From the NCBI GenBank assembly GCA_028287895.1, contig JAQBOV010000055.1:1-64000 (forward strand): DNA of 64,000 nucleotides. Direction: 5' to 3'. Positions 1-64,000 of the stretch are shown one piece after another (position 1 is the stretch's first letter; every line of letters starts with the position of its first letter). The notes under the pieces were generated by a model. It was not told the DNA's origin. It searched no databases and saw only the letters and a program-made list of their open reading frames with translations. The DNA is from Mucilaginibacter sp. (GTDB taxonomy: Bacteria; Bacteroidota; Bacteroidia; Sphingobacteriales; Sphingobacteriaceae). The position numbers were made by a program, and so were the translations under genes.

Positions 1-2
1 CA

Positions 3-344
3 AGCCGGGAAGAAGGGTTTTGCAATGCATTGGTAGAGGCAGCCTATTGCCAAAGGCCAATTATCACCAGTGATATTCCCGGCCCCGGATCGCTCGACAT
101 TCCGCATACTTATAAATTCGCTTCGGAGAATGTCGCCGAATTGGAAAATGCGATGATATCGCTTATATCCTTAACCGCCGATCAGCAAAAGCAGATAACA
201 GCTGAACAAAAATCTTACGTGGAAAAAACTTTTGACCTGGACTCATGGGCTAATCAAATTTCTGGCTTGTATAAAACCATAGATAAGAATCCTAACAGTA
301 TTAAGCAAAGCGCAGGGGGAGGTATGATCAAGGCATATGCTTAA
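3..344 (+). CDS. Glycosyltransferase family 1/4, C-terminal part (truncated by window start)
   Basis: Open frame from base 3 (SREEGFCNALVEAAYCQRPIITSDIPGPGSLDI...), typical GT-B C-terminal 'EGFxNxLVEAxxxxxPI' motif; upstream part lies outside the window. Confidence 0.8.
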   Translation, partial: SREEGFCNALVEAAYCQRPIITSDIPGPGSLDIPHTYKFASENVAELENAMISLISLTADQQKQITAEQKSYVEKTFDLDSWANQISGLYKTIDKNPNSIKQSAGGGMIKAYA

Positions 345-380
345 TGCTTTTAACCCCTGTTCAATATTAACGTCTAATAC

Positions 381-415
381 AAAAAATCGTTGCAATAAGC
401 CCGGAACGATTTTTT
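381..415. terminator. Intrinsic terminator
   Basis: Perfect 11-bp stem AAAAAATCGTT (381-391) / AACGATTTTTT (405-415) with 13-nt loop and T-run, directly after the GT fragment. Confidence 0.75.
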
Positions 416-519
416 TATAAAACCTTCCGGGTTCCGACGTTATATCTCTGATTTGGATGTATATAAAAGACTTTGTCATACGCCCTGGCGATGTTATCGC
501 TTCAATCTCTTTTTTTGTC

Positions 520-527
520 TACTTTTG
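520..527 (+). promoter_or_regulatory. Bacteroidota -7 box (TACTTTTG) upstream of fcl
   Basis: Matches TAnnTTTG consensus, 82 bp upstream of the fcl start; no clear -33 box. Confidence 0.35.
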
Positions 528-608
528 CATCCGGAAAATCAATCTGTATAAAAAGAAATATTCTTTGATATTCGTAATATTACATAAAATTGGTACGAGT
601 ACGCTAAA

Positions 609-1553
609 ATGGAAAAAGACGCAAAAATATATATTGCAGGACATCGTGGCATGGTCGGTTCAGCCATACACCGCAAACTGGACAAAGAGGGTTATACCCA
701 TATAATTACCCGTCTTTCGGCAGAGCTCGACTTGCGTAATCAACAGGATGTTGCCGGATTTTTTGAGCAGGAAAAGCCTGACTATGTGTTTTTGGCTGCA
801 GCTAAAGTGGGTGGTATTGTAGCTAACAATACTTACCGTGCCGAGTTTTTATATGAAAACCTGCAGATACAGAATAATGTCATTCATTCGTCTTATTTGA
901 ATGGTGTAAAAAAGCTGATGTTCTTAGGCTCAAGCTGCATTTACCCCAAAATGGCCCCGCAGCCATTAAAAGAAGAATATCTTCTTACCGGTTTGCTGGA
1001 GCCCACTAACGAACCTTATGCTATAGCTAAAATAGCAGGCATCAAAATGTGTGATGCCTACCGTGCGCAATATGGATGCAATTATATATCGGTAATGCCA
1101 ACCAACCTTTACGGGTATAATGACAATTATCATCCGGAGAACTCTCACGTTTTACCCGCGCTGATACGCCGTTTTCATGAGGCCCGGGTACAAAACTTAC
1201 CTGATGTAACCATTTGGGGAACAGGGTCGCCAAAACGGGAGTTTTTATTTGCTGACGACCTGGCTGAAGCCTGTTACTACTTAATGCAAAATTATAGCCA
1301 GGACGGCCTGGTTAATATCGGCACGGGCGAAGATATCTCTATCAAAGATCTGGCTATATTAATAAAAGGTATTATTGGCTATGAAGGTGAGATTAAGTTT
1401 GACAGTTCAAAACCCGATGGTACACCACGCAAACTGATGGATGTCTCAAAGTTACACAGCAAAGGATGGAAGCATAAAGTTGATCTCGCCGATGGAATAA
1501 AATTAGCTTACCGGGATTTTTTATCACATCAGGCTAAACCGATTTCGAATTGA
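609..1553 (+). CDS. fcl: GDP-L-fucose synthase (GDP-4-keto-6-deoxymannose epimerase/reductase)
   Basis: [14 protein letters not shown] nucleotide-binding motif, [12 protein letters not shown], [15 protein letters not shown]; full length 314 aa. Confidence 0.95.
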
Positions 1554-1587
1554 TCCGGCGGTTGAAAAACGGAATAAAGTATTACCT

Positions 1588-2142
1588 ATGAATATCAAAT
1601 TAACGCCGCTTGAGGGTTGTGTAATAATTGAACCAGCAATATTTGGCGATGAACGTGGCTTTTTTTTCGAAAGCTTTAATCAAAAGAAATTTCTGGATCT
1701 AACCGGGCATAATACGGTATTTGTGCAGGATAACCAATCCTATTCAACAAAGGGCGTACTCCGGGGGCTTCACCTGCAAAAAGGCGCATCAGCGCAAGCC
1801 AAATTAGTGAGAGTAGTAAAAGGTGAGGTCCTGGATATTGCAGTTGATTTAAGGACAGGTTCAAAAACTTATGGGAAGCATTTTGGAGCAAGGCTATCGG
1901 AAAGCAATAATCTGCAATTGTTTATCCCGAGAGGTTTTGCTCATGGTTTCGTGGTATTAAGTGATGATGCCATATTTCAATATAAATGTGATAATTACTA
2001 TGATAAGGCTGCTGAAGGGGGCATTCATTATGCCGATCCGGGCCTGGCTATTGACTGGATATTGCCCCCGGATCAACTAATAGTGTCCTCGAAAGATGTG
2101 GAATTGCCCTATATGGATGGCACGGGCGAGTTAGGCTTTTAA
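1588..2142 (+). CDS. rfbC: dTDP-4-dehydrorhamnose 3,5-epimerase
   Basis: FFESFNQKKF, VLRGLHLQ, VVxGEVxDIAVDLR, IPRGFAHGF motifs. Confidence 0.95.
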   Translation: MNIKLTPLEGCVIIEPAIFGDERGFFFESFNQKKFLDLTGHNTVFVQDNQSYSTKGVLRGLHLQKGASAQAKLVRVVKGEVLDIAVDLRTGSKTYGKHFGARLSESNNLQLFIPRGFAHGFVVLSDDAIFQYKCDNYYDKAAEGGIHYADPGLAIDWILPPDQLIVSSKDVELPYMDGTGELGF

Positions 2143-2152
2143 ATATTAATAA

Positions 2153-3004
2153 ATGAACAATATTGTAGTTTTTGGGGCCTCAGGCCAATTGGGCCAATGT
2201 TTAAAACGTACTGCCGACGCACAGGGAATGACGGCAATTTATTTCCCGGCGGAAAGTGAAGCCGATATTTTAAATAAGGATGCGCTAAAGCAGATATTTG
2301 ATACTTATCAGCCGGCCTGGTGCATTAATTGCGCTGCCTATACCGCTGTAGATAAGGCCGAGGATAATATAGACCTGGCAAGAAAAATAAATAAAACAGG
2401 TACTGAGAATTTAAGTACTTTTTGTTTGGAATATAATACGGTTCTGATCCATACGTCAACCGATTTTGTTTTTAAAGGCGACAAAGCCGCACCCCTTAAT
2501 GAAAGCGATGTGGCAGAACCGGTAAATGTTTACGGTCTGACCAAACTGGAAGGCGAGCTGGCAGTAACAAAAACCCTGGAAAAATATTATATTTTACGTA
2601 CCAGCTGGTTATATTCCGAGTATGGCAACAATTTTGTTAAAACGATGCTTAAGTTGGGTAGTGAGAGAGATGAGCTAAAAATTATTGCTGATCAGATCGG
2701 AACACCGACCTATGCGATGGATCTTGCCCGTTGTATCTTACAGATCATATCTGCTAAAGATAAAGCTTATGGGACTTACCATTTTAGTAACGAGGGTGTG
2801 GCATCATGGTATGATTTTGCAAAGGCTATCTTTGATATTTCGGCGGCAAAAGTAAAAGTGTTGCCTATTAAAACATCCGAATATCCGTTACCGGCGGTAC
2901 GGCCGGCGTATTCAGTGATGGATAAGACAAAAATCAAACAAACATTTGGTATTGAAATCCCATATTGGCGTGATAGTTTGATCACTTGTATCAGTAAACT
3001 TTAA
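2153..3004 (+). CDS. rfbD: dTDP-4-dehydrorhamnose reductase
   Basis: [45 protein letters not shown] motifs. Confidence 0.95.
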
Positions 3005-3012
3005 TCTACTCT

Positions 3013-3873
3013 ATGAAAGGTATTATTTTGGCGGGCGGCTCAGGAACGAGGCTTTTCCCAATCACAAAAGCGATCAGCAAACAACTGATGCCTATATACG
3101 ATAAGCCCATGATATACTACCCGTTGTCAGTATTGATGATGGCTGATATCCGCGAAATACTGATCATTACCACACCTGAAGATAGCGAAAGCTTTAAAAG
3201 GCTTTTGGGCGATGGAGGTGACGTGGGTTGCCGTTTTGAATATGCCGTACAGGCTGTCCCTAATGGTCTGGCCCAGGCTTTCGTAATAGGCGAGGAGTTT
3301 ATAGGCAAGGATAAAGTTGCGCTGATATTAGGCGACAATATTTTTTATGGCACCGGTTTTGGCGCGCTGATAAAAGAATTTAATAAGGTGGACGGCGCTG
3401 CAATATTCGCCTATAAAGTGTCAGACCCGGAACGATATGGGGTAGTAGAGTTTGATAGTGAATACAGAGCACTATCCATTGAGGAAAAACCATTGAAGCC
3501 TAAATCGCAATACGCCGTACCCGGTTTATACTTTTATGATAATGAAGTAGTGCATATTGCAAAAAATATAGAACCATCGGTACGCGGCGAATATGAGATC
3601 ACCGATGTGAATAGGGTATATCTCGAAAACAAGAGGCTATATGTAGGGGTAATGGACCGCGGCACTGCCTGGCTGGATACAGGTACCTTTGACTCGCTAA
3701 GTGATGCAACCGAATTTGTAAGGGTAATTGAAAAGCGGCAGGATACCAAAATCGGGTGTATTGAAGAAGTAGCTTTTCGTCATGGGTTTATTGACAAAAA
3801 CCAGCTAAGCGCTCTTGCGGATAAATATATTAAAAGCGGGTATGGGATGTATCTGAAAAACCTGCTTCAATAA
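3013..3873 (+). CDS. rfbA: Glucose-1-phosphate thymidylyltransferase
   Basis: [39 protein letters not shown] signature. Confidence 0.97.
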
Positions 3874-3910
3874 CGGAATACCGATCTGAACTCAAAGACG
3901 ACTGCAATCG

Positions 3911-4066
3911 ATGCTTCGCGGGCGTTTTAATTCTTACTATCCGCTATACACTGGTTTCAAGTTTAAGCGGCGGATAGAAACGGATGATGGTGAACGCTAT
4001 TGGCAATTCTCGGATACATACCCTTGCGGGAGGGCAACCCAATCTTCGAATAACGCATCCGGTTGA
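3911..4066 (+). CDS. Possible small ORF (51 aa), unknown
   Basis: ATG-to-TGA frame MLRGRFNSYYPLYTGFKFKRRIETDDGERYWQFSDTYPCGRATQSSNNASG; below the ORF-track cutoff; no homology known to me. Confidence 0.2.
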   Translation: MLRGRFNSYYPLYTGFKFKRRIETDDGERYWQFSDTYPCGRATQSSNNASG

Positions 4067-4219
4067 TGCCTGATTATGGCTTATACTCCGAGACTTTATA
4101 TATCTGGTGTTATCTCCTATTTACCAATCTTTTAAATTATTGGCGTATATCTTTTATGTTCAAATAGTAGCGGCGTTCTTACCGGCCACCAGAACTGCTT
4201 AGGCTGTCAATGCCAGGCG

Positions 4220-5713
4220 TCACTTATTATTTTGAATATATTGCTTGTATATTTTCTCTGCCGTATGGTAAAACTTATTTACCCGCTGAGCTAATATCCC
4301 AATTGATTCCTGGTCGGGATCAAATACGCTGTTGTATCTTGACTGTGAATAAGAATTTTGCAATAGCGTAAATATTTGAGTTCCCTCTATCGTATCAAGG
4401 TCAAACACGTTTTTTAGGTCATCGGAAAATAGCAGGGTTAACCTTAATAGTCTTGATAGGTTATGCATTTGCACCCGGTAACCTATAATTGCCTGGATCA
4501 TTGCTTTTAATACACTTTCAACCGATTGGTGCAAAAGAAAGGCAGCAAGCCTGGAATTGTTACCGGCGCTATATAATTCCGCACCTTTCAAAAACTCTTT
4601 GCCTTGTACTCCCCATCTTTCCCAATTAAATTTTGCTCTTTCTACCAAGGTTTCATTGGCTATTTCCTGATGCTCCGGCAGTATCAATTCTGATGATTGA
4701 TATACTACAACGCCCTTATCCATAACAGTAGCCCAAAAACGCCTGCCCATATTAAGCGCTTCTTTTGCACTGTTTGCTTTATGAACAATCGCATGTACGT
4801 TGCCAAGGTACTGGCAATTGTCTTCGATCTTATTACTGATTTCATGCTCGGGTGTTCTTTCTTCCTCATCAATCAGGATTAGTAAGTAAAATGTAAACGG
4901 TTTGGGATGCGTGCTTAAATGGACAATCATTTGTACAAACGAAAACCGTTTTAAAATCAAGTTTTTCAACTCTTCTAGAGCTAACTTTTCCGCTGCCGAC
5001 GGGTTAGGGGCTATCTTTCTTATTTCAATTGGATACTGTGCCTGTTCCGTTACTTCTATCTCTTTCCCGGTCTTTTTAAGTTGTGGTCGTTCCGATTCCC
5101 TTTGATGGATCAGCCAGGCTGCCGAATACAGTTTAAGCAGGTTTTCATAAACCGTAATCATGTCCTTTGCATTCAGCCCCTCAAAATCTGCCTTATTATA
5201 TAAAGCCGAATGCAGCCATTCATGAAGTAGATCCCGGTATTGTTGCGGGCTGATATTTTTAAACACTTTTTTTACTGCCTTGTAAGGTTCAAGCAGTTCT
5301 TTATGGGATAGGTTATTAGGAAAATATGCCCATTTCTGTTTTTCCACCTGTAACTGCTCATCCGTTATCTTTTCCCGGCGGTATGAATAATTTTGGTAAT
5401 GGCAATATAAAAGATATACTGCCTCCAGCAATTTCAGATTCATATCATAATCAAAAAGCAAAGTTCCGGGACCATGCCGTTCATTGTCGTAATGCTTATC
5501 ATTGATTACATAATACCGCCACTTTTTTAATTGCTTTCCGTGCCCTTTGACTGAGTCACAACTAAAAAAATCAGCCACCACTGACAATGGATCCATCATT
5601 TCAGTATGGCTCAATGTTTTTGGATAATGTTCCCAAGGTGCATAGGTTCCGAAATCCATAATATTTGATTTATGCCGGCCTGTATTAACCGGCATAACAA
5701 AATAAATCCACAA
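4220..5713 (-). CDS. HEPN-domain protein with degenerate nucleotidyltransferase-like middle region and duplicated N-terminal module
   Basis: C-terminal LAAFLLHQSVESVLKAMIQAIIGYRVQMHNLSRLL resembles HEPN (PF05168-type) helices; two ~101-aa-spaced N-terminal repeats (WEHYPKTLSHTEMMDP / WAYFPNNLSHKELLEP). Annotated start is TTG; an internal ATG (MDFGTYAPWEHYP) is a likely alternative. Confidence 0.65.
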   Translation of the reverse strand: MWIYFVMPVNTGRHKSNIMDFGTYAPWEHYPKTLSHTEMMDPLSVVADFFSCDSVKGHGKQLKKWRYYVINDKHYDNERHGPGTLLFDYDMNLKLLEAVYLLYCHYQNYSYRREKITDEQLQVEKQKWAYFPNNLSHKELLEPYKAVKKVFKNISPQQYRDLLHEWLHSALYNKADFEGLNAKDMITVYENLLKLYSAAWLIHQRESERPQLKKTGKEIEVTEQAQYPIEIRKIAPNPSAAEKLALEELKNLILKRFSFVQMIVHLSTHPKPFTFYLLILIDEEERTPEHEISNKIEDNCQYLGNVHAIVHKANSAKEALNMGRRFWATVMDKGVVVYQSSELILPEHQEIANETLVERAKFNWERWGVQGKEFLKGAELYSAGNNSRLAAFLLHQSVESVLKAMIQAIIGYRVQMHNLSRLLRLTLLFSDDLKNVFDLDTIEGTQIFTLLQNSYSQSRYNSVFDPDQESIGILAQRVNKFYHTAEKIYKQYIQNNK

Positions 5714-5738
5714 ATTTGTCGTAACGAACCATAGTCAG

Positions 5739-5751
5739 TTGTACTTTACAA
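5739..5751. promoter_or_regulatory. Inverted repeat TTGTA-CTT-TACAA in the divergent HEPN/XRE intergenic region (possible operator)
   Basis: Perfect 5-bp arms with 3-nt spacer; a second perfect palindrome ACAAATTTGT lies at 5710-5719. Confidence 0.35.
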
Positions 5752-5798
5752 TTAAAGAGTTGTTTGTTACCTTTACGTTTTAACAATACATTTGACCT

Positions 5799-6197
5799 AT
5801 GGCAGAAACCTTACACATTGGAAGAAAAATCAGCCGCATAAGAGAGTTACGCGGCATTAAACAAGAGGCGTTGGCCGCCGAGTTAGGCATTAGTCAGCAG
5901 GCTGTTTCGAAGATTGAGCAGAGTGAAAAAATTGAAGATGAAGTGTTGGAAAGAGTTTCGCAAGCTCTTGGTGTAACTTCTGATGCAGTTAAAAAATTCA
6001 ATGAAGAAGCGGCTATTAACTACTTCAATACGTTTAATGATAGCACAATTAGTGATTCCTCTTTTAATAATTTCCATTGTACATTTAACCCTATTGATAA
6101 AATAGTGGAATTGTACAATGAAAAAGTGGAGTTACTTGAACGCCTATTAAAAAGTGAGCAAGAAAAAGTCGAACTGCTTAAACAAAACAAAAGCTAA
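5799..6197 (+). CDS. XRE-family helix-turn-helix regulator with C-terminal coiled coil
   Basis: GRKISRIRELRGIKQEALAAELGISQQAVSKIEQSEKIEDEVLERVSQALGVT; C-terminal KIVELYNEKVELLERLLKSEQEKVELL heptads. Confidence 0.9.
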   Translation: MAETLHIGRKISRIRELRGIKQEALAAELGISQQAVSKIEQSEKIEDEVLERVSQALGVTSDAVKKFNEEAAINYFNTFNDSTISDSSFNNFHCTFNPIDKIVELYNEKVELLERLLKSEQEKVELLKQNKS

Positions 6198-6231
6198 CCA
6201 ATCATTTGCTCTTACTATCTGAACTTTTTAG

Positions 6232-6420
6232 TCAGGCCTGATCCATCGTCTTTTTGATTTGCTGGCTTAATCGTTCTGGTAAATACCCGCATTGATAAAA
6301 GATGCCGTTAATGAGTTCGGTAGGATCTCTGTTGTATAGACGCAGGCCGCGACAATAAATTAGCCATTCGACAAAAAAATCAAAGGCGGCAATCGATTTA
6401 TTTTCAGTCTTTTTATGTTG
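6232..6420 (-). pseudogene. N-terminally truncated coding remnant (62 codons, no ATG start)
   Basis: Open frame TAA-QHKKTENKSIAAFDFFVEWLIYCRGLRLYNRDPTELINGIFYQCGYLPERLSQQIKKTMDQA-TGA; protein-like composition, ends against the miaA 3' end; absent from the ORF track. Confidence 0.4.
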
Positions 6421-6435
6421 TTATTGATATTGAAA

Positions 6436-7356
6436 TCATTGGAGAGGTACTTCTTCAAGGATAGTATCAATCAGTAGGGGATTATCTGCCATCAGCCACT
6501 TAACCTCTTTATCTTTCCTAAACCAGGTGAGTTGCCGCTTGGCAAAGCGCCTGGTGTTTTGTTTGATAAGTTCAGTAGCAGCGTTTAAATCGGTTTTACC
6601 ATCAAAATAATCGAATAGTTCACTGTACCCTACCGTATTTAGCGCGTTGAGGTGCCGGTATGGCAAAAGTGATACGGCTTCTTCTACGAGTCCCTGTTCT
6701 ATCATGTCATCAACGCGCTGATTGATGCGCTGATATAGGAACGCTCTGGGCAAATCCAGTCCTATTTTTATGCAATGAAAGGGCCGTTTGTTCGTTACCG
6801 CTTTGCGGTAGGATGAAAAGGGTTTACCGGTGGTTTCAAACACCTCCAATGCCCTGATGAGCCGTTGCGGATTGTTAAGATCGACCTGGTTGTAATACTC
6901 AAGGTCGGCAGTTTTAAGCCGGTGCTGTAAGAACCCTATGCCTTTTTCTGCAAACTCCTGGTTGAGGAGTATCCTTATGGCTGGATCTGCAACAGGCAGA
7001 TCGTCAAAGCCTTTGGTTATTGCTTGTATGAACAGCCCCGAACCACCAGCTACAATTACCTTATCATGGGTTTTAAAAAGCTCATCAAGTAATTGCAGGC
7101 TTTGCTTTTCAAAATCACCAACGGTAAAGTTTTCAGCTATAGAGTGTGAATTAATAAAGTGATGTTTTGCGGCCGCCAGTTCTTCATCAGTTGGTTTCGC
7201 TGTACCGATGGACATTTCGCGGTAAAACTGCCGCGAATCTGCTGAAATTATTTCTGTTTTTAGCTGCTGCGCCAACTCAATGGCTATGACGGTTTTGCCA
7301 ACTGCGGTGGGGCCTTCTATTACAATTAGCGTTTTTGTTTGCTGCTCGTGATTCAT
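6436..7356 (-). CDS. miaA: tRNA dimethylallyltransferase
   Basis: VIEGPTAVGKTVIAIELAQ P-loop, ISADSRQFYREMSIGTAKP, VAGGSGLFIQA. Confidence 0.96.
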   Translation of the reverse strand: MNHEQQTKTLIVIEGPTAVGKTVIAIELAQQLKTEIISADSRQFYREMSIGTAKPTDEELAAAKHHFINSHSIAENFTVGDFEKQSLQLLDELFKTHDKVIVAGGSGLFIQAITKGFDDLPVADPAIRILLNQEFAEKGIGFLQHRLKTADLEYYNQVDLNNPQRLIRALEVFETTGKPFSSYRKAVTNKRPFHCIKIGLDLPRAFLYQRINQRVDDMIEQGLVEEAVSLLPYRHLNALNTVGYSELFDYFDGKTDLNAATELIKQNTRRFAKRQLTWFRKDKEVKWLMADNPLLIDTILEEVPLQ

Positions 7357-7422
7357 AGCTCATGGTAAAGCATTATCAAATAAAATTCTATGAACAAACG
7401 AACCACTACCTATAAGCTGAAA

Positions 7423-8082
7423 TTAATAATCGTCACCATGGAGCGGGTGGCTTTCATCTTCAAATCCTTCATTATCTGAAAACTCATTGCCAAATTCATC
7501 TTCCTCTTCTCCTTCTTCAGTCCCCAGAATGTCTTCGCTTTCTACTTCGTCCTCTGTATCGAGCACCTCCGAGAAACCTTCTTCGGCGTCTTCAGGACTA
7601 AACTCCATCTCATTCAGAAAATCAAAATCTTCACTGGCAGGAGGCAATATCGTAGGGTTAAATGCATTGCCAAATTGTTTTGGTGCTTCTCCCGTTGATT
7701 TAATAATGGCGGGATATACCGTTCCCGGGGTCTCCTCCAGAATGATCTTCAATAACTCGACATGAAAGTCAAAAGGACGGTCAAAATTGAAGGTATAATA
7801 AAATTTTTGATGAGGGTCATCTATACGGTTGCTCAACTTTACTTTGTCCATCAATGCCACGCCACGGTCAATCCTTCTTTGATTGGGTAAGTAAGTAATT
7901 TCCTCACCCTTGATCCATTGATCATTGCTGATATAAAAAGAGGAAGGAAATTCGCAATTATAACCGGTTGACTGATGTATCGCGCGATGAAGGTCCTCAA
8001 AGGTCTGATTGGATTTAACGTCAATTTCCCTTGTCACATCATCGTAATCTTCAAAAGTAACCTTGAATCTGTATAGTGCCAT
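7423..8082 (-). CDS. Plasmid pRiA4b ORF-3-like family protein with very acidic C-terminal tail
   Basis: MALYRFKVTFEDYDDVTREIDVKSNQTFEDLHRAIHQSTGY... typical of the family; C-terminal ~70 aa mostly D/E. Confidence 0.65.
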   Translation of the reverse strand: MALYRFKVTFEDYDDVTREIDVKSNQTFEDLHRAIHQSTGYNCEFPSSFYISNDQWIKGEEITYLPNQRRIDRGVALMDKVKLSNRIDDPHQKFYYTFNFDRPFDFHVELLKIILEETPGTVYPAIIKSTGEAPKQFGNAFNPTILPPASEDFDFLNEMEFSPEDAEEGFSEVLDTEDEVESEDILGTEEGEEEDEFGNEFSDNEGFEDESHPLHGDDY

Positions 8083-8118
8083 TGTATATTTAGTAATTTA
8101 CAAATTTAATGTTTTAAT

Positions 8119-9531
8119 TTAAAAAGTGTTTGCCACAACTTTTAAGCCAATTTCTGATCCCTTGCGTATGGTAAAGTCAAGTGCAGCTTGCCTCGAGTTC
8201 GGAATTTCGCCTTCCAGGATAGCCTCACGTATCTGATTTTTAATAATACCTACTTCACGCCCTTCTTTTATACCGAAAAGGTGCATAATATCCAGCCCTG
8301 TAACAGGCGGCTGCCAGTTGCGTATTTTATCTCTTTGTTCAACATCTTTTAATTTTTGCAGAACCAGCTCAAAATTTTTCCGGTATTTTTTTACTTTATA
8401 TTCATTTTTTGTGGTAATGTCTGCTTTACACAACAGCATTAGTGCTTCAATGTCGTCATTTGCTTCAAACAGCAATCTGCGTACTGCTGAATCAGTAACC
8501 ACATCCTGCGCCAGAACTATAGGACGTAAATGAAGCTGCACTAATTTTTGCACCAGTCTCATTTTTTCGTTCAGCGGTAATTTAAGTTCAGCGAATATTT
8601 TTGGTACCATTCGCGCGCCTTTGTCCTCATGCCCATGAAAGGTCCAGCCATGCCCGGCTTCAAAACGTTTGGTTGCCGGCTTGGCAATGTCGTGTAAAAT
8701 CGCCGCCCAGCGTAACCAAAGGTCATCGGTTGTAGCAGCAATATTATCCAATACCTGTAAAGTGTGGTAAAAATTATCCTTATGTCCTTTGCCGTCAATA
8801 TACTCCACACCATATAAATTAGCCATCAGCGGAAATATTTTATGGAGCAGACCGGTATCAAACAAATAGATAAAACCAATAGATGGTTTGGGTGACAGGA
8901 TGATCTTATTTAATTCCTCAGTGATCCGCTCCTGGGATATAATGGCAATGCGTCCGGTATTTTGCTTTATTGCTTCCAGAGCCACCTGATCTATCGTAAA
9001 ATTAAGCTGGGATGCAAAGCGGATAGCCCGTAGCATGCGTAAGGGATCATCCGAAAATGTTCGGGCCGGCTCGAGCGGTGTTCTGATCAGTTGTTGCTTC
9101 AGGTCCCGAACCCCATCAAAGGGGTCGATCAGTTCACCAAACTGAGCAGGGTGTAAGGCTAATGCAAGGGCATTTATGGTGAAGTCGCGGCGCCTCTGAT
9201 CGTCTTCAAGCGTGCCATCCTCCACGATAGGTTTACGCGAATCTGCACGGTATGATTCTTTGCGTGCCCCGACAAATTCAACTTCTATATCTTTGTACCT
9301 AAGCATGGCTGTGCCGAAGTTTTTAAAAACAGAAAGTTTTACCTTCAGCTTTTTGGCAACATGCTCTGCAAATGAAATCCCGTTACCAACCACTGCAATA
9401 TCTATATCCTTCGATGGCCGGTTCAACAAAAGGTCCCGCACAAAACCGCCGATAACGTAAGCCTGCACGTTTTGTTCGGCAGCAGCGCCGGTAATGACCG
9501 AAAATAGCGGATGTTGCAGGTGCTGTTTCAT
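8119..9531 (-). CDS. cca: CCA tRNA nucleotidyltransferase with HD domain
   Basis: YVIGGFVRDLLLNRPSKDIDIAVVG, RRRDFTINALA, DPLRMLRAIRFA; HD motif RWAAILHDIAKP. Confidence 0.92.
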   Translation of the reverse strand: MKQHLQHPLFSVITGAAAEQNVQAYVIGGFVRDLLLNRPSKDIDIAVVGNGISFAEHVAKKLKVKLSVFKNFGTAMLRYKDIEVEFVGARKESYRADSRKPIVEDGTLEDDQRRRDFTINALALALHPAQFGELIDPFDGVRDLKQQLIRTPLEPARTFSDDPLRMLRAIRFASQLNFTIDQVALEAIKQNTGRIAIISQERITEELNKIILSPKPSIGFIYLFDTGLLHKIFPLMANLYGVEYIDGKGHKDNFYHTLQVLDNIAATTDDLWLRWAAILHDIAKPATKRFEAGHGWTFHGHEDKGARMVPKIFAELKLPLNEKMRLVQKLVQLHLRPIVLAQDVVTDSAVRRLLFEANDDIEALMLLCKADITTKNEYKVKKYRKNFELVLQKLKDVEQRDKIRNWQPPVTGLDIMHLFGIKEGREVGIIKNQIREAILEGEIPNSRQAALDFTIRKGSEIGLKVVANTF

Positions 9532-9616
9532 ATTAAACTATGCTTTGCTGTAACCAAGCATAAAACTAAAAGTTAAACAAAAATCGTAATTAGTAAGCCT
9601 AAAACCATAAGCAAAA

Positions 9617-10183
9617 TTAACGGCGGATAAATTCAAAGCGGCCGTCAGGCTGAAGACGCATAATGGTTGATGGTTTTTTCCTCTCCGTATCGTGCTGCTC
9701 CAGGTTTACGACATAATCAACCCCCTCAATAATTTCCGGCTCTATTTGTCCGAAATTTTGTGGGGATGGCCTGCCGCTTGTGTTAGCCGACGTGGATACT
9801 AATGGCTTACGGAGCCTTTGTATCAGTTGCTGGCAGAAGTCGTGTTTTACTATCCGCACCCCTAAGCTGCCGTCAGCACCAATTAGTGCCGGTGAAACAT
9901 TTTTAGCGCCCGGCATAATAAGCGTCAGGGGGTTTTCAGCGAATTCAATCAGATCATAAGCTATGGGAGGCACCTCTTGAATATAGCTTTCCAGTTTATT
10001 ATCGGTATCCAACAGAATGATCATACTTTTAGCTTCATCGCGCCTTTTAAGCTGATATATTTTTTTTACAGCTTCACTATTGGCGGCATCACAGCCAATG
10101 CCCCAAATAGTATCCGTAGGATAGAGGATGATCCCGCCTTCCTGTACTACTTTTAAGGCTTTGGCAACTTCGTCTTTAAGCAT
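9617..10183 (-). CDS. tsaC: L-threonylcarbamoyladenylate synthase (Sua5/YciO/YrdC family)
   Basis: ALKVVQEGGIILYPTDTIWGIGCDA, KRRDEAKSMIILL, LVSTSANTSGRPSP. Confidence 0.92.
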   Translation of the reverse strand: MLKDEVAKALKVVQEGGIILYPTDTIWGIGCDAANSEAVKKIYQLKRRDEAKSMIILLDTDNKLESYIQEVPPIAYDLIEFAENPLTLIMPGAKNVSPALIGADGSLGVRIVKHDFCQQLIQRLRKPLVSTSANTSGRPSPQNFGQIEPEIIEGVDYVVNLEQHDTERKKPSTIMRLQPDGRFEFIRR

Positions 10184-11162
10184 AGTTTAAATAAGAGCTT
10201 AGCGCGTTAATAATTTCCAGCTGGTCTATTAGCTGCATACATTTGGGAATGCCATATAGTTTGCAGGTATTTCTTACACAGGGTTCGCATTCCAGCTTAC
10301 CCGCACGCAGTATGGTTAAAAACTGTTTATTATACGGTGCAGTGTTCTGCTCATTCCCGGCTCCAAATAACACGATGGCCGGTACGCCTATGGCATTGGC
10401 CAAATGTGCAGGCCCTGAATCGGTGGTTAGTACAGCTTTTGCCGAAGCCATTAAACTGCATAATCCTTCAAGGCTTGTTTTGCCGGCATAGTTTTCAAGC
10501 CGGTTATTATTTGCTGCGCCAGTTAACAACTCATCAACATAGTTTTTTTCTTTCGTGGACCCGACTACAATAAACTTAGCAGTTTTAAAGGTATTGGTAA
10601 GCGTGTCAATAAGCTGCTTCCCCTTATCAAGAGGCATTCTTCTGGAGATCGCCTCCGAATTAAAGTTTACTATTACCAGGTCATCGTGCCGGCGGGTTCC
10701 TTTGACCTCAAGTTTAACCGATCTTTCAGTGATCTTTTTGCCCGAAAATTGCTCAAGCAAGGATATATATTCATCGGTACGCTGAACGTTGCCCGGCTTT
10801 TTATAACTGCTGCTTAGTAAAAAGAACCGTCCTTCTTTTCCAAAACCGACCCGCTTTTTAGCCCCGGTTGCCCAGCCCATTACGGCTGATGAAAGTGAAT
10901 TGGGCAGACAGAAGAACAGATCGTATTTTTCCGGTCGCAATGTTTTCCCAAACCGGTAAACCCCGTTTAATCCTTTATATTCCTGTTTTGAAAACGAATG
11001 GATTTTGCCCAGGGTCGGTATGAAGGCCGTTATGCCGCTTAACTCTTTCTTGATGATAACATCAATCCGGGCCTGCGGATAAAGCTGCCTGACCGCTTTA
11101 ACGAAGGCTGTGCTCATCACCGCATCGCCGAGCCAGTTGGGCAGCCTCACCAGTATTTTCAT
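10176..11162 (-). CDS. Glycosyltransferase family 9 (heptosyltransferase-like)
   Basis: ILVRLPNWLGDAVMSTAFVKAVRQLYPQARIDVI and TTDSGPAHLANAIGVPAIVLFG; overlaps the tsaC start by 8 bp. Confidence 0.88.
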   Translation of the reverse strand: MKILVRLPNWLGDAVMSTAFVKAVRQLYPQARIDVIIKKELSGITAFIPTLGKIHSFSKQEYKGLNGVYRFGKTLRPEKYDLFFCLPNSLSSAVMGWATGAKKRVGFGKEGRFFLLSSSYKKPGNVQRTDEYISLLEQFSGKKITERSVKLEVKGTRRHDDLVIVNFNSEAISRRMPLDKGKQLIDTLTNTFKTAKFIVVGSTKEKNYVDELLTGAANNNRLENYAGKTSLEGLCSLMASAKAVLTTDSGPAHLANAIGVPAIVLFGAGNEQNTAPYNKQFLTILRAGKLECEPCVRNTCKLYGIPKCMQLIDQLEIINALSSYLNYA

Positions 11163-11168
11163 ATCTAA

Positions 11169-11984
11169 TTACACTGCTACACTATTTTCCCGTAGTGCAT
11201 CATTTAACGATGTTTTTTTATCAGTTGATTCCTTACGCTTGCCGATTATTAAAGCACACGGCACCTGGAAATCCCCTGCAGGGAATGTTTTGGTATACGA
11301 GCCGGGAATTACCACGGAGCGTTCAGGCACGAAACCTTTATACTCCCTGCGGTCTTCGGTAGTAACGTCAATTATTTTAGTGGAAGCGGTAAGGACCACA
11401 TTAGCACCTAAAACTACCTCTTTTTCTAAATGAACACCCTCTACCACGATCGCCCTTGATCCCAGAAAACAGTTGTCTTCAATGATAACTGGCGAAGCCT
11501 GTACAGGTTCAAGCACGCCCCCGATACCAACCCCGCCGCTTAAATGGCAATGCTTGCCTATCTGCGCGCATGAGCCGACCGTAGCCCAGGTATCCACCAT
11601 CGTGCCTTCATCCACATAAGCGCCGATATTTACATATGATGGCATCATGATCACTCCTTTTGCCAGGTAGGCACCATAGCGGGCAATAGCATGCGGAACT
11701 ACCCGAACGCCGGTTTTCTTGTAATCGGTTTTGAGCTTCATTTTATCGTTAAAAACAAACGGGCCGACTTTAATTTCCTCCATTTGCCTGATAGGGAAAT
11801 AAAGGATCACGGCTTTTTTTATCCAGTCGTGCGTATGCCAGCGGTTGCCTATTGGTTCAGCTACCCTTAATTCGCCTTTGTCAAGGCCTTGTATAACACT
11901 TTCAATAGCAGTAGTGTATTCATGATTGCTTAGCAGGTTACGGTCTTCCCAAACCTCTTCAATCAGCTTTTTTAGATTTTGCAT
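11169..11984 (-). CDS. dapD: 2,3,4,5-tetrahydropyridine-2,6-dicarboxylate N-succinyltransferase
   Basis: Left-handed beta-helix hexapeptide repeats; IGAYVDEGTMVDTWATVGSCAQIGKHCHLSGGVGIGGVLEP. Confidence 0.95.
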   Translation of the reverse strand: MQNLKKLIEEVWEDRNLLSNHEYTTAIESVIQGLDKGELRVAEPIGNRWHTHDWIKKAVILYFPIRQMEEIKVGPFVFNDKMKLKTDYKKTGVRVVPHAIARYGAYLAKGVIMMPSYVNIGAYVDEGTMVDTWATVGSCAQIGKHCHLSGGVGIGGVLEPVQASPVIIEDNCFLGSRAIVVEGVHLEKEVVLGANVVLTASTKIIDVTTEDRREYKGFVPERSVVIPGSYTKTFPAGDFQVPCALIIGKRKESTDKKTSLNDALRENSVAV

Positions 11985-12153
11985 CGGTAAATTAAACTTT
12001 TGACAAATTAAAGGATTTTAAGGGGATTTTGCTTAATGCATTATGAATGTAAATAAAAAGGGGGAGAATAATTGTTATGGCGATGCTTAGCGAAGTTTGT
12101 AACTTTGGAATAATTATTTTTTGCCATAAGTAGCATAAAAACATTTTTTAGAA

Positions 12154-12585
12154 ATGCCTGGAAAAGAAAAATTAAGAATAGACAAATACCTGTGGGCAAT
12201 AAGAATATTTAAAACACGTTCATTGGCAACTGAAGCGTGCAAAGCCGGAAGGGTAAAGCTTAGCGGACAAAACATAAAGCCATCGCATGAGGTAAAGATT
12301 GGTGAGACTTACCAGGTTTCAAAAGGGATAGAACGAAAGGTAATCAGAGTATCCGGCCTTTTGGAAAACAGGGTGGATGCAAAAACTGCTGCCGGCTTTT
12401 ATGTTGACGAAACCCCTGTTGAACAAACCCATGGATTTAAGTCGGTGTTTCAGGCACCATTACTCAAACGTGACCGGGGAACCGGGCGTCCTACTAAACG
12501 GGACAGAAGGGAAATTGACGATATGAAGGACAATTTTTTTGATAGAGAAAAAGACTCAGACGTTCATAAAAGCAATACCGATTAA
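12154..12585 (+). CDS. S4-domain RNA-binding protein (HslR/Hsp15-like)
   Basis: LRIDKYLWAIRIFKTRSLATEACKAGRVKLSGQNIKPSHEVKIGE. Confidence 0.88.
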   Translation: MPGKEKLRIDKYLWAIRIFKTRSLATEACKAGRVKLSGQNIKPSHEVKIGETYQVSKGIERKVIRVSGLLENRVDAKTAAGFYVDETPVEQTHGFKSVFQAPLLKRDRGTGRPTKRDRREIDDMKDNFFDREKDSDVHKSNTD

Positions 12586-12639
12586 CGAAGCATATAGTGT
12601 TCTGCTTTAGGGGTAATTGCGCCAGCTATTAAACAATGC

Positions 12640-12669
12640 TTGGCATTTGAGCAAAAAATTATACTTTTG
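12640..12669 (+). promoter_or_regulatory. Candidate promoter of the exopolysaccharide locus: TTG-N19-TACTTTTG
   Basis: TTG at 12640-12642 and TAnnTTTG box at 12662-12669, 43 bp before the export gene ATG. Confidence 0.5.
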
Positions 12670-12712
12670 ACCTTGGCATCATTATGAGATTGGCCCCTAA
12701 TTTAAATTTTCT

Positions 12713-13543
12713 ATGAAAAAAAATATCTACCAGAATATTTTTTTGTATTTGACAGTCATATTTTGTTTATCTTCTTGTGTTAATCAAAAGCAAATAGCTT
12801 ATTTCCAGAAGGGGATTAATCAATCCGATACAATCCAGGTTGCCAAGGCATATATTCCCAAAATACAGTCAGTAGACATATTATCTATTAATATCGGCTC
12901 ACTCAATCCAGCTGCAAGCAGTTTCTTTAATCCGTATTCAACCACACCGGCTGGCATTGACTTCACTGATGCAACATCATTGGCAAATGGTACAACGCCT
13001 ATGCCAACTCTTTCTCAATCAGCCTCACCAGGCTTTTTGGTCGCTGCGGATGGTTCAATAGAATTACCCCTGTTAGGCAATATTAAGTTAGCTGGCCTTA
13101 CCACATCAGAAGCAAGAGATACAATCAAGAATCGTTTAAAGCATTTTTTGAAAGAGCCAACAGTTAATGTACGAGTTATGAATTATAAAATATCCGTAAT
13201 GGGTGAAGTAGCCAAGCCTTCTGTTTATGTCATTCCGAATGAAAAAATTACTTTACCCGAAGCAATAAGTATGGCCGGGGATCTAACTATTTTTGGTAAG
13301 CGCGATAATGTGCTTATTATCCGGGATGTGGATGGGAAAAAGGAATTTGGAAGAATAAACCTTAATAGCAGGGAAATATATAATTCGCCGTATTATTATT
13401 TGCATGATAACGATATTGTATATGTAGAACCGGGAAAAGGAAAGTCTGCGCAATCAGATCGAATATACCAGATTCTTCCCGTATTGCTAAGCGCTTTATC
13501 CCTTATAACAATTATAGTAACCTATTCTCACGTAAAAATTTAA
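12713..13543 (+). CDS. Polysaccharide export lipoprotein (Wza/BexD family)
   Basis: Signal peptide plus lipobox LSSCVNQ; DGSIELPLLGNIKLAGLTTSEARDTIKNRLK and SLBB-like VMGEVAKPSVYVIPNEKITLPEAI. Confidence 0.92.
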   Translation: MKKNIYQNIFLYLTVIFCLSSCVNQKQIAYFQKGINQSDTIQVAKAYIPKIQSVDILSINIGSLNPAASSFFNPYSTTPAGIDFTDATSLANGTTPMPTLSQSASPGFLVAADGSIELPLLGNIKLAGLTTSEARDTIKNRLKHFLKEPTVNVRVMNYKISVMGEVAKPSVYVIPNEKITLPEAISMAGDLTIFGKRDNVLIIRDVDGKKEFGRINLNSREIYNSPYYYLHDNDIVYVEPGKGKSAQSDRIYQILPVLLSALSLITIIVTYSHVKI

Positions 13544-13575
13544 TACTATTTTAATTCTATTATATAATTTAGAAA

Positions 13576-15927
13576 ATGAGTTCTAATGACTATTCAACAG
13601 ATAATGTCGAAAATGACTACGATTTAAGTCTTCTTGAAATACTAATAACGTATTTAAGAAACTGGAGATGGTATCTTTTATCGATATTTATTTGTCTGGG
13701 GTTGGCTTTTGGTTACTTAAAGCTTTCAACGCCACTATATAAAATAAGGACTGATTTATTAATAAAGGATGATAAAGAAAATATGGGCGGGCAAAACGAT
13801 TTGCTTAAAAGCCTGGATTTGTTTTCTTCTGCAAAGATAATTGATAATGAAGTACAAATACTTAAGTCAAATACAATTATAGAAAAAGTCATTAAAGATT
13901 TAAATATACAAACCCAATATTTTGACACAGAAGGAGTAAAGGCAAAAGAATTGTATAATAATATTCCTTTTGAAGTTGACTTGATAAGCCCGTCTTCGAT
14001 TGCTTTCAGTACTACTTTAAAATTTCAATTTAATGATAATAATCAGGTTTCAGTAAATGGAAGAAGTTTTAAACTGGATACTATTTTGAATACGGAAGCC
14101 GGACTGGTGCTTCTGAAAAAAAAGAATACGGAATCGAAACAATATTATAAAAAGGAAATACATGTTAGGTTTAAAGATATAGATGACCTTTTATTGCGGT
14201 ATAGTCTAGATTTAAAAATTGATCCGATAAGTAAGCAAGGTACAGTGCTTATCATTACCCTTCAAGATGCAATTCCCAAACGCGGGGAAGATTTTTTAAA
14301 TACTTTAATTAACGAATATAATCACGCAGCTATCGAAGATAAAAACAAAGTTACCTCTACAACTTTATTTTTCATCACAGATCGTATAAAAAAGCTATCT
14401 GAAGAACTTGGTTCTGTTGAAAAGAATGTTGAACAATATAAATCAAGTAACAGAATAACTGATATAAGTTCTCAATCCCAATTATTTCTTGAGAGCGTCA
14501 AAGATAATGACGTTGAATTGAATAAAGTGCAGATACAGCTGAATGTATTGCAAAATCTGGAAAAATCTCTTAATAGTTCCCAGGAACCAATTAGGATTCC
14601 TTCTATGATGGGTATTGAAGACCCAACAGTATTGGGGCAAGTGTCCAAATTGGCGGAGGCTGAACTTAAAAAGGAAAGTTTGTTACAAACTACTACCGAA
14701 AGTAACCCACTTGTGAGGTCTTATACCGACCAAATAAATTTATTAAAGCAGTCAATCAGCTCATCAGTGCAAAATTTAAAAAGAGGATTGCAAATAACTC
14801 AGGAACATCTGCAATCGCAAAATAGTCGATTCGAGTCTACTATTCAACGGGTTCCCTCAAAGGAAAGGGGATTGTTGGATGTAATGCGGCAACAGGAAAT
14901 TAAAAATGGTTTGTTTACATATTTACTTCAAAAACGTGAAGAAACCGCAATGTCTTTAGCGTCGGCCGTATCTGACAGTCGTACAATTGATTATGCTAAA
15001 AGCAGTAAATATCCTGTAAAACCGATTAATTGGGTTATATACTTGATTTTCCTTTTGGCTGCCTTGGCTATTCCAACAACTATTATTTACATAAGGCGTT
15101 TGTTAAACTATAAAATTTTAAGGCGCGCGGATATAACAAAAGTTACTGATGCACCCATTCTTGCTGAAATATCACATTCTCAGGATCCAGGCAATCTACC
15201 TGTAACTGATAATCCACGTTCAATGGTTGCAGAACAAATTAGGGTTTTACGTACTAACCTTCAGTTTATTATTCCTGATGAAAGTCAAAAAGTGATTCTT
15301 TTTACCTCCACTATTAGTGGTGAGGGTAAATCCTTTATTTCCTTGAATCTTGGAGCCAGCTTAGCTACCACAGGTAAAAAGGTAATAATTTTAGAATTAG
15401 ATTTACGTAAACCTAAATTGCACGGAAGCCTTAATATTGAAAATTCATTCGGACTGTCTAATTATTTAATTGGAAAGGCAGATACAAAAGATATTATTAA
15501 GAAAATTGAGATACAAGAGAATTATTTCATCATTCCCAGTGGGCCAATTCCGCCTAACCCGGCCGAATTGATTGCGAATGGCAAAATAAGTGAGCTTATT
15601 GAATTACTTAAAAAGGATTTTGATTACATTATTTTAGATGCTCCTCCTATTGGAGTTGTTACTGACGCTCAAATCTTAAGCTCTTGTGCCAACACAACAT
15701 TATTCATAGTAAGACATAATTATACTATTAAAAATCATATTCATGCTATTGATGAATATTATAGAACTGAAAAATTTAAAAATCTGAAAATAATATTAAA
15801 TTCGGTGGACTTGCAAATTGGTTATGGGTCGAGTTATGGTTACGGTTATGGTTACGGCTACTACAGTGAAGAGAAATCTTCAGGCGGATTCAATATATTT
15901 AAGTTATTTAAATTTAATAGACGATAA
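13576..15927 (+). CDS. Polysaccharide copolymerase / BY-family tyrosine kinase (Wzc-like)
   Basis: Wzz domain with two TMs; Walker A TSTISGEGKSFISLNLGASLA, Walker A' VIILELDLRKPKLH, Walker B YIILDAPPIG; Tyr-rich tail. Confidence 0.94.
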   Translation: MSSNDYSTDNVENDYDLSLLEILITYLRNWRWYLLSIFICLGLAFGYLKLSTPLYKIRTDLLIKDDKENMGGQNDLLKSLDLFSSAKIIDNEVQILKSNTIIEKVIKDLNIQTQYFDTEGVKAKELYNNIPFEVDLISPSSIAFSTTLKFQFNDNNQVSVNGRSFKLDTILNTEAGLVLLKKKNTESKQYYKKEIHVRFKDIDDLLLRYSLDLKIDPISKQGTVLIITLQDAIPKRGEDFLNTLINEYNHAAIEDKNKVTSTTLFFITDRIKKLSEELGSVEKNVEQYKSSNRITDISSQSQLFLESVKDNDVELNKVQIQLNVLQNLEKSLNSSQEPIRIPSMMGIEDPTVLGQVSKLAEAELKKESLLQTTTESNPLVRSYTDQINLLKQSISSSVQNLKRGLQITQEHLQSQNSRFESTIQRVPSKERGLLDVMRQQEIKNGLFTYLLQKREETAMSLASAVSDSRTIDYAKSSKYPVKPINWVIYLIFLLAALAIPTTIIYIRRLLNYKILRRADITKVTDAPILAEISHSQDPGNLPVTDNPRSMVAEQIRVLRTNLQFIIPDESQKVILFTSTISGEGKSFISLNLGASLATTGKKVIILELDLRKPKLHGSLNIENSFGLSNYLIGKADTKDIIKKIEIQENYFIIPSGPIPPNPAELIANGKISELIELLKKDFDYIILDAPPIGVVTDAQILSSCANTTLFIVRHNYTIKNHIHAIDEYYRTEKFKNLKIILNSVDLQIGYGSSYGYGYGYGYYSEEKSSGGFNIFKLFKFNRR
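15834..15857 (+). repeat. Tandem 12-bp repeat (TTATGGTTACGG x2) encoding Gly-Tyr units of the kinase tail
   Basis: Two perfect adjacent copies; unit length divisible by 3. Confidence 0.85.
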
Positions 15928-15999
15928 TTCTCTATCAAGTTTTAAAATAAACAAGATGTACCGCTTCAACTTAAAATATAGTTATTAAGTTATTTTATT

Positions 16000-17328
16000 A
16001 TGACCTCTTTATCTTCTGATCTACCGTTAAGTAAGTACTTTAAAAGGCTTGAAAATATTAAAATTGCTGTTGTTGGATTAGGCTATGTAGGATTACCCCT
16101 GGCATATGAGTTTGCAAAAAAATATGATGTACTCGGATTTGATATAAATGAAAAAAGAGTAGACGAATTAAAGGAGGGGGATGATTCAACGCGAGAGGTA
16201 AGTTTGAATGATTTACGGAGTGTTACTGAAATGCACAAGACGAGTGTAAAAGGGTTGCATTTTTCATCTGATATTAATGACCTTAAGAATTATTCAATTT
16301 TTATTGTAACTGTACCTACGCCTATTGACCGTTTTAAGTCACCGGATCTTACCTTTTTGTTAAATGCCACCGCCATGATTGGTAAGGTATTGAAAATTAA
16401 CGATATAGTAATATATGAGTCAACGGTTTATCCAGGTTGTACAGAGGAAGATTGTGTGCCGGTTTTAGAAAAAACTTCGCGTTTGAAATTTAATCGTGAT
16501 TTTTTTGTTGGTTATTCTCCTGAAAGAATAAATCCAGGTGATAAGATCAATACATTAACAACTATAGTAAAAGTAACCTCTGGCTCTACGACTGAAATTG
16601 CAGATATAGTTGATAATTTGTATGGTTCAATTATTTCAGCTGGAACTCACAAAGCTGCCTCTATAAAAGTTGCCGAAGCATCAAAGGCTATTGAAAATGC
16701 ACAAAGGGACATTAATATTTCTTTCGTAAATGAACTCTCTTTGATTTTTGACCGTATGGATATTGATACAAATGATGTTTTGGATGCAGCCGGTACTAAA
16801 TGGAACTTTTTAAAATATAAACCAGGACTGGTCGGAGGACATTGCATAGGTGTTGATCCATATTATTTAGCACATAAAGCAGAAGCTTTAGGCTACCATC
16901 CGCAGGTAATTTTATCAGGTAGGAGAGTTAATGACAATATGGGTTTATTTGTAGCGAATAAAGTAGTGAAAATGCTGATAAATAAAGGGCACAAGGTTTC
17001 AGGAACAAAAGCCCTAATTTTAGGTATTACTTTTAAAGAGAATTGCCCTGACATACGTAATACTAAGGTTGTAGATATTTATCATGAATTGTCCCAATTT
17101 GGTATAGAAGTAAGTATATATGATCCATGGGCCAATATTGAGGATGTAAAACATGAATATGATATTACTCTTATTAATGAACTTAAAGCACCGTATGATG
17201 CCATTATATTAACAGTTGCACATAATGTATTTCATCAACTTAATTTTAATTCTTTAGTTGCAAATAACGCAGTTGTTTTTGATACAAAATCCTTTTTACC
17301 TCGTAATATTGTAGATGGAAGGCTATGA
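16000..17328 (+). CDS. UDP-sugar 6-dehydrogenase (TviB/WbpO-like UDP-N-acetylhexosamine dehydrogenase)
   Basis: IAVVGLGYVGLPLAYEFAKKYDVLGFDIN, ESTVYPGCTEE, GGHCIGVDPYYLAHKAE. Confidence 0.92.
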   Translation: MTSLSSDLPLSKYFKRLENIKIAVVGLGYVGLPLAYEFAKKYDVLGFDINEKRVDELKEGDDSTREVSLNDLRSVTEMHKTSVKGLHFSSDINDLKNYSIFIVTVPTPIDRFKSPDLTFLLNATAMIGKVLKINDIVIYESTVYPGCTEEDCVPVLEKTSRLKFNRDFFVGYSPERINPGDKINTLTTIVKVTSGSTTEIADIVDNLYGSIISAGTHKAASIKVAEASKAIENAQRDINISFVNELSLIFDRMDIDTNDVLDAAGTKWNFLKYKPGLVGGHCIGVDPYYLAHKAEALGYHPQVILSGRRVNDNMGLFVANKVVKMLINKGHKVSGTKALILGITFKENCPDIRNTKVVDIYHELSQFGIEVSIYDPWANIEDVKHEYDITLINELKAPYDAIILTVAHNVFHQLNFNSLVANNAVVFDTKSFLPRNIVDGRL

Positions 17329-17347
17329 AACAATATAAGATCTTTAA

Positions 17348-18622
17348 ATGATTAATAAACTACAAAGTAAAAATCCTTTTTTCAAGAATGTATCAACCTT
17401 GGCGCTCGGCACTATTGTAAGTCAATTTATATTATTTGCTTCATCACCACTTTTAAGCAGATTATTCACTCCTTCTAATTTTGGTGTTCTTTCTATTTTT
17501 ACAAGTGTTGGAAGCATGGCTGCAATAATTACAACTGGCAGATATGAGCTTACGATCGGACTCCCCGAAAAGGATGAAGATGGTGCAAATTTGACGACGC
17601 TGGTTATATTTTTAAGCGGTATAGTGTCTGCTTTTTACCTCTTTTTCATTTTTTTTATTAAATATATAGGTATAAATTCCCTTGAAAATGCTCAACTAAT
17701 TAATTCATCTGCCGCATATTTGATTCCCATTTTTACTTTTTTGGCAGGAATATATTCGGCTTTTCAATATTGGAATCAAAGAAAAAAAAATTATAGATTA
17801 ATTGCATGGAGTAATGCGGCACAAGTTTTAGGAGCCACATTATTTAATATAATTTTCGGGTTAATTGGCTTTAAAGCATTTGGATTAATTTGGGGTGCGC
17901 TAATTGGCCTGTTTTGTGCCTGTATTGCGCTTCTTTTTACATTTTACAATTCCGGGTATTTTAAAAAGATCAGTTTCAGTGAATTTAAATTAAATGCGCG
18001 ACGATATATTGCCTTTCCGAAGTATATGATCATTTCCGATTTTTCAGTTACAACTTCCCAGCAAATAGTTCCAATAATATTTTCCATAATATTTAATGTT
18101 AGTATAGTTGGCTTTTTTTCTATGGCTAACCGTATGTTAAGAATTCCATCAATTGTATTAACGTCGTCAATCGGTAATGTATTCAGAAACGAGGCAATCG
18201 ATACAATAAGGAAAAGCGGGAATTGCCAACATTTGTACCTGTCCACATTAAAAAAGCTTGTAATTTTATCAGTTCCAATTTACATGGTAATATTTATTGC
18301 TGCCCCACGGCTATTCGAAATATTCTTTGGTAAAAATTGGGTTCAAGCTGGGGACTTTGCCCAGATTATTTGCATAATGCTTGTATTTGATTTTATCGCT
18401 TTTCCGCTTAACGGCTTGTTTTATGTACTGAATAAGCAAAAGACATATATGAGTTTGCAATTTTTAAACGGCATTATGGGAATTGTAATTATATTTCTAG
18501 CAAACATTTTTTTTGGAGGGCCCTTTTATTCTATATTGTTTTTTGCATTAAATAGTGTGGTCTTTAGTTTACTTTCAATTTATATGACTTATAATTTTTC
18601 GAAGCATACTTACATAATTTAA
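17348..18622 (+). CDS. Oligosaccharide flippase (Wzx-like)
   Basis: Multi-TM protein; N-terminal LALGTIVSQFILFASSPLLSRLFTPSNFGVLSIF typical of the MOP/Polysacc_synt family. Confidence 0.9.
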   Translation: MINKLQSKNPFFKNVSTLALGTIVSQFILFASSPLLSRLFTPSNFGVLSIFTSVGSMAAIITTGRYELTIGLPEKDEDGANLTTLVIFLSGIVSAFYLFFIFFIKYIGINSLENAQLINSSAAYLIPIFTFLAGIYSAFQYWNQRKKNYRLIAWSNAAQVLGATLFNIIFGLIGFKAFGLIWGALIGLFCACIALLFTFYNSGYFKKISFSEFKLNARRYIAFPKYMIISDFSVTTSQQIVPIIFSIIFNVSIVGFFSMANRMLRIPSIVLTSSIGNVFRNEAIDTIRKSGNCQHLYLSTLKKLVILSVPIYMVIFIAAPRLFEIFFGKNWVQAGDFAQIICIMLVFDFIAFPLNGLFYVLNKQKTYMSLQFLNGIMGIVIIFLANIFFGGPFYSILFFALNSVVFSLLSIYMTYNFSKHTYII

Positions 18623-18628
18623 CGTATC

Positions 18629-19903
18629 GTGATTTATTTCGTTTTATACGGTATTTTATTGTTTATAGTGCTCGTCGCTTACTTAAAGATAGGTGTAAAG
18701 TTATCTTTATTTAATATTTTCTTTGGTCTGTTTTTTTTATTTTATGGCCCGGCTTTTTTTATTTATAATAATGATAGAAATTTATTTGAAGCAGATTATG
18801 CTATAAAATCTGTAATTCTCTTATCTTTCTTTGTAGTTTCCTATTTTTTAGGAAGATATCTTTTTATAGCACGTCGAAATGGTAATCTTCTAAAAAGAAC
18901 AAATTATAATAATTGGCTCAAAGCACATAACGACCATTTTAAATTAAGAACCAGTTTATTGAGAGTTGCAATTGTAATTATTGTTGCGGTCATTATCACA
19001 GGACTTTTTTTTTATGGCGGCATTAATTCACTCGCAACAGTAGTAAGTACTCCTTTTGCTGATGAGGATCTTATAAATGATTTAAGACAAAATGCTGGTG
19101 TAACAGGCTGGATAGGACCTGTCTTTACCTATCTTATGGCCGGTATTGCTAGAATAATAGCTTTTGTTTTTATAGGCTGGGCATTTGAAAAGAAAGCATT
19201 TATTTTAAAAATGCTTTCTTTAATATTCGCCCTATTTGTAACTATTGCTTACCTGGCAAACCTTTCTAAGTCGGGCTTTATAGTTTATTTAGGGCAGTTG
19301 ATTTTTTTCCTACTGTTACTTTTTAATATAAGAATAAACTATAAAAAAATAATTTTAATAATTATAATGATCATACCAGTGTTCATTATAATTTATCTAT
19401 TTGCTACAAGCGCCAGAAATACTTCTGTAGCTTTGCAACTGATAGCTTATAGGGTTTTTGAGGAGCCAATACGTGTTTTAGAGCTATATCCGTACTTTTA
19501 TCCTGATATTTATCCTCATACTTACGGGATGAATGTCAGAATTATCCATGAGCTATTTTCCGATGCAAAGTTTGTTCCAGCACAGGTAGTGGTTTCAGGT
19601 GGACAATTTGAAAATGTCACTTTCAATGCTATTTTTATTGCTGATGCTTATGTCGATTTTTCTTATTTTGGCGTGATAATTCAGTCAGTTTTTGTTGGTT
19701 ATTATTTATCATATTTGGATATTTTAATCTTCCGAAAAAATAATTATATGCGAAAGGCTTTGTTTGCCTCTTTATTAATTGGTGTATTTTCTCTTATTAA
19801 TGCCGGAATAATTGTTTCATTTTTTGCATTTGGGCTTTTCACACTACCTGTTATTTCTTATTTTTTAACTAAAAAAAGATCTAATCACAATTTAATGCTG
19901 TAA
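18629..19903 (+). CDS. O-antigen/exopolysaccharide polymerase (Wzy-like), GTG start
   Basis: About 11 hydrophobic segments, directly after Wzx; weak sequence identity as usual for Wzy. Confidence 0.75.
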   Translation: MIYFVLYGILLFIVLVAYLKIGVKLSLFNIFFGLFFLFYGPAFFIYNNDRNLFEADYAIKSVILLSFFVVSYFLGRYLFIARRNGNLLKRTNYNNWLKAHNDHFKLRTSLLRVAIVIIVAVIITGLFFYGGINSLATVVSTPFADEDLINDLRQNAGVTGWIGPVFTYLMAGIARIIAFVFIGWAFEKKAFILKMLSLIFALFVTIAYLANLSKSGFIVYLGQLIFFLLLLFNIRINYKKIILIIIMIIPVFIIIYLFATSARNTSVALQLIAYRVFEEPIRVLELYPYFYPDIYPHTYGMNVRIIHELFSDAKFVPAQVVVSGGQFENVTFNAIFIADAYVDFSYFGVIIQSVFVGYYLSYLDILIFRKNNYMRKALFASLLIGVFSLINAGIIVSFFAFGLFTLPVISYFLTKKRSNHNLML

Positions 19904-19926
19904 TAAAAAAATCACAAACCTTTCGA

Positions 19927-19934
19927 TACTTTTG
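19927..19934 (+). promoter_or_regulatory. -7 box TACTTTTG, possible internal promoter before asnB
   Basis: TAnnTTTG consensus 42 bp upstream of the asnB start; no clear -33 element. Confidence 0.3.
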
Positions 19935-19975
19935 GAGCAATTATATAAACTAATAAACAAATCTTATCATAATTT

Positions 19976-21784
19976 ATGTGTGGCATAGCAGGCATTATTG
20001 ATCAACCCGGGCAGATTATAACAGATTTTGAATTAAAGAAAATGACCGATGCTGTTGCACATAGGGGGCCTGATGGCGAAGGATTTTATGTTGATAAAAA
20101 CTTAGGTTTTGGCCATAGGCGTCTCTCCATAATTGACCTTTCACAAGCGGGTGATCAGCCAATGAAACTGGATGAGGATTATGTGATTACTTTTAATGGG
20201 GAAATTTATAATTATATTGAGTTAAAGGATGAGTTAAAAAAACTTGGACATCAATTTAATACCCAAACCGACACTGAAGTTATTTTAGTTGCATATAGAG
20301 AGTGGGGCACCGCTTGTGTTGAAAAATTTAACGGCATGTGGGCTTTTGCTATTCATGATATTAAAAATGACATTGTTTTTTGCTCGAGGGACAGATTTGG
20401 CGTTAAGCCATTTTATTACACCTTAATAAACGGAAAATTTTTTTTCGGGTCCGAGATAAAGCAATTAATTCATTTACAATCAAATTGGTTTGTAAATAAA
20501 AGGGTATTGATGGATTTTTTAGTTTTCAGCCTTGTTGACCATACGGATCAAACGTTTTTTGAAGGGATCAATGTATTATTGGGTTCACATAATTTAATTT
20601 ATAGTTTAAAATCAAACACATTTTCTATTAATAAATATTATTCAATCACTAAACATCAAAAAATCAATAATCTAAGCGACATAGATTCGATCAAAGTTTT
20701 TAAAGCGGGAATTGAACAGGCCGTTAAATTTCGGTTGAGATCTGATGTAAAAGTGGGTACGTGCCTCAGCGGGGGACTTGACAGCTCTTACATAGCTTCC
20801 TTAGCCAGTGATTTATATAACCATAAAGACGAACAGTTTTCAGCCATTACAGCCCAATCGCTTCTTAAGGAAGAAGATGAATCAAATTACGCAAGTAAAG
20901 TAGTTGAAAGCTGCGGATTAAATTGGCTTGTGACCAAACCTACTACTGAAGATTTTCTGGCTTCATTGGACGAGGTAATTTACAACCAGGAAGAGCCTTT
21001 CTTAGGAATGGCAATTTATATGCAGCATTTTGTAATGAAAAAAGCAAAGGACGCCGGCATTGTGGTATTGTTGGATGGACAGGGGGCTGATGAAATATTA
21101 CTTGGATATTCCAGGTATATTGCCGCTTATTTTAAATCCTTACCCTTTACAAACCTGATTAATAATATAATAAAAGCTAAGGATCATTTTGGGATTTCGG
21201 CATTAACCTTATTAAAATATTATTTATATTTTACTTCATATAGTATACGGGGCAAAAGGAATATGTGGAGATTCAGACATATTAAAACCCAATACATTAA
21301 ATATTTGGGGATCGATACGGTAAAAAAAATAACCGCGGGATATAAAGATATTGATAAACTACAGCAATTAGAAATTTTTAGTACTCAATTGCCATCGTTG
21401 CTTCGTTATGAAGATAAAAACTCGATGGCTAGCTCTATTGAAGCCAGGCTGCCGTTTTTAGACTGGAATTTTGTTGAATTGGCATTATCAATAAATAATA
21501 GTTTTAAAATTAGAAACGGATGGTCAAAATTTATTTTAAGGAGGGCCATGCAAGGTGGTACATTACCAGATGAAATTACTTGGCGGAAAAAGAAATTGGG
21601 GTTTAACGCACCCACTTCAATTTGGTTTGAAGGATTTACTGATGTAAATTCCATAATAAATAAGTCTGTTATTCTCAATAAAATTTATGATGGTAAAATT
21701 CCTAATTATACTAATGAGCAAATAAAATGGCGTTTATTGAATATTGCAAAATGGGAAAAGATATATAATATCAAGATAAATTAG
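19976..21784 (+). CDS. asnB: Asparagine synthase (glutamine-hydrolysing)
   Basis: MCGIAGIID N-terminal Cys nucleophile, HRGPDGEGFY, TCLSGGLDSSYIASLA PP-loop. Confidence 0.95.
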   Translation: MCGIAGIIDQPGQIITDFELKKMTDAVAHRGPDGEGFYVDKNLGFGHRRLSIIDLSQAGDQPMKLDEDYVITFNGEIYNYIELKDELKKLGHQFNTQTDTEVILVAYREWGTACVEKFNGMWAFAIHDIKNDIVFCSRDRFGVKPFYYTLINGKFFFGSEIKQLIHLQSNWFVNKRVLMDFLVFSLVDHTDQTFFEGINVLLGSHNLIYSLKSNTFSINKYYSITKHQKINNLSDIDSIKVFKAGIEQAVKFRLRSDVKVGTCLSGGLDSSYIASLASDLYNHKDEQFSAITAQSLLKEEDESNYASKVVESCGLNWLVTKPTTEDFLASLDEVIYNQEEPFLGMAIYMQHFVMKKAKDAGIVVLLDGQGADEILLGYSRYIAAYFKSLPFTNLINNIIKAKDHFGISALTLLKYYLYFTSYSIRGKRNMWRFRHIKTQYIKYLGIDTVKKITAGYKDIDKLQQLEIFSTQLPSLLRYEDKNSMASSIEARLPFLDWNFVELALSINNSFKIRNGWSKFILRRAMQGGTLPDEITWRKKKLGFNAPTSIWFEGFTDVNSIINKSVILNKIYDGKIPNYTNEQIKWRLLNIAKWEKIYNIKIN

Positions 21785-21918
21785 AAGAAAAATTTAAGTT
21801 AGCTAGTGAAGAAGCACGTTAAATGATAAGTGTCAAATGAATTTAGAAAGTGAAGTGATAACAAAATGCAATTTATTAAAATAAATGACATAGTTTTGTT
21901 AAACTATATGTTGAAACA

Positions 21919-22629
21919 TTGAGTGGAATGCGATTTTTTAAACCTATAGCTAATGTTTTTTTTATTCTGTTATTAAAAATAATGACTCCTATCAAAGTAG
22001 ACTTTGGAGCTAAAATAGCAGACGATTTCTTTTTTTTCTGTATGAAGAAAAGATTAACCAGGGTGAATCTTAGGAATGTCATTTTAGGGCGAGGTGTTAA
22101 AATTTCTGAGGGAGTTTCTTTTTTTAATAGTCCTGAAATATTTGGTAAAGTGAATATTGGTAGATATACCAGTATAAGTGGTCCGTCTACAAGGGTCTCA
22201 AGTCGCATAAATGCCATAACAATTGGATCTTTCTGTTCAATTGCATCAGGCGTAGTAATTCAAGAATATTATCATAATATACAGCGGGCTACTTCATATA
22301 ATATTTTAAGCAATATTTTTAGTAACAAATTTACACCAGTACAGGAGATTTCAAAAGGTCCTGTTGTTATTGAAGATGATGTGTGGATTGGGTCAAATGC
22401 CGTAATTCTTTCAGGTATTAAAATTGGAAGGGGGGCGGTGATTGGGGCCGGGGCAATAGTTACTAAAAATGTGGATGCTTATACAATTGTAGCCGGGAAT
22501 CCTGCAAGACTTATTAGAAGAAGATTTTCTGATGCAACAATTGAATTATTAGAAAATTCACTTTGGTGGGAGTGGGATCGGGATAAAATAATTCAAGAAA
22601 AAGAATTTTTTTCGAAAGAATACATTTAA
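21919..22629 (+). CDS. Hexapeptide-repeat acyltransferase
   Basis: IEDDVWIGSNAVILSGIKIGRGAVIGAGAIVTKNVDAYTIVAGNPARLIRRRF. Confidence 0.9.
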   Translation: MSGMRFFKPIANVFFILLLKIMTPIKVDFGAKIADDFFFFCMKKRLTRVNLRNVILGRGVKISEGVSFFNSPEIFGKVNIGRYTSISGPSTRVSSRINAITIGSFCSIASGVVIQEYYHNIQRATSYNILSNIFSNKFTPVQEISKGPVVIEDDVWIGSNAVILSGIKIGRGAVIGAGAIVTKNVDAYTIVAGNPARLIRRRFSDATIELLENSLWWEWDRDKIIQEKEFFSKEYI

Positions 22630-22754
22630 ATAAAGGTTGTCAAATTTTATATTTTTCAATTTAATATATATATTAAAAATACATAATGCCAACATTTCGT
22701 TGTTTAATTTTCAAAAAGTGAAGATATAATTGTACATAAAAAACAGTTTATTAC

Positions 22755-23693
22755 ATGGATTTAGTCCCCATTATTTTATTTGCGTATAACCGCCCTCATT
22801 ATTTATTAAAAACATTACAATCATTACAGAGAAATGCTGAAGCAAAAGATAGCATATTATTTATTTATTGTGATGGACCCAAATCAGATGCAAATGATAG
22901 CACGTTAAAGCAAATAACGCAGGTACATCATATTGCACGCAGGGAAAAATGGTGTGGAACAGTTAATGTAATAATTTCCTCAAAAAACAAAGGATTAGCC
23001 ACTTCTATTATTGAAGGGGTTACAGAAATAGTTAATAAGTATGGTAAAACCATTGTGTTAGAGGATGACCTGATAGTTTCTCAATATTTTTTAAAATACA
23101 TGAACTATGCTTTAGATAAGTATGTGCATTGTGATAAGGTAGCTTCAGTTACCGGTTATAATTTCCCTATTAATTTACCAAAAGGTACTGACTTTAAAGA
23201 GACTTTTTTTTTAAAAGCAATTAGCACTCTTGGTTGGGGTGTATGGAAAAGGTCATGGGATATTTTTAATAATGATGCAGCTTTCTTATTAAATGAAGTT
23301 AGATCAAGAGAATTAAATGAGGAATTTAATTTTGGAAATACTTATCCATATGTGAGGATGATGAAGAATGTAATCAGAGGGAAGGTTAGTTCTTGGGGCG
23401 TCCGATGGTATGCAAGTGTTTTCTTAAGTGATATGTTAACTCTTTTCCCATCCTATTCCCTTGTTAATCATATCGGCAATGAAGGCACTAATGTAAAAGC
23501 TGATAGTACAGTTTTTTTTGGTAACAGTGTTTATAATGAGCCAATAATTGATTTCGAAGATAGAATAATTGAAAATAAAAATTACCGTAATTTACTTTCT
23601 TCACATTTTGATAAACATAATCGACGTAAGTTAAATTTAAGAAATATAAGATATTATTACTTACGAAGTTTGGCTTTTTTTAAAAATATTTAG
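22755..23693 (+). CDS. Glycosyltransferase, GT2-fold (GNT-I-like)
   Basis: LVPIILFAYNRPHYLLKTLQSLQRN, LFIYCDGPKSD, IVLEDDLIVSQYFLKYMNYAL. Confidence 0.8.
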   Translation: MDLVPIILFAYNRPHYLLKTLQSLQRNAEAKDSILFIYCDGPKSDANDSTLKQITQVHHIARREKWCGTVNVIISSKNKGLATSIIEGVTEIVNKYGKTIVLEDDLIVSQYFLKYMNYALDKYVHCDKVASVTGYNFPINLPKGTDFKETFFLKAISTLGWGVWKRSWDIFNNDAAFLLNEVRSRELNEEFNFGNTYPYVRMMKNVIRGKVSSWGVRWYASVFLSDMLTLFPSYSLVNHIGNEGTNVKADSTVFFGNSVYNEPIIDFEDRIIENKNYRNLLSSHFDKHNRRKLNLRNIRYYYLRSLAFFKNI

Positions 23694-24151
23694 AAATAGT
23701 AACAACCTGAAATTAACACAGAAAAATATACCATTATAAGCACTATAACAGGAGGAAATTGAACTTTAGGAATTTAATTTAGGCTGTTTTTAAAATTAGA
23801 ATGAAATATAAATTTTAAACACCTAATTGCTTTCAGAGTTACAAATAACATCCTTATATAGTAGCATTATCGAACATGTTCATTAGCAATTATAGCAAAA
23901 GAGATAAAATTGATCGCCTGACCTACCTATATTATAGGTGATTGTCATGCTAGTACCAGGTAAAACGCTTGTATAAAACAGCGCAAATTTAGATTGCAAA
24001 ATATTTGAGAACATAAATACACTTGAGCCCTTTAAGGCATAATTTGAAAAATAGTTATGTACTATAACTTACTAATATTTTTTATTCCTCACTTTAGAGG
24101 ATGTCAGTTATATTATTATCAAGAACTTTCATTTTTATTAATAATTGTATA

Positions 24152-25018
24152 ATGAATAAAATAAATTATTTAAACGTTGGGTGCGGAAATAAATTTCATA
24201 AAGACTGGGTAAATATTGACATGTCTTCTAATAGTCAGTATGTTATTGCTGTCAATTTATTAAATGGCATTCCTTTCGATGATAATTCCTTTGATGTTGT
24301 ATATCATTCGCAGGTTTTGGAACATATTCCCAAAAATGAAGCTAGAGATTTTATTAAGGAATGTTATAGAATTCTTAAACCTGGTGGAATTGTACGTGTT
24401 GTAGTTCCTGATTTGGAAAACATAACCAGAGAGTATTTAAGATTGTTAGACGCTAATTGGCAAGGATCAAGTAAAGAAGAAGAGGCCAATTACGAATGGA
24501 TAGTCCTTGAAATGTATGATCAAACTGTACGTAATAAAAAGGGAGGCTTGATGTATGAATATTTAAAACAAAAAGAAATAGTAAATGAAGCATATATTCT
24601 GAAAAGGGTCGGTTTTATTGGTGAAGGCATCACGAGCTTTACTAAAATGGGTGCTATGGAAAAAGTCAATGTGATTTTTTCGAAAATTTCGTCCAGGGTA
24701 CGATCCACTTCATTTATAGGCGATACAATAAAGAGACTCAAATTGAAAGCAAAGAAGGTTTTTTTATCAAATAATGATAAACTCTTTATTAAAATCGGGG
24801 AGTTTAGGCTTGCGGGAGAAGTTCATTATTGGATGTATGATAAATATTCTTTAAAAAGATTATTACTATCCTGTGGATTTGATGACATTGAGCTAATGAG
24901 CCCGTCCAAAAGTAAAATACATGATTGGGATAAATATGAGTTGGATATAAAAAACGGTTTAGCTCATGATCCTACCTCTTTATTTATGGAGGCGGTAAAA
25001 CCTCCAATTAGGAATTAA
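24152..25018 (+). CDS. Class I SAM-dependent methyltransferase
   Basis: MNKINYLNVGCGNKFHKDWVNIDM, FDVVYHSQVLEHIPKNEA, RILKPGGIVRVVVPDLE; start moved to the internal ATG from ORF-track 24101. Confidence 0.85.
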   Translation: MNKINYLNVGCGNKFHKDWVNIDMSSNSQYVIAVNLLNGIPFDDNSFDVVYHSQVLEHIPKNEARDFIKECYRILKPGGIVRVVVPDLENITREYLRLLDANWQGSSKEEEANYEWIVLEMYDQTVRNKKGGLMYEYLKQKEIVNEAYILKRVGFIGEGITSFTKMGAMEKVNVIFSKISSRVRSTSFIGDTIKRLKLKAKKVFLSNNDKLFIKIGEFRLAGEVHYWMYDKYSLKRLLLSCGFDDIELMSPSKSKIHDWDKYELDIKNGLAHDPTSLFMEAVKPPIRN

Positions 25019-25062
25019 TTGTAGATTTGGGGTGACAATGGATTAAAAAGGTAAATAAAAAT

Positions 25063-25803
25063 ATGACAAAAAAATACCACATCAAACTGATTTTAAGGGT
25101 CAAGGCTAAAGTTAAGAAGCTCATTTTAATACTAACGGGGAGAGTTAAACACTTAAAAAAGGGCATTAAGCTTAAAAATGTGTGGTATGGGAATCAGTAC
25201 GGCGGTTTTTATGTTTACCCGGATTTACTCAATGAAAATTCTATCATCTATTCCTTCGGAATTGGCCAGGATATTTCGTTTGATACTGCAATTATTAAAA
25301 ATCATAATTGTCAAGTTTTCGGATTTGATCCTACTCCGAAATCGATAAATTGGATTAAAAGCCAAAACGCGTCGACAAAGTTTACTTTTCTTGATTTAGG
25401 AATAAGTGATCGAAGTGGGTTATTTGATTTTTTTTTGCCTAAAAATTCCGATCATGTGTCAGGTAGCATTACAGTGCAGGATAACATAAATGTTAATGAA
25501 AAAATAACTGTCAAAATGAAATGTATTAGTGATATTATGCGTCAGTTAGAACATACACATATAGATATATTAAAAATGGATATTGAAGGTGCGGAATATG
25601 CAGTTATTGAAAATATTTTGGATTCAAATGTATCCATAGATCAAATTTTAGTTGAATTTCATGACAGGTTTGTTGAAAATGGGACGTTTAAAACTCAACA
25701 AATTATTAAACACTTAAATGATAAAGGGTACGAAATATTTGCCATTTCTGATTCTTTTGAGGAAATATCTTTTATAAATGGAAACAAGATAATTGCTGGC
25801 TAA
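25063..25803 (+). CDS. FkbM-family methyltransferase
   Basis: IIYSFGIGQDISFDTAIIKNHNCQVFGFDPTPKS ... HIDILKMDIEGAEYAVIENI. Confidence 0.87.
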   Translation: MTKKYHIKLILRVKAKVKKLILILTGRVKHLKKGIKLKNVWYGNQYGGFYVYPDLLNENSIIYSFGIGQDISFDTAIIKNHNCQVFGFDPTPKSINWIKSQNASTKFTFLDLGISDRSGLFDFFLPKNSDHVSGSITVQDNINVNEKITVKMKCISDIMRQLEHTHIDILKMDIEGAEYAVIENILDSNVSIDQILVEFHDRFVENGTFKTQQIIKHLNDKGYEIFAISDSFEEISFINGNKIIAG

Positions 25804-25938
25804 CCTGGTATCGAAAGATTATGAAGGATATACAATTTCAATCTGTGCAGGTTTTTTTAAATAATAATGAAATTTGCAATAATATAATAATCCCTTTCTC
25901 AAAATTGCTCCTTTTTAAATAGACTTAAATCATCCAAA

Positions 25939-27084
25939 ATGCCTTGGTCTAACATGTTAGGTTATTCATGGATCTCAAATAATGATAATATGAATGCTAA
26001 GCAAAATATTTTGATGTACGGGCCTTTATCTCCACCAATACATGGCCAGTCTCTTTCTTTTACTCTTATAAGTGAACAATTTTTATGTAATAAGAAATAT
26101 ATTGTTAATACAAATTACACAAATAGAAATATACTTGGGAAGATATCCACAACATTAGCCGTAATAATAAAGTGTTTATATTTTTTTAGTACTAAAAAAA
26201 TAGATTTGGTTTTTTTTTCCTGTAGTCGTTCTGTCGGAGGATCTATAAAAGATATTTGTTTAATTAATATCGCCTCTTTTTTTAAAATAAAAATGATTAA
26301 TCATGTTCATGGCGCTGATTTTGAAAAACTTATAATTGGTCAACCTTGCTTTTTTAAAAGATTGATTGAATTTAGTTATGATAAAGTACATACTACAATA
26401 GTTTTAGTTGATCGGATGAAAGAACCTTTTATGAAATTTAAATCTATGCGAATAAGAGTTTTACCGAATTTTTATGACCCTGTTTTGGATGAGTTTGATG
26501 ATAATAGTCACTTTAAAAATCAAACCTATTTTGAAGTATTGTATTTGTCTAATATTATGAGGACAAAAGGAGTTATTGACTTAATTGATGCTTTCCTTTT
26601 TTTATCCGAAAAAAAGCACAACATAAGACTGAATATTGCCGGTGAGTTTATTGGTGATGATGAAAGTAGTGCTGAAGATATAAAAAATATTTTTTTCGAA
26701 AAAATTAAAGGCACAAACAAGATAGTTTATCATGGAATACTAAGGGGGGAAAATAAAAGTAAATTACTCTATAGCAGCGATGTTTTTGTACTGCCATCGT
26801 ACTATGTAAGTGAGGCATTCCCACTCTCCATTGTAGAGGCAATGCGTGCCGGATGTGCAATAATTACAACCAGGCATAATTATTTAGGAGATATTGTTAA
26901 ACCCGAGAATGGAATTTTAATTGACACCCATAATGTAGGTCAATTGGTTGAAGCACTTCGATATTTAATAACTAACCCAATATTACTTGAGAAAATTAAA
27001 AATCACAATATTCAGGTAGCCAGAAATAAATATTCATTAGCTTCAAGTTTACAGTCATTAAAATTAATTTTCAATGAACAATAA
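25939..27084 (+). CDS. Glycosyltransferase family 4
   Basis: LMYGPLSPPIHGQSLSF N-terminus; LPSYYVSEAFPLSIVEAMRAGCAIITTRHNYLGDIV C-terminal motif. Confidence 0.88.
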   Translation: MPWSNMLGYSWISNNDNMNAKQNILMYGPLSPPIHGQSLSFTLISEQFLCNKKYIVNTNYTNRNILGKISTTLAVIIKCLYFFSTKKIDLVFFSCSRSVGGSIKDICLINIASFFKIKMINHVHGADFEKLIIGQPCFFKRLIEFSYDKVHTTIVLVDRMKEPFMKFKSMRIRVLPNFYDPVLDEFDDNSHFKNQTYFEVLYLSNIMRTKGVIDLIDAFLFLSEKKHNIRLNIAGEFIGDDESSAEDIKNIFFEKIKGTNKIVYHGILRGENKSKLLYSSDVFVLPSYYVSEAFPLSIVEAMRAGCAIITTRHNYLGDIVKPENGILIDTHNVGQLVEALRYLITNPILLEKIKNHNIQVARNKYSLASSLQSLKLIFNEQ

Positions 27085-27169
27085 AGTGATCGTGAAACTA
27101 TGGTAATAGTTGATCAACAAGGGGCTGAAAATAAACTGTGTCACAACCCCACATTAACAATTAATTTTT

Positions 27170-28672
27170 TCACTGATTTTTAAATTCATTATGAGTTACT
27201 TTATTTAAAGTGCCTTTTGTTTTATTTAATTGAATACTTGTTACGTCTGTATTTCCAATAAAAGTATTATCGTGGATAGAGATACTTTTTATTTCGTTAC
27301 CTGGGTTGTTTGATTTTACATCAGCATCTTCGCCCGTCATATAGATTATATGGGCAGAATTTGAATAAATTTTATTTTTAGTGATTTCAATTCCTTGTCC
27401 TGTTGACAAATTTTTATATTTTTTGAGTGTCATGTTAGCTGACAGATTAGGTTTTGCCGTGCTTTCAAAAAAGCCTTTTATTGAAAGATTACCAACATTT
27501 CTTATAACATTATTTTTAATTAAATTTCCGTTTGTATTTATTAAATAGATTCCCGACTCGGATGTGCTGTCTATTAAATTGTTAGTAATCTTACTGTTAA
27601 AGCTCATTGAACAAACAATGCCATACCTGTGTGAGTAGTTTACTATATTACTATCAATTGTGCAAAAGGTAGAGCCATTTAAAGCGATGGCGCCACTTGG
27701 AAGTGTTTCGCTATTATCCGTATTGATCAAACAATTGGTTACTTTATTTCCCTTTACAATAGAATTATGGCTGGACATTAAATAAATACCCATTCCATAA
27801 GGCGAAGATTTTCCATTCGGATTGCCTATGTTTTCAATCACATTATGAAAAATATTTGTTCGCATTAGCGTATAATTTTCATAATTTGATTCATACGAAA
27901 CAATTCCATACCTGAGACAATTTTTCACATGGTTTTTAATGATACTATTATTCATTCCATGGGTAATCAAAGCAATTCCATGAGCAAGTGTTTGGTTCGC
28001 GTCAATTATATTGTTAGATATAAGATTATTTGTATGAAAATAACCAGTTCCGGAATACCCTAACATGATACCACTAGCATCTTGAATGATATTTCTATTA
28101 AATGCGGGATAACTTATGTTATTACCGTTTATAACGCAATTTGAACATCCCTGTTTACCCTGATTTATCAATAAAATATTAATTCCACTGATTTGCTTGA
28201 ATGAACAATTTAAGACTTTGCAATTTGACACCCCGGCTAATAGTATTCCAAAACCCTCTTTTATCAAAGTCGCCGATTGCCCATTTCCACTAATGTGGGC
28301 ATTTATAACACTACAATTATTATTTCTCAATACAATGCCCCCGGTTTTGTTATCTGGTATAACAATTTGTGCATCTTTTTCAAATAAAAAAACAATTCCT
28401 TCATGTGTTGTAATGAGTGGCTTTGAAATCAGATAATTTCCGGCAGGGAATAATATTTTAACAGGGGTTTGACTGGCACTCAAAGCTTGTGATATGGCAT
28501 TATAGTCATCCTGAGTGCCGTTTCCCAAAGCTCCATAAGCTCTTACATTCACAACTAAGGTATCAATTTCATTTTTTTTGTGAATTTTATAATGCCCAGT
28601 CACATTCGCTTTTACAAAAGAAATAAAGAGTAATAAGACTATTATGGGCAAATGTTTTTTTATGCTTTTCAT
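27170..28672 (-). CDS. Secreted right-handed parallel beta-helix protein (pectate-lyase-fold)
   Basis: Signal peptide; VNVRAYGALGNGTQDDYNAISQAL; many N-rich NNxI rungs (ITNNLIDSTSESGIYLINTNGNLIKNNVIRN). Confidence 0.85.
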   Translation of the reverse strand: MKSIKKHLPIIVLLLFISFVKANVTGHYKIHKKNEIDTLVVNVRAYGALGNGTQDDYNAISQALSASQTPVKILFPAGNYLISKPLITTHEGIVFLFEKDAQIVIPDNKTGGIVLRNNNCSVINAHISGNGQSATLIKEGFGILLAGVSNCKVLNCSFKQISGINILLINQGKQGCSNCVINGNNISYPAFNRNIIQDASGIMLGYSGTGYFHTNNLISNNIIDANQTLAHGIALITHGMNNSIIKNHVKNCLRYGIVSYESNYENYTLMRTNIFHNVIENIGNPNGKSSPYGMGIYLMSSHNSIVKGNKVTNCLINTDNSETLPSGAIALNGSTFCTIDSNIVNYSHRYGIVCSMSFNSKITNNLIDSTSESGIYLINTNGNLIKNNVIRNVGNLSIKGFFESTAKPNLSANMTLKKYKNLSTGQGIEITKNKIYSNSAHIIYMTGEDADVKSNNPGNEIKSISIHDNTFIGNTDVTSIQLNKTKGTLNKVTHNEFKNQ

Positions 28673-28828
28673 GTTTTAAATGGTCTTTTGAATAAAGAAC
28701 ATAAAAAATCAATAACTGTTAGGGTGATTTAAAAAATGTTTACTTTAAATGAATTCTGTTAAAAGTAAAACGTAAAAATGTGCTGGTTATTAGGCTAATT
28801 TCCTGTTTAATTACCATCTATCTTTTAG

Positions 28829-28836
28829 TAGCTTTG
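28829..28836 (+). promoter_or_regulatory. -7 box TAGCTTTG
   Basis: TAnnTTTG match overlapping the ORF-track start of the next gene; supports a downstream translation start at 28896. Confidence 0.35.
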
Positions 28837-28895
28837 TGGAAATTCTTACTCAAATTATAAACTATTTTAATATTGAGAGGGTAACCTGTATTTAT

Positions 28896-29666
28896 ATGGT
28901 AGATACTTTAATGCCGACTATTACAATTATAACTGTTTGTTATAATAGCGAAAGAACTATCGAAAATACTATAAAGTCTGTTATTAATCAAGATTATCCT
29001 TTAATTGAGTACATTATTATAGATGGGAATTCAAAAGATAAGACATTAGAAATTACAGCAAAGTATATTGCTAACATTTCAAAACAAATTTCAGAGCCAG
29101 ATAAAGGGATCTATGATGCCATGAATAAAGGTATCGTTTTGGCAACAGGCGATATAGTAGGTATTTTAAATTCAGATGACGTTTTGGCTTCAAATACGAT
29201 CATATCTGAAATTGTGAATATATTTAACTACCACACTGATGTTGATGCTGTTTACGGTAATATCACTTATTTTAAAGATGATGTAAGCCGAATACAAACC
29301 CGTACCTGGATCACAAAGCCTTATTGTTCTAGTTTCTTTGATGATGGGGAAGTGCCTCCGCATCCCTCTTTATTTGTTAAAAAAATTGTATATAATACTA
29401 TTGGTTTATACTTTCCTGATTTTAAGATATCTTCAGATTACGAATTTATGCTTCGTGCATTCAAAGCGCATAATTATAAACCTTATTATCTTAACAAATT
29501 TATTGCTAATATGCGTGTAGGTGGCGAGAGTACAAGGAGTTTTAAAAATATACTGATTGGTAACAAAGAAGTAAGGCTTGCCTGGAGGATGAATAATATA
29601 AGGCCGCCATTTAGATTTTGGTTTCTTCGGATAATAAAGAAAATCCTTCAATTTGTAAACAGGTAA
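28896..29666 (+). CDS. Glycosyltransferase family 2
   Basis: PTITIITVCYNSERTIENTIKSVINQDYPLIEYIIIDGNSKDKTLEI; start refined from 28836. Confidence 0.9.
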   Translation: MVDTLMPTITIITVCYNSERTIENTIKSVINQDYPLIEYIIIDGNSKDKTLEITAKYIANISKQISEPDKGIYDAMNKGIVLATGDIVGILNSDDVLASNTIISEIVNIFNYHTDVDAVYGNITYFKDDVSRIQTRTWITKPYCSSFFDDGEVPPHPSLFVKKIVYNTIGLYFPDFKISSDYEFMLRAFKAHNYKPYYLNKFIANMRVGGESTRSFKNILIGNKEVRLAWRMNNIRPPFRFWFLRIIKKILQFVNR

Positions 29667-29673
29667 ATTTTGT

Positions 29674-30591
29674 ATGGATAGAAAGGTGCTAATAACAGGT
29701 GCATCAGGATTTTTAGGGAAAATAATTTCAAATGAATTGATTAAATCGGGCTATCGATTATTGACCTTGGGCAAACAAGATGTAAACGATATACAGGTTG
29801 ATCTTACAAAAGTAGCTTTTCAAATACCTAGCACAGAGAAAATTGACACAGTGATTCATGCAGCAGGGAAAGCACATTATCTGCCTAAAAGCCCAAGCGA
29901 GATCAAAGACTTCTTTGATGTTAATTTTGAGGGTACAAAAAATTTATGTAATTCAATTACATCTTCCCAATGTAAGCTAAAGGCATTTATTTTTATAAGC
30001 TCAGTGGCAGTTTATGGTATAGATAGCGGCGAATTTATAACTGAAGATTACGCATTAAATGGGAGTACGCCTTATGCCAGATCTAAAATTTTGGCGGAGG
30101 AATGGTTACAGCAATGGGCATCAGAAAATGACATAACGCTATCAATTTTAAGATTGCCATTAGTTGCCGGATTCAATCCGCCAGGAAATTTGGGGGCGAT
30201 GATTAAAGGAATCAGCTCAGGCCGGTATGTAAGTATTGGCAAAGCAACTGCAAGAAAAAGTATGGTTTGGGCTGAAGATATTGCATACATTATACCACAA
30301 TTGGCCGAAAAAGGTGGAATTTATAATTTGACCGATGGATATCACCCAAGTTTTGATGAATTAGAATTTAGCATTGCTTCTGCATTAAAGAAAAAAGCGC
30401 CCTTAAAGATTCCATTAAGTATGGCAAAGGGTATTGCATTTTTAGGAAATTTTTTAGGAAGCCGCTCACCGATTAATTCAGACAAATTGAAAAAGATCAT
30501 ATCCACATTAACTTTTGATGATACAAAAGCAAAAACTTTATTAAACTGGCGGCCAAATTCCGTTTTGGATAAACTACCTTCAATAATATGA
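29674..30591 (+). CDS. NAD-dependent epimerase/reductase (WbpV/UDP-hexose 4-epimerase-like SDR)
   Basis: VLITGASGFLGKIISNELIKSG, FISSVAVYG, YARSKILAEEWL. Confidence 0.88.
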   Translation: MDRKVLITGASGFLGKIISNELIKSGYRLLTLGKQDVNDIQVDLTKVAFQIPSTEKIDTVIHAAGKAHYLPKSPSEIKDFFDVNFEGTKNLCNSITSSQCKLKAFIFISSVAVYGIDSGEFITEDYALNGSTPYARSKILAEEWLQQWASENDITLSILRLPLVAGFNPPGNLGAMIKGISSGRYVSIGKATARKSMVWAEDIAYIIPQLAEKGGIYNLTDGYHPSFDELEFSIASALKKKAPLKIPLSMAKGIAFLGNFLGSRSPINSDKLKKIISTLTFDDTKAKTLLNWRPNSVLDKLPSII

Positions 30592-31535
30592 CTTATGGTA
30601 TAATAACTATTCTCGTTTTTTCTTGCATGTTGTTGTACTTCCGTATTGCAGATCATTATAATATTATAGATCACCCAAACGAGCGTAGTTCACATAGCGA
30701 TGTTACAATCAGGGGCGGTGGAGTGATTTTTCTTTTGGCCGCCATTTGCGCGGCTATCCTCCATCCTGGATACTGGTTGCCGGTTTCGGGAACATTGATT
30801 ATCGGTATAATAAGCTTTGTCGATGACAGATTCACGATTTCCAGTAGATTACGGCTATTATTTCATTTATTAGCTGTGACCATTATGTTCATATACTTAA
30901 ACGTTTTCCATATCGAGCCGTTTTACGTGTGTATTTTGCTTTACATAATGGTAATTGGCATTATCAATATGTATAATTTTATGGATGGGATCAATGGTAT
31001 AACCGGTGCCTATAGTTTGGTGGTATTGGGCGGCCTGCAGTATATTAATTTACGCCAGGTAGCTTTTGTTCACCAGGATATGATATGGTTGCCAATGCTT
31101 GCTGACGGGGTGTTCCTTTATTTTAATTTCCGCAAAAAAGCCAAATGTTTCGCAGGTGATGTAGGCAGCGTAACGATTGCATTTTGGATCATCATGTTAT
31201 TGATTCAACTGATATTTATTACGCATAACTGGGCGTACATTCTTTTTTTGGTTGTATATGGCATTGATTCTGTAGTGACCATAATCCACCGTTTGCTTTT
31301 AAGACAAAATATATTCAAAGCCCACCGTTTGCATTTTTATCAAATATTGTCGAATGAGCGAAACTGCTCTCATTTATGGGTTGCGTTTGGATATTCGTTA
31401 TTGCAGGCTGTAATAATTGTGCTCATCATAAATCGGTTGGGTTTAACAACATCATCCTTATTTATGATCACCATTATTCCTTTAGTGATTATATACGTAT
31501 CATTGAAGCCGATTCTCATGAAAAAAGATCAATAG
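30588..31535 (+). CDS. Undecaprenyl-phosphate sugar-1-phosphate transferase, WecA/MraY family (WbpL-like)
   Basis: DHPNERSSHSDVTIRGGG, GIISFVDDRFTIS, NMYNFMDGINGI, FRKKAKCFAGDVGSV; overlaps the preceding gene by 4 bp. Confidence 0.92.
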   Translation: MTYGIITILVFSCMLLYFRIADHYNIIDHPNERSSHSDVTIRGGGVIFLLAAICAAILHPGYWLPVSGTLIIGIISFVDDRFTISSRLRLLFHLLAVTIMFIYLNVFHIEPFYVCILLYIMVIGIINMYNFMDGINGITGAYSLVVLGGLQYINLRQVAFVHQDMIWLPMLADGVFLYFNFRKKAKCFAGDVGSVTIAFWIIMLLIQLIFITHNWAYILFLVVYGIDSVVTIIHRLLLRQNIFKAHRLHFYQILSNERNCSHLWVAFGYSLLQAVIIVLIINRLGLTTSSLFMITIIPLVIIYVSLKPILMKKDQ

Positions 31536-31646
31536 AAATTTATACCGAACATTTTTTATCCACATATCTAAACTTTAAACAAACTGTTTGTCAACTCTAT
31601 GGACACATTGTGTGTTTTTGTAATAGGGATGTTAAAAAAGGACAGT

Positions 31647-31664
31647 AAAACGCGCCTGCGTTTT
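31647..31664 (+). terminator. Likely intrinsic terminator after the WecA-like gene
   Basis: AAAACGC-GCCT-GCGTTTT plus T. Confidence 0.5.
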
Positions 31665-31754
31665 TGCTTAAATTGCCGTCAATTAATGCGTTACAGTAAC
31701 CATTTAAATTTGTTTTTTTTGTGCGTGAAAAAATATTAACTTTACCAATACTGC

Positions 31755-33716
31755 TTGCTAACATTATTCATGAAAAAATATCTGTTATTTACCAGAGTTG
31801 TGCCACGTTGGTTAATAATGCTTGTTGATCTAACTATTGTGGCCTGGTCTTTTTCAACTTCGTATTTTATTGTAGAGCGATTTGAATTTGTCAATATCCT
31901 TCGCGGATATTTTTTCATTTTTACCGGCTTATATAGTGCAATTGCATTTGTTGTAATGTATGCAATGCGTATACATATTGGTCTGATCCGATACTCAAAT
32001 ACCCGTGACGTGCTGCGTATTTTCAGCTCGGCGTTTCTGGCCAGTATATTATATCTGTTATTCATTAATATTTGGGTAGTACATTTTATTCACGTGGATT
32101 TGGTCACGATCAACCTGGTATTATTGGTCAATTTTTCGGTATCAAGTACCTTGTTGATTTTGTTGCGTGTTACCGTTAAAAGCGCATTTTTTTATCTCAA
32201 CAATAATACTACAGCTAAAAAAACCGTAGTTCTAATTTACGGATCAGATGGAAATGCGGTGCTTGTTAAACAAGCACTTGAAGCCAGCGCTAAAACTAAT
32301 TTTTCCGTAGTGGGGTTTGTTGATGATGGCAGTAAAAAAATAGATAAGGAAATTCAGCAGGTAAGAGTGTATCATATTGATAAGCTCCCGATGCTGAAAC
32401 AAAAACATAATGTAGATAAGCTGATCATCATGAACTGGCATCTTGATGAGCAGGCCAAAAAAATAGCGCTTGAACAATGTCTGTCATTAGGTATACAGGT
32501 GCTTACCGTGCCGCCTTCAGACCAATGGATATACGGCAAGCTTAATCTGCAGCAAATTAAAGATCTTAAAATTGAAGATCTGTTACAACGTAAGCCTATA
32601 CATATAGATAACACAAGAATTTCAGAAGACCTCGAGGGTAAACGCGTACTGGTCACCGGGGCAGCCGGTTCCATCGGATCTGAGATTGTGCAACAGGTAC
32701 TGAGTTACAAACCGGCCATGGTGATTTTGTGCGATCAGGCGGAATCGCCTCTGCATGATATGAAGCTGGAAGTTGAAGAGAAATTCCCTGGTGTTCCTAC
32801 CAAAATATTTATCGGGGACGTCAGAAATTACCAGCGCATGCATAAGCTGTTTTCGGATTATCGTCCCCAGGTGGTCTTCCATGCTGCGGCTTATAAGCAT
32901 GTACCGATGATGGAGGAAAATCCCTCGGAGGCGGTACTGACTAACGTATTAGGTACAAAGCATGTTGCAGATTTATCGGTGGCATTCGGTACCGGGAAAT
33001 TTGTAATGGTTTCGACCGACAAGGCGGTTAATCCATCGAATATTATGGGAACCACCAAGCGGATTGCAGAGATCTATATACAATCGCTTAAAGATACCCC
33101 GGCCAATAACAGGCCCGGCGTTCCGTCAACCCGCTTTGTCACCACCCGTTTTGGGAATGTTTTAGGTTCAAATGGTTCGGTTATTCCGCGTTTTCGGGCG
33201 CAGATACGCAAAGGTGGGCCGATAACCGTTACGCATCCTGAGATCACCCGTTATTTTATGACCATACCGGAAGCAGTACAATTGGTACTTGAGGCTGGTA
33301 CCATGGGTACAGGCGGCGAAATTTTTATATTTGATATGGGAGAGCCTGTTAAAATTACAGACCTTGCTTTGAAAATGATCAAGCTGGCCGGCCTGCAGCC
33401 GGAAAAGGATATTAAAATCGTATACACCGGCTTAAGGCCCGGTGAAAAGCTTTATGAAGAACTGCTGAACGAAGGCGAGCACACGATGCCTACGCATCAC
33501 CCTAAAATCAAGATCGCCCAGGTAATAACCTACCCTTACGCAGCAGTGAGCGTAGATATTCAGGAATTATTAACGCTGAATAAAAAACCGGATGACCAGG
33601 CGCTGGTTAATAAGATGAAAGATATTGTGCCCGAATTTATTAGCAGGAATTCTCAGTTTGAATATCTTGACGCCAGTAGCGGTAATGAACAAGAGATAGC
33701 AGCTTTAGCAAGCTAA
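31755..33716 (+). CDS. Membrane nucleoside-diphosphate-sugar 4,6-dehydratase (WbpM/CapD family)
   Basis: N-terminal TMs; VLVTGAAGSIGSEIVQQVLSYKP, VFHAAAYKHVPMMEENP, FVTTRFGNVLGSNGSVIPRF. Confidence 0.95.
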   Translation: MLTLFMKKYLLFTRVVPRWLIMLVDLTIVAWSFSTSYFIVERFEFVNILRGYFFIFTGLYSAIAFVVMYAMRIHIGLIRYSNTRDVLRIFSSAFLASILYLLFINIWVVHFIHVDLVTINLVLLVNFSVSSTLLILLRVTVKSAFFYLNNNTTAKKTVVLIYGSDGNAVLVKQALEASAKTNFSVVGFVDDGSKKIDKEIQQVRVYHIDKLPMLKQKHNVDKLIIMNWHLDEQAKKIALEQCLSLGIQVLTVPPSDQWIYGKLNLQQIKDLKIEDLLQRKPIHIDNTRISEDLEGKRVLVTGAAGSIGSEIVQQVLSYKPAMVILCDQAESPLHDMKLEVEEKFPGVPTKIFIGDVRNYQRMHKLFSDYRPQVVFHAAAYKHVPMMEENPSEAVLTNVLGTKHVADLSVAFGTGKFVMVSTDKAVNPSNIMGTTKRIAEIYIQSLKDTPANNRPGVPSTRFVTTRFGNVLGSNGSVIPRFRAQIRKGGPITVTHPEITRYFMTIPEAVQLVLEAGTMGTGGEIFIFDMGEPVKITDLALKMIKLAGLQPEKDIKIVYTGLRPGEKLYEELLNEGEHTMPTHHPKIKIAQVITYPYAAVSVDIQELLTLNKKPDDQALVNKMKDIVPEFISRNSQFEYLDASSGNEQEIAALAS

Positions 33717-33777
33717 AAAAATCAATTATTTAGGTAAAGGGCTTGCTGACTTATCAATGACCCTTTTTCGATGATAT

Positions 33778-34257
33778 TCAGTAATCTGTTTTTGATTCAG
33801 AACTTTCCCAAAGTTTGAATACCGGCAATGCTTCATCGCGCAGTAACTGAACGATCTGTAATTTGCGCTGATGCATGGGTCGTCCCAGTTCCAGGTATAT
33901 AAAATGATCGTCAAATCCAATACTTGCAGCGTCCGTCTTGGTATTGCCGTAATATATGGTATCAATGCGTGCCCAATAGATAGCACCAAGGCACATAGGG
34001 CATGGTTCACAACTGGTATAAATTATACATCCTTCCAAAGTGTGCGTGCCCAGTTCCTGACAGGCCAGCCTTATTGCTGATATCTCAGCATGCGCTGTAG
34101 GGTCATTCTGCTGAATTACCTTGTTGGCGCTGCGCGCAACAACCATCCCGTCTTTAACGATCACTGCACCAAACGGACCGCCAGCTGCCTGTTTTACATT
34201 ATGCGCGGACAACTCGATGGCCATACGCATAAATTTTTCATGTTCCTGCATTTCCAT
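33778..34257 (-). CDS. Nucleoside/guanine deaminase (CMP/dCMP deaminase superfamily)
   Basis: PTAHAEISAIRLA and TSCEPCPMCLGAIYWARIDTIYYG zinc motifs. Confidence 0.92.
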   Translation of the reverse strand: MEMQEHEKFMRMAIELSAHNVKQAAGGPFGAVIVKDGMVVARSANKVIQQNDPTAHAEISAIRLACQELGTHTLEGCIIYTSCEPCPMCLGAIYWARIDTIYYGNTKTDAASIGFDDHFIYLELGRPMHQRKLQIVQLLRDEALPVFKLWESSESKTDY

Positions 34258-34349
34258 ATATCTCCCTAAATTAAAAAACCCCGGCTTTAAAAACCAGGGT
34301 CTTATTATAATATTAACAGACGTACCTCATAGATACGTTCGTGCTAAGA

Positions 34350-34943
34350 TCATTTCTTTTCTTTTGCATAAGCATCATTCAGCCTTTTTACCACATCCGG
34401 CGTAACATCAACGCCCGGATCGCCATACCATAGGTTAGTATTTCCCTTTTGAAAGGTTAAAATCATTTTATAGCCTTTTTCTTTAGCGTAATCTTTAACT
34501 ATGCCGGCAACTTTTTCATACAATTTTTGCTGCTCACCGGCCTGTTCACTCTGGAACTGCGAGGCAGCATTTTGCTGGTAACTTTGAAATTCCTGACCTT
34601 CGCGCTGAAGGCGTTGTTCGGTTGTTGAGCGCTGATCAGCGCTCAGCGTACCGGCGCTTTTCTGGTAGTCAGCCACTTCACGCTGCAAGGCCTGGCGCCT
34701 GGAGTCCACGTCACTTGTAGCAGACTTGTTTTTTTCCTCGAGCCTTTTGGTCATATCTTTAAAGTACTCGTATTTAGATAATAAGGTATCCTGGTTAACA
34801 AATACTATTCCGCCGGTGGCCGCAGTTGCAGTAGCCGACGTTGTTGATTTGTCCCCCGTTTTATTTTGGTTGCATGCCGCCACGCTTCCGGCAACCAATA
34901 AACCTAATGTTAGTTTCGTTAAAATAGAAGCCCTGGTTTTCAT
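34350..34943 (-). CDS. OmpH/Skp-family periplasmic protein (lipoprotein signal)
   Basis: Lipobox GSVAACNQN; FVNQDTLLSKYEYFKDMTKRLEEKNKSATSDV coiled coil. Confidence 0.85.
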   Translation of the reverse strand: MKTRASILTKLTLGLLVAGSVAACNQNKTGDKSTTSATATAATGGIVFVNQDTLLSKYEYFKDMTKRLEEKNKSATSDVDSRRQALQREVADYQKSAGTLSADQRSTTEQRLQREGQEFQSYQQNAASQFQSEQAGEQQKLYEKVAGIVKDYAKEKGYKMILTFQKGNTNLWYGDPGVDVTPDVVKRLNDAYAKEKK

Positions 34944-35298
34944 TCTCTTAAATTAAAAAATTTTGACAAAGATAAACTTTCATCACAAGTATCCTAATTC
35001 TCAATTGCCTAAATATGCAGCTGTGCAAATGCGTTGAGGTGCATATTTGTAAATGTACAAATACAGGGGTCCTGTTCCCGGAGGCAGGAGGTTTTAGCCT
35101 ACTTCAGATTTGATATTTTTTTGACTTAGTTTTGGGGTAAATGGGGAAACCAGACGTATACATGCCCTCTATCCGCTGTATTGGCAGATCTGAAGATTTG
35201 CACATTTAAACATCCGGAATCGGGGCATCTATTTATCCACAAAATGTGTGATATATGCGGTGAAATGCGTATTTTTGTACATAGAATTCCCTGATTAG

Positions 35299-37281
<1,983 letters not shown>

Positions 37282-37305
37282 TATAATCGTATTTGCTAAA
37301 AGTTT

Positions 37306-37335
37306 AAAGGCCCTGCTTAACTGAGCAGGGCCTTT
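37306..37335. terminator. Bidirectional intrinsic terminator after gyrB
   Basis: Perfect 12-bp stem AAAGGCCCTGCT-TAACTG-AGCAGGGCCTTT then TT. Confidence 0.9.
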
Positions 37336-37352
37336 TTAATTTGCAGGGCTGG

Positions 37353-37787
37353 CTATATTTTTAATCTGAGCAGCTTTTTCCCATAATTAATTACCGCCTT
37401 ATATTTCATCAGTATATCGCCACCAAGTACCCCTAAAACTTCCGGGTGATTCAATTGCCGGTAAGCAATGTTTATACTGGAGAGATCCAAAACTGCAACT
37501 TCGAATTCGGGAACAAGTAATTCCCCAATATGCATATCATGGATGATCGCCGTCGATGAGCTCATCGTGTTTGTCCCTAAACCAGTGGATAACCGGTCGC
37601 TGGACTTTATAGACGCATGATCGCCGGCCTCCAAAAGTGTAGTATGGTCAAATGCAGTTTTTGAGGCTCCGGTATCCAGAACCAGAATAAAGGGCTTACC
37701 ATAAACAGTAACATTCACCAAAGGGTGAAAACCATCATCATGCAGGTCGATTATCTGGAGCGGAATAGTTATCCTCATCGAGGGCAA
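37353..37787 (-). CDS. Retropepsin-like aspartic protease domain protein
   Basis: PFILVLDTGASKTAFDHTTLLEAG (DTGAS motif), LGVLGGDILMKYKAVINY; 144 aa. Confidence 0.8.
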   Translation of the reverse strand: MPSMRITIPLQIIDLHDDGFHPLVNVTVYGKPFILVLDTGASKTAFDHTTLLEAGDHASIKSSDRLSTGLGTNTMSSSTAIIHDMHIGELLVPEFEVAVLDLSSINIAYRQLNHPEVLGVLGGDILMKYKAVINYGKKLLRLKI

Positions 37788-37846
37788 TAATACACTTTAA
37801 TCACTATCATTTAAATCAGTAATTCAATAAATCAGTAATTCCATAA

Positions 37847-40126
37847 CTAAAAAGGATAGCCGATAGCGAGATTAAATACCGGGTTTTGGGTTTTAAACTT
37901 GTAGGGCTGACCTGGCGGGTAAGGGGCGCGTATGGGGAATCCTATATCAGTTCGAAGTACAAGAACGGTCAAATCGAATCGCAATCCAACGCCCCAATCT
38001 ACTGCCATCTGGTTCAAAAAGCCTTTTCCAAATGCTGCACCCGGCAGACCGGCATGCGGCCTTAAATCCCATATATTACCAGCATCCACAAAAAGCGCCC
38101 CATAGACTATACTGAACAGTTTTGGACGGTATTCAATATTGCCTTCAATTTTAATATCACCCGATTCATCCGGCAGGAAACCTTTTGCATTGGCAACATC
38201 CACTGAGGGCGTAAAAGTGCCCGGGCCAATTGACCTTGCTCTAAAACCACGTAAACTATTGGTACCGCCAATGAAAAACTGTTGGCTATAAGGAAGTATA
38301 GTAGAGTTGCCATAAGGTAAACCGACCCCGACAATCAGCCGGCTGGCTATTGTACTGTTTGGTCCTGTTTTATGGTAATAGTGGAACTCGTTCTCAAGCT
38401 TCACAAACTGGTTAAAAGGTACGCCAAATAACTTACTTACATGGCCCCTCAAGGTATCTGCGCCTGTCAGTAAGCCATAAACATTACCCGACAGGGTGAC
38501 TTTACCGTTATAATAATAAGTATTGGTTTTATAGGTTTCTGTAGTGTTGGTATACGTGTAGCCATAACTCGGACCAAATACAAACTGATTATCGATCACA
38601 TGCGCTAAAGTAGGATTACGGGTATGTAGAATACTGTCTTTATATTGCTGGCTTACATGGGCAGTGTCAACACGGATCACGTTGATCAGATTTAAATTAT
38701 GGGTCACATGGATATTTTCTTTCCATTCATACCCAAACGAACCATTATAGGAATTTAAAGTATAGAGTTTCGAACGGTTAACCAACGTATATCCCACCGT
38801 TAAATTAGTGTGTGGTATAAACGCATTATCTGATTTAAAATCCCACGGGCTGATAAATCTTGGCCATGACAGGGTACCCTGGCTGCCCAACTGGTAAACG
38901 TTATATCCACCGTTTTGTCCCGAGAATTGCAGGTCCCTGCTTCCGAATAAGGTTATTGTTAATGCTTCAGCGCCTTTAAAAGCGTTCCGGTTTTTCCAGC
39001 TCAGGTTGACCTGTGTACCGGCGTAATTGGCAGAAGTAGTGCGTTCGAGCACGTCAAGCTGCAATGATTTTTTAGGGTACTGTGTTAAAAAGTAAAATAC
39101 ATTCAGTTTAGACGAATCTGTGGAAACGTCTTCAAAACGGTTTTTTACGAACTTAAATGGCCCCAGGTTAATAAATCTGCTCAATGACTTATTATGATCG
39201 GCACGGTTATACACTTGCCCGGGTTGCAGCAGCACACTATTTTTAAATACGAAGGGCCTGACTGTATTTTTAGGATCGATTACATAGTACCAGCGATATT
39301 TGACCGCTGAGTCGAGCTTAGCCGAAGTGTCTTTTAAAGTATAATGCGGATAAACATAGATGTTATTAATTTTATAGATCCGGCGTGCCGCATCCGGTGT
39401 CTCATCTTTAACCTTGATATAAATATCAACCATATGTCCCTTTACGGTACTGTCAACTCTCATGATCAGGTTTTCAGGCGCAAAGTGATAAAAACCTTCT
39501 TCTTTAAGCCGGGCATCAATTCTTATGCGTTCGCTTTTTATAACATCGAGGTTATAATCATTCCCCGTTACAAATAGTGTTTGCTTGGCGGTGCCGGCAA
39601 TGGCAGTGTCCAGGGCTTCTTTCCCAGTTGGAAACACTACGTGGCGAATGGTATAATTAACGCTTGGCTCAACAGTATAGATGGCCCTGGCTATTTTGCC
39701 CTTACTCGTTGTATCCCCACTTACCTGCGATTGAAAATAGCCTTCATTTTGTAATCGGTTTTGCAATATCTGGCTATTTTTATCCACATCAACTTCGCTG
39801 ATCAAGACAGGGGGCTGACCGAATTTGGTATTCAGCCAATGCCTGAGTCCTTTTTTCTTATTGGTTTTAGTTTTGTAATAAATCCAGAGTTTTACCCTCA
39901 TGCCCAATATTTTTGAGTTGGGCTTGGGTCGCAGCAATCCTTTTAATTCAGCACCGATAGCCTTTGCGTCTTTTGGCGTTACATTGCCGGCAGTATCTGC
40001 AAACGTTACTTTGCCACCGTCATACAGTTTCTGCCCCGGTGCCAGATGTTTAGTCGTACTACAGCTGCCAAGGACCAAGGAAAGTATCAATATATATCCT
40101 AAATGTTTGGTCATAAGTGTAATCAA
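37847..40126 (-). CDS. BamA/TamA-family outer-membrane lipoprotein (TamL-like)
   Basis: Lipobox LVLGSCSTTK; POTRA-like repeats; C-terminal Omp85 barrel with FIGGTNSLRGFRARSIGPG. Confidence 0.9.
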   Translation of the reverse strand: MITLMTKHLGYILILSLVLGSCSTTKHLAPGQKLYDGGKVTFADTAGNVTPKDAKAIGAELKGLLRPKPNSKILGMRVKLWIYYKTKTNKKKGLRHWLNTKFGQPPVLISEVDVDKNSQILQNRLQNEGYFQSQVSGDTTSKGKIARAIYTVEPSVNYTIRHVVFPTGKEALDTAIAGTAKQTLFVTGNDYNLDVIKSERIRIDARLKEEGFYHFAPENLIMRVDSTVKGHMVDIYIKVKDETPDAARRIYKINNIYVYPHYTLKDTSAKLDSAVKYRWYYVIDPKNTVRPFVFKNSVLLQPGQVYNRADHNKSLSRFINLGPFKFVKNRFEDVSTDSSKLNVFYFLTQYPKKSLQLDVLERTTSANYAGTQVNLSWKNRNAFKGAEALTITLFGSRDLQFSGQNGGYNVYQLGSQGTLSWPRFISPWDFKSDNAFIPHTNLTVGYTLVNRSKLYTLNSYNGSFGYEWKENIHVTHNLNLINVIRVDTAHVSQQYKDSILHTRNPTLAHVIDNQFVFGPSYGYTYTNTTETYKTNTYYYNGKVTLSGNVYGLLTGADTLRGHVSKLFGVPFNQFVKLENEFHYYHKTGPNSTIASRLIVGVGLPYGNSTILPYSQQFFIGGTNSLRGFRARSIGPGTFTPSVDVANAKGFLPDESGDIKIEGNIEYRPKLFSIVYGALFVDAGNIWDLRPHAGLPGAAFGKGFLNQMAVDWGVGLRFDLTVLVLRTDIGFPIRAPYPPGQPYKFKTQNPVFNLAIGYPF

Positions 40127-40165
40127 AGTATCGGTCTGTTGAGGGTTTTTATAATGTTTTAAAAA

Positions 40166-43100
40166 TCACTGAACTTTAGTTGCTGCTTGTTGCCGGGCTT
40201 TCGCTTGTTTATCCTTCTCCTTCTGCTCCTGTTTGTATTTTCGTTGCATTTCTTTTTCTTTAGGGGTGCTTTTTTTGAATATCTGGCTGAAACGGTTGTA
40301 ATCTACCGTCAGGGTAAATCCCACACCGGTTTCAATAACTTGTCCTTCAATCACTACAAATTGATCGCGCCGGTAAAAACGCAGCATGTACCTTCCATCT
40401 GCGCTCAATTTATAATTTACCATGACATTGCCGGCGATATCGGAAGCCTTTTGTCCGGGTTGATTCTGACCCTCCAGGTTAAAGTTATTACCAACGTTTA
40501 CCGTAAGCCGGTCATTCAGGAACCGTTTGGAAAGACCCACGTTCAGGTCGGTCCGGTTTTGGGCTGTACCGGAAGAGTAATCCTGGCCGGATGTCAAGCC
40601 GAAATTAAGATCGACACCGGCAATCAGGTTACCGGCAAGGCGGTTTAGCTGATCTGACAATAAGCTGCTTACACTATTACGGACAAGTCCCTCAACTCCC
40701 GAGCTGCCGCCCTGGCTTTGTAATGGATTATCCCCGATAAAATGGCCAAGCACCAACACGCCCAACACCTGCTTGTTCAGTTCATTAGGATCTTGTCTGA
40801 TCTGTGAAAGCCGTGAATCAACCGTATTAATTATGTCCTGAGAAACGGTATAACTGCTGTCCGGTAATATAATATCAAAGCTGATATCTGGTTTTAACAG
40901 ATCATTTTTAAGATAAAGATTTACATTGAAAGGCAACTTTTGCTTGTACATGGTTTGATTGTCAGTTCCCGCTAACTGATTACTTACCAGGTCTATAGGG
41001 GGGACGTCCGCGATATAGGTAGCGGTGAGATTAATATTGGCACTGGTTGGATCCCCGGTCCAGGTAATTGAACTCCCTTTTTTAAAGACGAATTTACGAT
41101 TAACCGAGGCATATGAAAGATTATAAGAACCCTGGTTAACTACATAGGTGCCCGTAAGGTTCGTTTTTCCGCTTGGGTCAATGGCTCCGTTCAACTGTGC
41201 CTGCCCTTTTAAATGAACAATGTCGCCATTGTTTTGATCGACGACGATATTGAAATTGGCATTCGGATTGACAATAATATTAGCGGATATATCCAGCCCG
41301 TTCAAATCACTTTTCCGGAGCGAATCCAGGCGCCTTGCCAAAAGTATGGAGTCAGTTTTTGGTGAATTAGGATTAATGAATTCTACTACTCCTTTTCTAT
41401 CCTCTATGCTGGGGTCGTTGGATGGCAAAACGATGGTAAGGTCCGTTTTATCGTTAACGGTGAGGTTTGCATCAACAACGGGCGTATTCATATCGCCGCG
41501 TATTTTAATATCACTATTGATATATAATTTACCGTAATACAATTTATTATTTGCCTGCGTGGAATTCATTACCCTGAAGTTATCGGTATGAATATCCAGG
41601 TTGAAATCAAAGTCGGTATAGGTTTTAGTATAAACCGCACCTTTTATAACTGCTTTATTCCCGACCGAATCAACCAGTGTAAAATCATTAAAGTGCACAC
41701 CGTCATTACTAAATGTTATACTTTCTGCCGGCATGGTGAAGTAGGAGTTGAGCATGGAGATATTGAAGCCTACTTTATTAAACTTAATATCACCTCTTAT
41801 AGCAGGAGCAGCGGTAGTTCCCGCAATTTTTAATTGACCCGATAGATCGCCCCGTCCTTGTTTAATACTTCCAAAGCTGAAGCCTTCAATACTTTTTACA
41901 TTTAGTTTTACGATGTTAAGGTTCAAATCAAAGCGGCTTTGCGGGCCGGTGTAATAGATGCCGTCCATATTCACCTGATTGCCTTTGCCGGTGACGCTTA
42001 CATTGGCGGCAAAAGCATTGGCTGTTTGATTATTTACTTTGAGGGCAATATTACCAACGGTATCACCCTTAAAGTTAAAATCGCCGATATTTAGAGCAGC
42101 GGTAAATACCGGTGATTTTTGAAAATTGCTGATTCGTGCATTGCCATTTATTACCCCGCCGATTTGTAATGAATCCTGCTCTGCGATACGGGTTAATGTT
42201 TCAATATGGAAGTTTCTGAAATCAACGTTAACGGGCGAATTCATTTGCTGCGAAACGCTGGTGATGCTCAATACCTGGTTGCTGTTGGTGATGGTAAAAT
42301 CTTTTGCCAGCATGCCCTTGCTGCCAAACTGAAGCATATTGTCAGCGTTTACTGCCCAGAGTTTGTAATCAAGAAGCAGGCCATTTTGCAGGAAGCTAAA
42401 TTGATATTCGTCCGGTAGAATGCTGAACGCGCCGGCAATGCGGTAACGTTCTTTTTTAGCGGCATCCCGCACCTGTAAACTGATGTTGAGCTTATCGTTT
42501 TGCGCATTGCCTGTTATGCTGGTATAAAGCAGATTAACTGAGGAAGATGCCTTGATCTGGTCGGCTGTCAGGCTGTAATCTAATCTGTCCTGGTTAGTTT
42601 TGATAGCCAGCTTCAGATTACTCACCTCATTAGTGCCATAAATTACCTTTGGCATTGCTCCATTAACTATAAGATCACCTGTTTGACTATTGAAATAACC
42701 GTTTATAATTACCGGATCAAGTTGTTTCAGAGCCGGAGCAAACTGGGTAACCAGAGGCGTTTTTACAAACCGGGCATCAAAAATAAATTGTTCGGGTGCG
42801 TATTTTGGTTTGGCTTTAACGGTTTTTGTTGCTACAGACCTGTTAAAATATTGATCGATCACATCCTGCATTGCAGTGCCGATCTCCGTCAGTTTATATC
42901 TGCCCGCCAGGTGAGCGGTTAGCATCGGGGCTTTTAATCTTAAACTGCTGCTGTCGGCATTTGCAGTTGATATCAGGCTAACCGTATCCAGTTTAATCCG
43001 TTTGCCTGCATTAACCAGCAGCAAATCGGTAGCCCGGATATCAGCATTGAGGTAATCCGGGTCAGCGGTTGGCACATCGGCTGCAATTTTGCCGTGAAAG

Positions 43101-45268
43101 CGGGTGTCAGTTTTTGCAAGATTTAAATTTTGCAGGTTGATGCTGTCAATAACTAAGGTAGCTTTCACAGAAGGGTACTTTTTATTCAGATCAGCTTTAG
43201 CATCCAGGCTGAAATTAATATTGGGGTCTTTCATACGCGCAACAGCGGTATAACTGCCATTTACAGCGGTACCTTTTAACACCAGGTTTCTATAAGTGTA
43301 ACCTTTTATGTTTGCGCTTGCCACCTCCCCGTTTAATTGCAGGCTGGCCTTTTTAGGATCAGTCCCGGTTCCTGCCAGGTTAGCCGATAAAGTAATATTG
43401 CCGGCTGTTTGTGGTTGTTTGGTCAGGGCGCCCACGTTTAAATTATTTGCCTGGATACTTGCTGAATAAACCGCATTCGTTTTACTGCTGCCGTTCTTCA
43501 TGTTAGCATTCAGGTCAACATCACCATAGCTTGAGCGCAGCGCCATTTGAATATTGAAGTTTTTCATGCTTCCCTTAAATTTACCTTTCAGGTTCAGTTT
43601 TTCAGGGATACCGATATTAGCAGGCAGCGTTCCCCGCGGCACTACTTTTGCAAGGTCCGCCTGGCTGGTATTAAAGTCGGCTATATTCAGATCAAAATAG
43701 GCTTTATTCACATCAGGTAAGCCTTTGATAGTAGCCGAAGCTTTAATATGCGTATTACTCAAGCCGGTAATCTCTAATGATGGGATACTAAGATCATTTA
43801 CCTTGCCCATCACTTTGCCATTGATGCGGAAAACAGCGTTCGGCGAATGTCTGAACGGTTCCATGGCAGCCATCGCTGGCATCAATAATAATACATCTTT
43901 CAATCCCAAACTGCTGCCGTCCAGATCGGCATTGATCCGTATCTGGCTTATATCTTTACTGATATTAGCCAGTGAAGGATAACCCACTTCCAGATGTTTT
44001 TGCAAAACAGTGTGTGGTGTTTCAAGATATAAGTTGTTTAAATAGGATTTATGCGGACCATAGAAAAATGTGGTACGAAGCTTTCTGATTTCGAGGCCGC
44101 TTTTTTCACTAAAGGCCAGGTTGTTAACCTTTGCAGAAATAGTATCGGTATTATATGCGAGGTTTTCAAGATCCGCACTCAGATTACGGATATTCATGTG
44201 TGCATAATCCAAACCAGTGGCTAATGGCTTTTGTGCATTATTATCGAACTGAATATGATCGTTACTAAAGCTGATTTTCCTTAAAACAGCAGTCCATCCT
44301 TTTGTGCGTTGAGGGCCGGACACCAAAGTATCCAATTTTTTCACCGTTTTCGCTACCGCTTTCTTTACGGTTTGCGGTTTGGCGAAGGTGAGTGAAGCTC
44401 TGGTATCGTCAACAGATAGGTTATTAATATCAGCGACCTGATTTTTTAAGTCGAGCTTATTCATCACGACCAGGAATTTCCCCAGATTCACATCAGCAGC
44501 CATTTCATTGCTGCGGTAATTAATTTTGATTTTGGATACATCGATCGTACCCAGGTTAAGAACCATGTTGATGGGCTTGGTGGTTGTGTCTACGGTTGCA
44601 GCCTTCGCTAGCGATGACCCTGCCGGTGTCTGTACTATTTTGGCATCAACATCTGATAAGGTGATCTTTGGAATGCTAAATTTCATTTTATCCATATTAA
44701 AATCCTCAATACGGGTATCAAAATGACCAAGTATAAACTTTACATGATTACCATTGGTGGCATCCTTATAACTGATGTTTATTTTATCCAGAATGATTTT
44801 ACTTAGTGAAAACTTCATGCTGGAAGTAGTATCCGTAGGTCTTACCGGTTTTTTTTGTTCGCTGGTGAACGCTTTTATAATATAATCGAAATTGAAAACG
44901 CTGTCCGCCCCGCGGTTTACATTGGCTGTAATACCTTGGAGATTAATTTCATTTATTTCAACTTTATGGCTAAAAAGTTTTAACAGGCTGATGTCGACCT
45001 TCAGCTGATCACCTGCTATCAGGGTATCCTTTTTCTGATCTTCAAAATAAACGCTGTCTAGTACGATGAGCTTGGGTAGCCCCAAACTGATATGCCCTAT
45101 TTTAACTTTTGTATGAATTTTATTTTGCAAAAAGGTTACCGCTTTGTCCTTTGCAAAATTTTGAACGGCAGGTATTTGTATTAAAATCACTACAAGCAGT
45201 AATAAAAATATTACACTGCCAATAATCCAAAGAATGGTCTTTAGCGCTATGCGTCCAAATCGTTCCAA
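40166..45268 (-). CDS. Translocation/assembly module TamB-family protein
   Basis: 1700 aa, N-terminal TM anchor, long beta-repeats, C-terminal DUF490-like region; adjacent to the TamA-like gene. Confidence 0.88.
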   Translation of the reverse strand: MERFGRIALKTILWIIGSVIFLLLLVVILIQIPAVQNFAKDKAVTFLQNKIHTKVKIGHISLGLPKLIVLDSVYFEDQKKDTLIAGDQLKVDISLLKLFSHKVEINEINLQGITANVNRGADSVFNFDYIIKAFTSEQKKPVRPTDTTSSMKFSLSKIILDKINISYKDATNGNHVKFILGHFDTRIEDFNMDKMKFSIPKITLSDVDAKIVQTPAGSSLAKAATVDTTTKPINMVLNLGTIDVSKIKINYRSNEMAADVNLGKFLVVMNKLDLKNQVADINNLSVDDTRASLTFAKPQTVKKAVAKTVKKLDTLVSGPQRTKGWTAVLRKISFSNDHIQFDNNAQKPLATGLDYAHMNIRNLSADLENLAYNTDTISAKVNNLAFSEKSGLEIRKLRTTFFYGPHKSYLNNLYLETPHTVLQKHLEVGYPSLANISKDISQIRINADLDGSSLGLKDVLLLMPAMAAMEPFRHSPNAVFRINGKVMGKVNDLSIPSLEITGLSNTHIKASATIKGLPDVNKAYFDLNIADFNTSQADLAKVVPRGTLPANIGIPEKLNLKGKFKGSMKNFNIQMALRSSYGDVDLNANMKNGSSKTNAVYSASIQANNLNVGALTKQPQTAGNITLSANLAGTGTDPKKASLQLNGEVASANIKGYTYRNLVLKGTAVNGSYTAVARMKDPNINFSLDAKADLNKKYPSVKATLVIDSINLQNLNLAKTDTRFHGKIAADVPTADPDYLNADIRATDLLLVNAGKRIKLDTVSLISTANADSSSLRLKAPMLTAHLAGRYKLTEIGTAMQDVIDQYFNRSVATKTVKAKPKYAPEQFIFDARFVKTPLVTQFAPALKQLDPVIINGYFNSQTGDLIVNGAMPKVIYGTNEVSNLKLAIKTNQDRLDYSLTADQIKASSSVNLLYTSITGNAQNDKLNISLQVRDAAKKERYRIAGAFSILPDEYQFSFLQNGLLLDYKLWAVNADNMLQFGSKGMLAKDFTITNSNQVLSITSVSQQMNSPVNVDFRNFHIETLTRIAEQDSLQIGGVINGNARISNFQKSPVFTAALNIGDFNFKGDTVGNIALKVNNQTANAFAANVSVTGKGNQVNMDGIYYTGPQSRFDLNLNIVKLNVKSIEGFSFGSIKQGRGDLSGQLKIAGTTAAPAIRGDIKFNKVGFNISMLNSYFTMPAESITFSNDGVHFNDFTLVDSVGNKAVIKGAVYTKTYTDFDFNLDIHTDNFRVMNSTQANNKLYYGKLYINSDIKIRGDMNTPVVDANLTVNDKTDLTIVLPSNDPSIEDRKGVVEFINPNSPKTDSILLARRLDSLRKSDLNGLDISANIIVNPNANFNIVVDQNNGDIVHLKGQAQLNGAIDPSGKTNLTGTYVVNQGSYNLSYASVNRKFVFKKGSSITWTGDPTSANINLTATYIADVPPIDLVSNQLAGTDNQTMYKQKLPFNVNLYLKNDLLKPDISFDIILPDSSYTVSQDIINTVDSRLSQIRQDPNELNKQVLGVLVLGHFIGDNPLQSQGGSSGVEGLVRNSVSSLLSDQLNRLAGNLIAGVDLNFGLTSGQDYSSGTAQNRTDLNVGLSKRFLNDRLTVNVGNNFNLEGQNQPGQKASDIAGNVMVNYKLSADGRYMLRFYRRDQFVVIEGQVIETGVGFTLTVDYNRFSQIFKKSTPKEKEMQRKYKQEQKEKDKQAKARQQAATKVQ

Positions 45269-45461
45269 TTTTTATAGATTTTCCAAAGGTTAAGACTATC
45301 TTAAATTAATATAATCAAATAACATGCTAATGTTCATTGGCTCCTTAATGGTCATATTACAGGCTTGTTATTAAAATGCCTTTCAGTTTTCAACATCTGT
45401 ACACCTGAACTTGTTTTTTAATAGATTTGTATTCTCCAGAGAAAGTTGAAACGGATCAGTT

Positions 45462-48400
45462 ATGCCAGATTTTTCGCACTTACACGTACATACCCAGTTT
45501 TCATTGTTAGACGGTGCCGCTGATATCTCCAAATTATACAAAAAGGCAGCCAGCGATGGAATGAAGGCTTTGGCTATTACCGATCACGGCAATATGTTCG
45601 GGGTATTTAAGTTTGTTGCCGAAGCAGGCAAGCATAATATCAAACCGATCGTAGGCTGCGAGTTTTATGTGGTTGAAGACCGGCACAAAAAACAATTTAC
45701 CAAGGAAAAGAAGGACATTCGCTGTCATCAGTTGCTTTTGGCTAAAAATGCCGAGGGCTACAAGAACCTGGTGAAGCTTTGCTCATTGGGCTATATGGAA
45801 GGGCTTTACAGTAAATGGCCGCGCATTGATAAAGAACTGATATTAAAATATCATAAAGGATTAATTGCCACTACTTGTTGTATCGGTGCATCGGTGCCGC
45901 AGGCTATACTAAAAAAGGGGGAACACGAAGCGGAACAGGAATTTAAATGGTGGCTTGACCTCTTTGGCCCGGACTATTATATTGAGTTGCAGCGGCATGA
46001 TATCCCTGAGCAGAATACGGTTAATGCAGTACTGTTAAAATTTGCCAAAAAGTATAACGTAAAAGTGATCTGCTCCAATGATTCACATTATGTAGATCGC
46101 CAGGACTCAAATGCACATGATATTTTGCTTTGTGTAAACACAGGCGATATGCAAAGCACGCCTATAGCTACCGATGAAGAGGGTGGCAAAGGGTATCGCT
46201 TTGGTTTCCCGAATGACCAGTTTTACTTTAAGACGCAGGCCGAAATGGGCAAACTGTTTAGCGACTTACCTGAGTCATTGGATAATACCAACGAGATTGT
46301 AGATAAGGTTGAAGTATTGAAACTGAAGCGGGATATTTTATTACCCAACTTCGTCATCCCGGACGAATTTAAGATACATAACACGCCTGATGCCGATACC
46401 CTCAACCAGTGGGAGTATCTAAAGCACCTCACCTTTGTGGGCGCCAAGGAGCGTTATAAAGATATCAGTCCGGAAGCGGAAGAACGCATCAACTTTGAGC
46501 TCTTCACTATCCGTACCATGGGTTTTGCCGGGTACTTTTTGATTGTGGCCGACTTTATAAAAGAAGGACGCAATATGGGCGTATTTATTGGCCCCGGCCG
46601 CGGATCGGCTGCCGGTTCGGTAGTAGCCTATTGTACAGGAATTACCAATATCGACCCCTTAAAGTATAACCTCCTGTTTGAACGTTTCCTTAACCCCGAC
46701 CGTAAGTCGATGCCCGATATCGATACGGACTTTGACGATGCAGGCCGGCAAAAAGTGATCGATTATGTAGTTGATAAATATGGTAAAAACCAGGTAGCAC
46801 AGATCATTACCTACGGCTCTATGGCCGCACGTACCAGCATACAGGATGTAGGCAGGGTATTGGACATGCCGCTGTCGGAAGTTACAGCCCTGAAAAAGCT
46901 TGTGCCGGACACTTTGGGTATTACCTTACGTGGCGCTATTGACCAGGTGCCCGAACTTCAGCAAATATACAAGGACCCCGGTCTGAAAGGCATTGTACTT
47001 CGTGAGGCCGAAAAACTGGAAGGATCGGTACGTAATACCGGTGTGCATGCTGCCGGTATCATCATTGCACCTTATGACCTTACGGATATTGTTCCGGTAG
47101 CGACAGCCAAGGATTCTGACCTGCTGGTAACCCAGTTTGACGGTCGGGTGATAGAGGATGCCGGCGTTATCAAAATGGACTTTTTGGGTCTTAAAACACT
47201 CACCATTATTAAGGATGCTTTAAGACTGATCAAACAAAATCATGGTGTCACTATCGACATCGATTATATCTCGCTGGAAGACGAAGAAACCTTTGCGTTA
47301 TATCAACGCGGTGATACCAACGGTACTTTCCAGTTTGAAAGCGACGGGATGCAAATGTATCTGCGCGACCTTCGGCCCGATAAGTTTGAGGACCTGATCG
47401 CCATGAACGCTTTATATCGCCCGGGACCGATAGAATATATCCCCAACTTTATTAAACGTAAGCACGGGCTGGAACCGATCACCTTTGATCTGGCCGATAT
47501 GGAGGAATACCTGGGCGAAACCTACGGTATTACTGTTTATCAGGAACAGGTGATGCTTCTTTCGCAGAAACTGGCCGGCTTTAGTAAAGGTGATGCCGAC
47601 GTGCTGCGTAAAGCGATGGGCAAGAAGCAGATAGAAGTGCTTAACAAAATGGAGGCCCAGTTTATGGACGGGGCTGCAGCTAAAGGGCACCCTAAGGATA
47701 AGCTGACCAAGATATGGAACGACTGGAAGGCGTTTGCACAATACGCCTTCAATAAATCGCACTCCACCTGCTACGCTTTTGTGGCTTATCAAACCGCTTA
47801 CTTAAAGGCGCATTACCCTGGTGAGTATATGGCCGCGGTATTAAATAACCAGAACAGCATTGAAAAAATATCCTTCTTTATGGAAGAATGCCGGCGCATG
47901 AGCGTACCTGTGCTTGGTCCGGATATTAATGAATCGGATATGGCATTTGCTGTAAATAAAAAAGGCGAGGTGCGTTTTGGATTTACAGGGATTAAGGGCG
48001 TAGGTGATAAAGCCATAGAAAGCATTATCGAGGAGCGGGAAAAGAACGGCCCGTATACCTCTGTTTATGATTTTGCAAGGCGTTCCAATGTGCGTTCGGT
48101 TAATAAAAAATCATACGAAAACCTGGTTTACAGCGGGGCTTTTGACGAATTTAAATTGAACCGGGCCCAGTTTTTTGCCAAAACTGAAAATGGTATATTG
48201 ACAGGGGTGGAGCGGCTGAATAAATATGCTAATGATTATCAGAATACCCAAAACAGCTCACAGTCATCCTTATTTGGCGGTTCGGTAGCGTCTTATATTC
48301 CGGAGCCACCGATGCCTGATGCAGAGGAATGGCCGCTGATCGAAAAGTTAAAATATGAAAAGGATGTGATCGGCATTTACCTTACCGGGCACCCGCTGGA

Positions 48401-49046
48401 TAATTATAAACTGGAATTACAGCGTTATTGCAATACCACGGTATCTGATCTTAAACTGATGCAAAAAGCCCGCTCCGGTGAAGGGGGGGACGATATAAAG
48501 GTTGCCTTTGCCGAGTTACGCAAACGGGCAGACGTAAGCGTAGGCGGCCTGGTTTCAAACGTTCAGCATAAAATGACCAAGACGGGCAAGCCGTTCGGCA
48601 CTTTTGTGATTGAAGATTATAATGACTCTTACGAGTTTGCCTTGTTTGGCGAGGATTATATTAAATTCAGGAATCTGCTTGTTGATGGTTACTTCCTGCA
48701 TATTAAGGGAAGTATCGAAGAAAAATTCAAACAAAAAGATAACTGGGACCTGCGCATCGCTTCCATGTCGCTGTTATCTGAAATGCGGGATAAATTGATG
48801 AAATCAATGACGGTTTGCCTCGAACTAAATTCGCTGAACAGCAGTTTAATGGATAGGCTTGAACAAATAGTGGAAAGCAATAATCAGAAATATCCTGTAA
48901 AAAACTGCACCCTGCGGTTTATGGTGAAGGATATGGAGGAATCCATACTGGTAGAACTGCCTTCAAAAACCTTTAAGGTCAACCCAAGCGATGATCTGAT
49001 GGCCGAGATACAAACTTTGACCAATGTTGAGCCGATGATTAAATAG
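45462..49046 (+). CDS. dnaE: DNA polymerase III subunit alpha
   Basis: PHP domain FSHLHVHTQFSLLDGAADI; GPGRGSAAGSVVAYCTGIT; PDIDTDFDD. Confidence 0.97.
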   Translation: MPDFSHLHVHTQFSLLDGAADISKLYKKAASDGMKALAITDHGNMFGVFKFVAEAGKHNIKPIVGCEFYVVEDRHKKQFTKEKKDIRCHQLLLAKNAEGYKNLVKLCSLGYMEGLYSKWPRIDKELILKYHKGLIATTCCIGASVPQAILKKGEHEAEQEFKWWLDLFGPDYYIELQRHDIPEQNTVNAVLLKFAKKYNVKVICSNDSHYVDRQDSNAHDILLCVNTGDMQSTPIATDEEGGKGYRFGFPNDQFYFKTQAEMGKLFSDLPESLDNTNEIVDKVEVLKLKRDILLPNFVIPDEFKIHNTPDADTLNQWEYLKHLTFVGAKERYKDISPEAEERINFELFTIRTMGFAGYFLIVADFIKEGRNMGVFIGPGRGSAAGSVVAYCTGITNIDPLKYNLLFERFLNPDRKSMPDIDTDFDDAGRQKVIDYVVDKYGKNQVAQIITYGSMAARTSIQDVGRVLDMPLSEVTALKKLVPDTLGITLRGAIDQVPELQQIYKDPGLKGIVLREAEKLEGSVRNTGVHAAGIIIAPYDLTDIVPVATAKDSDLLVTQFDGRVIEDAGVIKMDFLGLKTLTIIKDALRLIKQNHGVTIDIDYISLEDEETFALYQRGDTNGTFQFESDGMQMYLRDLRPDKFEDLIAMNALYRPGPIEYIPNFIKRKHGLEPITFDLADMEEYLGETYGITVYQEQVMLLSQKLAGFSKGDADVLRKAMGKKQIEVLNKMEAQFMDGAAAKGHPKDKLTKIWNDWKAFAQYAFNKSHSTCYAFVAYQTAYLKAHYPGEYMAAVLNNQNSIEKISFFMEECRRMSVPVLGPDINESDMAFAVNKKGEVRFGFTGIKGVGDKAIESIIEEREKNGPYTSVYDFARRSNVRSVNKKSYENLVYSGAFDEFKLNRAQFFAKTENGILTGVERLNKYANDYQNTQNSSQSSLFGGSVASYIPEPPMPDAEEWPLIEKLKYEKDVIGIYLTGHPLDNYKLELQRYCNTTVSDLKLMQKARSGEGGDDIKVAFAELRKRADVSVGGLVSNVQHKMTKTGKPFGTFVIEDYNDSYEFALFGEDYIKFRNLLVDGYFLHIKGSIEEKFKQKDNWDLRIASMSLLSEMRDKLMKSMTVCLELNSLNSSLMDRLEQIVESNNQKYPVKNCTLRFMVKDMEESILVELPSKTFKVNPSDDLMAEIQTLTNVEPMIK

Positions 49047-49216
49047 CAGTTCAAAAGGACAATTATTTGCAATTTTAAGCTATAAAATGTGTATTAATAC
49101 CGGTAATGTTAATAAAATATTTTAGCATCAATTGTTTAAAACACTACTTTTATTGTCACCCAAAAGTTAAGCTGTTAATTGATAATAACGGGATTGTCAC
49201 ATTGTCATGCCTGCAC

Positions 49217-49248
49217 TTGTGGCAAGCTATTTGAATAGTATATATTTG
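49217..49248 (+). promoter_or_regulatory. Candidate trxA promoter: TTG-N21-TATATTTG
   Basis: TTG 49217-49219 and TATATTTG 49241-49248, 30 bp before the trxA ATG. Confidence 0.5.
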
Positions 49249-49278
49249 TTGTAACAATAATTTTAAAATAGAAAGATT

Positions 49279-49599
49279 ATGGCTTTAGAAATAACTGATG
49301 CAAACTTTGAAGAACTTGTTCTTAAATCAGATAAACCGGTTTTAGTTGACTTTTGGGCAGAATGGTGCGGTCCATGTCGTATGGTAGGTCCCGTAGTTGA
49401 AGAAATTTCAAAGGAATACAACGGCAGAGCTGTTGTAGGCAAAGTAAACGTGGATAACAACCCTGGTATATCAATGAAGTTTGGCATCCGTAATATCCCT
49501 GCTTTATTGTTCTTTAATAAGGGCGAAATAGTAGACAAACAAATAGGCGCCGTTCCAAAATCTGTGCTTGCAGGTAAATTAGACAAGCAAATAGCTTAA
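49279..49599 (+). CDS. trxA: Thioredoxin
   Basis: VDFWAEWCGPCRMVGPVVEEIS active site WCGPC. Confidence 0.97.
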   Translation: MALEITDANFEELVLKSDKPVLVDFWAEWCGPCRMVGPVVEEISKEYNGRAVVGKVNVDNNPGISMKFGIRNIPALLFFNKGEIVDKQIGAVPKSVLAGKLDKQIA

Positions 49600-49623
49600 T
49601 ATATACCAATTTGTACATCAAAT

Positions 49624-49654
49624 GACCCGCCCCGGATTTTTTCCGGAGCGGGTC
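49624..49654. terminator. Intrinsic terminator after trxA
   Basis: GACCCGCcCCGGA-TTTTT-TCCGGaGCGGGTC stem with one mismatch, followed by T-rich sequence. Confidence 0.8.
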
Positions 49655-49667
49655 GTTTGGTTTTATG

Positions 49668-50081
49668 CTATTTGTGCTGTACCATGAGCAGCATTTCATT
49701 TGCTGACTGATAGTCTTCAAGGCAGATGGAATCGCGCTTTGCATCAGGATGTTTTAACAATTCATCAAAAGCTTCAGGGATCTGAGAAATGTTTTCGCGC
49801 CAGTTTTTCAGCGTAGTGCACAAATAAATACCTTTGGGAATATTATAGCAGGGCAGATCATGTTCATCTGCATCGCCGCCCTCGGCGTTTTCAGCAATGC
49901 AGACCCTGTAAATTAAATCACCTGTGCATTCGGTTACCCCATAAATATGGCGTCCATCAAAACCATCGAGCTGTTTTTCAAATTCGTCAAAAAGCGCCGG
50001 TATGCCGGCCGGCACCTGATCGGTCTGCATAAAAAATGTTTTAATATCTTCTCTGATCTCGATCGTCTTTATTTCTGGCAT
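49668..50081 (-). CDS. Hypothetical protein, possibly GyrI-like/effector-binding fold
   Basis: MPEIKTIEIREDIKTFFMQTDQVPAGIPALFDEFEKQL...; fold is a guess, ORF itself well supported. Confidence 0.55.
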   Translation of the reverse strand: MPEIKTIEIREDIKTFFMQTDQVPAGIPALFDEFEKQLDGFDGRHIYGVTECTGDLIYRVCIAENAEGGDADEHDLPCYNIPKGIYLCTTLKNWRENISQIPEAFDELLKHPDAKRDSICLEDYQSANEMLLMVQHK

Positions 50082-50157
50082 TTGATTATAACAAATTCCA
50101 AATTACCAAGTTTCTTTTTATTTGGATACTTCAGTGCGTTATTCTACATTAGCAAAT

Positions 50158-51078
50158 ATGCCAAAGCTTAGTGATGAACAGCAGATAAGGCAGCTGGCTA
50201 ACCTGGAGTTGCTGGCAAGACAAGTGGTGGAGGGTTTTATAACCGGGCTGCACCAAAGCCCTTTCCATGGATTCTCCGTTGAGTTTGCCGAGCACCGTTT
50301 ATATAACAATGGCGAATCGGTAAAAAATATCGACTGGAAATTATTGGCCCGTACCGATAAATTGTTTGTAAAGCAATTTGAAGAGGAAACCAACCTGCGC
50401 TGTTACCTGCTGCTGGACACTTCTTCGTCAATGAATTATCCTGATAAAGGGATTAACAAACTGCAATTTTCTGTTTATGCGGTAGCCTCATTGATCTACC
50501 TGTTTAAAAAACAACGCGATGCGTTTGGGTTGTGCCTTTTTTCGGATAAGATAGAGCAGATAAGCGCCGCCAGATCAACATCCAAGCATCTTTTTTACTT
50601 ATACGCAGAGCTTGAAAAAGCTTACAACCAACCGAAAATAAACGCCGCTACGGACATTACCGGGGTATTGCACCATGTAGCTGAAGAAATACATCAGCGA
50701 TCCATGATCATCCTGTTTAGTGATATGCTTGAAAACGGGTATAATGAGGAGAAACTAAAAGCATTGTTTGCGGCTATCCAGCATTTGAAATACAACAAGC
50801 ACGAGGTGGTGATCTTTAACGTAAATGACCGGCACAAGGAGTTGGAATTTAATTTCGACAACCGGCCACATCATTTTGTAGATATCGAAAGCGGCCAGCA
50901 GATCCGGGTGCATCCCGGTAAAATACGTGAAGCTTACCGGGAAAATCTTGATAAGTACCGGCATCAGTTAGCGTTAAAATGTGCACAATATCATGTCGAC
51001 CTGGTTGACGCTAATATACATGAGGGCTATAATAACATTCTGAAGGCTTACCTTGTCAAACGAAATAGCATGGTCTGA
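50158..51078 (+). CDS. DUF58-domain protein (vWA-like)
   Basis: HQSPFHGFSVEFAEHRLYNNGESVKNIDWKLLARTDKLFVKQFEEETNLRCYLLLDTSSSM; start refined from 50122. Confidence 0.9.
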   Translation: MPKLSDEQQIRQLANLELLARQVVEGFITGLHQSPFHGFSVEFAEHRLYNNGESVKNIDWKLLARTDKLFVKQFEEETNLRCYLLLDTSSSMNYPDKGINKLQFSVYAVASLIYLFKKQRDAFGLCLFSDKIEQISAARSTSKHLFYLYAELEKAYNQPKINAATDITGVLHHVAEEIHQRSMIILFSDMLENGYNEEKLKALFAAIQHLKYNKHEVVIFNVNDRHKELEFNFDNRPHHFVDIESGQQIRVHPGKIREAYRENLDKYRHQLALKCAQYHVDLVDANIHEGYNNILKAYLVKRNSMV

Positions 51079-51234
51079 GGCGCTGGATAATTGTAAATAA
51101 TTCAAAACTTATAACCGATTCAAATCGTATCTGATCAATAAAACTTTCAATTTTTGTGCTTAAATAAAGGCTTTGTGAAATTATATCAATCAATTTGTGT
51201 GCGACAGTGTTAATGAATAAACTTATTTGCTTGT

Positions 51235-52704
51235 ATGAGACTTTCCATAGAACGAAAACCTATAAGAGTAAACCCAGATCCGAAACGAGTTATAGCCAGA
51301 TTCTTTTTTAACGGGAATGACAGGGCAAAAGAAGTGATAGCGCGAGTAATGAGTATAGATGAAGAAATTACCTTTGGCATCGTTTCACCTTTATTACAGG
51401 AATATTCCAAACGTCATCGGAATATCACACGCGTGTTAAGCAGGCATTGCAGCAAGTTAAAACCTTTGTTTGCCGAACTTAATATTGACTACGATACCCT
51501 TACGGTTTATCGCAAGCTACTGATCGGTTCTTATTTTACGCATGAATACTCGATTGAGTCGGCGGCGTTTTTTAACCCGTCTATCGTTGAAGATCCCGAC
51601 CAGACTGAACTGGAAGATGGCGAAAAGCGCGTGATTATCAGCTTCAGAGCGGTAGGCGAGGGGCATATCTCGTCAATCACCTTCAGGCGGGCGCTTCTTG
51701 ATAAGTATAATAACATTACTGTTATTCCATCCGGCAACTATATTGACGAGGCCGAAATTGTACGGAATGCAGTTTATAAGAAGAAGCTGTTTTTTGAAAA
51801 AGCGGTGACCACACAGATCAATATTGACGTGCTGAAAGAAGTGGAAGGCCAGCTTGACGAGCATTTTGAATATTCAACGCTGCGGCGCATCATTCAGGAT
51901 TCTCAGCATTTGCAGGAAAGTGACATGCTGCGGCTGGAGTACGACAAAATACTGTGGCTGGCAGATTCCTATTATGAGATCGTATTTTCGATGGATACCG
52001 ATATATCTGACAGGGTCATATTCCCGATATCAGAATATGAACGTAAAGGAATAGAGGATGCCCGGTTTGTGAAGTTTTTTAATTCCGACGGAACATCAAC
52101 CTATTACGCTACCTATACGGCTTATGATGGTTCGCTGATCATGCCAAAACTGCTGCAGACCAGCGACTTTTATAATTTCAGAATAATGCCGTTGTATGGC
52201 ACAGGTGCGCAGAACAAAAACCTGGCACTTTTCCCCCGTAAGGTAAATGGCAAATATGCCATGATAGCCCGTATTGATGGCTGTAACAACTTTATCATGT
52301 ATTCGGATAAGATCAATATTTGGGAAAATCCTATTTTGCTGCAGCAGCCTAAATATTCTTGGGAATTTATACAGATCGGCAACTGCGGCTCGCCGATCGA
52401 GACCGAGCATGGATGGATTGTAATCACTCATGGGGTGGGACCGATGCGCCGGTATGCTTTGGGTGCCAGTTTGCTGAAACTGGATGATCCTGTCGTGGAG
52501 ATCGGGCGGTTGAATGAGCCTTTGCTGATACCCAACAGCGAGGAACGCGAAGGATATGTGCCAAATGTTTTATACTCATGCGGCGCAATCGTACATAATG
52601 ATAAGCTCATTATCCCTTACGGCGTTTCTGATTCATCAACGGCATTTGCAGAGGTGGATATGAATGACCTGATCAATAAACTAATAAAGGAAGAAAGGGC
52701 TTAA
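51235..52704 (+). CDS. GH130-family glycoside phosphorylase/hydrolase
   Basis: DGCNNFIMYSDKINIWENPILLQQPKYSWEFIQIGNCGSPIETEHGWIVITHGVGPMRRYALGASLLKLDDP; no signal peptide. Confidence 0.85.
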   Translation: MRLSIERKPIRVNPDPKRVIARFFFNGNDRAKEVIARVMSIDEEITFGIVSPLLQEYSKRHRNITRVLSRHCSKLKPLFAELNIDYDTLTVYRKLLIGSYFTHEYSIESAAFFNPSIVEDPDQTELEDGEKRVIISFRAVGEGHISSITFRRALLDKYNNITVIPSGNYIDEAEIVRNAVYKKKLFFEKAVTTQINIDVLKEVEGQLDEHFEYSTLRRIIQDSQHLQESDMLRLEYDKILWLADSYYEIVFSMDTDISDRVIFPISEYERKGIEDARFVKFFNSDGTSTYYATYTAYDGSLIMPKLLQTSDFYNFRIMPLYGTGAQNKNLALFPRKVNGKYAMIARIDGCNNFIMYSDKINIWENPILLQQPKYSWEFIQIGNCGSPIETEHGWIVITHGVGPMRRYALGASLLKLDDPVVEIGRLNEPLLIPNSEEREGYVPNVLYSCGAIVHNDKLIIPYGVSDSSTAFAEVDMNDLINKLIKEERA

Positions 52705-53705
52705 GCTAATATCTTTTGATAAAGCCCCAGGTAATCGTCCACCATCTTATCACTTGAGAATTGAGACAATGCCCAGGTGTGGCACTTATGCCTGTTGATA
52801 CTTCGTATCTGGCTTACAGCCTCAACCGCTTCATTCACATTATTTACCAGGAAGCCTGTTTGCTGGTGCTGGATCAGTTCGGGCATCGCACCTTTATTGA
52901 ATGCGATCACCGGTGTGCCGCAAAGCATGGCCTCGGCTACGCTCAATCCGAAGGGTTCATCAAAGTTAATGGGATGCAACAAGGCAATTGCCTTTCCTAA
53001 AAGCTTTTTTCTTTCTTCGGGACCCGCATGGCCAATGTAAACGGCCTGTTCATTTAAGCGCGGCTCTACTGTTTCCTTATAATAGCGCTCATCCTGTATA
53101 ATCCCTGCGATAATGAGCTTATGGCCGCTCTTTTTAGCAATATCGATCGCTTCGGCTGTGCCTTTGTCGTGGTGTATACGACCGAAATATAACAGGTAAT
53201 TTTCCGGGCTTGGAATAAATTCAAAATCACGCGTGTCAATGCCATTATAAACCGTTGCCAGGTATTCCAGTTCAGGACACCGGTCTGCATTGCTGATGGA
53301 TACATAATGCGTCGTTGCGTTATATTTTTTGTATACCGGGACTATCTTTTGCGAAGAAAAACCATGTATAGTGGTGATGATCGGTGTTTTAATAAACGCT
53401 GAAAACGTAAGGGGCAGGAAGTCAAAATTGTTATGGATAATATCAAAATTTGATGCCTTTTCCATTAAGTTGCTGATGTGCAGGCATTCTAGCACCTTGG
53501 CGTCCTGGTTGGGGTCCTGTTGGTAGCCTCTCTCACAGACAGCCTCAAGCTTACCGGCTGTAATGGAATCACCGGTTGCAAAAAGAGTAACATCCAGCCC
53601 TTTTTTGATCAGCCCTTCGGCAATATTTGACGCTATTTGTTCCCACGGGCCATAGTGCAGGGGCGGAGTGCGCCATGCAACAGGGGCTAATATGGCTACT
53701 TTCAT
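52701..53705 (-). CDS. Glycosyltransferase family 4
   Basis: HYGPWEQIASNIAEGLIKKGLDVTLFAT; EPFGLSVAEAMLCGTPVIAFNKGAMPELI. Confidence 0.9.
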   Translation of the reverse strand: MKVAILAPVAWRTPPLHYGPWEQIASNIAEGLIKKGLDVTLFATGDSITAGKLEAVCERGYQQDPNQDAKVLECLHISNLMEKASNFDIIHNNFDFLPLTFSAFIKTPIITTIHGFSSQKIVPVYKKYNATTHYVSISNADRCPELEYLATVYNGIDTRDFEFIPSPENYLLYFGRIHHDKGTAEAIDIAKKSGHKLIIAGIIQDERYYKETVEPRLNEQAVYIGHAGPEERKKLLGKAIALLHPINFDEPFGLSVAEAMLCGTPVIAFNKGAMPELIQHQQTGFLVNNVNEAVEAVSQIRSINRHKCHTWALSQFSSDKMVDDYLGLYQKILA

Positions 53706-55981
53706 TAACAGGTCTCCAATCGCTGACCAAATTTGTCGTATTCATATTCCAGCTCAAACGCCTTTAACACCGTCAGGTGCGATATCATATAGGCTAATGT
53801 ACTCTCGGCTCCCTGGTTCCGGTTAATACCGGTCGGCAGCAAACCATCACAGCAGCCTTTGGTCTCGTGGTCATACAGCGGTGCGCGCAGGGTATTTTCG
53901 CCCAGGAACCATTTATAGCACAAAAACATTTTCTCAATATATTGCGGCGTACGGAATATCTGGTATGCCTGGCAATGCATCAGCACCATTCCCATCGTTT
54001 CAATGGCTTGTTGGTCAAAAGCGGGAAATTGGCATCCACGACAATACCAGCCATTATTACCAACCGGACTTAAATATCCGTTTGAAAGTGTCAGGTCGTC
54101 AAGAAAAGCCATTGTCTTAAGGGCGATCTGCCTGGCATTATCGTTACCGGTGATCTCGCACGAGTGCAATAGCGCCAGGGGCAGTATCGCATTATCATAG
54201 GTCATTTTATCCTCAAACCACTGCCAATCATCAGATTGTGTGCGTTTGTAAGCGTCGATTAAGGGCTGGGTAAGTTTCCCCAATTCGATTACAAGGCCCT
54301 CATCCGTGCGGAAGGTCTGCAGATACAAGCTTAAACCTATGATGGTATTAGCCAAACCCCTCAGATGATGAAGTGATTTGAAATGAGGAATGGATTTTTG
54401 GAACAGTTCGATCGCAAATTCACGATATGAATTGTTTGCCGCACAACCTATCAAATAACCCAGTGCCCAGATCGTGCGTCCGAATGAATCTTCCGAGCCA
54501 ACTTCATCCAGGTATTGACGATTAAAGCTTAGGAAATTCCTGAAATTACCATCGTCCGTCTGCATATAATGGATGTAGCTTAAATATACCGGCAAAAGTT
54601 CAAAGGCTTCTCTGTTTTTACTGCGCTGGTAAGCCATTATGGCCATGATCAAAGCTCTTGCGTTATCATCCAGGCAGTAACCCTCTTTAAGGTTGGGTAT
54701 GCCGTATTTCGCATGCTGCACAATGCCGGTATCATCTGTTAAACGTAGTATATGCGCCAGGCTGAATTTTGGCATAATCTCAGGGTCCACGATGCTGTTT
54801 TTAAGGATTTTATCGCTGAAATCATGAATGAGGCTGGCATTTTGCAGCACTTTAATGTATTCTGCTCCGATATTTGGCCAGCGCAGATGCAGGCCATACT
54901 CATAAGCATTCTCTTTTAATTCGCTCAATACCCGGTCCTGGTCAAGTAGTTCATTGATGATATCGCCAAGAGCCTGGGAGTCTTTAAAATCGAATAGCCG
55001 GCCACGGTTATCCGATAATAATTCGGTGGCATGCCAATAAGGAGTCGACACCACGGCAGCGCCAGCGCCGATAGCGTATGATAATGTGCCGCTGGTGATC
55101 TGTGCCTCGTTATGATAAGGTGTTACGTAAATTTCGGTAGCAGTGAGATAGTTGATCAGTTCTTCTTCAGACACAAATTTGTTAATGAAGGTAAGGTGGT
55201 CGGATACATTGAGTTTAACTGCCAGGCTTTTTAAATAATCCCGGTACTCTTCACCCGAATTTTTAATTACGCCGGGATGTGTGTTTCCTAAAACCACATA
55301 CATTACATCAGGGTGCTTTTCAACAATTGCAGGCAATGCTTTCACTACGATTTCAAGCCCTTTATTGCGGCTTATTAGTCCAAAAGTTAACAAAACACGA
55401 TGTTTTTTAAAGGCGGTAAGCTGCCTGATCGGATTGTTTTCACATTCTTCCAAGTCAGGCACACCATGTTCAATTATTTGTATTTTTTCAACCGGCAGGT
55501 CATATATAGTTGTTAAAAACTCGACCGCGCGCTGGCTCATCACAATGATCTTTGATGATTGCTCGGCAATTTCGCGGATAATGATGCGCTGCACGTAGCT
55601 TGGTTCCTTTAATATAGTGTGTAATATAGATATAAGGGGCTTTTCAAGTCTGTGAATAAGCGGAAGGATGTAAATGCCGCTTTCGCCGCCATAAATACCG
55701 AACTCATGTTCCATAATGCAGGCCTCGGCATTGCTGGTATTGATATAGTTTGCTGCCCTTATATAGTCTTTTTGATGGTTCTGACGGATTACATATTTTA
55801 CCTCCTCCGGATATTCATACTCGTGCAAACTTGCAGAATCATTAAGCGCTACCACAAAACCTCCGTCCAAAGGCTTCTTTCTTTCGGCATAATTGGCATT
55901 TACAGCACGCATTAAATTTTGGTTAAAAGTTGCAATACCGCATTCGCGGGGGGGATAGGTTGATATATATGCTATTTTCAT
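53705..55981 (-). CDS. Glycosyltransferase family 4 fused to a C-terminal all-helical ((alpha/alpha)6-like) domain
   Basis: MKIAYISTYPPRECGIATFNQNL; GT-B motifs to about aa 400; C-terminal GIPNLKEGYCLDDNARALIMAIMAYQ ... QWFEDKMTYDNAILPLALL. Start refined from 56020; TAATG overlap with the next gene. Confidence 0.88.
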   Translation of the reverse strand: MKIAYISTYPPRECGIATFNQNLMRAVNANYAERKKPLDGGFVVALNDSASLHEYEYPEEVKYVIRQNHQKDYIRAANYINTSNAEACIMEHEFGIYGGESGIYILPLIHRLEKPLISILHTILKEPSYVQRIIIREIAEQSSKIIVMSQRAVEFLTTIYDLPVEKIQIIEHGVPDLEECENNPIRQLTAFKKHRVLLTFGLISRNKGLEIVVKALPAIVEKHPDVMYVVLGNTHPGVIKNSGEEYRDYLKSLAVKLNVSDHLTFINKFVSEEELINYLTATEIYVTPYHNEAQITSGTLSYAIGAGAAVVSTPYWHATELLSDNRGRLFDFKDSQALGDIINELLDQDRVLSELKENAYEYGLHLRWPNIGAEYIKVLQNASLIHDFSDKILKNSIVDPEIMPKFSLAHILRLTDDTGIVQHAKYGIPNLKEGYCLDDNARALIMAIMAYQRSKNREAFELLPVYLSYIHYMQTDDGNFRNFLSFNRQYLDEVGSEDSFGRTIWALGYLIGCAANNSYREFAIELFQKSIPHFKSLHHLRGLANTIIGLSLYLQTFRTDEGLVIELGKLTQPLIDAYKRTQSDDWQWFEDKMTYDNAILPLALLHSCEITGNDNARQIALKTMAFLDDLTLSNGYLSPVGNNGWYCRGCQFPAFDQQAIETMGMVLMHCQAYQIFRTPQYIEKMFLCYKWFLGENTLRAPLYDHETKGCCDGLLPTGINRNQGAESTLAYMISHLTVLKAFELEYEYDKFGQRLETC

Positions 55982-56422
55982 TATTAGACCTTTTCTTTTA
56001 TTGATACATAGTACAAACACATTATTGCACGGTATTGTTTAGGCTAGCGATTTAAAAAAATGTATTTCTGCATACCTGGTCGTTATTTTTGGACGGGTTA
56101 TGTTTTGTGCCGGCATAAACCATAACTAAATAACCGGAAGTAAAATTGGTAAAGAAACAGAAATGGTTTCAGCTAATATCGCCGGAACTTATCTTTATAA
56201 ATAGCTCTTAGCTATTGCTGTAAAACGGTTACCGCTGTTGTGAAAAGGAATACATTGGTGATATCAACCAATCTAGCGATTAAAAACGGATAAGTAACAA
56301 ATTAAATACAATTGATGCCAAAACACGATTTTGAAAAAGAAAATCAAAACGTAGATTTGTGATAGTCACTTTTGACAACCTGAATTTACTTTTACCAGTT
56401 ATAAATCAAACAAATTCATCTT

Positions 56423-58162
56423 ATGGACGATATCCAGATTAAAAAACAATCAAAAAAATATGATGCCATTATTGTTGGTTCGGGAGCAGGAGGGGGCATG
56501 GCAGCTTATGTGTTGGCGAATGCCGGCTTAAAAGTTTGTTTGCTGGAAGCGGGACCAAATTACGACCCCCGGGAAAATTCTTCTCAATTAAAAAACCCAT
56601 GGGATTCGCCGCGCCGGGGTGCCAGTACCAAATTCAGACCTTTCGGTGATTTTGACGGATGCTACTGGGGATGGGAGATCGATGGCGAACCTTATACGCA
56701 GCGTGCGGGAAGCAACTGGGAATGGTGGCGTGCGCGTATGGTTGGAGGGCGAACCAACCACTGGGGAAGGATATCACTGCGCTTTGGCCCTAAGGATTTT
56801 AAACGTCGCAGTATTGACGGGCTGGGCGATGACTGGCCTATTGGCTATGAAGATGTAAAACCTTATTATGATAAAATAGATAAACTGATCGGGGTGTTTG
56901 GTTCCAATGAAGGATTATATAATGATCCTGATGGCATATTTTTACCACCACCGAAACCCAGGCTGCATGAATTGTTCATTAAAAAGGCGGCGGGCAACAT
57001 CAATATACCGGTTATTCCCTCACGCTTATCCATACTAACCAAAAAGATAAATAAAGACCGCGAAGCGTGCTTTTATTGCGCGCAATGTGGCCGTAGTTGT
57101 AAGATCTATGGCGATTTCTCCTCATCGTCCGTATTGGTAAAACCAGCTGTCGCTACCGGTAATGTCGATTTGATCACCAATGCAATGGCGCGCGAGGTGC
57201 TAACGGACCGCGAAGGGCTCGCCACAGGTATTGCTTATGTCAATAAGGTGGATATGCAGGAATACCAGGTTTTCGGGCGCACGGTGATACTGGCAGCCAG
57301 CGCCTGTGAAAGTGCAAGGCTGATGCTCAACTCAAAATCGAGCAGGTTTCCTAATGGTATTGCCAATTCGAGCGGAGTAGTGGGGAAATACCTGCATGAT
57401 TCTACCGGTGCCGACATGGGTGGTATTATTCCTGAACTGTTTAACCGTAAGCGTTATAATGAAGACGGTGTAGGCGGCATGCACGTATACACACCCTGGT
57501 GGCTGGATAACAAAAAGCTTGATTTTCCACGCGGTTATCATATTGAGTATGGCGGTGGTTTCGGCATGCCATTATATGGCTTTAACTGGGGGATAGAAAA
57601 CCTGAACGGCGCCTACAAAATTAATGGTCAGCAAAAACAGGCGGGCGGTTATGGCGCATCGCTGAAAGAAGACTACCGTTACTTTTTCGGCGCACATGTG
57701 GGTATGGCCGGCAGGGGCGAAGGCATTGCCAGGGAAGACAGTTTTTGCGAGATCGACCCCGATGTGGTAGATAAGTACGGCATCCCCGTTTTGCGCTTTA
57801 ATACCAAATGGTCGGATTATGAAATTAACCAGGCAAAGCACATGAAAGAAACCTTTAAGGAAATTCTGCACAGCATGGGCGCTGTGGTTACCTGGGGTGG
57901 TGATGATGGCCCGCATAATAATTATGGCTTACATGCCCCGGGCAATATTATTCACGAGGCCGGAACGGTGCGCATGGGTAATGATCCTAAAAAATCACCT
58001 TTAAACAAATACAGCCAGGCGCACGATGTGAAGAACTTGTTTTGTGTAGATGGCGGCCAGTTTGTATCACAGGCGGATAAGAACATTACCTGGACGATAT
58101 TGGCGCTTTCCATGCGTGCATCGGAGTATATAGTTGACCAATTAAAGAAACAAAATATTTAA
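56423..58162 (+). CDS. GMC-family FAD-dependent oxidoreductase
   Basis: YDAIIVGSGAGGGMAAYVLANAGLKVCLLEAGP; RMVGGRTNHWGRISLRF; C-terminal HEAGTVRMGNDPKKSPLN; CX2CX2CX3C motif. Confidence 0.93.
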   Translation: MDDIQIKKQSKKYDAIIVGSGAGGGMAAYVLANAGLKVCLLEAGPNYDPRENSSQLKNPWDSPRRGASTKFRPFGDFDGCYWGWEIDGEPYTQRAGSNWEWWRARMVGGRTNHWGRISLRFGPKDFKRRSIDGLGDDWPIGYEDVKPYYDKIDKLIGVFGSNEGLYNDPDGIFLPPPKPRLHELFIKKAAGNINIPVIPSRLSILTKKINKDREACFYCAQCGRSCKIYGDFSSSSVLVKPAVATGNVDLITNAMAREVLTDREGLATGIAYVNKVDMQEYQVFGRTVILAASACESARLMLNSKSSRFPNGIANSSGVVGKYLHDSTGADMGGIIPELFNRKRYNEDGVGGMHVYTPWWLDNKKLDFPRGYHIEYGGGFGMPLYGFNWGIENLNGAYKINGQQKQAGGYGASLKEDYRYFFGAHVGMAGRGEGIAREDSFCEIDPDVVDKYGIPVLRFNTKWSDYEINQAKHMKETFKEILHSMGAVVTWGGDDGPHNNYGLHAPGNIIHEAGTVRMGNDPKKSPLNKYSQAHDVKNLFCVDGGQFVSQADKNITWTILALSMRASEYIVDQLKKQNI

Positions 58163-58172
58163 TTCTGTTATC

Positions 58173-58847
58173 ATGGATAGAAGAGATTCGCTTAAGGCCC
58201 TGATCGTCGGTGGTATATCCACTTCGGTATTGCTGGATGCTTGCAAACAGCCTGCAAAAGAAGCTGCCGGGAATAAAGACAATGCAAAGATACCCGAGCA
58301 GCCGGATAGGATGGCAGAAGAAAACCTGGCTGATAGAAAAATAGCTGAGCAGCCTAAATTTTTCACTGCAAATGAAATGGCTACCATCACCTTACTGGGA
58401 GATATCATTATCCCTAAGGATGCGGTAAGCGGCAGTGCATCAGATGCTAAAGTGCCCGATTTTATTGAGTTTATAGTCAAGGATATGCCTGAGCACCAAG
58501 TGCCTATGCGCGGCGGTTTGCGCTGGCTGGACATGCAATGCCTTAAACATTTTAATAAGGCGTTTAAGGATTGCAGCCATGCCCAGCAAATGGAAATGGT
58601 TGACCAGATTGCCTGGCCTAAAAAAGCCGGGCCCGGAATGCAGCAGGGGGTCGCCTTTTTTAACCTGATGCGTAACCTGACGGCCACAGGCTTTTATACT
58701 TCTGAAATAGGTGTTAAAGATGTGGGCTATATGGGCAATACACCAAACCAATGGAACGGCGTACCTGAGGATGTTTTAAAGCAATACAATATGGCCTATA
58801 CGGAAAAAGAGCTTAAGGAATGTGTGAGTTTTGATAAGAAGGTTTAA
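58173..58847 (+). CDS. Gluconate 2-dehydrogenase subunit 3 family protein
   Basis: N-terminal RRDSLKALIVGGISTSVLLDAC Tat-like/lipobox signal; FTANEMATITLLGDIIIPKDAVSGSASDAKVPDFIEFIVKDM. Confidence 0.9.
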   Translation: MDRRDSLKALIVGGISTSVLLDACKQPAKEAAGNKDNAKIPEQPDRMAEENLADRKIAEQPKFFTANEMATITLLGDIIIPKDAVSGSASDAKVPDFIEFIVKDMPEHQVPMRGGLRWLDMQCLKHFNKAFKDCSHAQQMEMVDQIAWPKKAGPGMQQGVAFFNLMRNLTATGFYTSEIGVKDVGYMGNTPNQWNGVPEDVLKQYNMAYTEKELKECVSFDKKV

Positions 58848-58982
58848 CAATAAGCAATTCTATCATCTAATCATAACATTGACTTAAAATACGAGGTGCT
58901 ACTTTTGCAGACAAGTTAGATACAGAATCCTTTAAATCAAAAGTTCTTTATTTCGGTATTTAAGATCAGTTAATAGTTATTT

Positions 58983-59002
58983 AAAGAGAGCTTGCTCTCT
59001 TT
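58983..59002. terminator. Bidirectional terminator between convergent genes
   Basis: Perfect AAAGAGAGC-TT-GCTCTCTTT hairpin. Confidence 0.7.
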
Positions 59003-59028
59003 ATTTGTTTATATACCCTGCTGGAAAT

Positions 59029-60219
59029 TTAAAATGAATAATGGTTAATCGCCTCGATGATAACCCCGCAAGCTTTCCTTATTTCATCATCATCGATAAT
59101 TAATGGCGGCGCTATGCGCATGGAACTGGCGCAATGCAGGAACCAGTCGACAATAACCCCGTTTGCAATACAACGGTCGATGATCTTTTTATTGAGTTCA
59201 AAGCTTTCCAGTTCAACAGCCAGCATCAGGCCCTTACCACGAACCTCTTTAATGGCGGGATGGATTAATAATTGGCGAAATAGGGCCGCTTTAGCGTCCA
59301 CCTGTTCTACCAGATTTTTGTTCAGCAACACCTCAAGGGCTGCCAGTCCTGCAGCACAGCACACCGGGTGGCCGCCAAAAGTAGTGATGTGACCAAGTAT
59401 TGGGTTTTCTTTTAATGATGACATTACCTGGTTTGAAGCAATGAAAGCGCCCATAGGCATGCCGCCGCCCAATGCCTTTGCCAGGACTAAAATATCCGGC
59501 AGAATATCAAAATGTTCAAATGCAAACAGTTTGCCGGTGCGCCCGAAGGCAGCCTGTATCTCATCCAGTATTAAAAGTGTGCCGGTCTGGGTACAGCGTT
59601 TTCGTAACAACTGCATGTAGCTTATATCCGGAACACGTATACCCGCCTCACCCTGCAAGGTCTCGATCACTACGCAAGCGGTTTCTTCGGTGATCAGCTC
59701 CAGGTCATCATGGTTGTTAAAATGTATAAAGTTGACGCCCGGAAGCAATGGCCGGTAAGCCTGTTTGTATACCTCGTTACCCATTACGCTTAGTGCCCCA
59801 TGCGTGCTGCCATGATAGGAGTTGTGGCAGGCAATGATCTGAGCCCGGCTTGTATACCTTTTTGCCAGCTTCAGGGCACCCTCGATCGCTTCGGCTCCGG
59901 AATTTGCAAAATAAACTGAACCTAAATTTTTTGGAAGTAAAGAAATTAGCTTTTCGGCAAAGCGCACCTGGGGCGACTGTACATATTCGCCATATACCAT
60001 CAGGTGCATATATTTATCCAGTTGATCTTTTATAGCCTTGATCACATAAGGATTGCCATGTCCCAAACTGCTTACGCCAATGCCGGATATCAGGTCGAGG
60101 TATGCTTTGCCTGCTGCATCGTACATATAAACGCCTTCGGCCCGTTCAAATTCGAGCAGAAGGGGGAAATCAGTAGTTTGCGCATTATTGGCTAAAAAAA
60201 GCTGACGAAGTGTAAGCAT
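59029..60219 (-). CDS. Class III PLP-dependent aminotransferase (acetylornithine/aspartate aminotransferase family)
   Basis: YLDLISGIGVSSLGHGNPYVIKAI; SGAEAIEGALKLAKRYT; LILDEIQAAFGRTGKLFAFEHF; LAKALGGGMPMGAFI. Confidence 0.92.
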   Translation of the reverse strand: MLTLRQLFLANNAQTTDFPLLLEFERAEGVYMYDAAGKAYLDLISGIGVSSLGHGNPYVIKAIKDQLDKYMHLMVYGEYVQSPQVRFAEKLISLLPKNLGSVYFANSGAEAIEGALKLAKRYTSRAQIIACHNSYHGSTHGALSVMGNEVYKQAYRPLLPGVNFIHFNNHDDLELITEETACVVIETLQGEAGIRVPDISYMQLLRKRCTQTGTLLILDEIQAAFGRTGKLFAFEHFDILPDILVLAKALGGGMPMGAFIASNQVMSSLKENPILGHITTFGGHPVCCAAGLAALEVLLNKNLVEQVDAKAALFRQLLIHPAIKEVRGKGLMLAVELESFELNKKIIDRCIANGVIVDWFLHCASSMRIAPPLIIDDDEIRKACGVIIEAINHYSF

Positions 60220-60296
60220 GGGATATTATTTCGGATTTTTCACTTTTGCTTGTTTTTCAAGGTGTTCAAACAAGGCTTGGCCATTCCAAATTAAGA

Positions 60297-60788
60297 TCAA
60301 TTCTTCACCGGTTCGCTGCGTTCGCCGAGCTGTTTGATCAACTCGTCCGTAAACTCCCTTTCGCTCTTAAAAATTTCACTAACCTTGTCGGGCGGCAAAA
60401 TTTTCAGGAATTCATCGGTATAATATTTGCGGATATTGACCAATTCGCTTTCATAATACAGCTCCCTTTGTATCTGCTCGGTGCCATTGGCCTGGGCGTT
60501 GGAATTATTTAGCCGCTTTTTTCTTCTTACCTCTTTAAGGGCATCCTGGTAACGGCGATATATGGGCCAGAATTTTTGTGATTCATCAGAGCGGAGATTA
60601 AGTTTTTGACTAATATATGATTCTCTGACCACTTCCACTTTACTGATAGCATTTGGTTGCGGTCTTATCACTCTTTGCTGAAGATTGGGCGGACGGCGGA
60701 AAACGGGCCCACCGATCTGCCCGAAGCTTTTAAAGCCAATGCCCAGCAACAAAAATATAATAAAGATATGTTTAACCAATTTGTACAT
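60297..60788 (-). CDS. Secreted Spy/CpxP-like helical protein
   Basis: Signal peptide; LRSDESQKFWPIYRRYQDALKEVRRKKR; last gene of the ECF sigma cluster. Confidence 0.6.
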   Translation of the reverse strand: MYKLVKHIFIIFLLLGIGFKSFGQIGGPVFRRPPNLQQRVIRPQPNAISKVEVVRESYISQKLNLRSDESQKFWPIYRRYQDALKEVRRKKRLNNSNAQANGTEQIQRELYYESELVNIRKYYTDEFLKILPPDKVSEIFKSEREFTDELIKQLGERSEPVKN

Positions 60789-60789
60789 C

Positions 60790-61545
60790 TTATTGACTAG
60801 TGTCTAATTCATCTTGCAGATTATTGCTTAAATTATCTGCGTTAACTTGTTTACTCTCGTCAATTAGTGTACGTGTGTCAGCTGGATCAACATTTAACTG
60901 CAGATAATTCTGAATGTCGTTAACCGGTATTGCGGACAACGATTTATGTAAAAAAGAACTGTTATGATCCCGAACCACATTGTTGCTGTTCTGACTTAAA
61001 AATATGGTTGCACCTACTGCTAAAGTAAGGCAGGCTGCGGTGGCATATTTAAAGGCAGACGATGCCAATAATTGCCTGATAACCCCAGTCCGTTTTATAA
61101 CCTCCTGTTTTTTGTTTTCCTGAAGGTTAGTTGTTTTGTTTAATATATTTTCAGTAAGCTGGCCAAAATAATCATGCGGAACGGTAAATGCTTCAGATGG
61201 TTCGCTTAAAGCCTCCCCCACTATGATCCGGCTTTGTATCTGCCGGCTTAAATCATCAAAGTAATTTTCCGGCACGGTAAGACCCATACTTTCTTTAGCT
61301 AAAGCATCTTCAATCTTTATCCGGGAGTTGATATTGTTGCCAAGTTCATCAAAATAATTCTCAGGCACAGTAAAGCCCTGTTCGGAAGAGCCATTGTTTA
61401 TTTCATTTAACTTAATAAATGACACGATCTGCTGCTCCGACTCATTAAAATAACCTTCCGGCACTGTAAACGGGCTGTTTGGATTAACCTGTTTAAGTGA
61501 CATATAATCATTTAGCCATTCCCTATTTCCTCTATCGCTGTTCAT
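60790..61545 (-). CDS. Membrane protein with four tandem TVPxxYF repeats, encoded downstream of an ECF sigma factor
   Basis: FTVPEGYF / FTVPENYF / LTVPENYF / FTVPHDYF at aa 26, 58, 89, 120; single TM YATAACLTLAVGATIFL. Confidence 0.75.
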   Translation of the reverse strand: MNSDRGNREWLNDYMSLKQVNPNSPFTVPEGYFNESEQQIVSFIKLNEINNGSSEQGFTVPENYFDELGNNINSRIKIEDALAKESMGLTVPENYFDDLSRQIQSRIIVGEALSEPSEAFTVPHDYFGQLTENILNKTTNLQENKKQEVIKRTGVIRQLLASSAFKYATAACLTLAVGATIFLSQNSNNVVRDHNSSFLHKSLSAIPVNDIQNYLQLNVDPADTRTLIDESKQVNADNLSNNLQDELDTSQ

Positions 61546-61595
61546 ATCGTTATATAGATGAAACTCATGTCCAAAGGTTTAAAATAAATTTAAAA

Positions 61596-62150
61596 TTAAT
61601 CTCTCGATAATAAAAACGATTCAATTTTTTTAACCGCCAGGTGGAAAGATGCTTTTAATGCGCCAACGCTCGTTCCCAGCACCTGGGACATCTCTTCGTA
61701 TTTCATGTCATCATAATATTTCATATTAAACACCAACCGCTGTTTTTCGGGCAGGGTTAAAATGGCCTGCTGCAATTTCAGCTGAGCCTGGTCACCATTG
61801 AAATAGGTCGAATCGGCTAAAGTGTCAGCCAGTTCATAGGCCACATCATCCAGGGGGATATTATTTTTCTGCTTCTTCTTGTTCAGGAAGGTGATACATT
61901 CGTTTGTTGCGATGCGGTACATCCAGGTGTACAATTGTGCGTCACTACGAAAGCCGGGAAGATTCTTCCATATTTTAACAAACGTATCCTGTATCAAGTC
62001 ATCCGCGTCGTCATGATCAATTACCATGCGGCGAACATGCCAATAAAGCTTTTGCTGGTATTTTTTTAGTAGCAGGTTAAAAGCTTCATTCCGGGTTTTT
62101 TCATCCTGGAATTTGCGTAATATTTCTGCATCATCAACCTGTACCGACAT
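61596..62150 (-). CDS. ECF-family RNA polymerase sigma factor
   Basis: DADDLIQDTFVKIWKNLPGFRSDAQLYTWMYRIATNECITFLNKKK; sigma-4 region LPEKQRLVFNMKYYDDMKYEEMSQVLGTSVGALKASFHLAVKKI. Confidence 0.94.
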   Translation of the reverse strand: MSVQVDDAEILRKFQDEKTRNEAFNLLLKKYQQKLYWHVRRMVIDHDDADDLIQDTFVKIWKNLPGFRSDAQLYTWMYRIATNECITFLNKKKQKNNIPLDDVAYELADTLADSTYFNGDQAQLKLQQAILTLPEKQRLVFNMKYYDDMKYEEMSQVLGTSVGALKASFHLAVKKIESFLLSRD

Positions 62151-62204
62151 GTATTGTACTTATATTTTATCTGTAATAACGGCGAAAATAGGCATAATTT
62201 TCTT

Positions 62205-62666
62205 TTATTGTAACAAATCAATTACTTGTTGCGATGAGTTTTTAGTATCGACCTTATCGATCACTTTAGTGATCATACCGTTTGCGTCTATTAAAAAAGT
62301 AGTTCGTGCGGTGCCCATATACTTTTTGCCATACATGTTTTTTTCTACCCAAAGACCATAAGCGTCAACAATTTGTTTATCCGGATCTGCTATAAGCGGG
62401 AAAGGCAGGCTGTATTTGCTTTCGAATTTTTTATGCGATTGTTCATCGTCAGTACTTACTCCAATTACCGCAAATCCTTTTCCAAGCAGCGATTGATAAT
62501 GATCGCGAAAGCTGCATGCTTCCGCAGTACAACCGGGGGTATCGTCCTTTGGGTAAAAATACAGGATCACATTTTTGCCTTTAAAATCGGAAAGGGAAAC
62601 GGTTTTGCCATTCTGGTCCTTAGCAGTGAAATCCGGGGCTTTATCGCCTTCTTTTGGTTTTGCCAT
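62205..62666 (-). CDS. bcp: Thioredoxin-dependent thiol peroxidase (Bcp/PrxQ)
   Basis: YFYPKDDTPGCTAEACSFRDHY. Confidence 0.95.
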   Translation of the reverse strand: MAKPKEGDKAPDFTAKDQNGKTVSLSDFKGKNVILYFYPKDDTPGCTAEACSFRDHYQSLLGKGFAVIGVSTDDEQSHKKFESKYSLPFPLIADPDKQIVDAYGLWVEKNMYGKKYMGTARTTFLIDANGMITKVIDKVDTKNSSQQVIDLLQ

Positions 62667-62667
62667 A

Positions 62668-64000
62668 TTATTTGAAAAAATATGCAGTAAATTGTGAAAT
62701 GTTGTTCTTATTATCGGTAACCGTTAAGTCAAATATATGTTTACCAGGGGTCGTATTCTTATCAAATTTATAACTTAACAGCTTAGTTTTATAATCCCAG
62801 TCCATCAGCACCCATTTGCCATCAATTTTGCCGGCATAGCTTTTTACACCCGACAGATTATCTCCAATTTTCAGGGTGATGCGCTGCAGTCTGGCCATAT
62901 TACTTCCGTTTTTAATATTTAAAGGGTGGATGACGGGCGGCACGGTGTCCAGCTTGATATAATAATCGCCGAATGTGCGTGCACTGGCTTTAATGTAGCC
63001 TTCATCATAGGTGCCACCTTGGCAGACACCTTCGGTATTTACGATTACGGCTTTATCGGTATAATTACCTATTCTGTTATCGGGTTTTATCCATAATTCA
63101 TAGCTATCATTGATTGGGGTAAAGCGGTTGTGTATGCGATGAACGGCTGAAAAAGCACCCGGCTTTTCAGGCAGCGTTGCATAGGTGAAACTCAGATCAT
63201 CGTAAAGGTTTCCGGCCGGCACCACCACTTTTACCTGATCATTGCTGAATTCGTTCTGACGATCATAATGAAAAACGGTAGTATTGGTCGAAGCGGGCGC
63301 CAGCAGGGTTTTAGCAGGAGAGGATTTTACCTTCAATTTTAATGAGGACGTATTGCCGGCGATATCCTTTACGACGTACTCCAGCTCATGTACGGCATCG
63401 TCATTAAAGTTGATCACCCCACGGGATACTGATAGCGGATAAAGCGATATTTTGCTGCCTGGCAATAGGAAACATTTTTGTATAAACCTGTGTGAGCTTA
63501 AAAATACAGGATAGTCAATGTAAGCATTGATCGCATGCGTTTGGTCAAAGGCAAAGCGCTCGGCAGCGAAGGCATAAACCGTTGTTCCATCCAGTTTTAA
63601 CTCGATCGAATAGATGCCGTTATGGTTTGACGAGGTGCTGTTTACATCCGTGGCAACGATACCGAACCCGGTCTGTCCGCTTGCATAAATAACCTGGGGC
63701 TTGGTTAAACGATAGTGTCCTGCCGAGCCCGTTACTGCCATAAATTGCCGGGGCGTCTTTTCACTGAACGGGCCGCCAGCGAGGTGGTAGATACATATTG
63801 TGCCCAGCGTAGGGGGAACCCGGTCAGGTATGGTTAAACCAAAAAGCTGCGGATTGATGGTTTGTTCTGTTTCCGTGTCCCTGATCTCGAAATGAAGGTG
63901 CGGCCCCGCCGAAGCACCAGCATTACCGGACCATGCGATCACATCGTCCTTGCAAACCCGTGCCTGGAACGGCAGCAGATTAAAGTCTACCTCGAAGCTT
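62668..64000 (-). CDS. M23-family metallopeptidase (LytM), N-terminus beyond the window
   Basis: Frame continues past the annotated start to the window edge; DDVIAWSGNAGASAGPHLHFEIRDTETEQTINPQ motif. Confidence 0.9.
   Translation of the reverse strand, partial: SFEVDFNLLPFQARVCKDDVIAWSGNAGASAGPHLHFEIRDTETEQTINPQLFGLTIPDRVPPTLGTICIYHLAGGPFSEKTPRQFMAVTGSAGHYRLTKPQVIYASGQTGFGIVATDVNSTSSNHNGIYSIELKLDGTTVYAFAAERFAFDQTHAINAYIDYPVFLSSHRFIQKCFLLPGSKISLYPLSVSRGVINFNDDAVHELEYVVKDIAGNTSSLKLKVKSSPAKTLLAPASTNTTVFHYDRQNEFSNDQVKVVVPAGNLYDDLSFTYATLPEKPGAFSAVHRIHNRFTPINDSYELWIKPDNRIGNYTDKAVIVNTEGVCQGGTYDEGYIKASARTFGDYYIKLDTVPPVIHPLNIKNGSNMARLQRITLKIGDNLSGVKSYAGKIDGKWVLMDWDYKTKLLSYKFDKNTTPGKHIFDLTVTDNKNNISQFTAYFFK

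Follow-up and report, generated by a model that had tools for sequence, protein, structure and literature searches.

Several described systems combine a HEPN domain with other partners. In HEPN/MNT (HepT/MntA) toxin-antitoxin modules, which consist of two small genes and have a mobile distribution, the HEPN stands beside a nucleotidyltransferase-fold domain. HEPNs that are fused to nucleotidyltransferases are mostly inactive (PMC3710099). The solo HEPNs of the AF0298-like group and of AbiV retain the arginine at the end of helix 3, have lost the histidine of the Rx4-6H motif and carry a conserved histidine between helices 2 and 3; for this shared His/Arg pattern an alternative active site was proposed by Anantharaman and co-workers (PMC3710099). 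Tha, a phage defence protein encoded by a prophage gene, places a C-terminal HEPN with a canonical Rx4H motif behind an N-terminal region (PMC11087260). XRE proteins are a common class of antitoxins (PMC2701414). The gene pair analysed here lies in a 64,000-nucleotide stretch of Mucilaginibacter sp. DNA, the whole of which is referred to below as the window.

The pair consists of two divergent open reading frames, one on the minus strand (4220-5713, 497 aa when read from a TTG codon) and one of 132 aa on the plus strand (Table 1). In relatives of the longer protein, the conserved N-terminus begins at the position equivalent to the ATG at 5659, and nucleotides 5660-5713 align as conserved leader DNA. 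The TTG start is therefore probably wrong, and the frame given as 497 aa in the initial annotation, while present at its coordinates, more likely encodes 479 aa. The leader also contains a potential hairpin, which in relatives carries an upstream ATG and a GGAGG-like loop. The shorter protein matches Pfam HTH_3 (E=1e-12), in agreement with its earlier description as an XRE regulator divergent from the HEPN gene. Comparison of the longer gene, referred to as the effector, with a 90%-identical copy elsewhere in the same genome (contig C99) gives a dN/dS of 0.147, denoting purifying selection; several relatives have in-frame stops in this gene. Elsewhere in the window, two very long frames are also divergent (40166-45268, minus strand, 1700 aa; 45462-49046, plus strand, 1194 aa).

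Table 1. Features of the HEPN/XRE locus (window coordinates).
Feature	Position	Strand	Basis
Insertion between convergent rfbA and miaA	3874-6435		Genes directly adjacent in near relatives
Three-part effector gene (helical N-terminal, dead nucleotidyltransferase-like and HEPN domains)	4220-5659	-	Intact ORF, 479 aa
HEPN domain, PF05168; putative alternative-site residues H399 and R441 (479-aa numbering)	4223-4627	-	Pfam, profile, structure
Nucleotidyltransferase-like domain without GSx(n)DxD	4655-5003	-	Residues ~220-335, boundaries approximate
N-terminal (NT) domain, ~205 aa, predicted all helical	5042-5659	-	Separate gene in related genera; AF2 model
Conserved GCCGG...CCGGC inverted repeat in effector leader	5669-5696	-	Alignment; z -2.45 for leader
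Candidate XRE operator TTGTACTTTACAA	5739-5751	+	Between divergent genes; conservation
Conserved promoter-like elements of XRE gene	5764-5792	+	TTTG-N19-TACATTTG in relatives; alignment
XRE-family regulator, coiled-coil-like tail	5799-6197	+	HTH_3 match; neighbouring homologue in all 33 complete fusions that could be assessed
Relic of mobilization accessory gene, 3' end	6212-6267	-	80% over 56 bp to L005:6405-6460

The HEPN-like ending noted in the initial annotation is a genuine HEPN domain, as the earlier proposal required, both by family match and by predicted fold. It matches PF05168 (HEPN-T) with E=1.5e-10, above the gathering score, across residues 365-487 of the 497-aa form; a profile search relates it to PDB chain 4nqf (E=4e-14), and the predicted structure (pLDDT 84) agrees with this solved HEPN at a TM-score of 0.92, normalised to 4nqf. 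Of the 91 different HEPN domains in the retrieved loci, at most two have the canonical Rx4-6H motif at the expected place. Conserved instead are H399, R441 and H377 (86/91 each) and E381 (89/91). Judged by sequence, H399 and R441 match the alternative site proposed for the AF0298 and AbiV HEPNs, made up of an arginine and a histidine from the insert between helices 2 and 3. Unlike those solo proteins, the HEPN in the window shares its polypeptide with two other domains and has an XRE gene as partner. The alternative-site pattern is conserved, yet nucleotidyltransferase-fused HEPNs are mostly inactive, and any activity of this domain is putative.

The stretch preceding the HEPN has a nucleotidyltransferase-like order of strands and helices, and its GSx(n)DxD catalytic motif is missing from all 21 aligned relatives, bearing out its description as degenerate. 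A Rhizobium plasmid protein (P0003, ~300 aa) that aligns over ~220 residues retains the motif (ILFGSYAKG...YRSDFDLLIIV), direct evidence of its loss from the Mucilaginibacter domain; the alignments indicate a nucleotidyltransferase domain that is catalytically dead throughout the family. P0003 and 4nqf, both fused nucleotidyltransferase-HEPN proteins, have the same domain order and the same HN and ARY residues in the HEPN; P0003 differs in keeping GS...SDFD and in having neither the N-terminal domain nor an annotated XRE gene within 4 kb. Structural matches to Hailong HalB and other nucleotidyltransferases were weak, with large rmsd, and were not used.

The remaining part of the effector, residues 1-205 of the 479-aa protein (the NT domain), is predicted to be entirely helical (AF2: pLDDT 91.6, pTM 0.87). 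A search with stand-alone copies returned no Pfam match, and no convincing match was found among PDB structures or folds. NT is a domain undescribed before and an equal partner of the other two, existing elsewhere as a gene of its own. In related genera, a pseudo-nucleotidyltransferase-HEPN protein and NT are encoded by two neighbouring genes; the HEPN protein also occurs alone, as does NT inside a conjugative element. The NT tree requires at least ten changes between the fused and separate states, at least four of them forced by well-supported branches. A family-wide search found some match in 173 of 301 genomes, mostly to the HEPN half alone.

This architecture led us to reject a classical HEPN/MNT toxin-antitoxin. 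A HEPN beside a nucleotidyltransferase-fold domain and a mobile distribution are common to both; here, a single 479-aa polypeptide lacks both the nucleotidyltransferase motif and Rx4-6H, has an extra N-terminal domain and is accompanied by an XRE gene. Nor are there two small genes of the HEPN/MNT type, the split forms elsewhere being the pseudo-nucleotidyltransferase-HEPN and NT. Thus, of the earlier reading as fused MNT and HEPN parts, the presence of both domains in one frame stands, whereas the notion of a fused classical pair does not, both catalytic motifs being lost and NT being a third, equal partner.

Conservation of the XRE gene next to the HEPN fusion, on which the earlier proposal depended, is borne out in Mucilaginibacter. 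Every complete single-ORF fusion with upstream sequence within its locus has a divergent upstream XRE homologue (33/33, one with a further ORF in between), so that no complete fusion without XRE was seen in this set. The same holds within the window's own genome for the copy on C99 and for a third one on C33 that is cut by the contig end. Conversely, XRE without HEPN is common: 50 of 72 XRE-homologue loci adjoin NT and/or HEPN, and the other 22 have integrases, relaxases or a second XRE as neighbours. Where the parts recur in other combinations, their XREs are of at least three types that are not orthologous to one another. Same-family XRE genes are also found in tandem pairs with neither HEPN nor NT next to them (L126-L130 and L123). 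In three other loci (L056:1928-3625, L079 and L120) the XRE adjoins a protein of 440-565 aa for which no Pfam match was found and which carries a cluster of cysteines and histidines (C-x-C...C-x2-H type); in L056 this protein occurs together with a HEPN gene.

A 13-bp palindrome, TTGTAnnnTACAA, is found about 60 bp upstream of most class-1 XRE starts. It is exact in 29 of 67 cases and within one mismatch in 47, against 0% and ~2% in shuffled sequences; the class-2 XREs, which have a different HTH, carry TTCTAnnnTAGAA within one mismatch in 13 of 28 cases (shuffles ~3%), related loci being non-independent so that all these counts overstate the evidence. None of the 28 class-2 XREs has the class-1 site within one mismatch. 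The half-site thus changes with HTH class, as operator recognition predicts, a pattern that points to autoregulation of XRE via the candidate operator; the protein would fit an autoregulator that binds the operator in the promoter region common to both genes. Between the operator and the XRE gene, the conserved promoter-like elements, which we take to be of the Bacteroidota type, stop a few bases short of the ATG. In the window's genome the exact operator occurs at four sites, two in the paired promoters and two inside coding ORFs, with no other intergenic exact copies found; sites with one mismatch number 46, against 32 for a reversed-pattern control (an excess of at most ~1.4-fold). Regulation of other genes of this genome by XRE was rejected, both extra exact matches lying inside coding ORFs.

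In near relatives rfbA and miaA abut, with overlapping stop codons in two of them (L132 and L133). These relatives represent the empty site, and the segment separating the two genes in the window is therefore an insertion, consistent with the earlier placement of the pair between them. Clean repeats bounding the insertion were not found, only short ones of low identity; there is no tRNA integration site in the window and no known RNA element in 3500-7500. Next to the XRE gene lies a remnant of a mobilization accessory gene whose counterpart accompanies the C99 copy. Together with the C99 locus, this relic suggests that the islet derives from a mobilizable element that has decayed, while the HEPN/XRE pair has stayed intact. 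Relaxase, conjugative-transfer or recombinase genes are present in the fetched flanks of 36 of 43 loci, a raw count taken without a baseline; they include relaxases of the MobA/VirD2 type or DUF5712, conjugative TraM/TraN, integrases and serine recombinases, and mostly face the 3' end of XRE directly; the relaxases belong to several unrelated families. The pair is carried by Mucilaginibacter conjugative or mobilizable elements. The suggestion of an accessory islet is thus supported, with the correction that such elements, rather than generic islets, are the main context.

The evidence supports the domain make-up, the motif loss, the His/Arg pair, the pairing with XRE, the tracking of operator and HTH, the mobile context and the insertion. 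We regard the gene pair as a probable toxin-like or defence module. The explanation that we favour, tentatively and with the balance still slightly on the side of doubt, is that of an accessory module of these elements in which XRE represses a three-part HEPN effector serving in addiction, exclusion or phage defence. A non-toxic role in regulation or housekeeping appears unlikely, though several observations speak for it: the HEPN would serve a dead nucleotidyltransferase as its nucleotide- or RNA-binding domain and help control transfer or mobilization genes, XRE being the ordinary regulator of the element. The fixed position beside mobilization or Tra operons, the XRE genes in HEPN-free elements (22/72) and the non-canonical state of both catalytic motifs agree with such a role. 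Yet the HEPN protein remains intact where mobilization genes have decayed, and the window's genome has no exact operator copy at other intergenic sites. The HEPN protein is found alongside several transfer systems that are unrelated to one another, and its XREs are of at least three unrelated types. Since this would be unusual for a dedicated regulator, a repressed effector fits better than a regulator of transfer.

How tightly the two genes are coupled bears on a second alternative, a true type II toxin-antitoxin, with the fusion protein bound and neutralised by the tail of XRE. XRE belongs to a usual antitoxin class and shows the conserved two-gene pairing; a fusion never seen without XRE, combined with frequent XREs without fusion, is what an antitoxin that has to persist longer than its toxin would produce. 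However, the fusion loci are divergent rather than co-transcribed as an operon, the partner is 479 aa long and its toxin role is putative. Moreover, XRE is swapped over effectors that are 88-90% identical. Between the window and C99, the effector, the intergenic region and the first ~60 bases of XRE are ~90-100% identical, and beyond these bases XRE falls to ~50-75% identity per 100 bp; the L148 effector is 88% identical to that of L144, whereas the L148 XRE is of the other class and has its own operator. A Mantel comparison of the effector and XRE distance matrices gives r=0.39, above all 2000 permutations; this value is low for an obligate pair, and the two proteins are only loosely coupled. 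As the HEPN protein has hardly changed while its XRE was exchanged for a different one, XRE is not established as a dedicated protein antitoxin, and we consider the type II reading distinctly improbable.

Several defence families (TIR-LRR, DRT2, type I restriction and SoFic) are represented among the genes that lie downstream of the module, as against none of 46 window genes, a control unmatched for mobile DNA, so that the enrichment may reflect mobile DNA only. Directly downstream of the L144 effector copy lies a gene for an LRR-Roc-COR-TIR protein (L144:7997-10915). The contig of the C99 copy also encodes an N6/N4 DNA methylase (L005:15433-16323) and a predicted P-loop ATPase which, from its sequence, looks KAP-like (L005:52-2070). 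A phage origin was rejected, no match being found in phage records or PHROGs. The least probable of the alternatives, an XRE-repressed, Abi-like phage-defence effector carried as cargo with the NT domain as sensor, could draw on the downstream defence families and on the Tha-like layout of a fused sensor-like N-terminal domain and C-terminal HEPN on mobile DNA, but the control is unmatched, phage records hold no homologue, Tha has the Rx4H motif that this HEPN family does not, and its likeness is one of layout, with no sequence link shown.

In the favoured model of a repressed effector on a mobile element, XRE would bind the operator that lies in the divergent promoter shared by the two genes, and would repress both promoters. 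Either this repression or the effector's own restraint would be lifted when the element is lost, or when a phage or a competing element enters. The helical NT domain might recognise the trigger or the target, with the dead nucleotidyltransferase domain acting as scaffold or restraint; a HEPN dimer would then attack RNA through the alternative His/Arg pair, or bind RNA without cutting it, and cell arrest would follow. Repression, trigger, RNase activity, toxicity and benefit are the parts of this model that we infer. Against it count the lack of a catalytic motif of proven kind, the mostly inactive state of nucleotidyltransferase-fused HEPNs, the in-frame stops in several relatives, and the low matrix correlation and XRE swaps, which are unlike a tightly co-evolved toxin/antitoxin pair. 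The effector also has no match in NCBIfam and no catalogued defence match in PADLOC-DB 2.0.0 at E<=1.

Among the open-access papers searched, we found no earlier description of the HEPN-fusion/XRE pairing. It is possible, although we regard it with appreciable doubt, that the modules form an undescribed family of systems for addiction, exclusion or defence, borne by mobile elements in Sphingobacteriaceae, with an alternative-site HEPN, swappable XRE repressors and a helical targeting domain without match among solved structures. If the protein is indeed an effector, these HEPN/nucleotidyltransferase modules would have lost both classical active sites and yet stayed under selection, their regulation having passed to an exchangeable cassette of XRE plus operator. 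The alternative His/Arg site of AF0298/AbiV-type HEPNs would then become directly testable as an RNase site, and a recurrent, unannotated component would be added to the conjugative and mobilizable elements of Bacteroidota.
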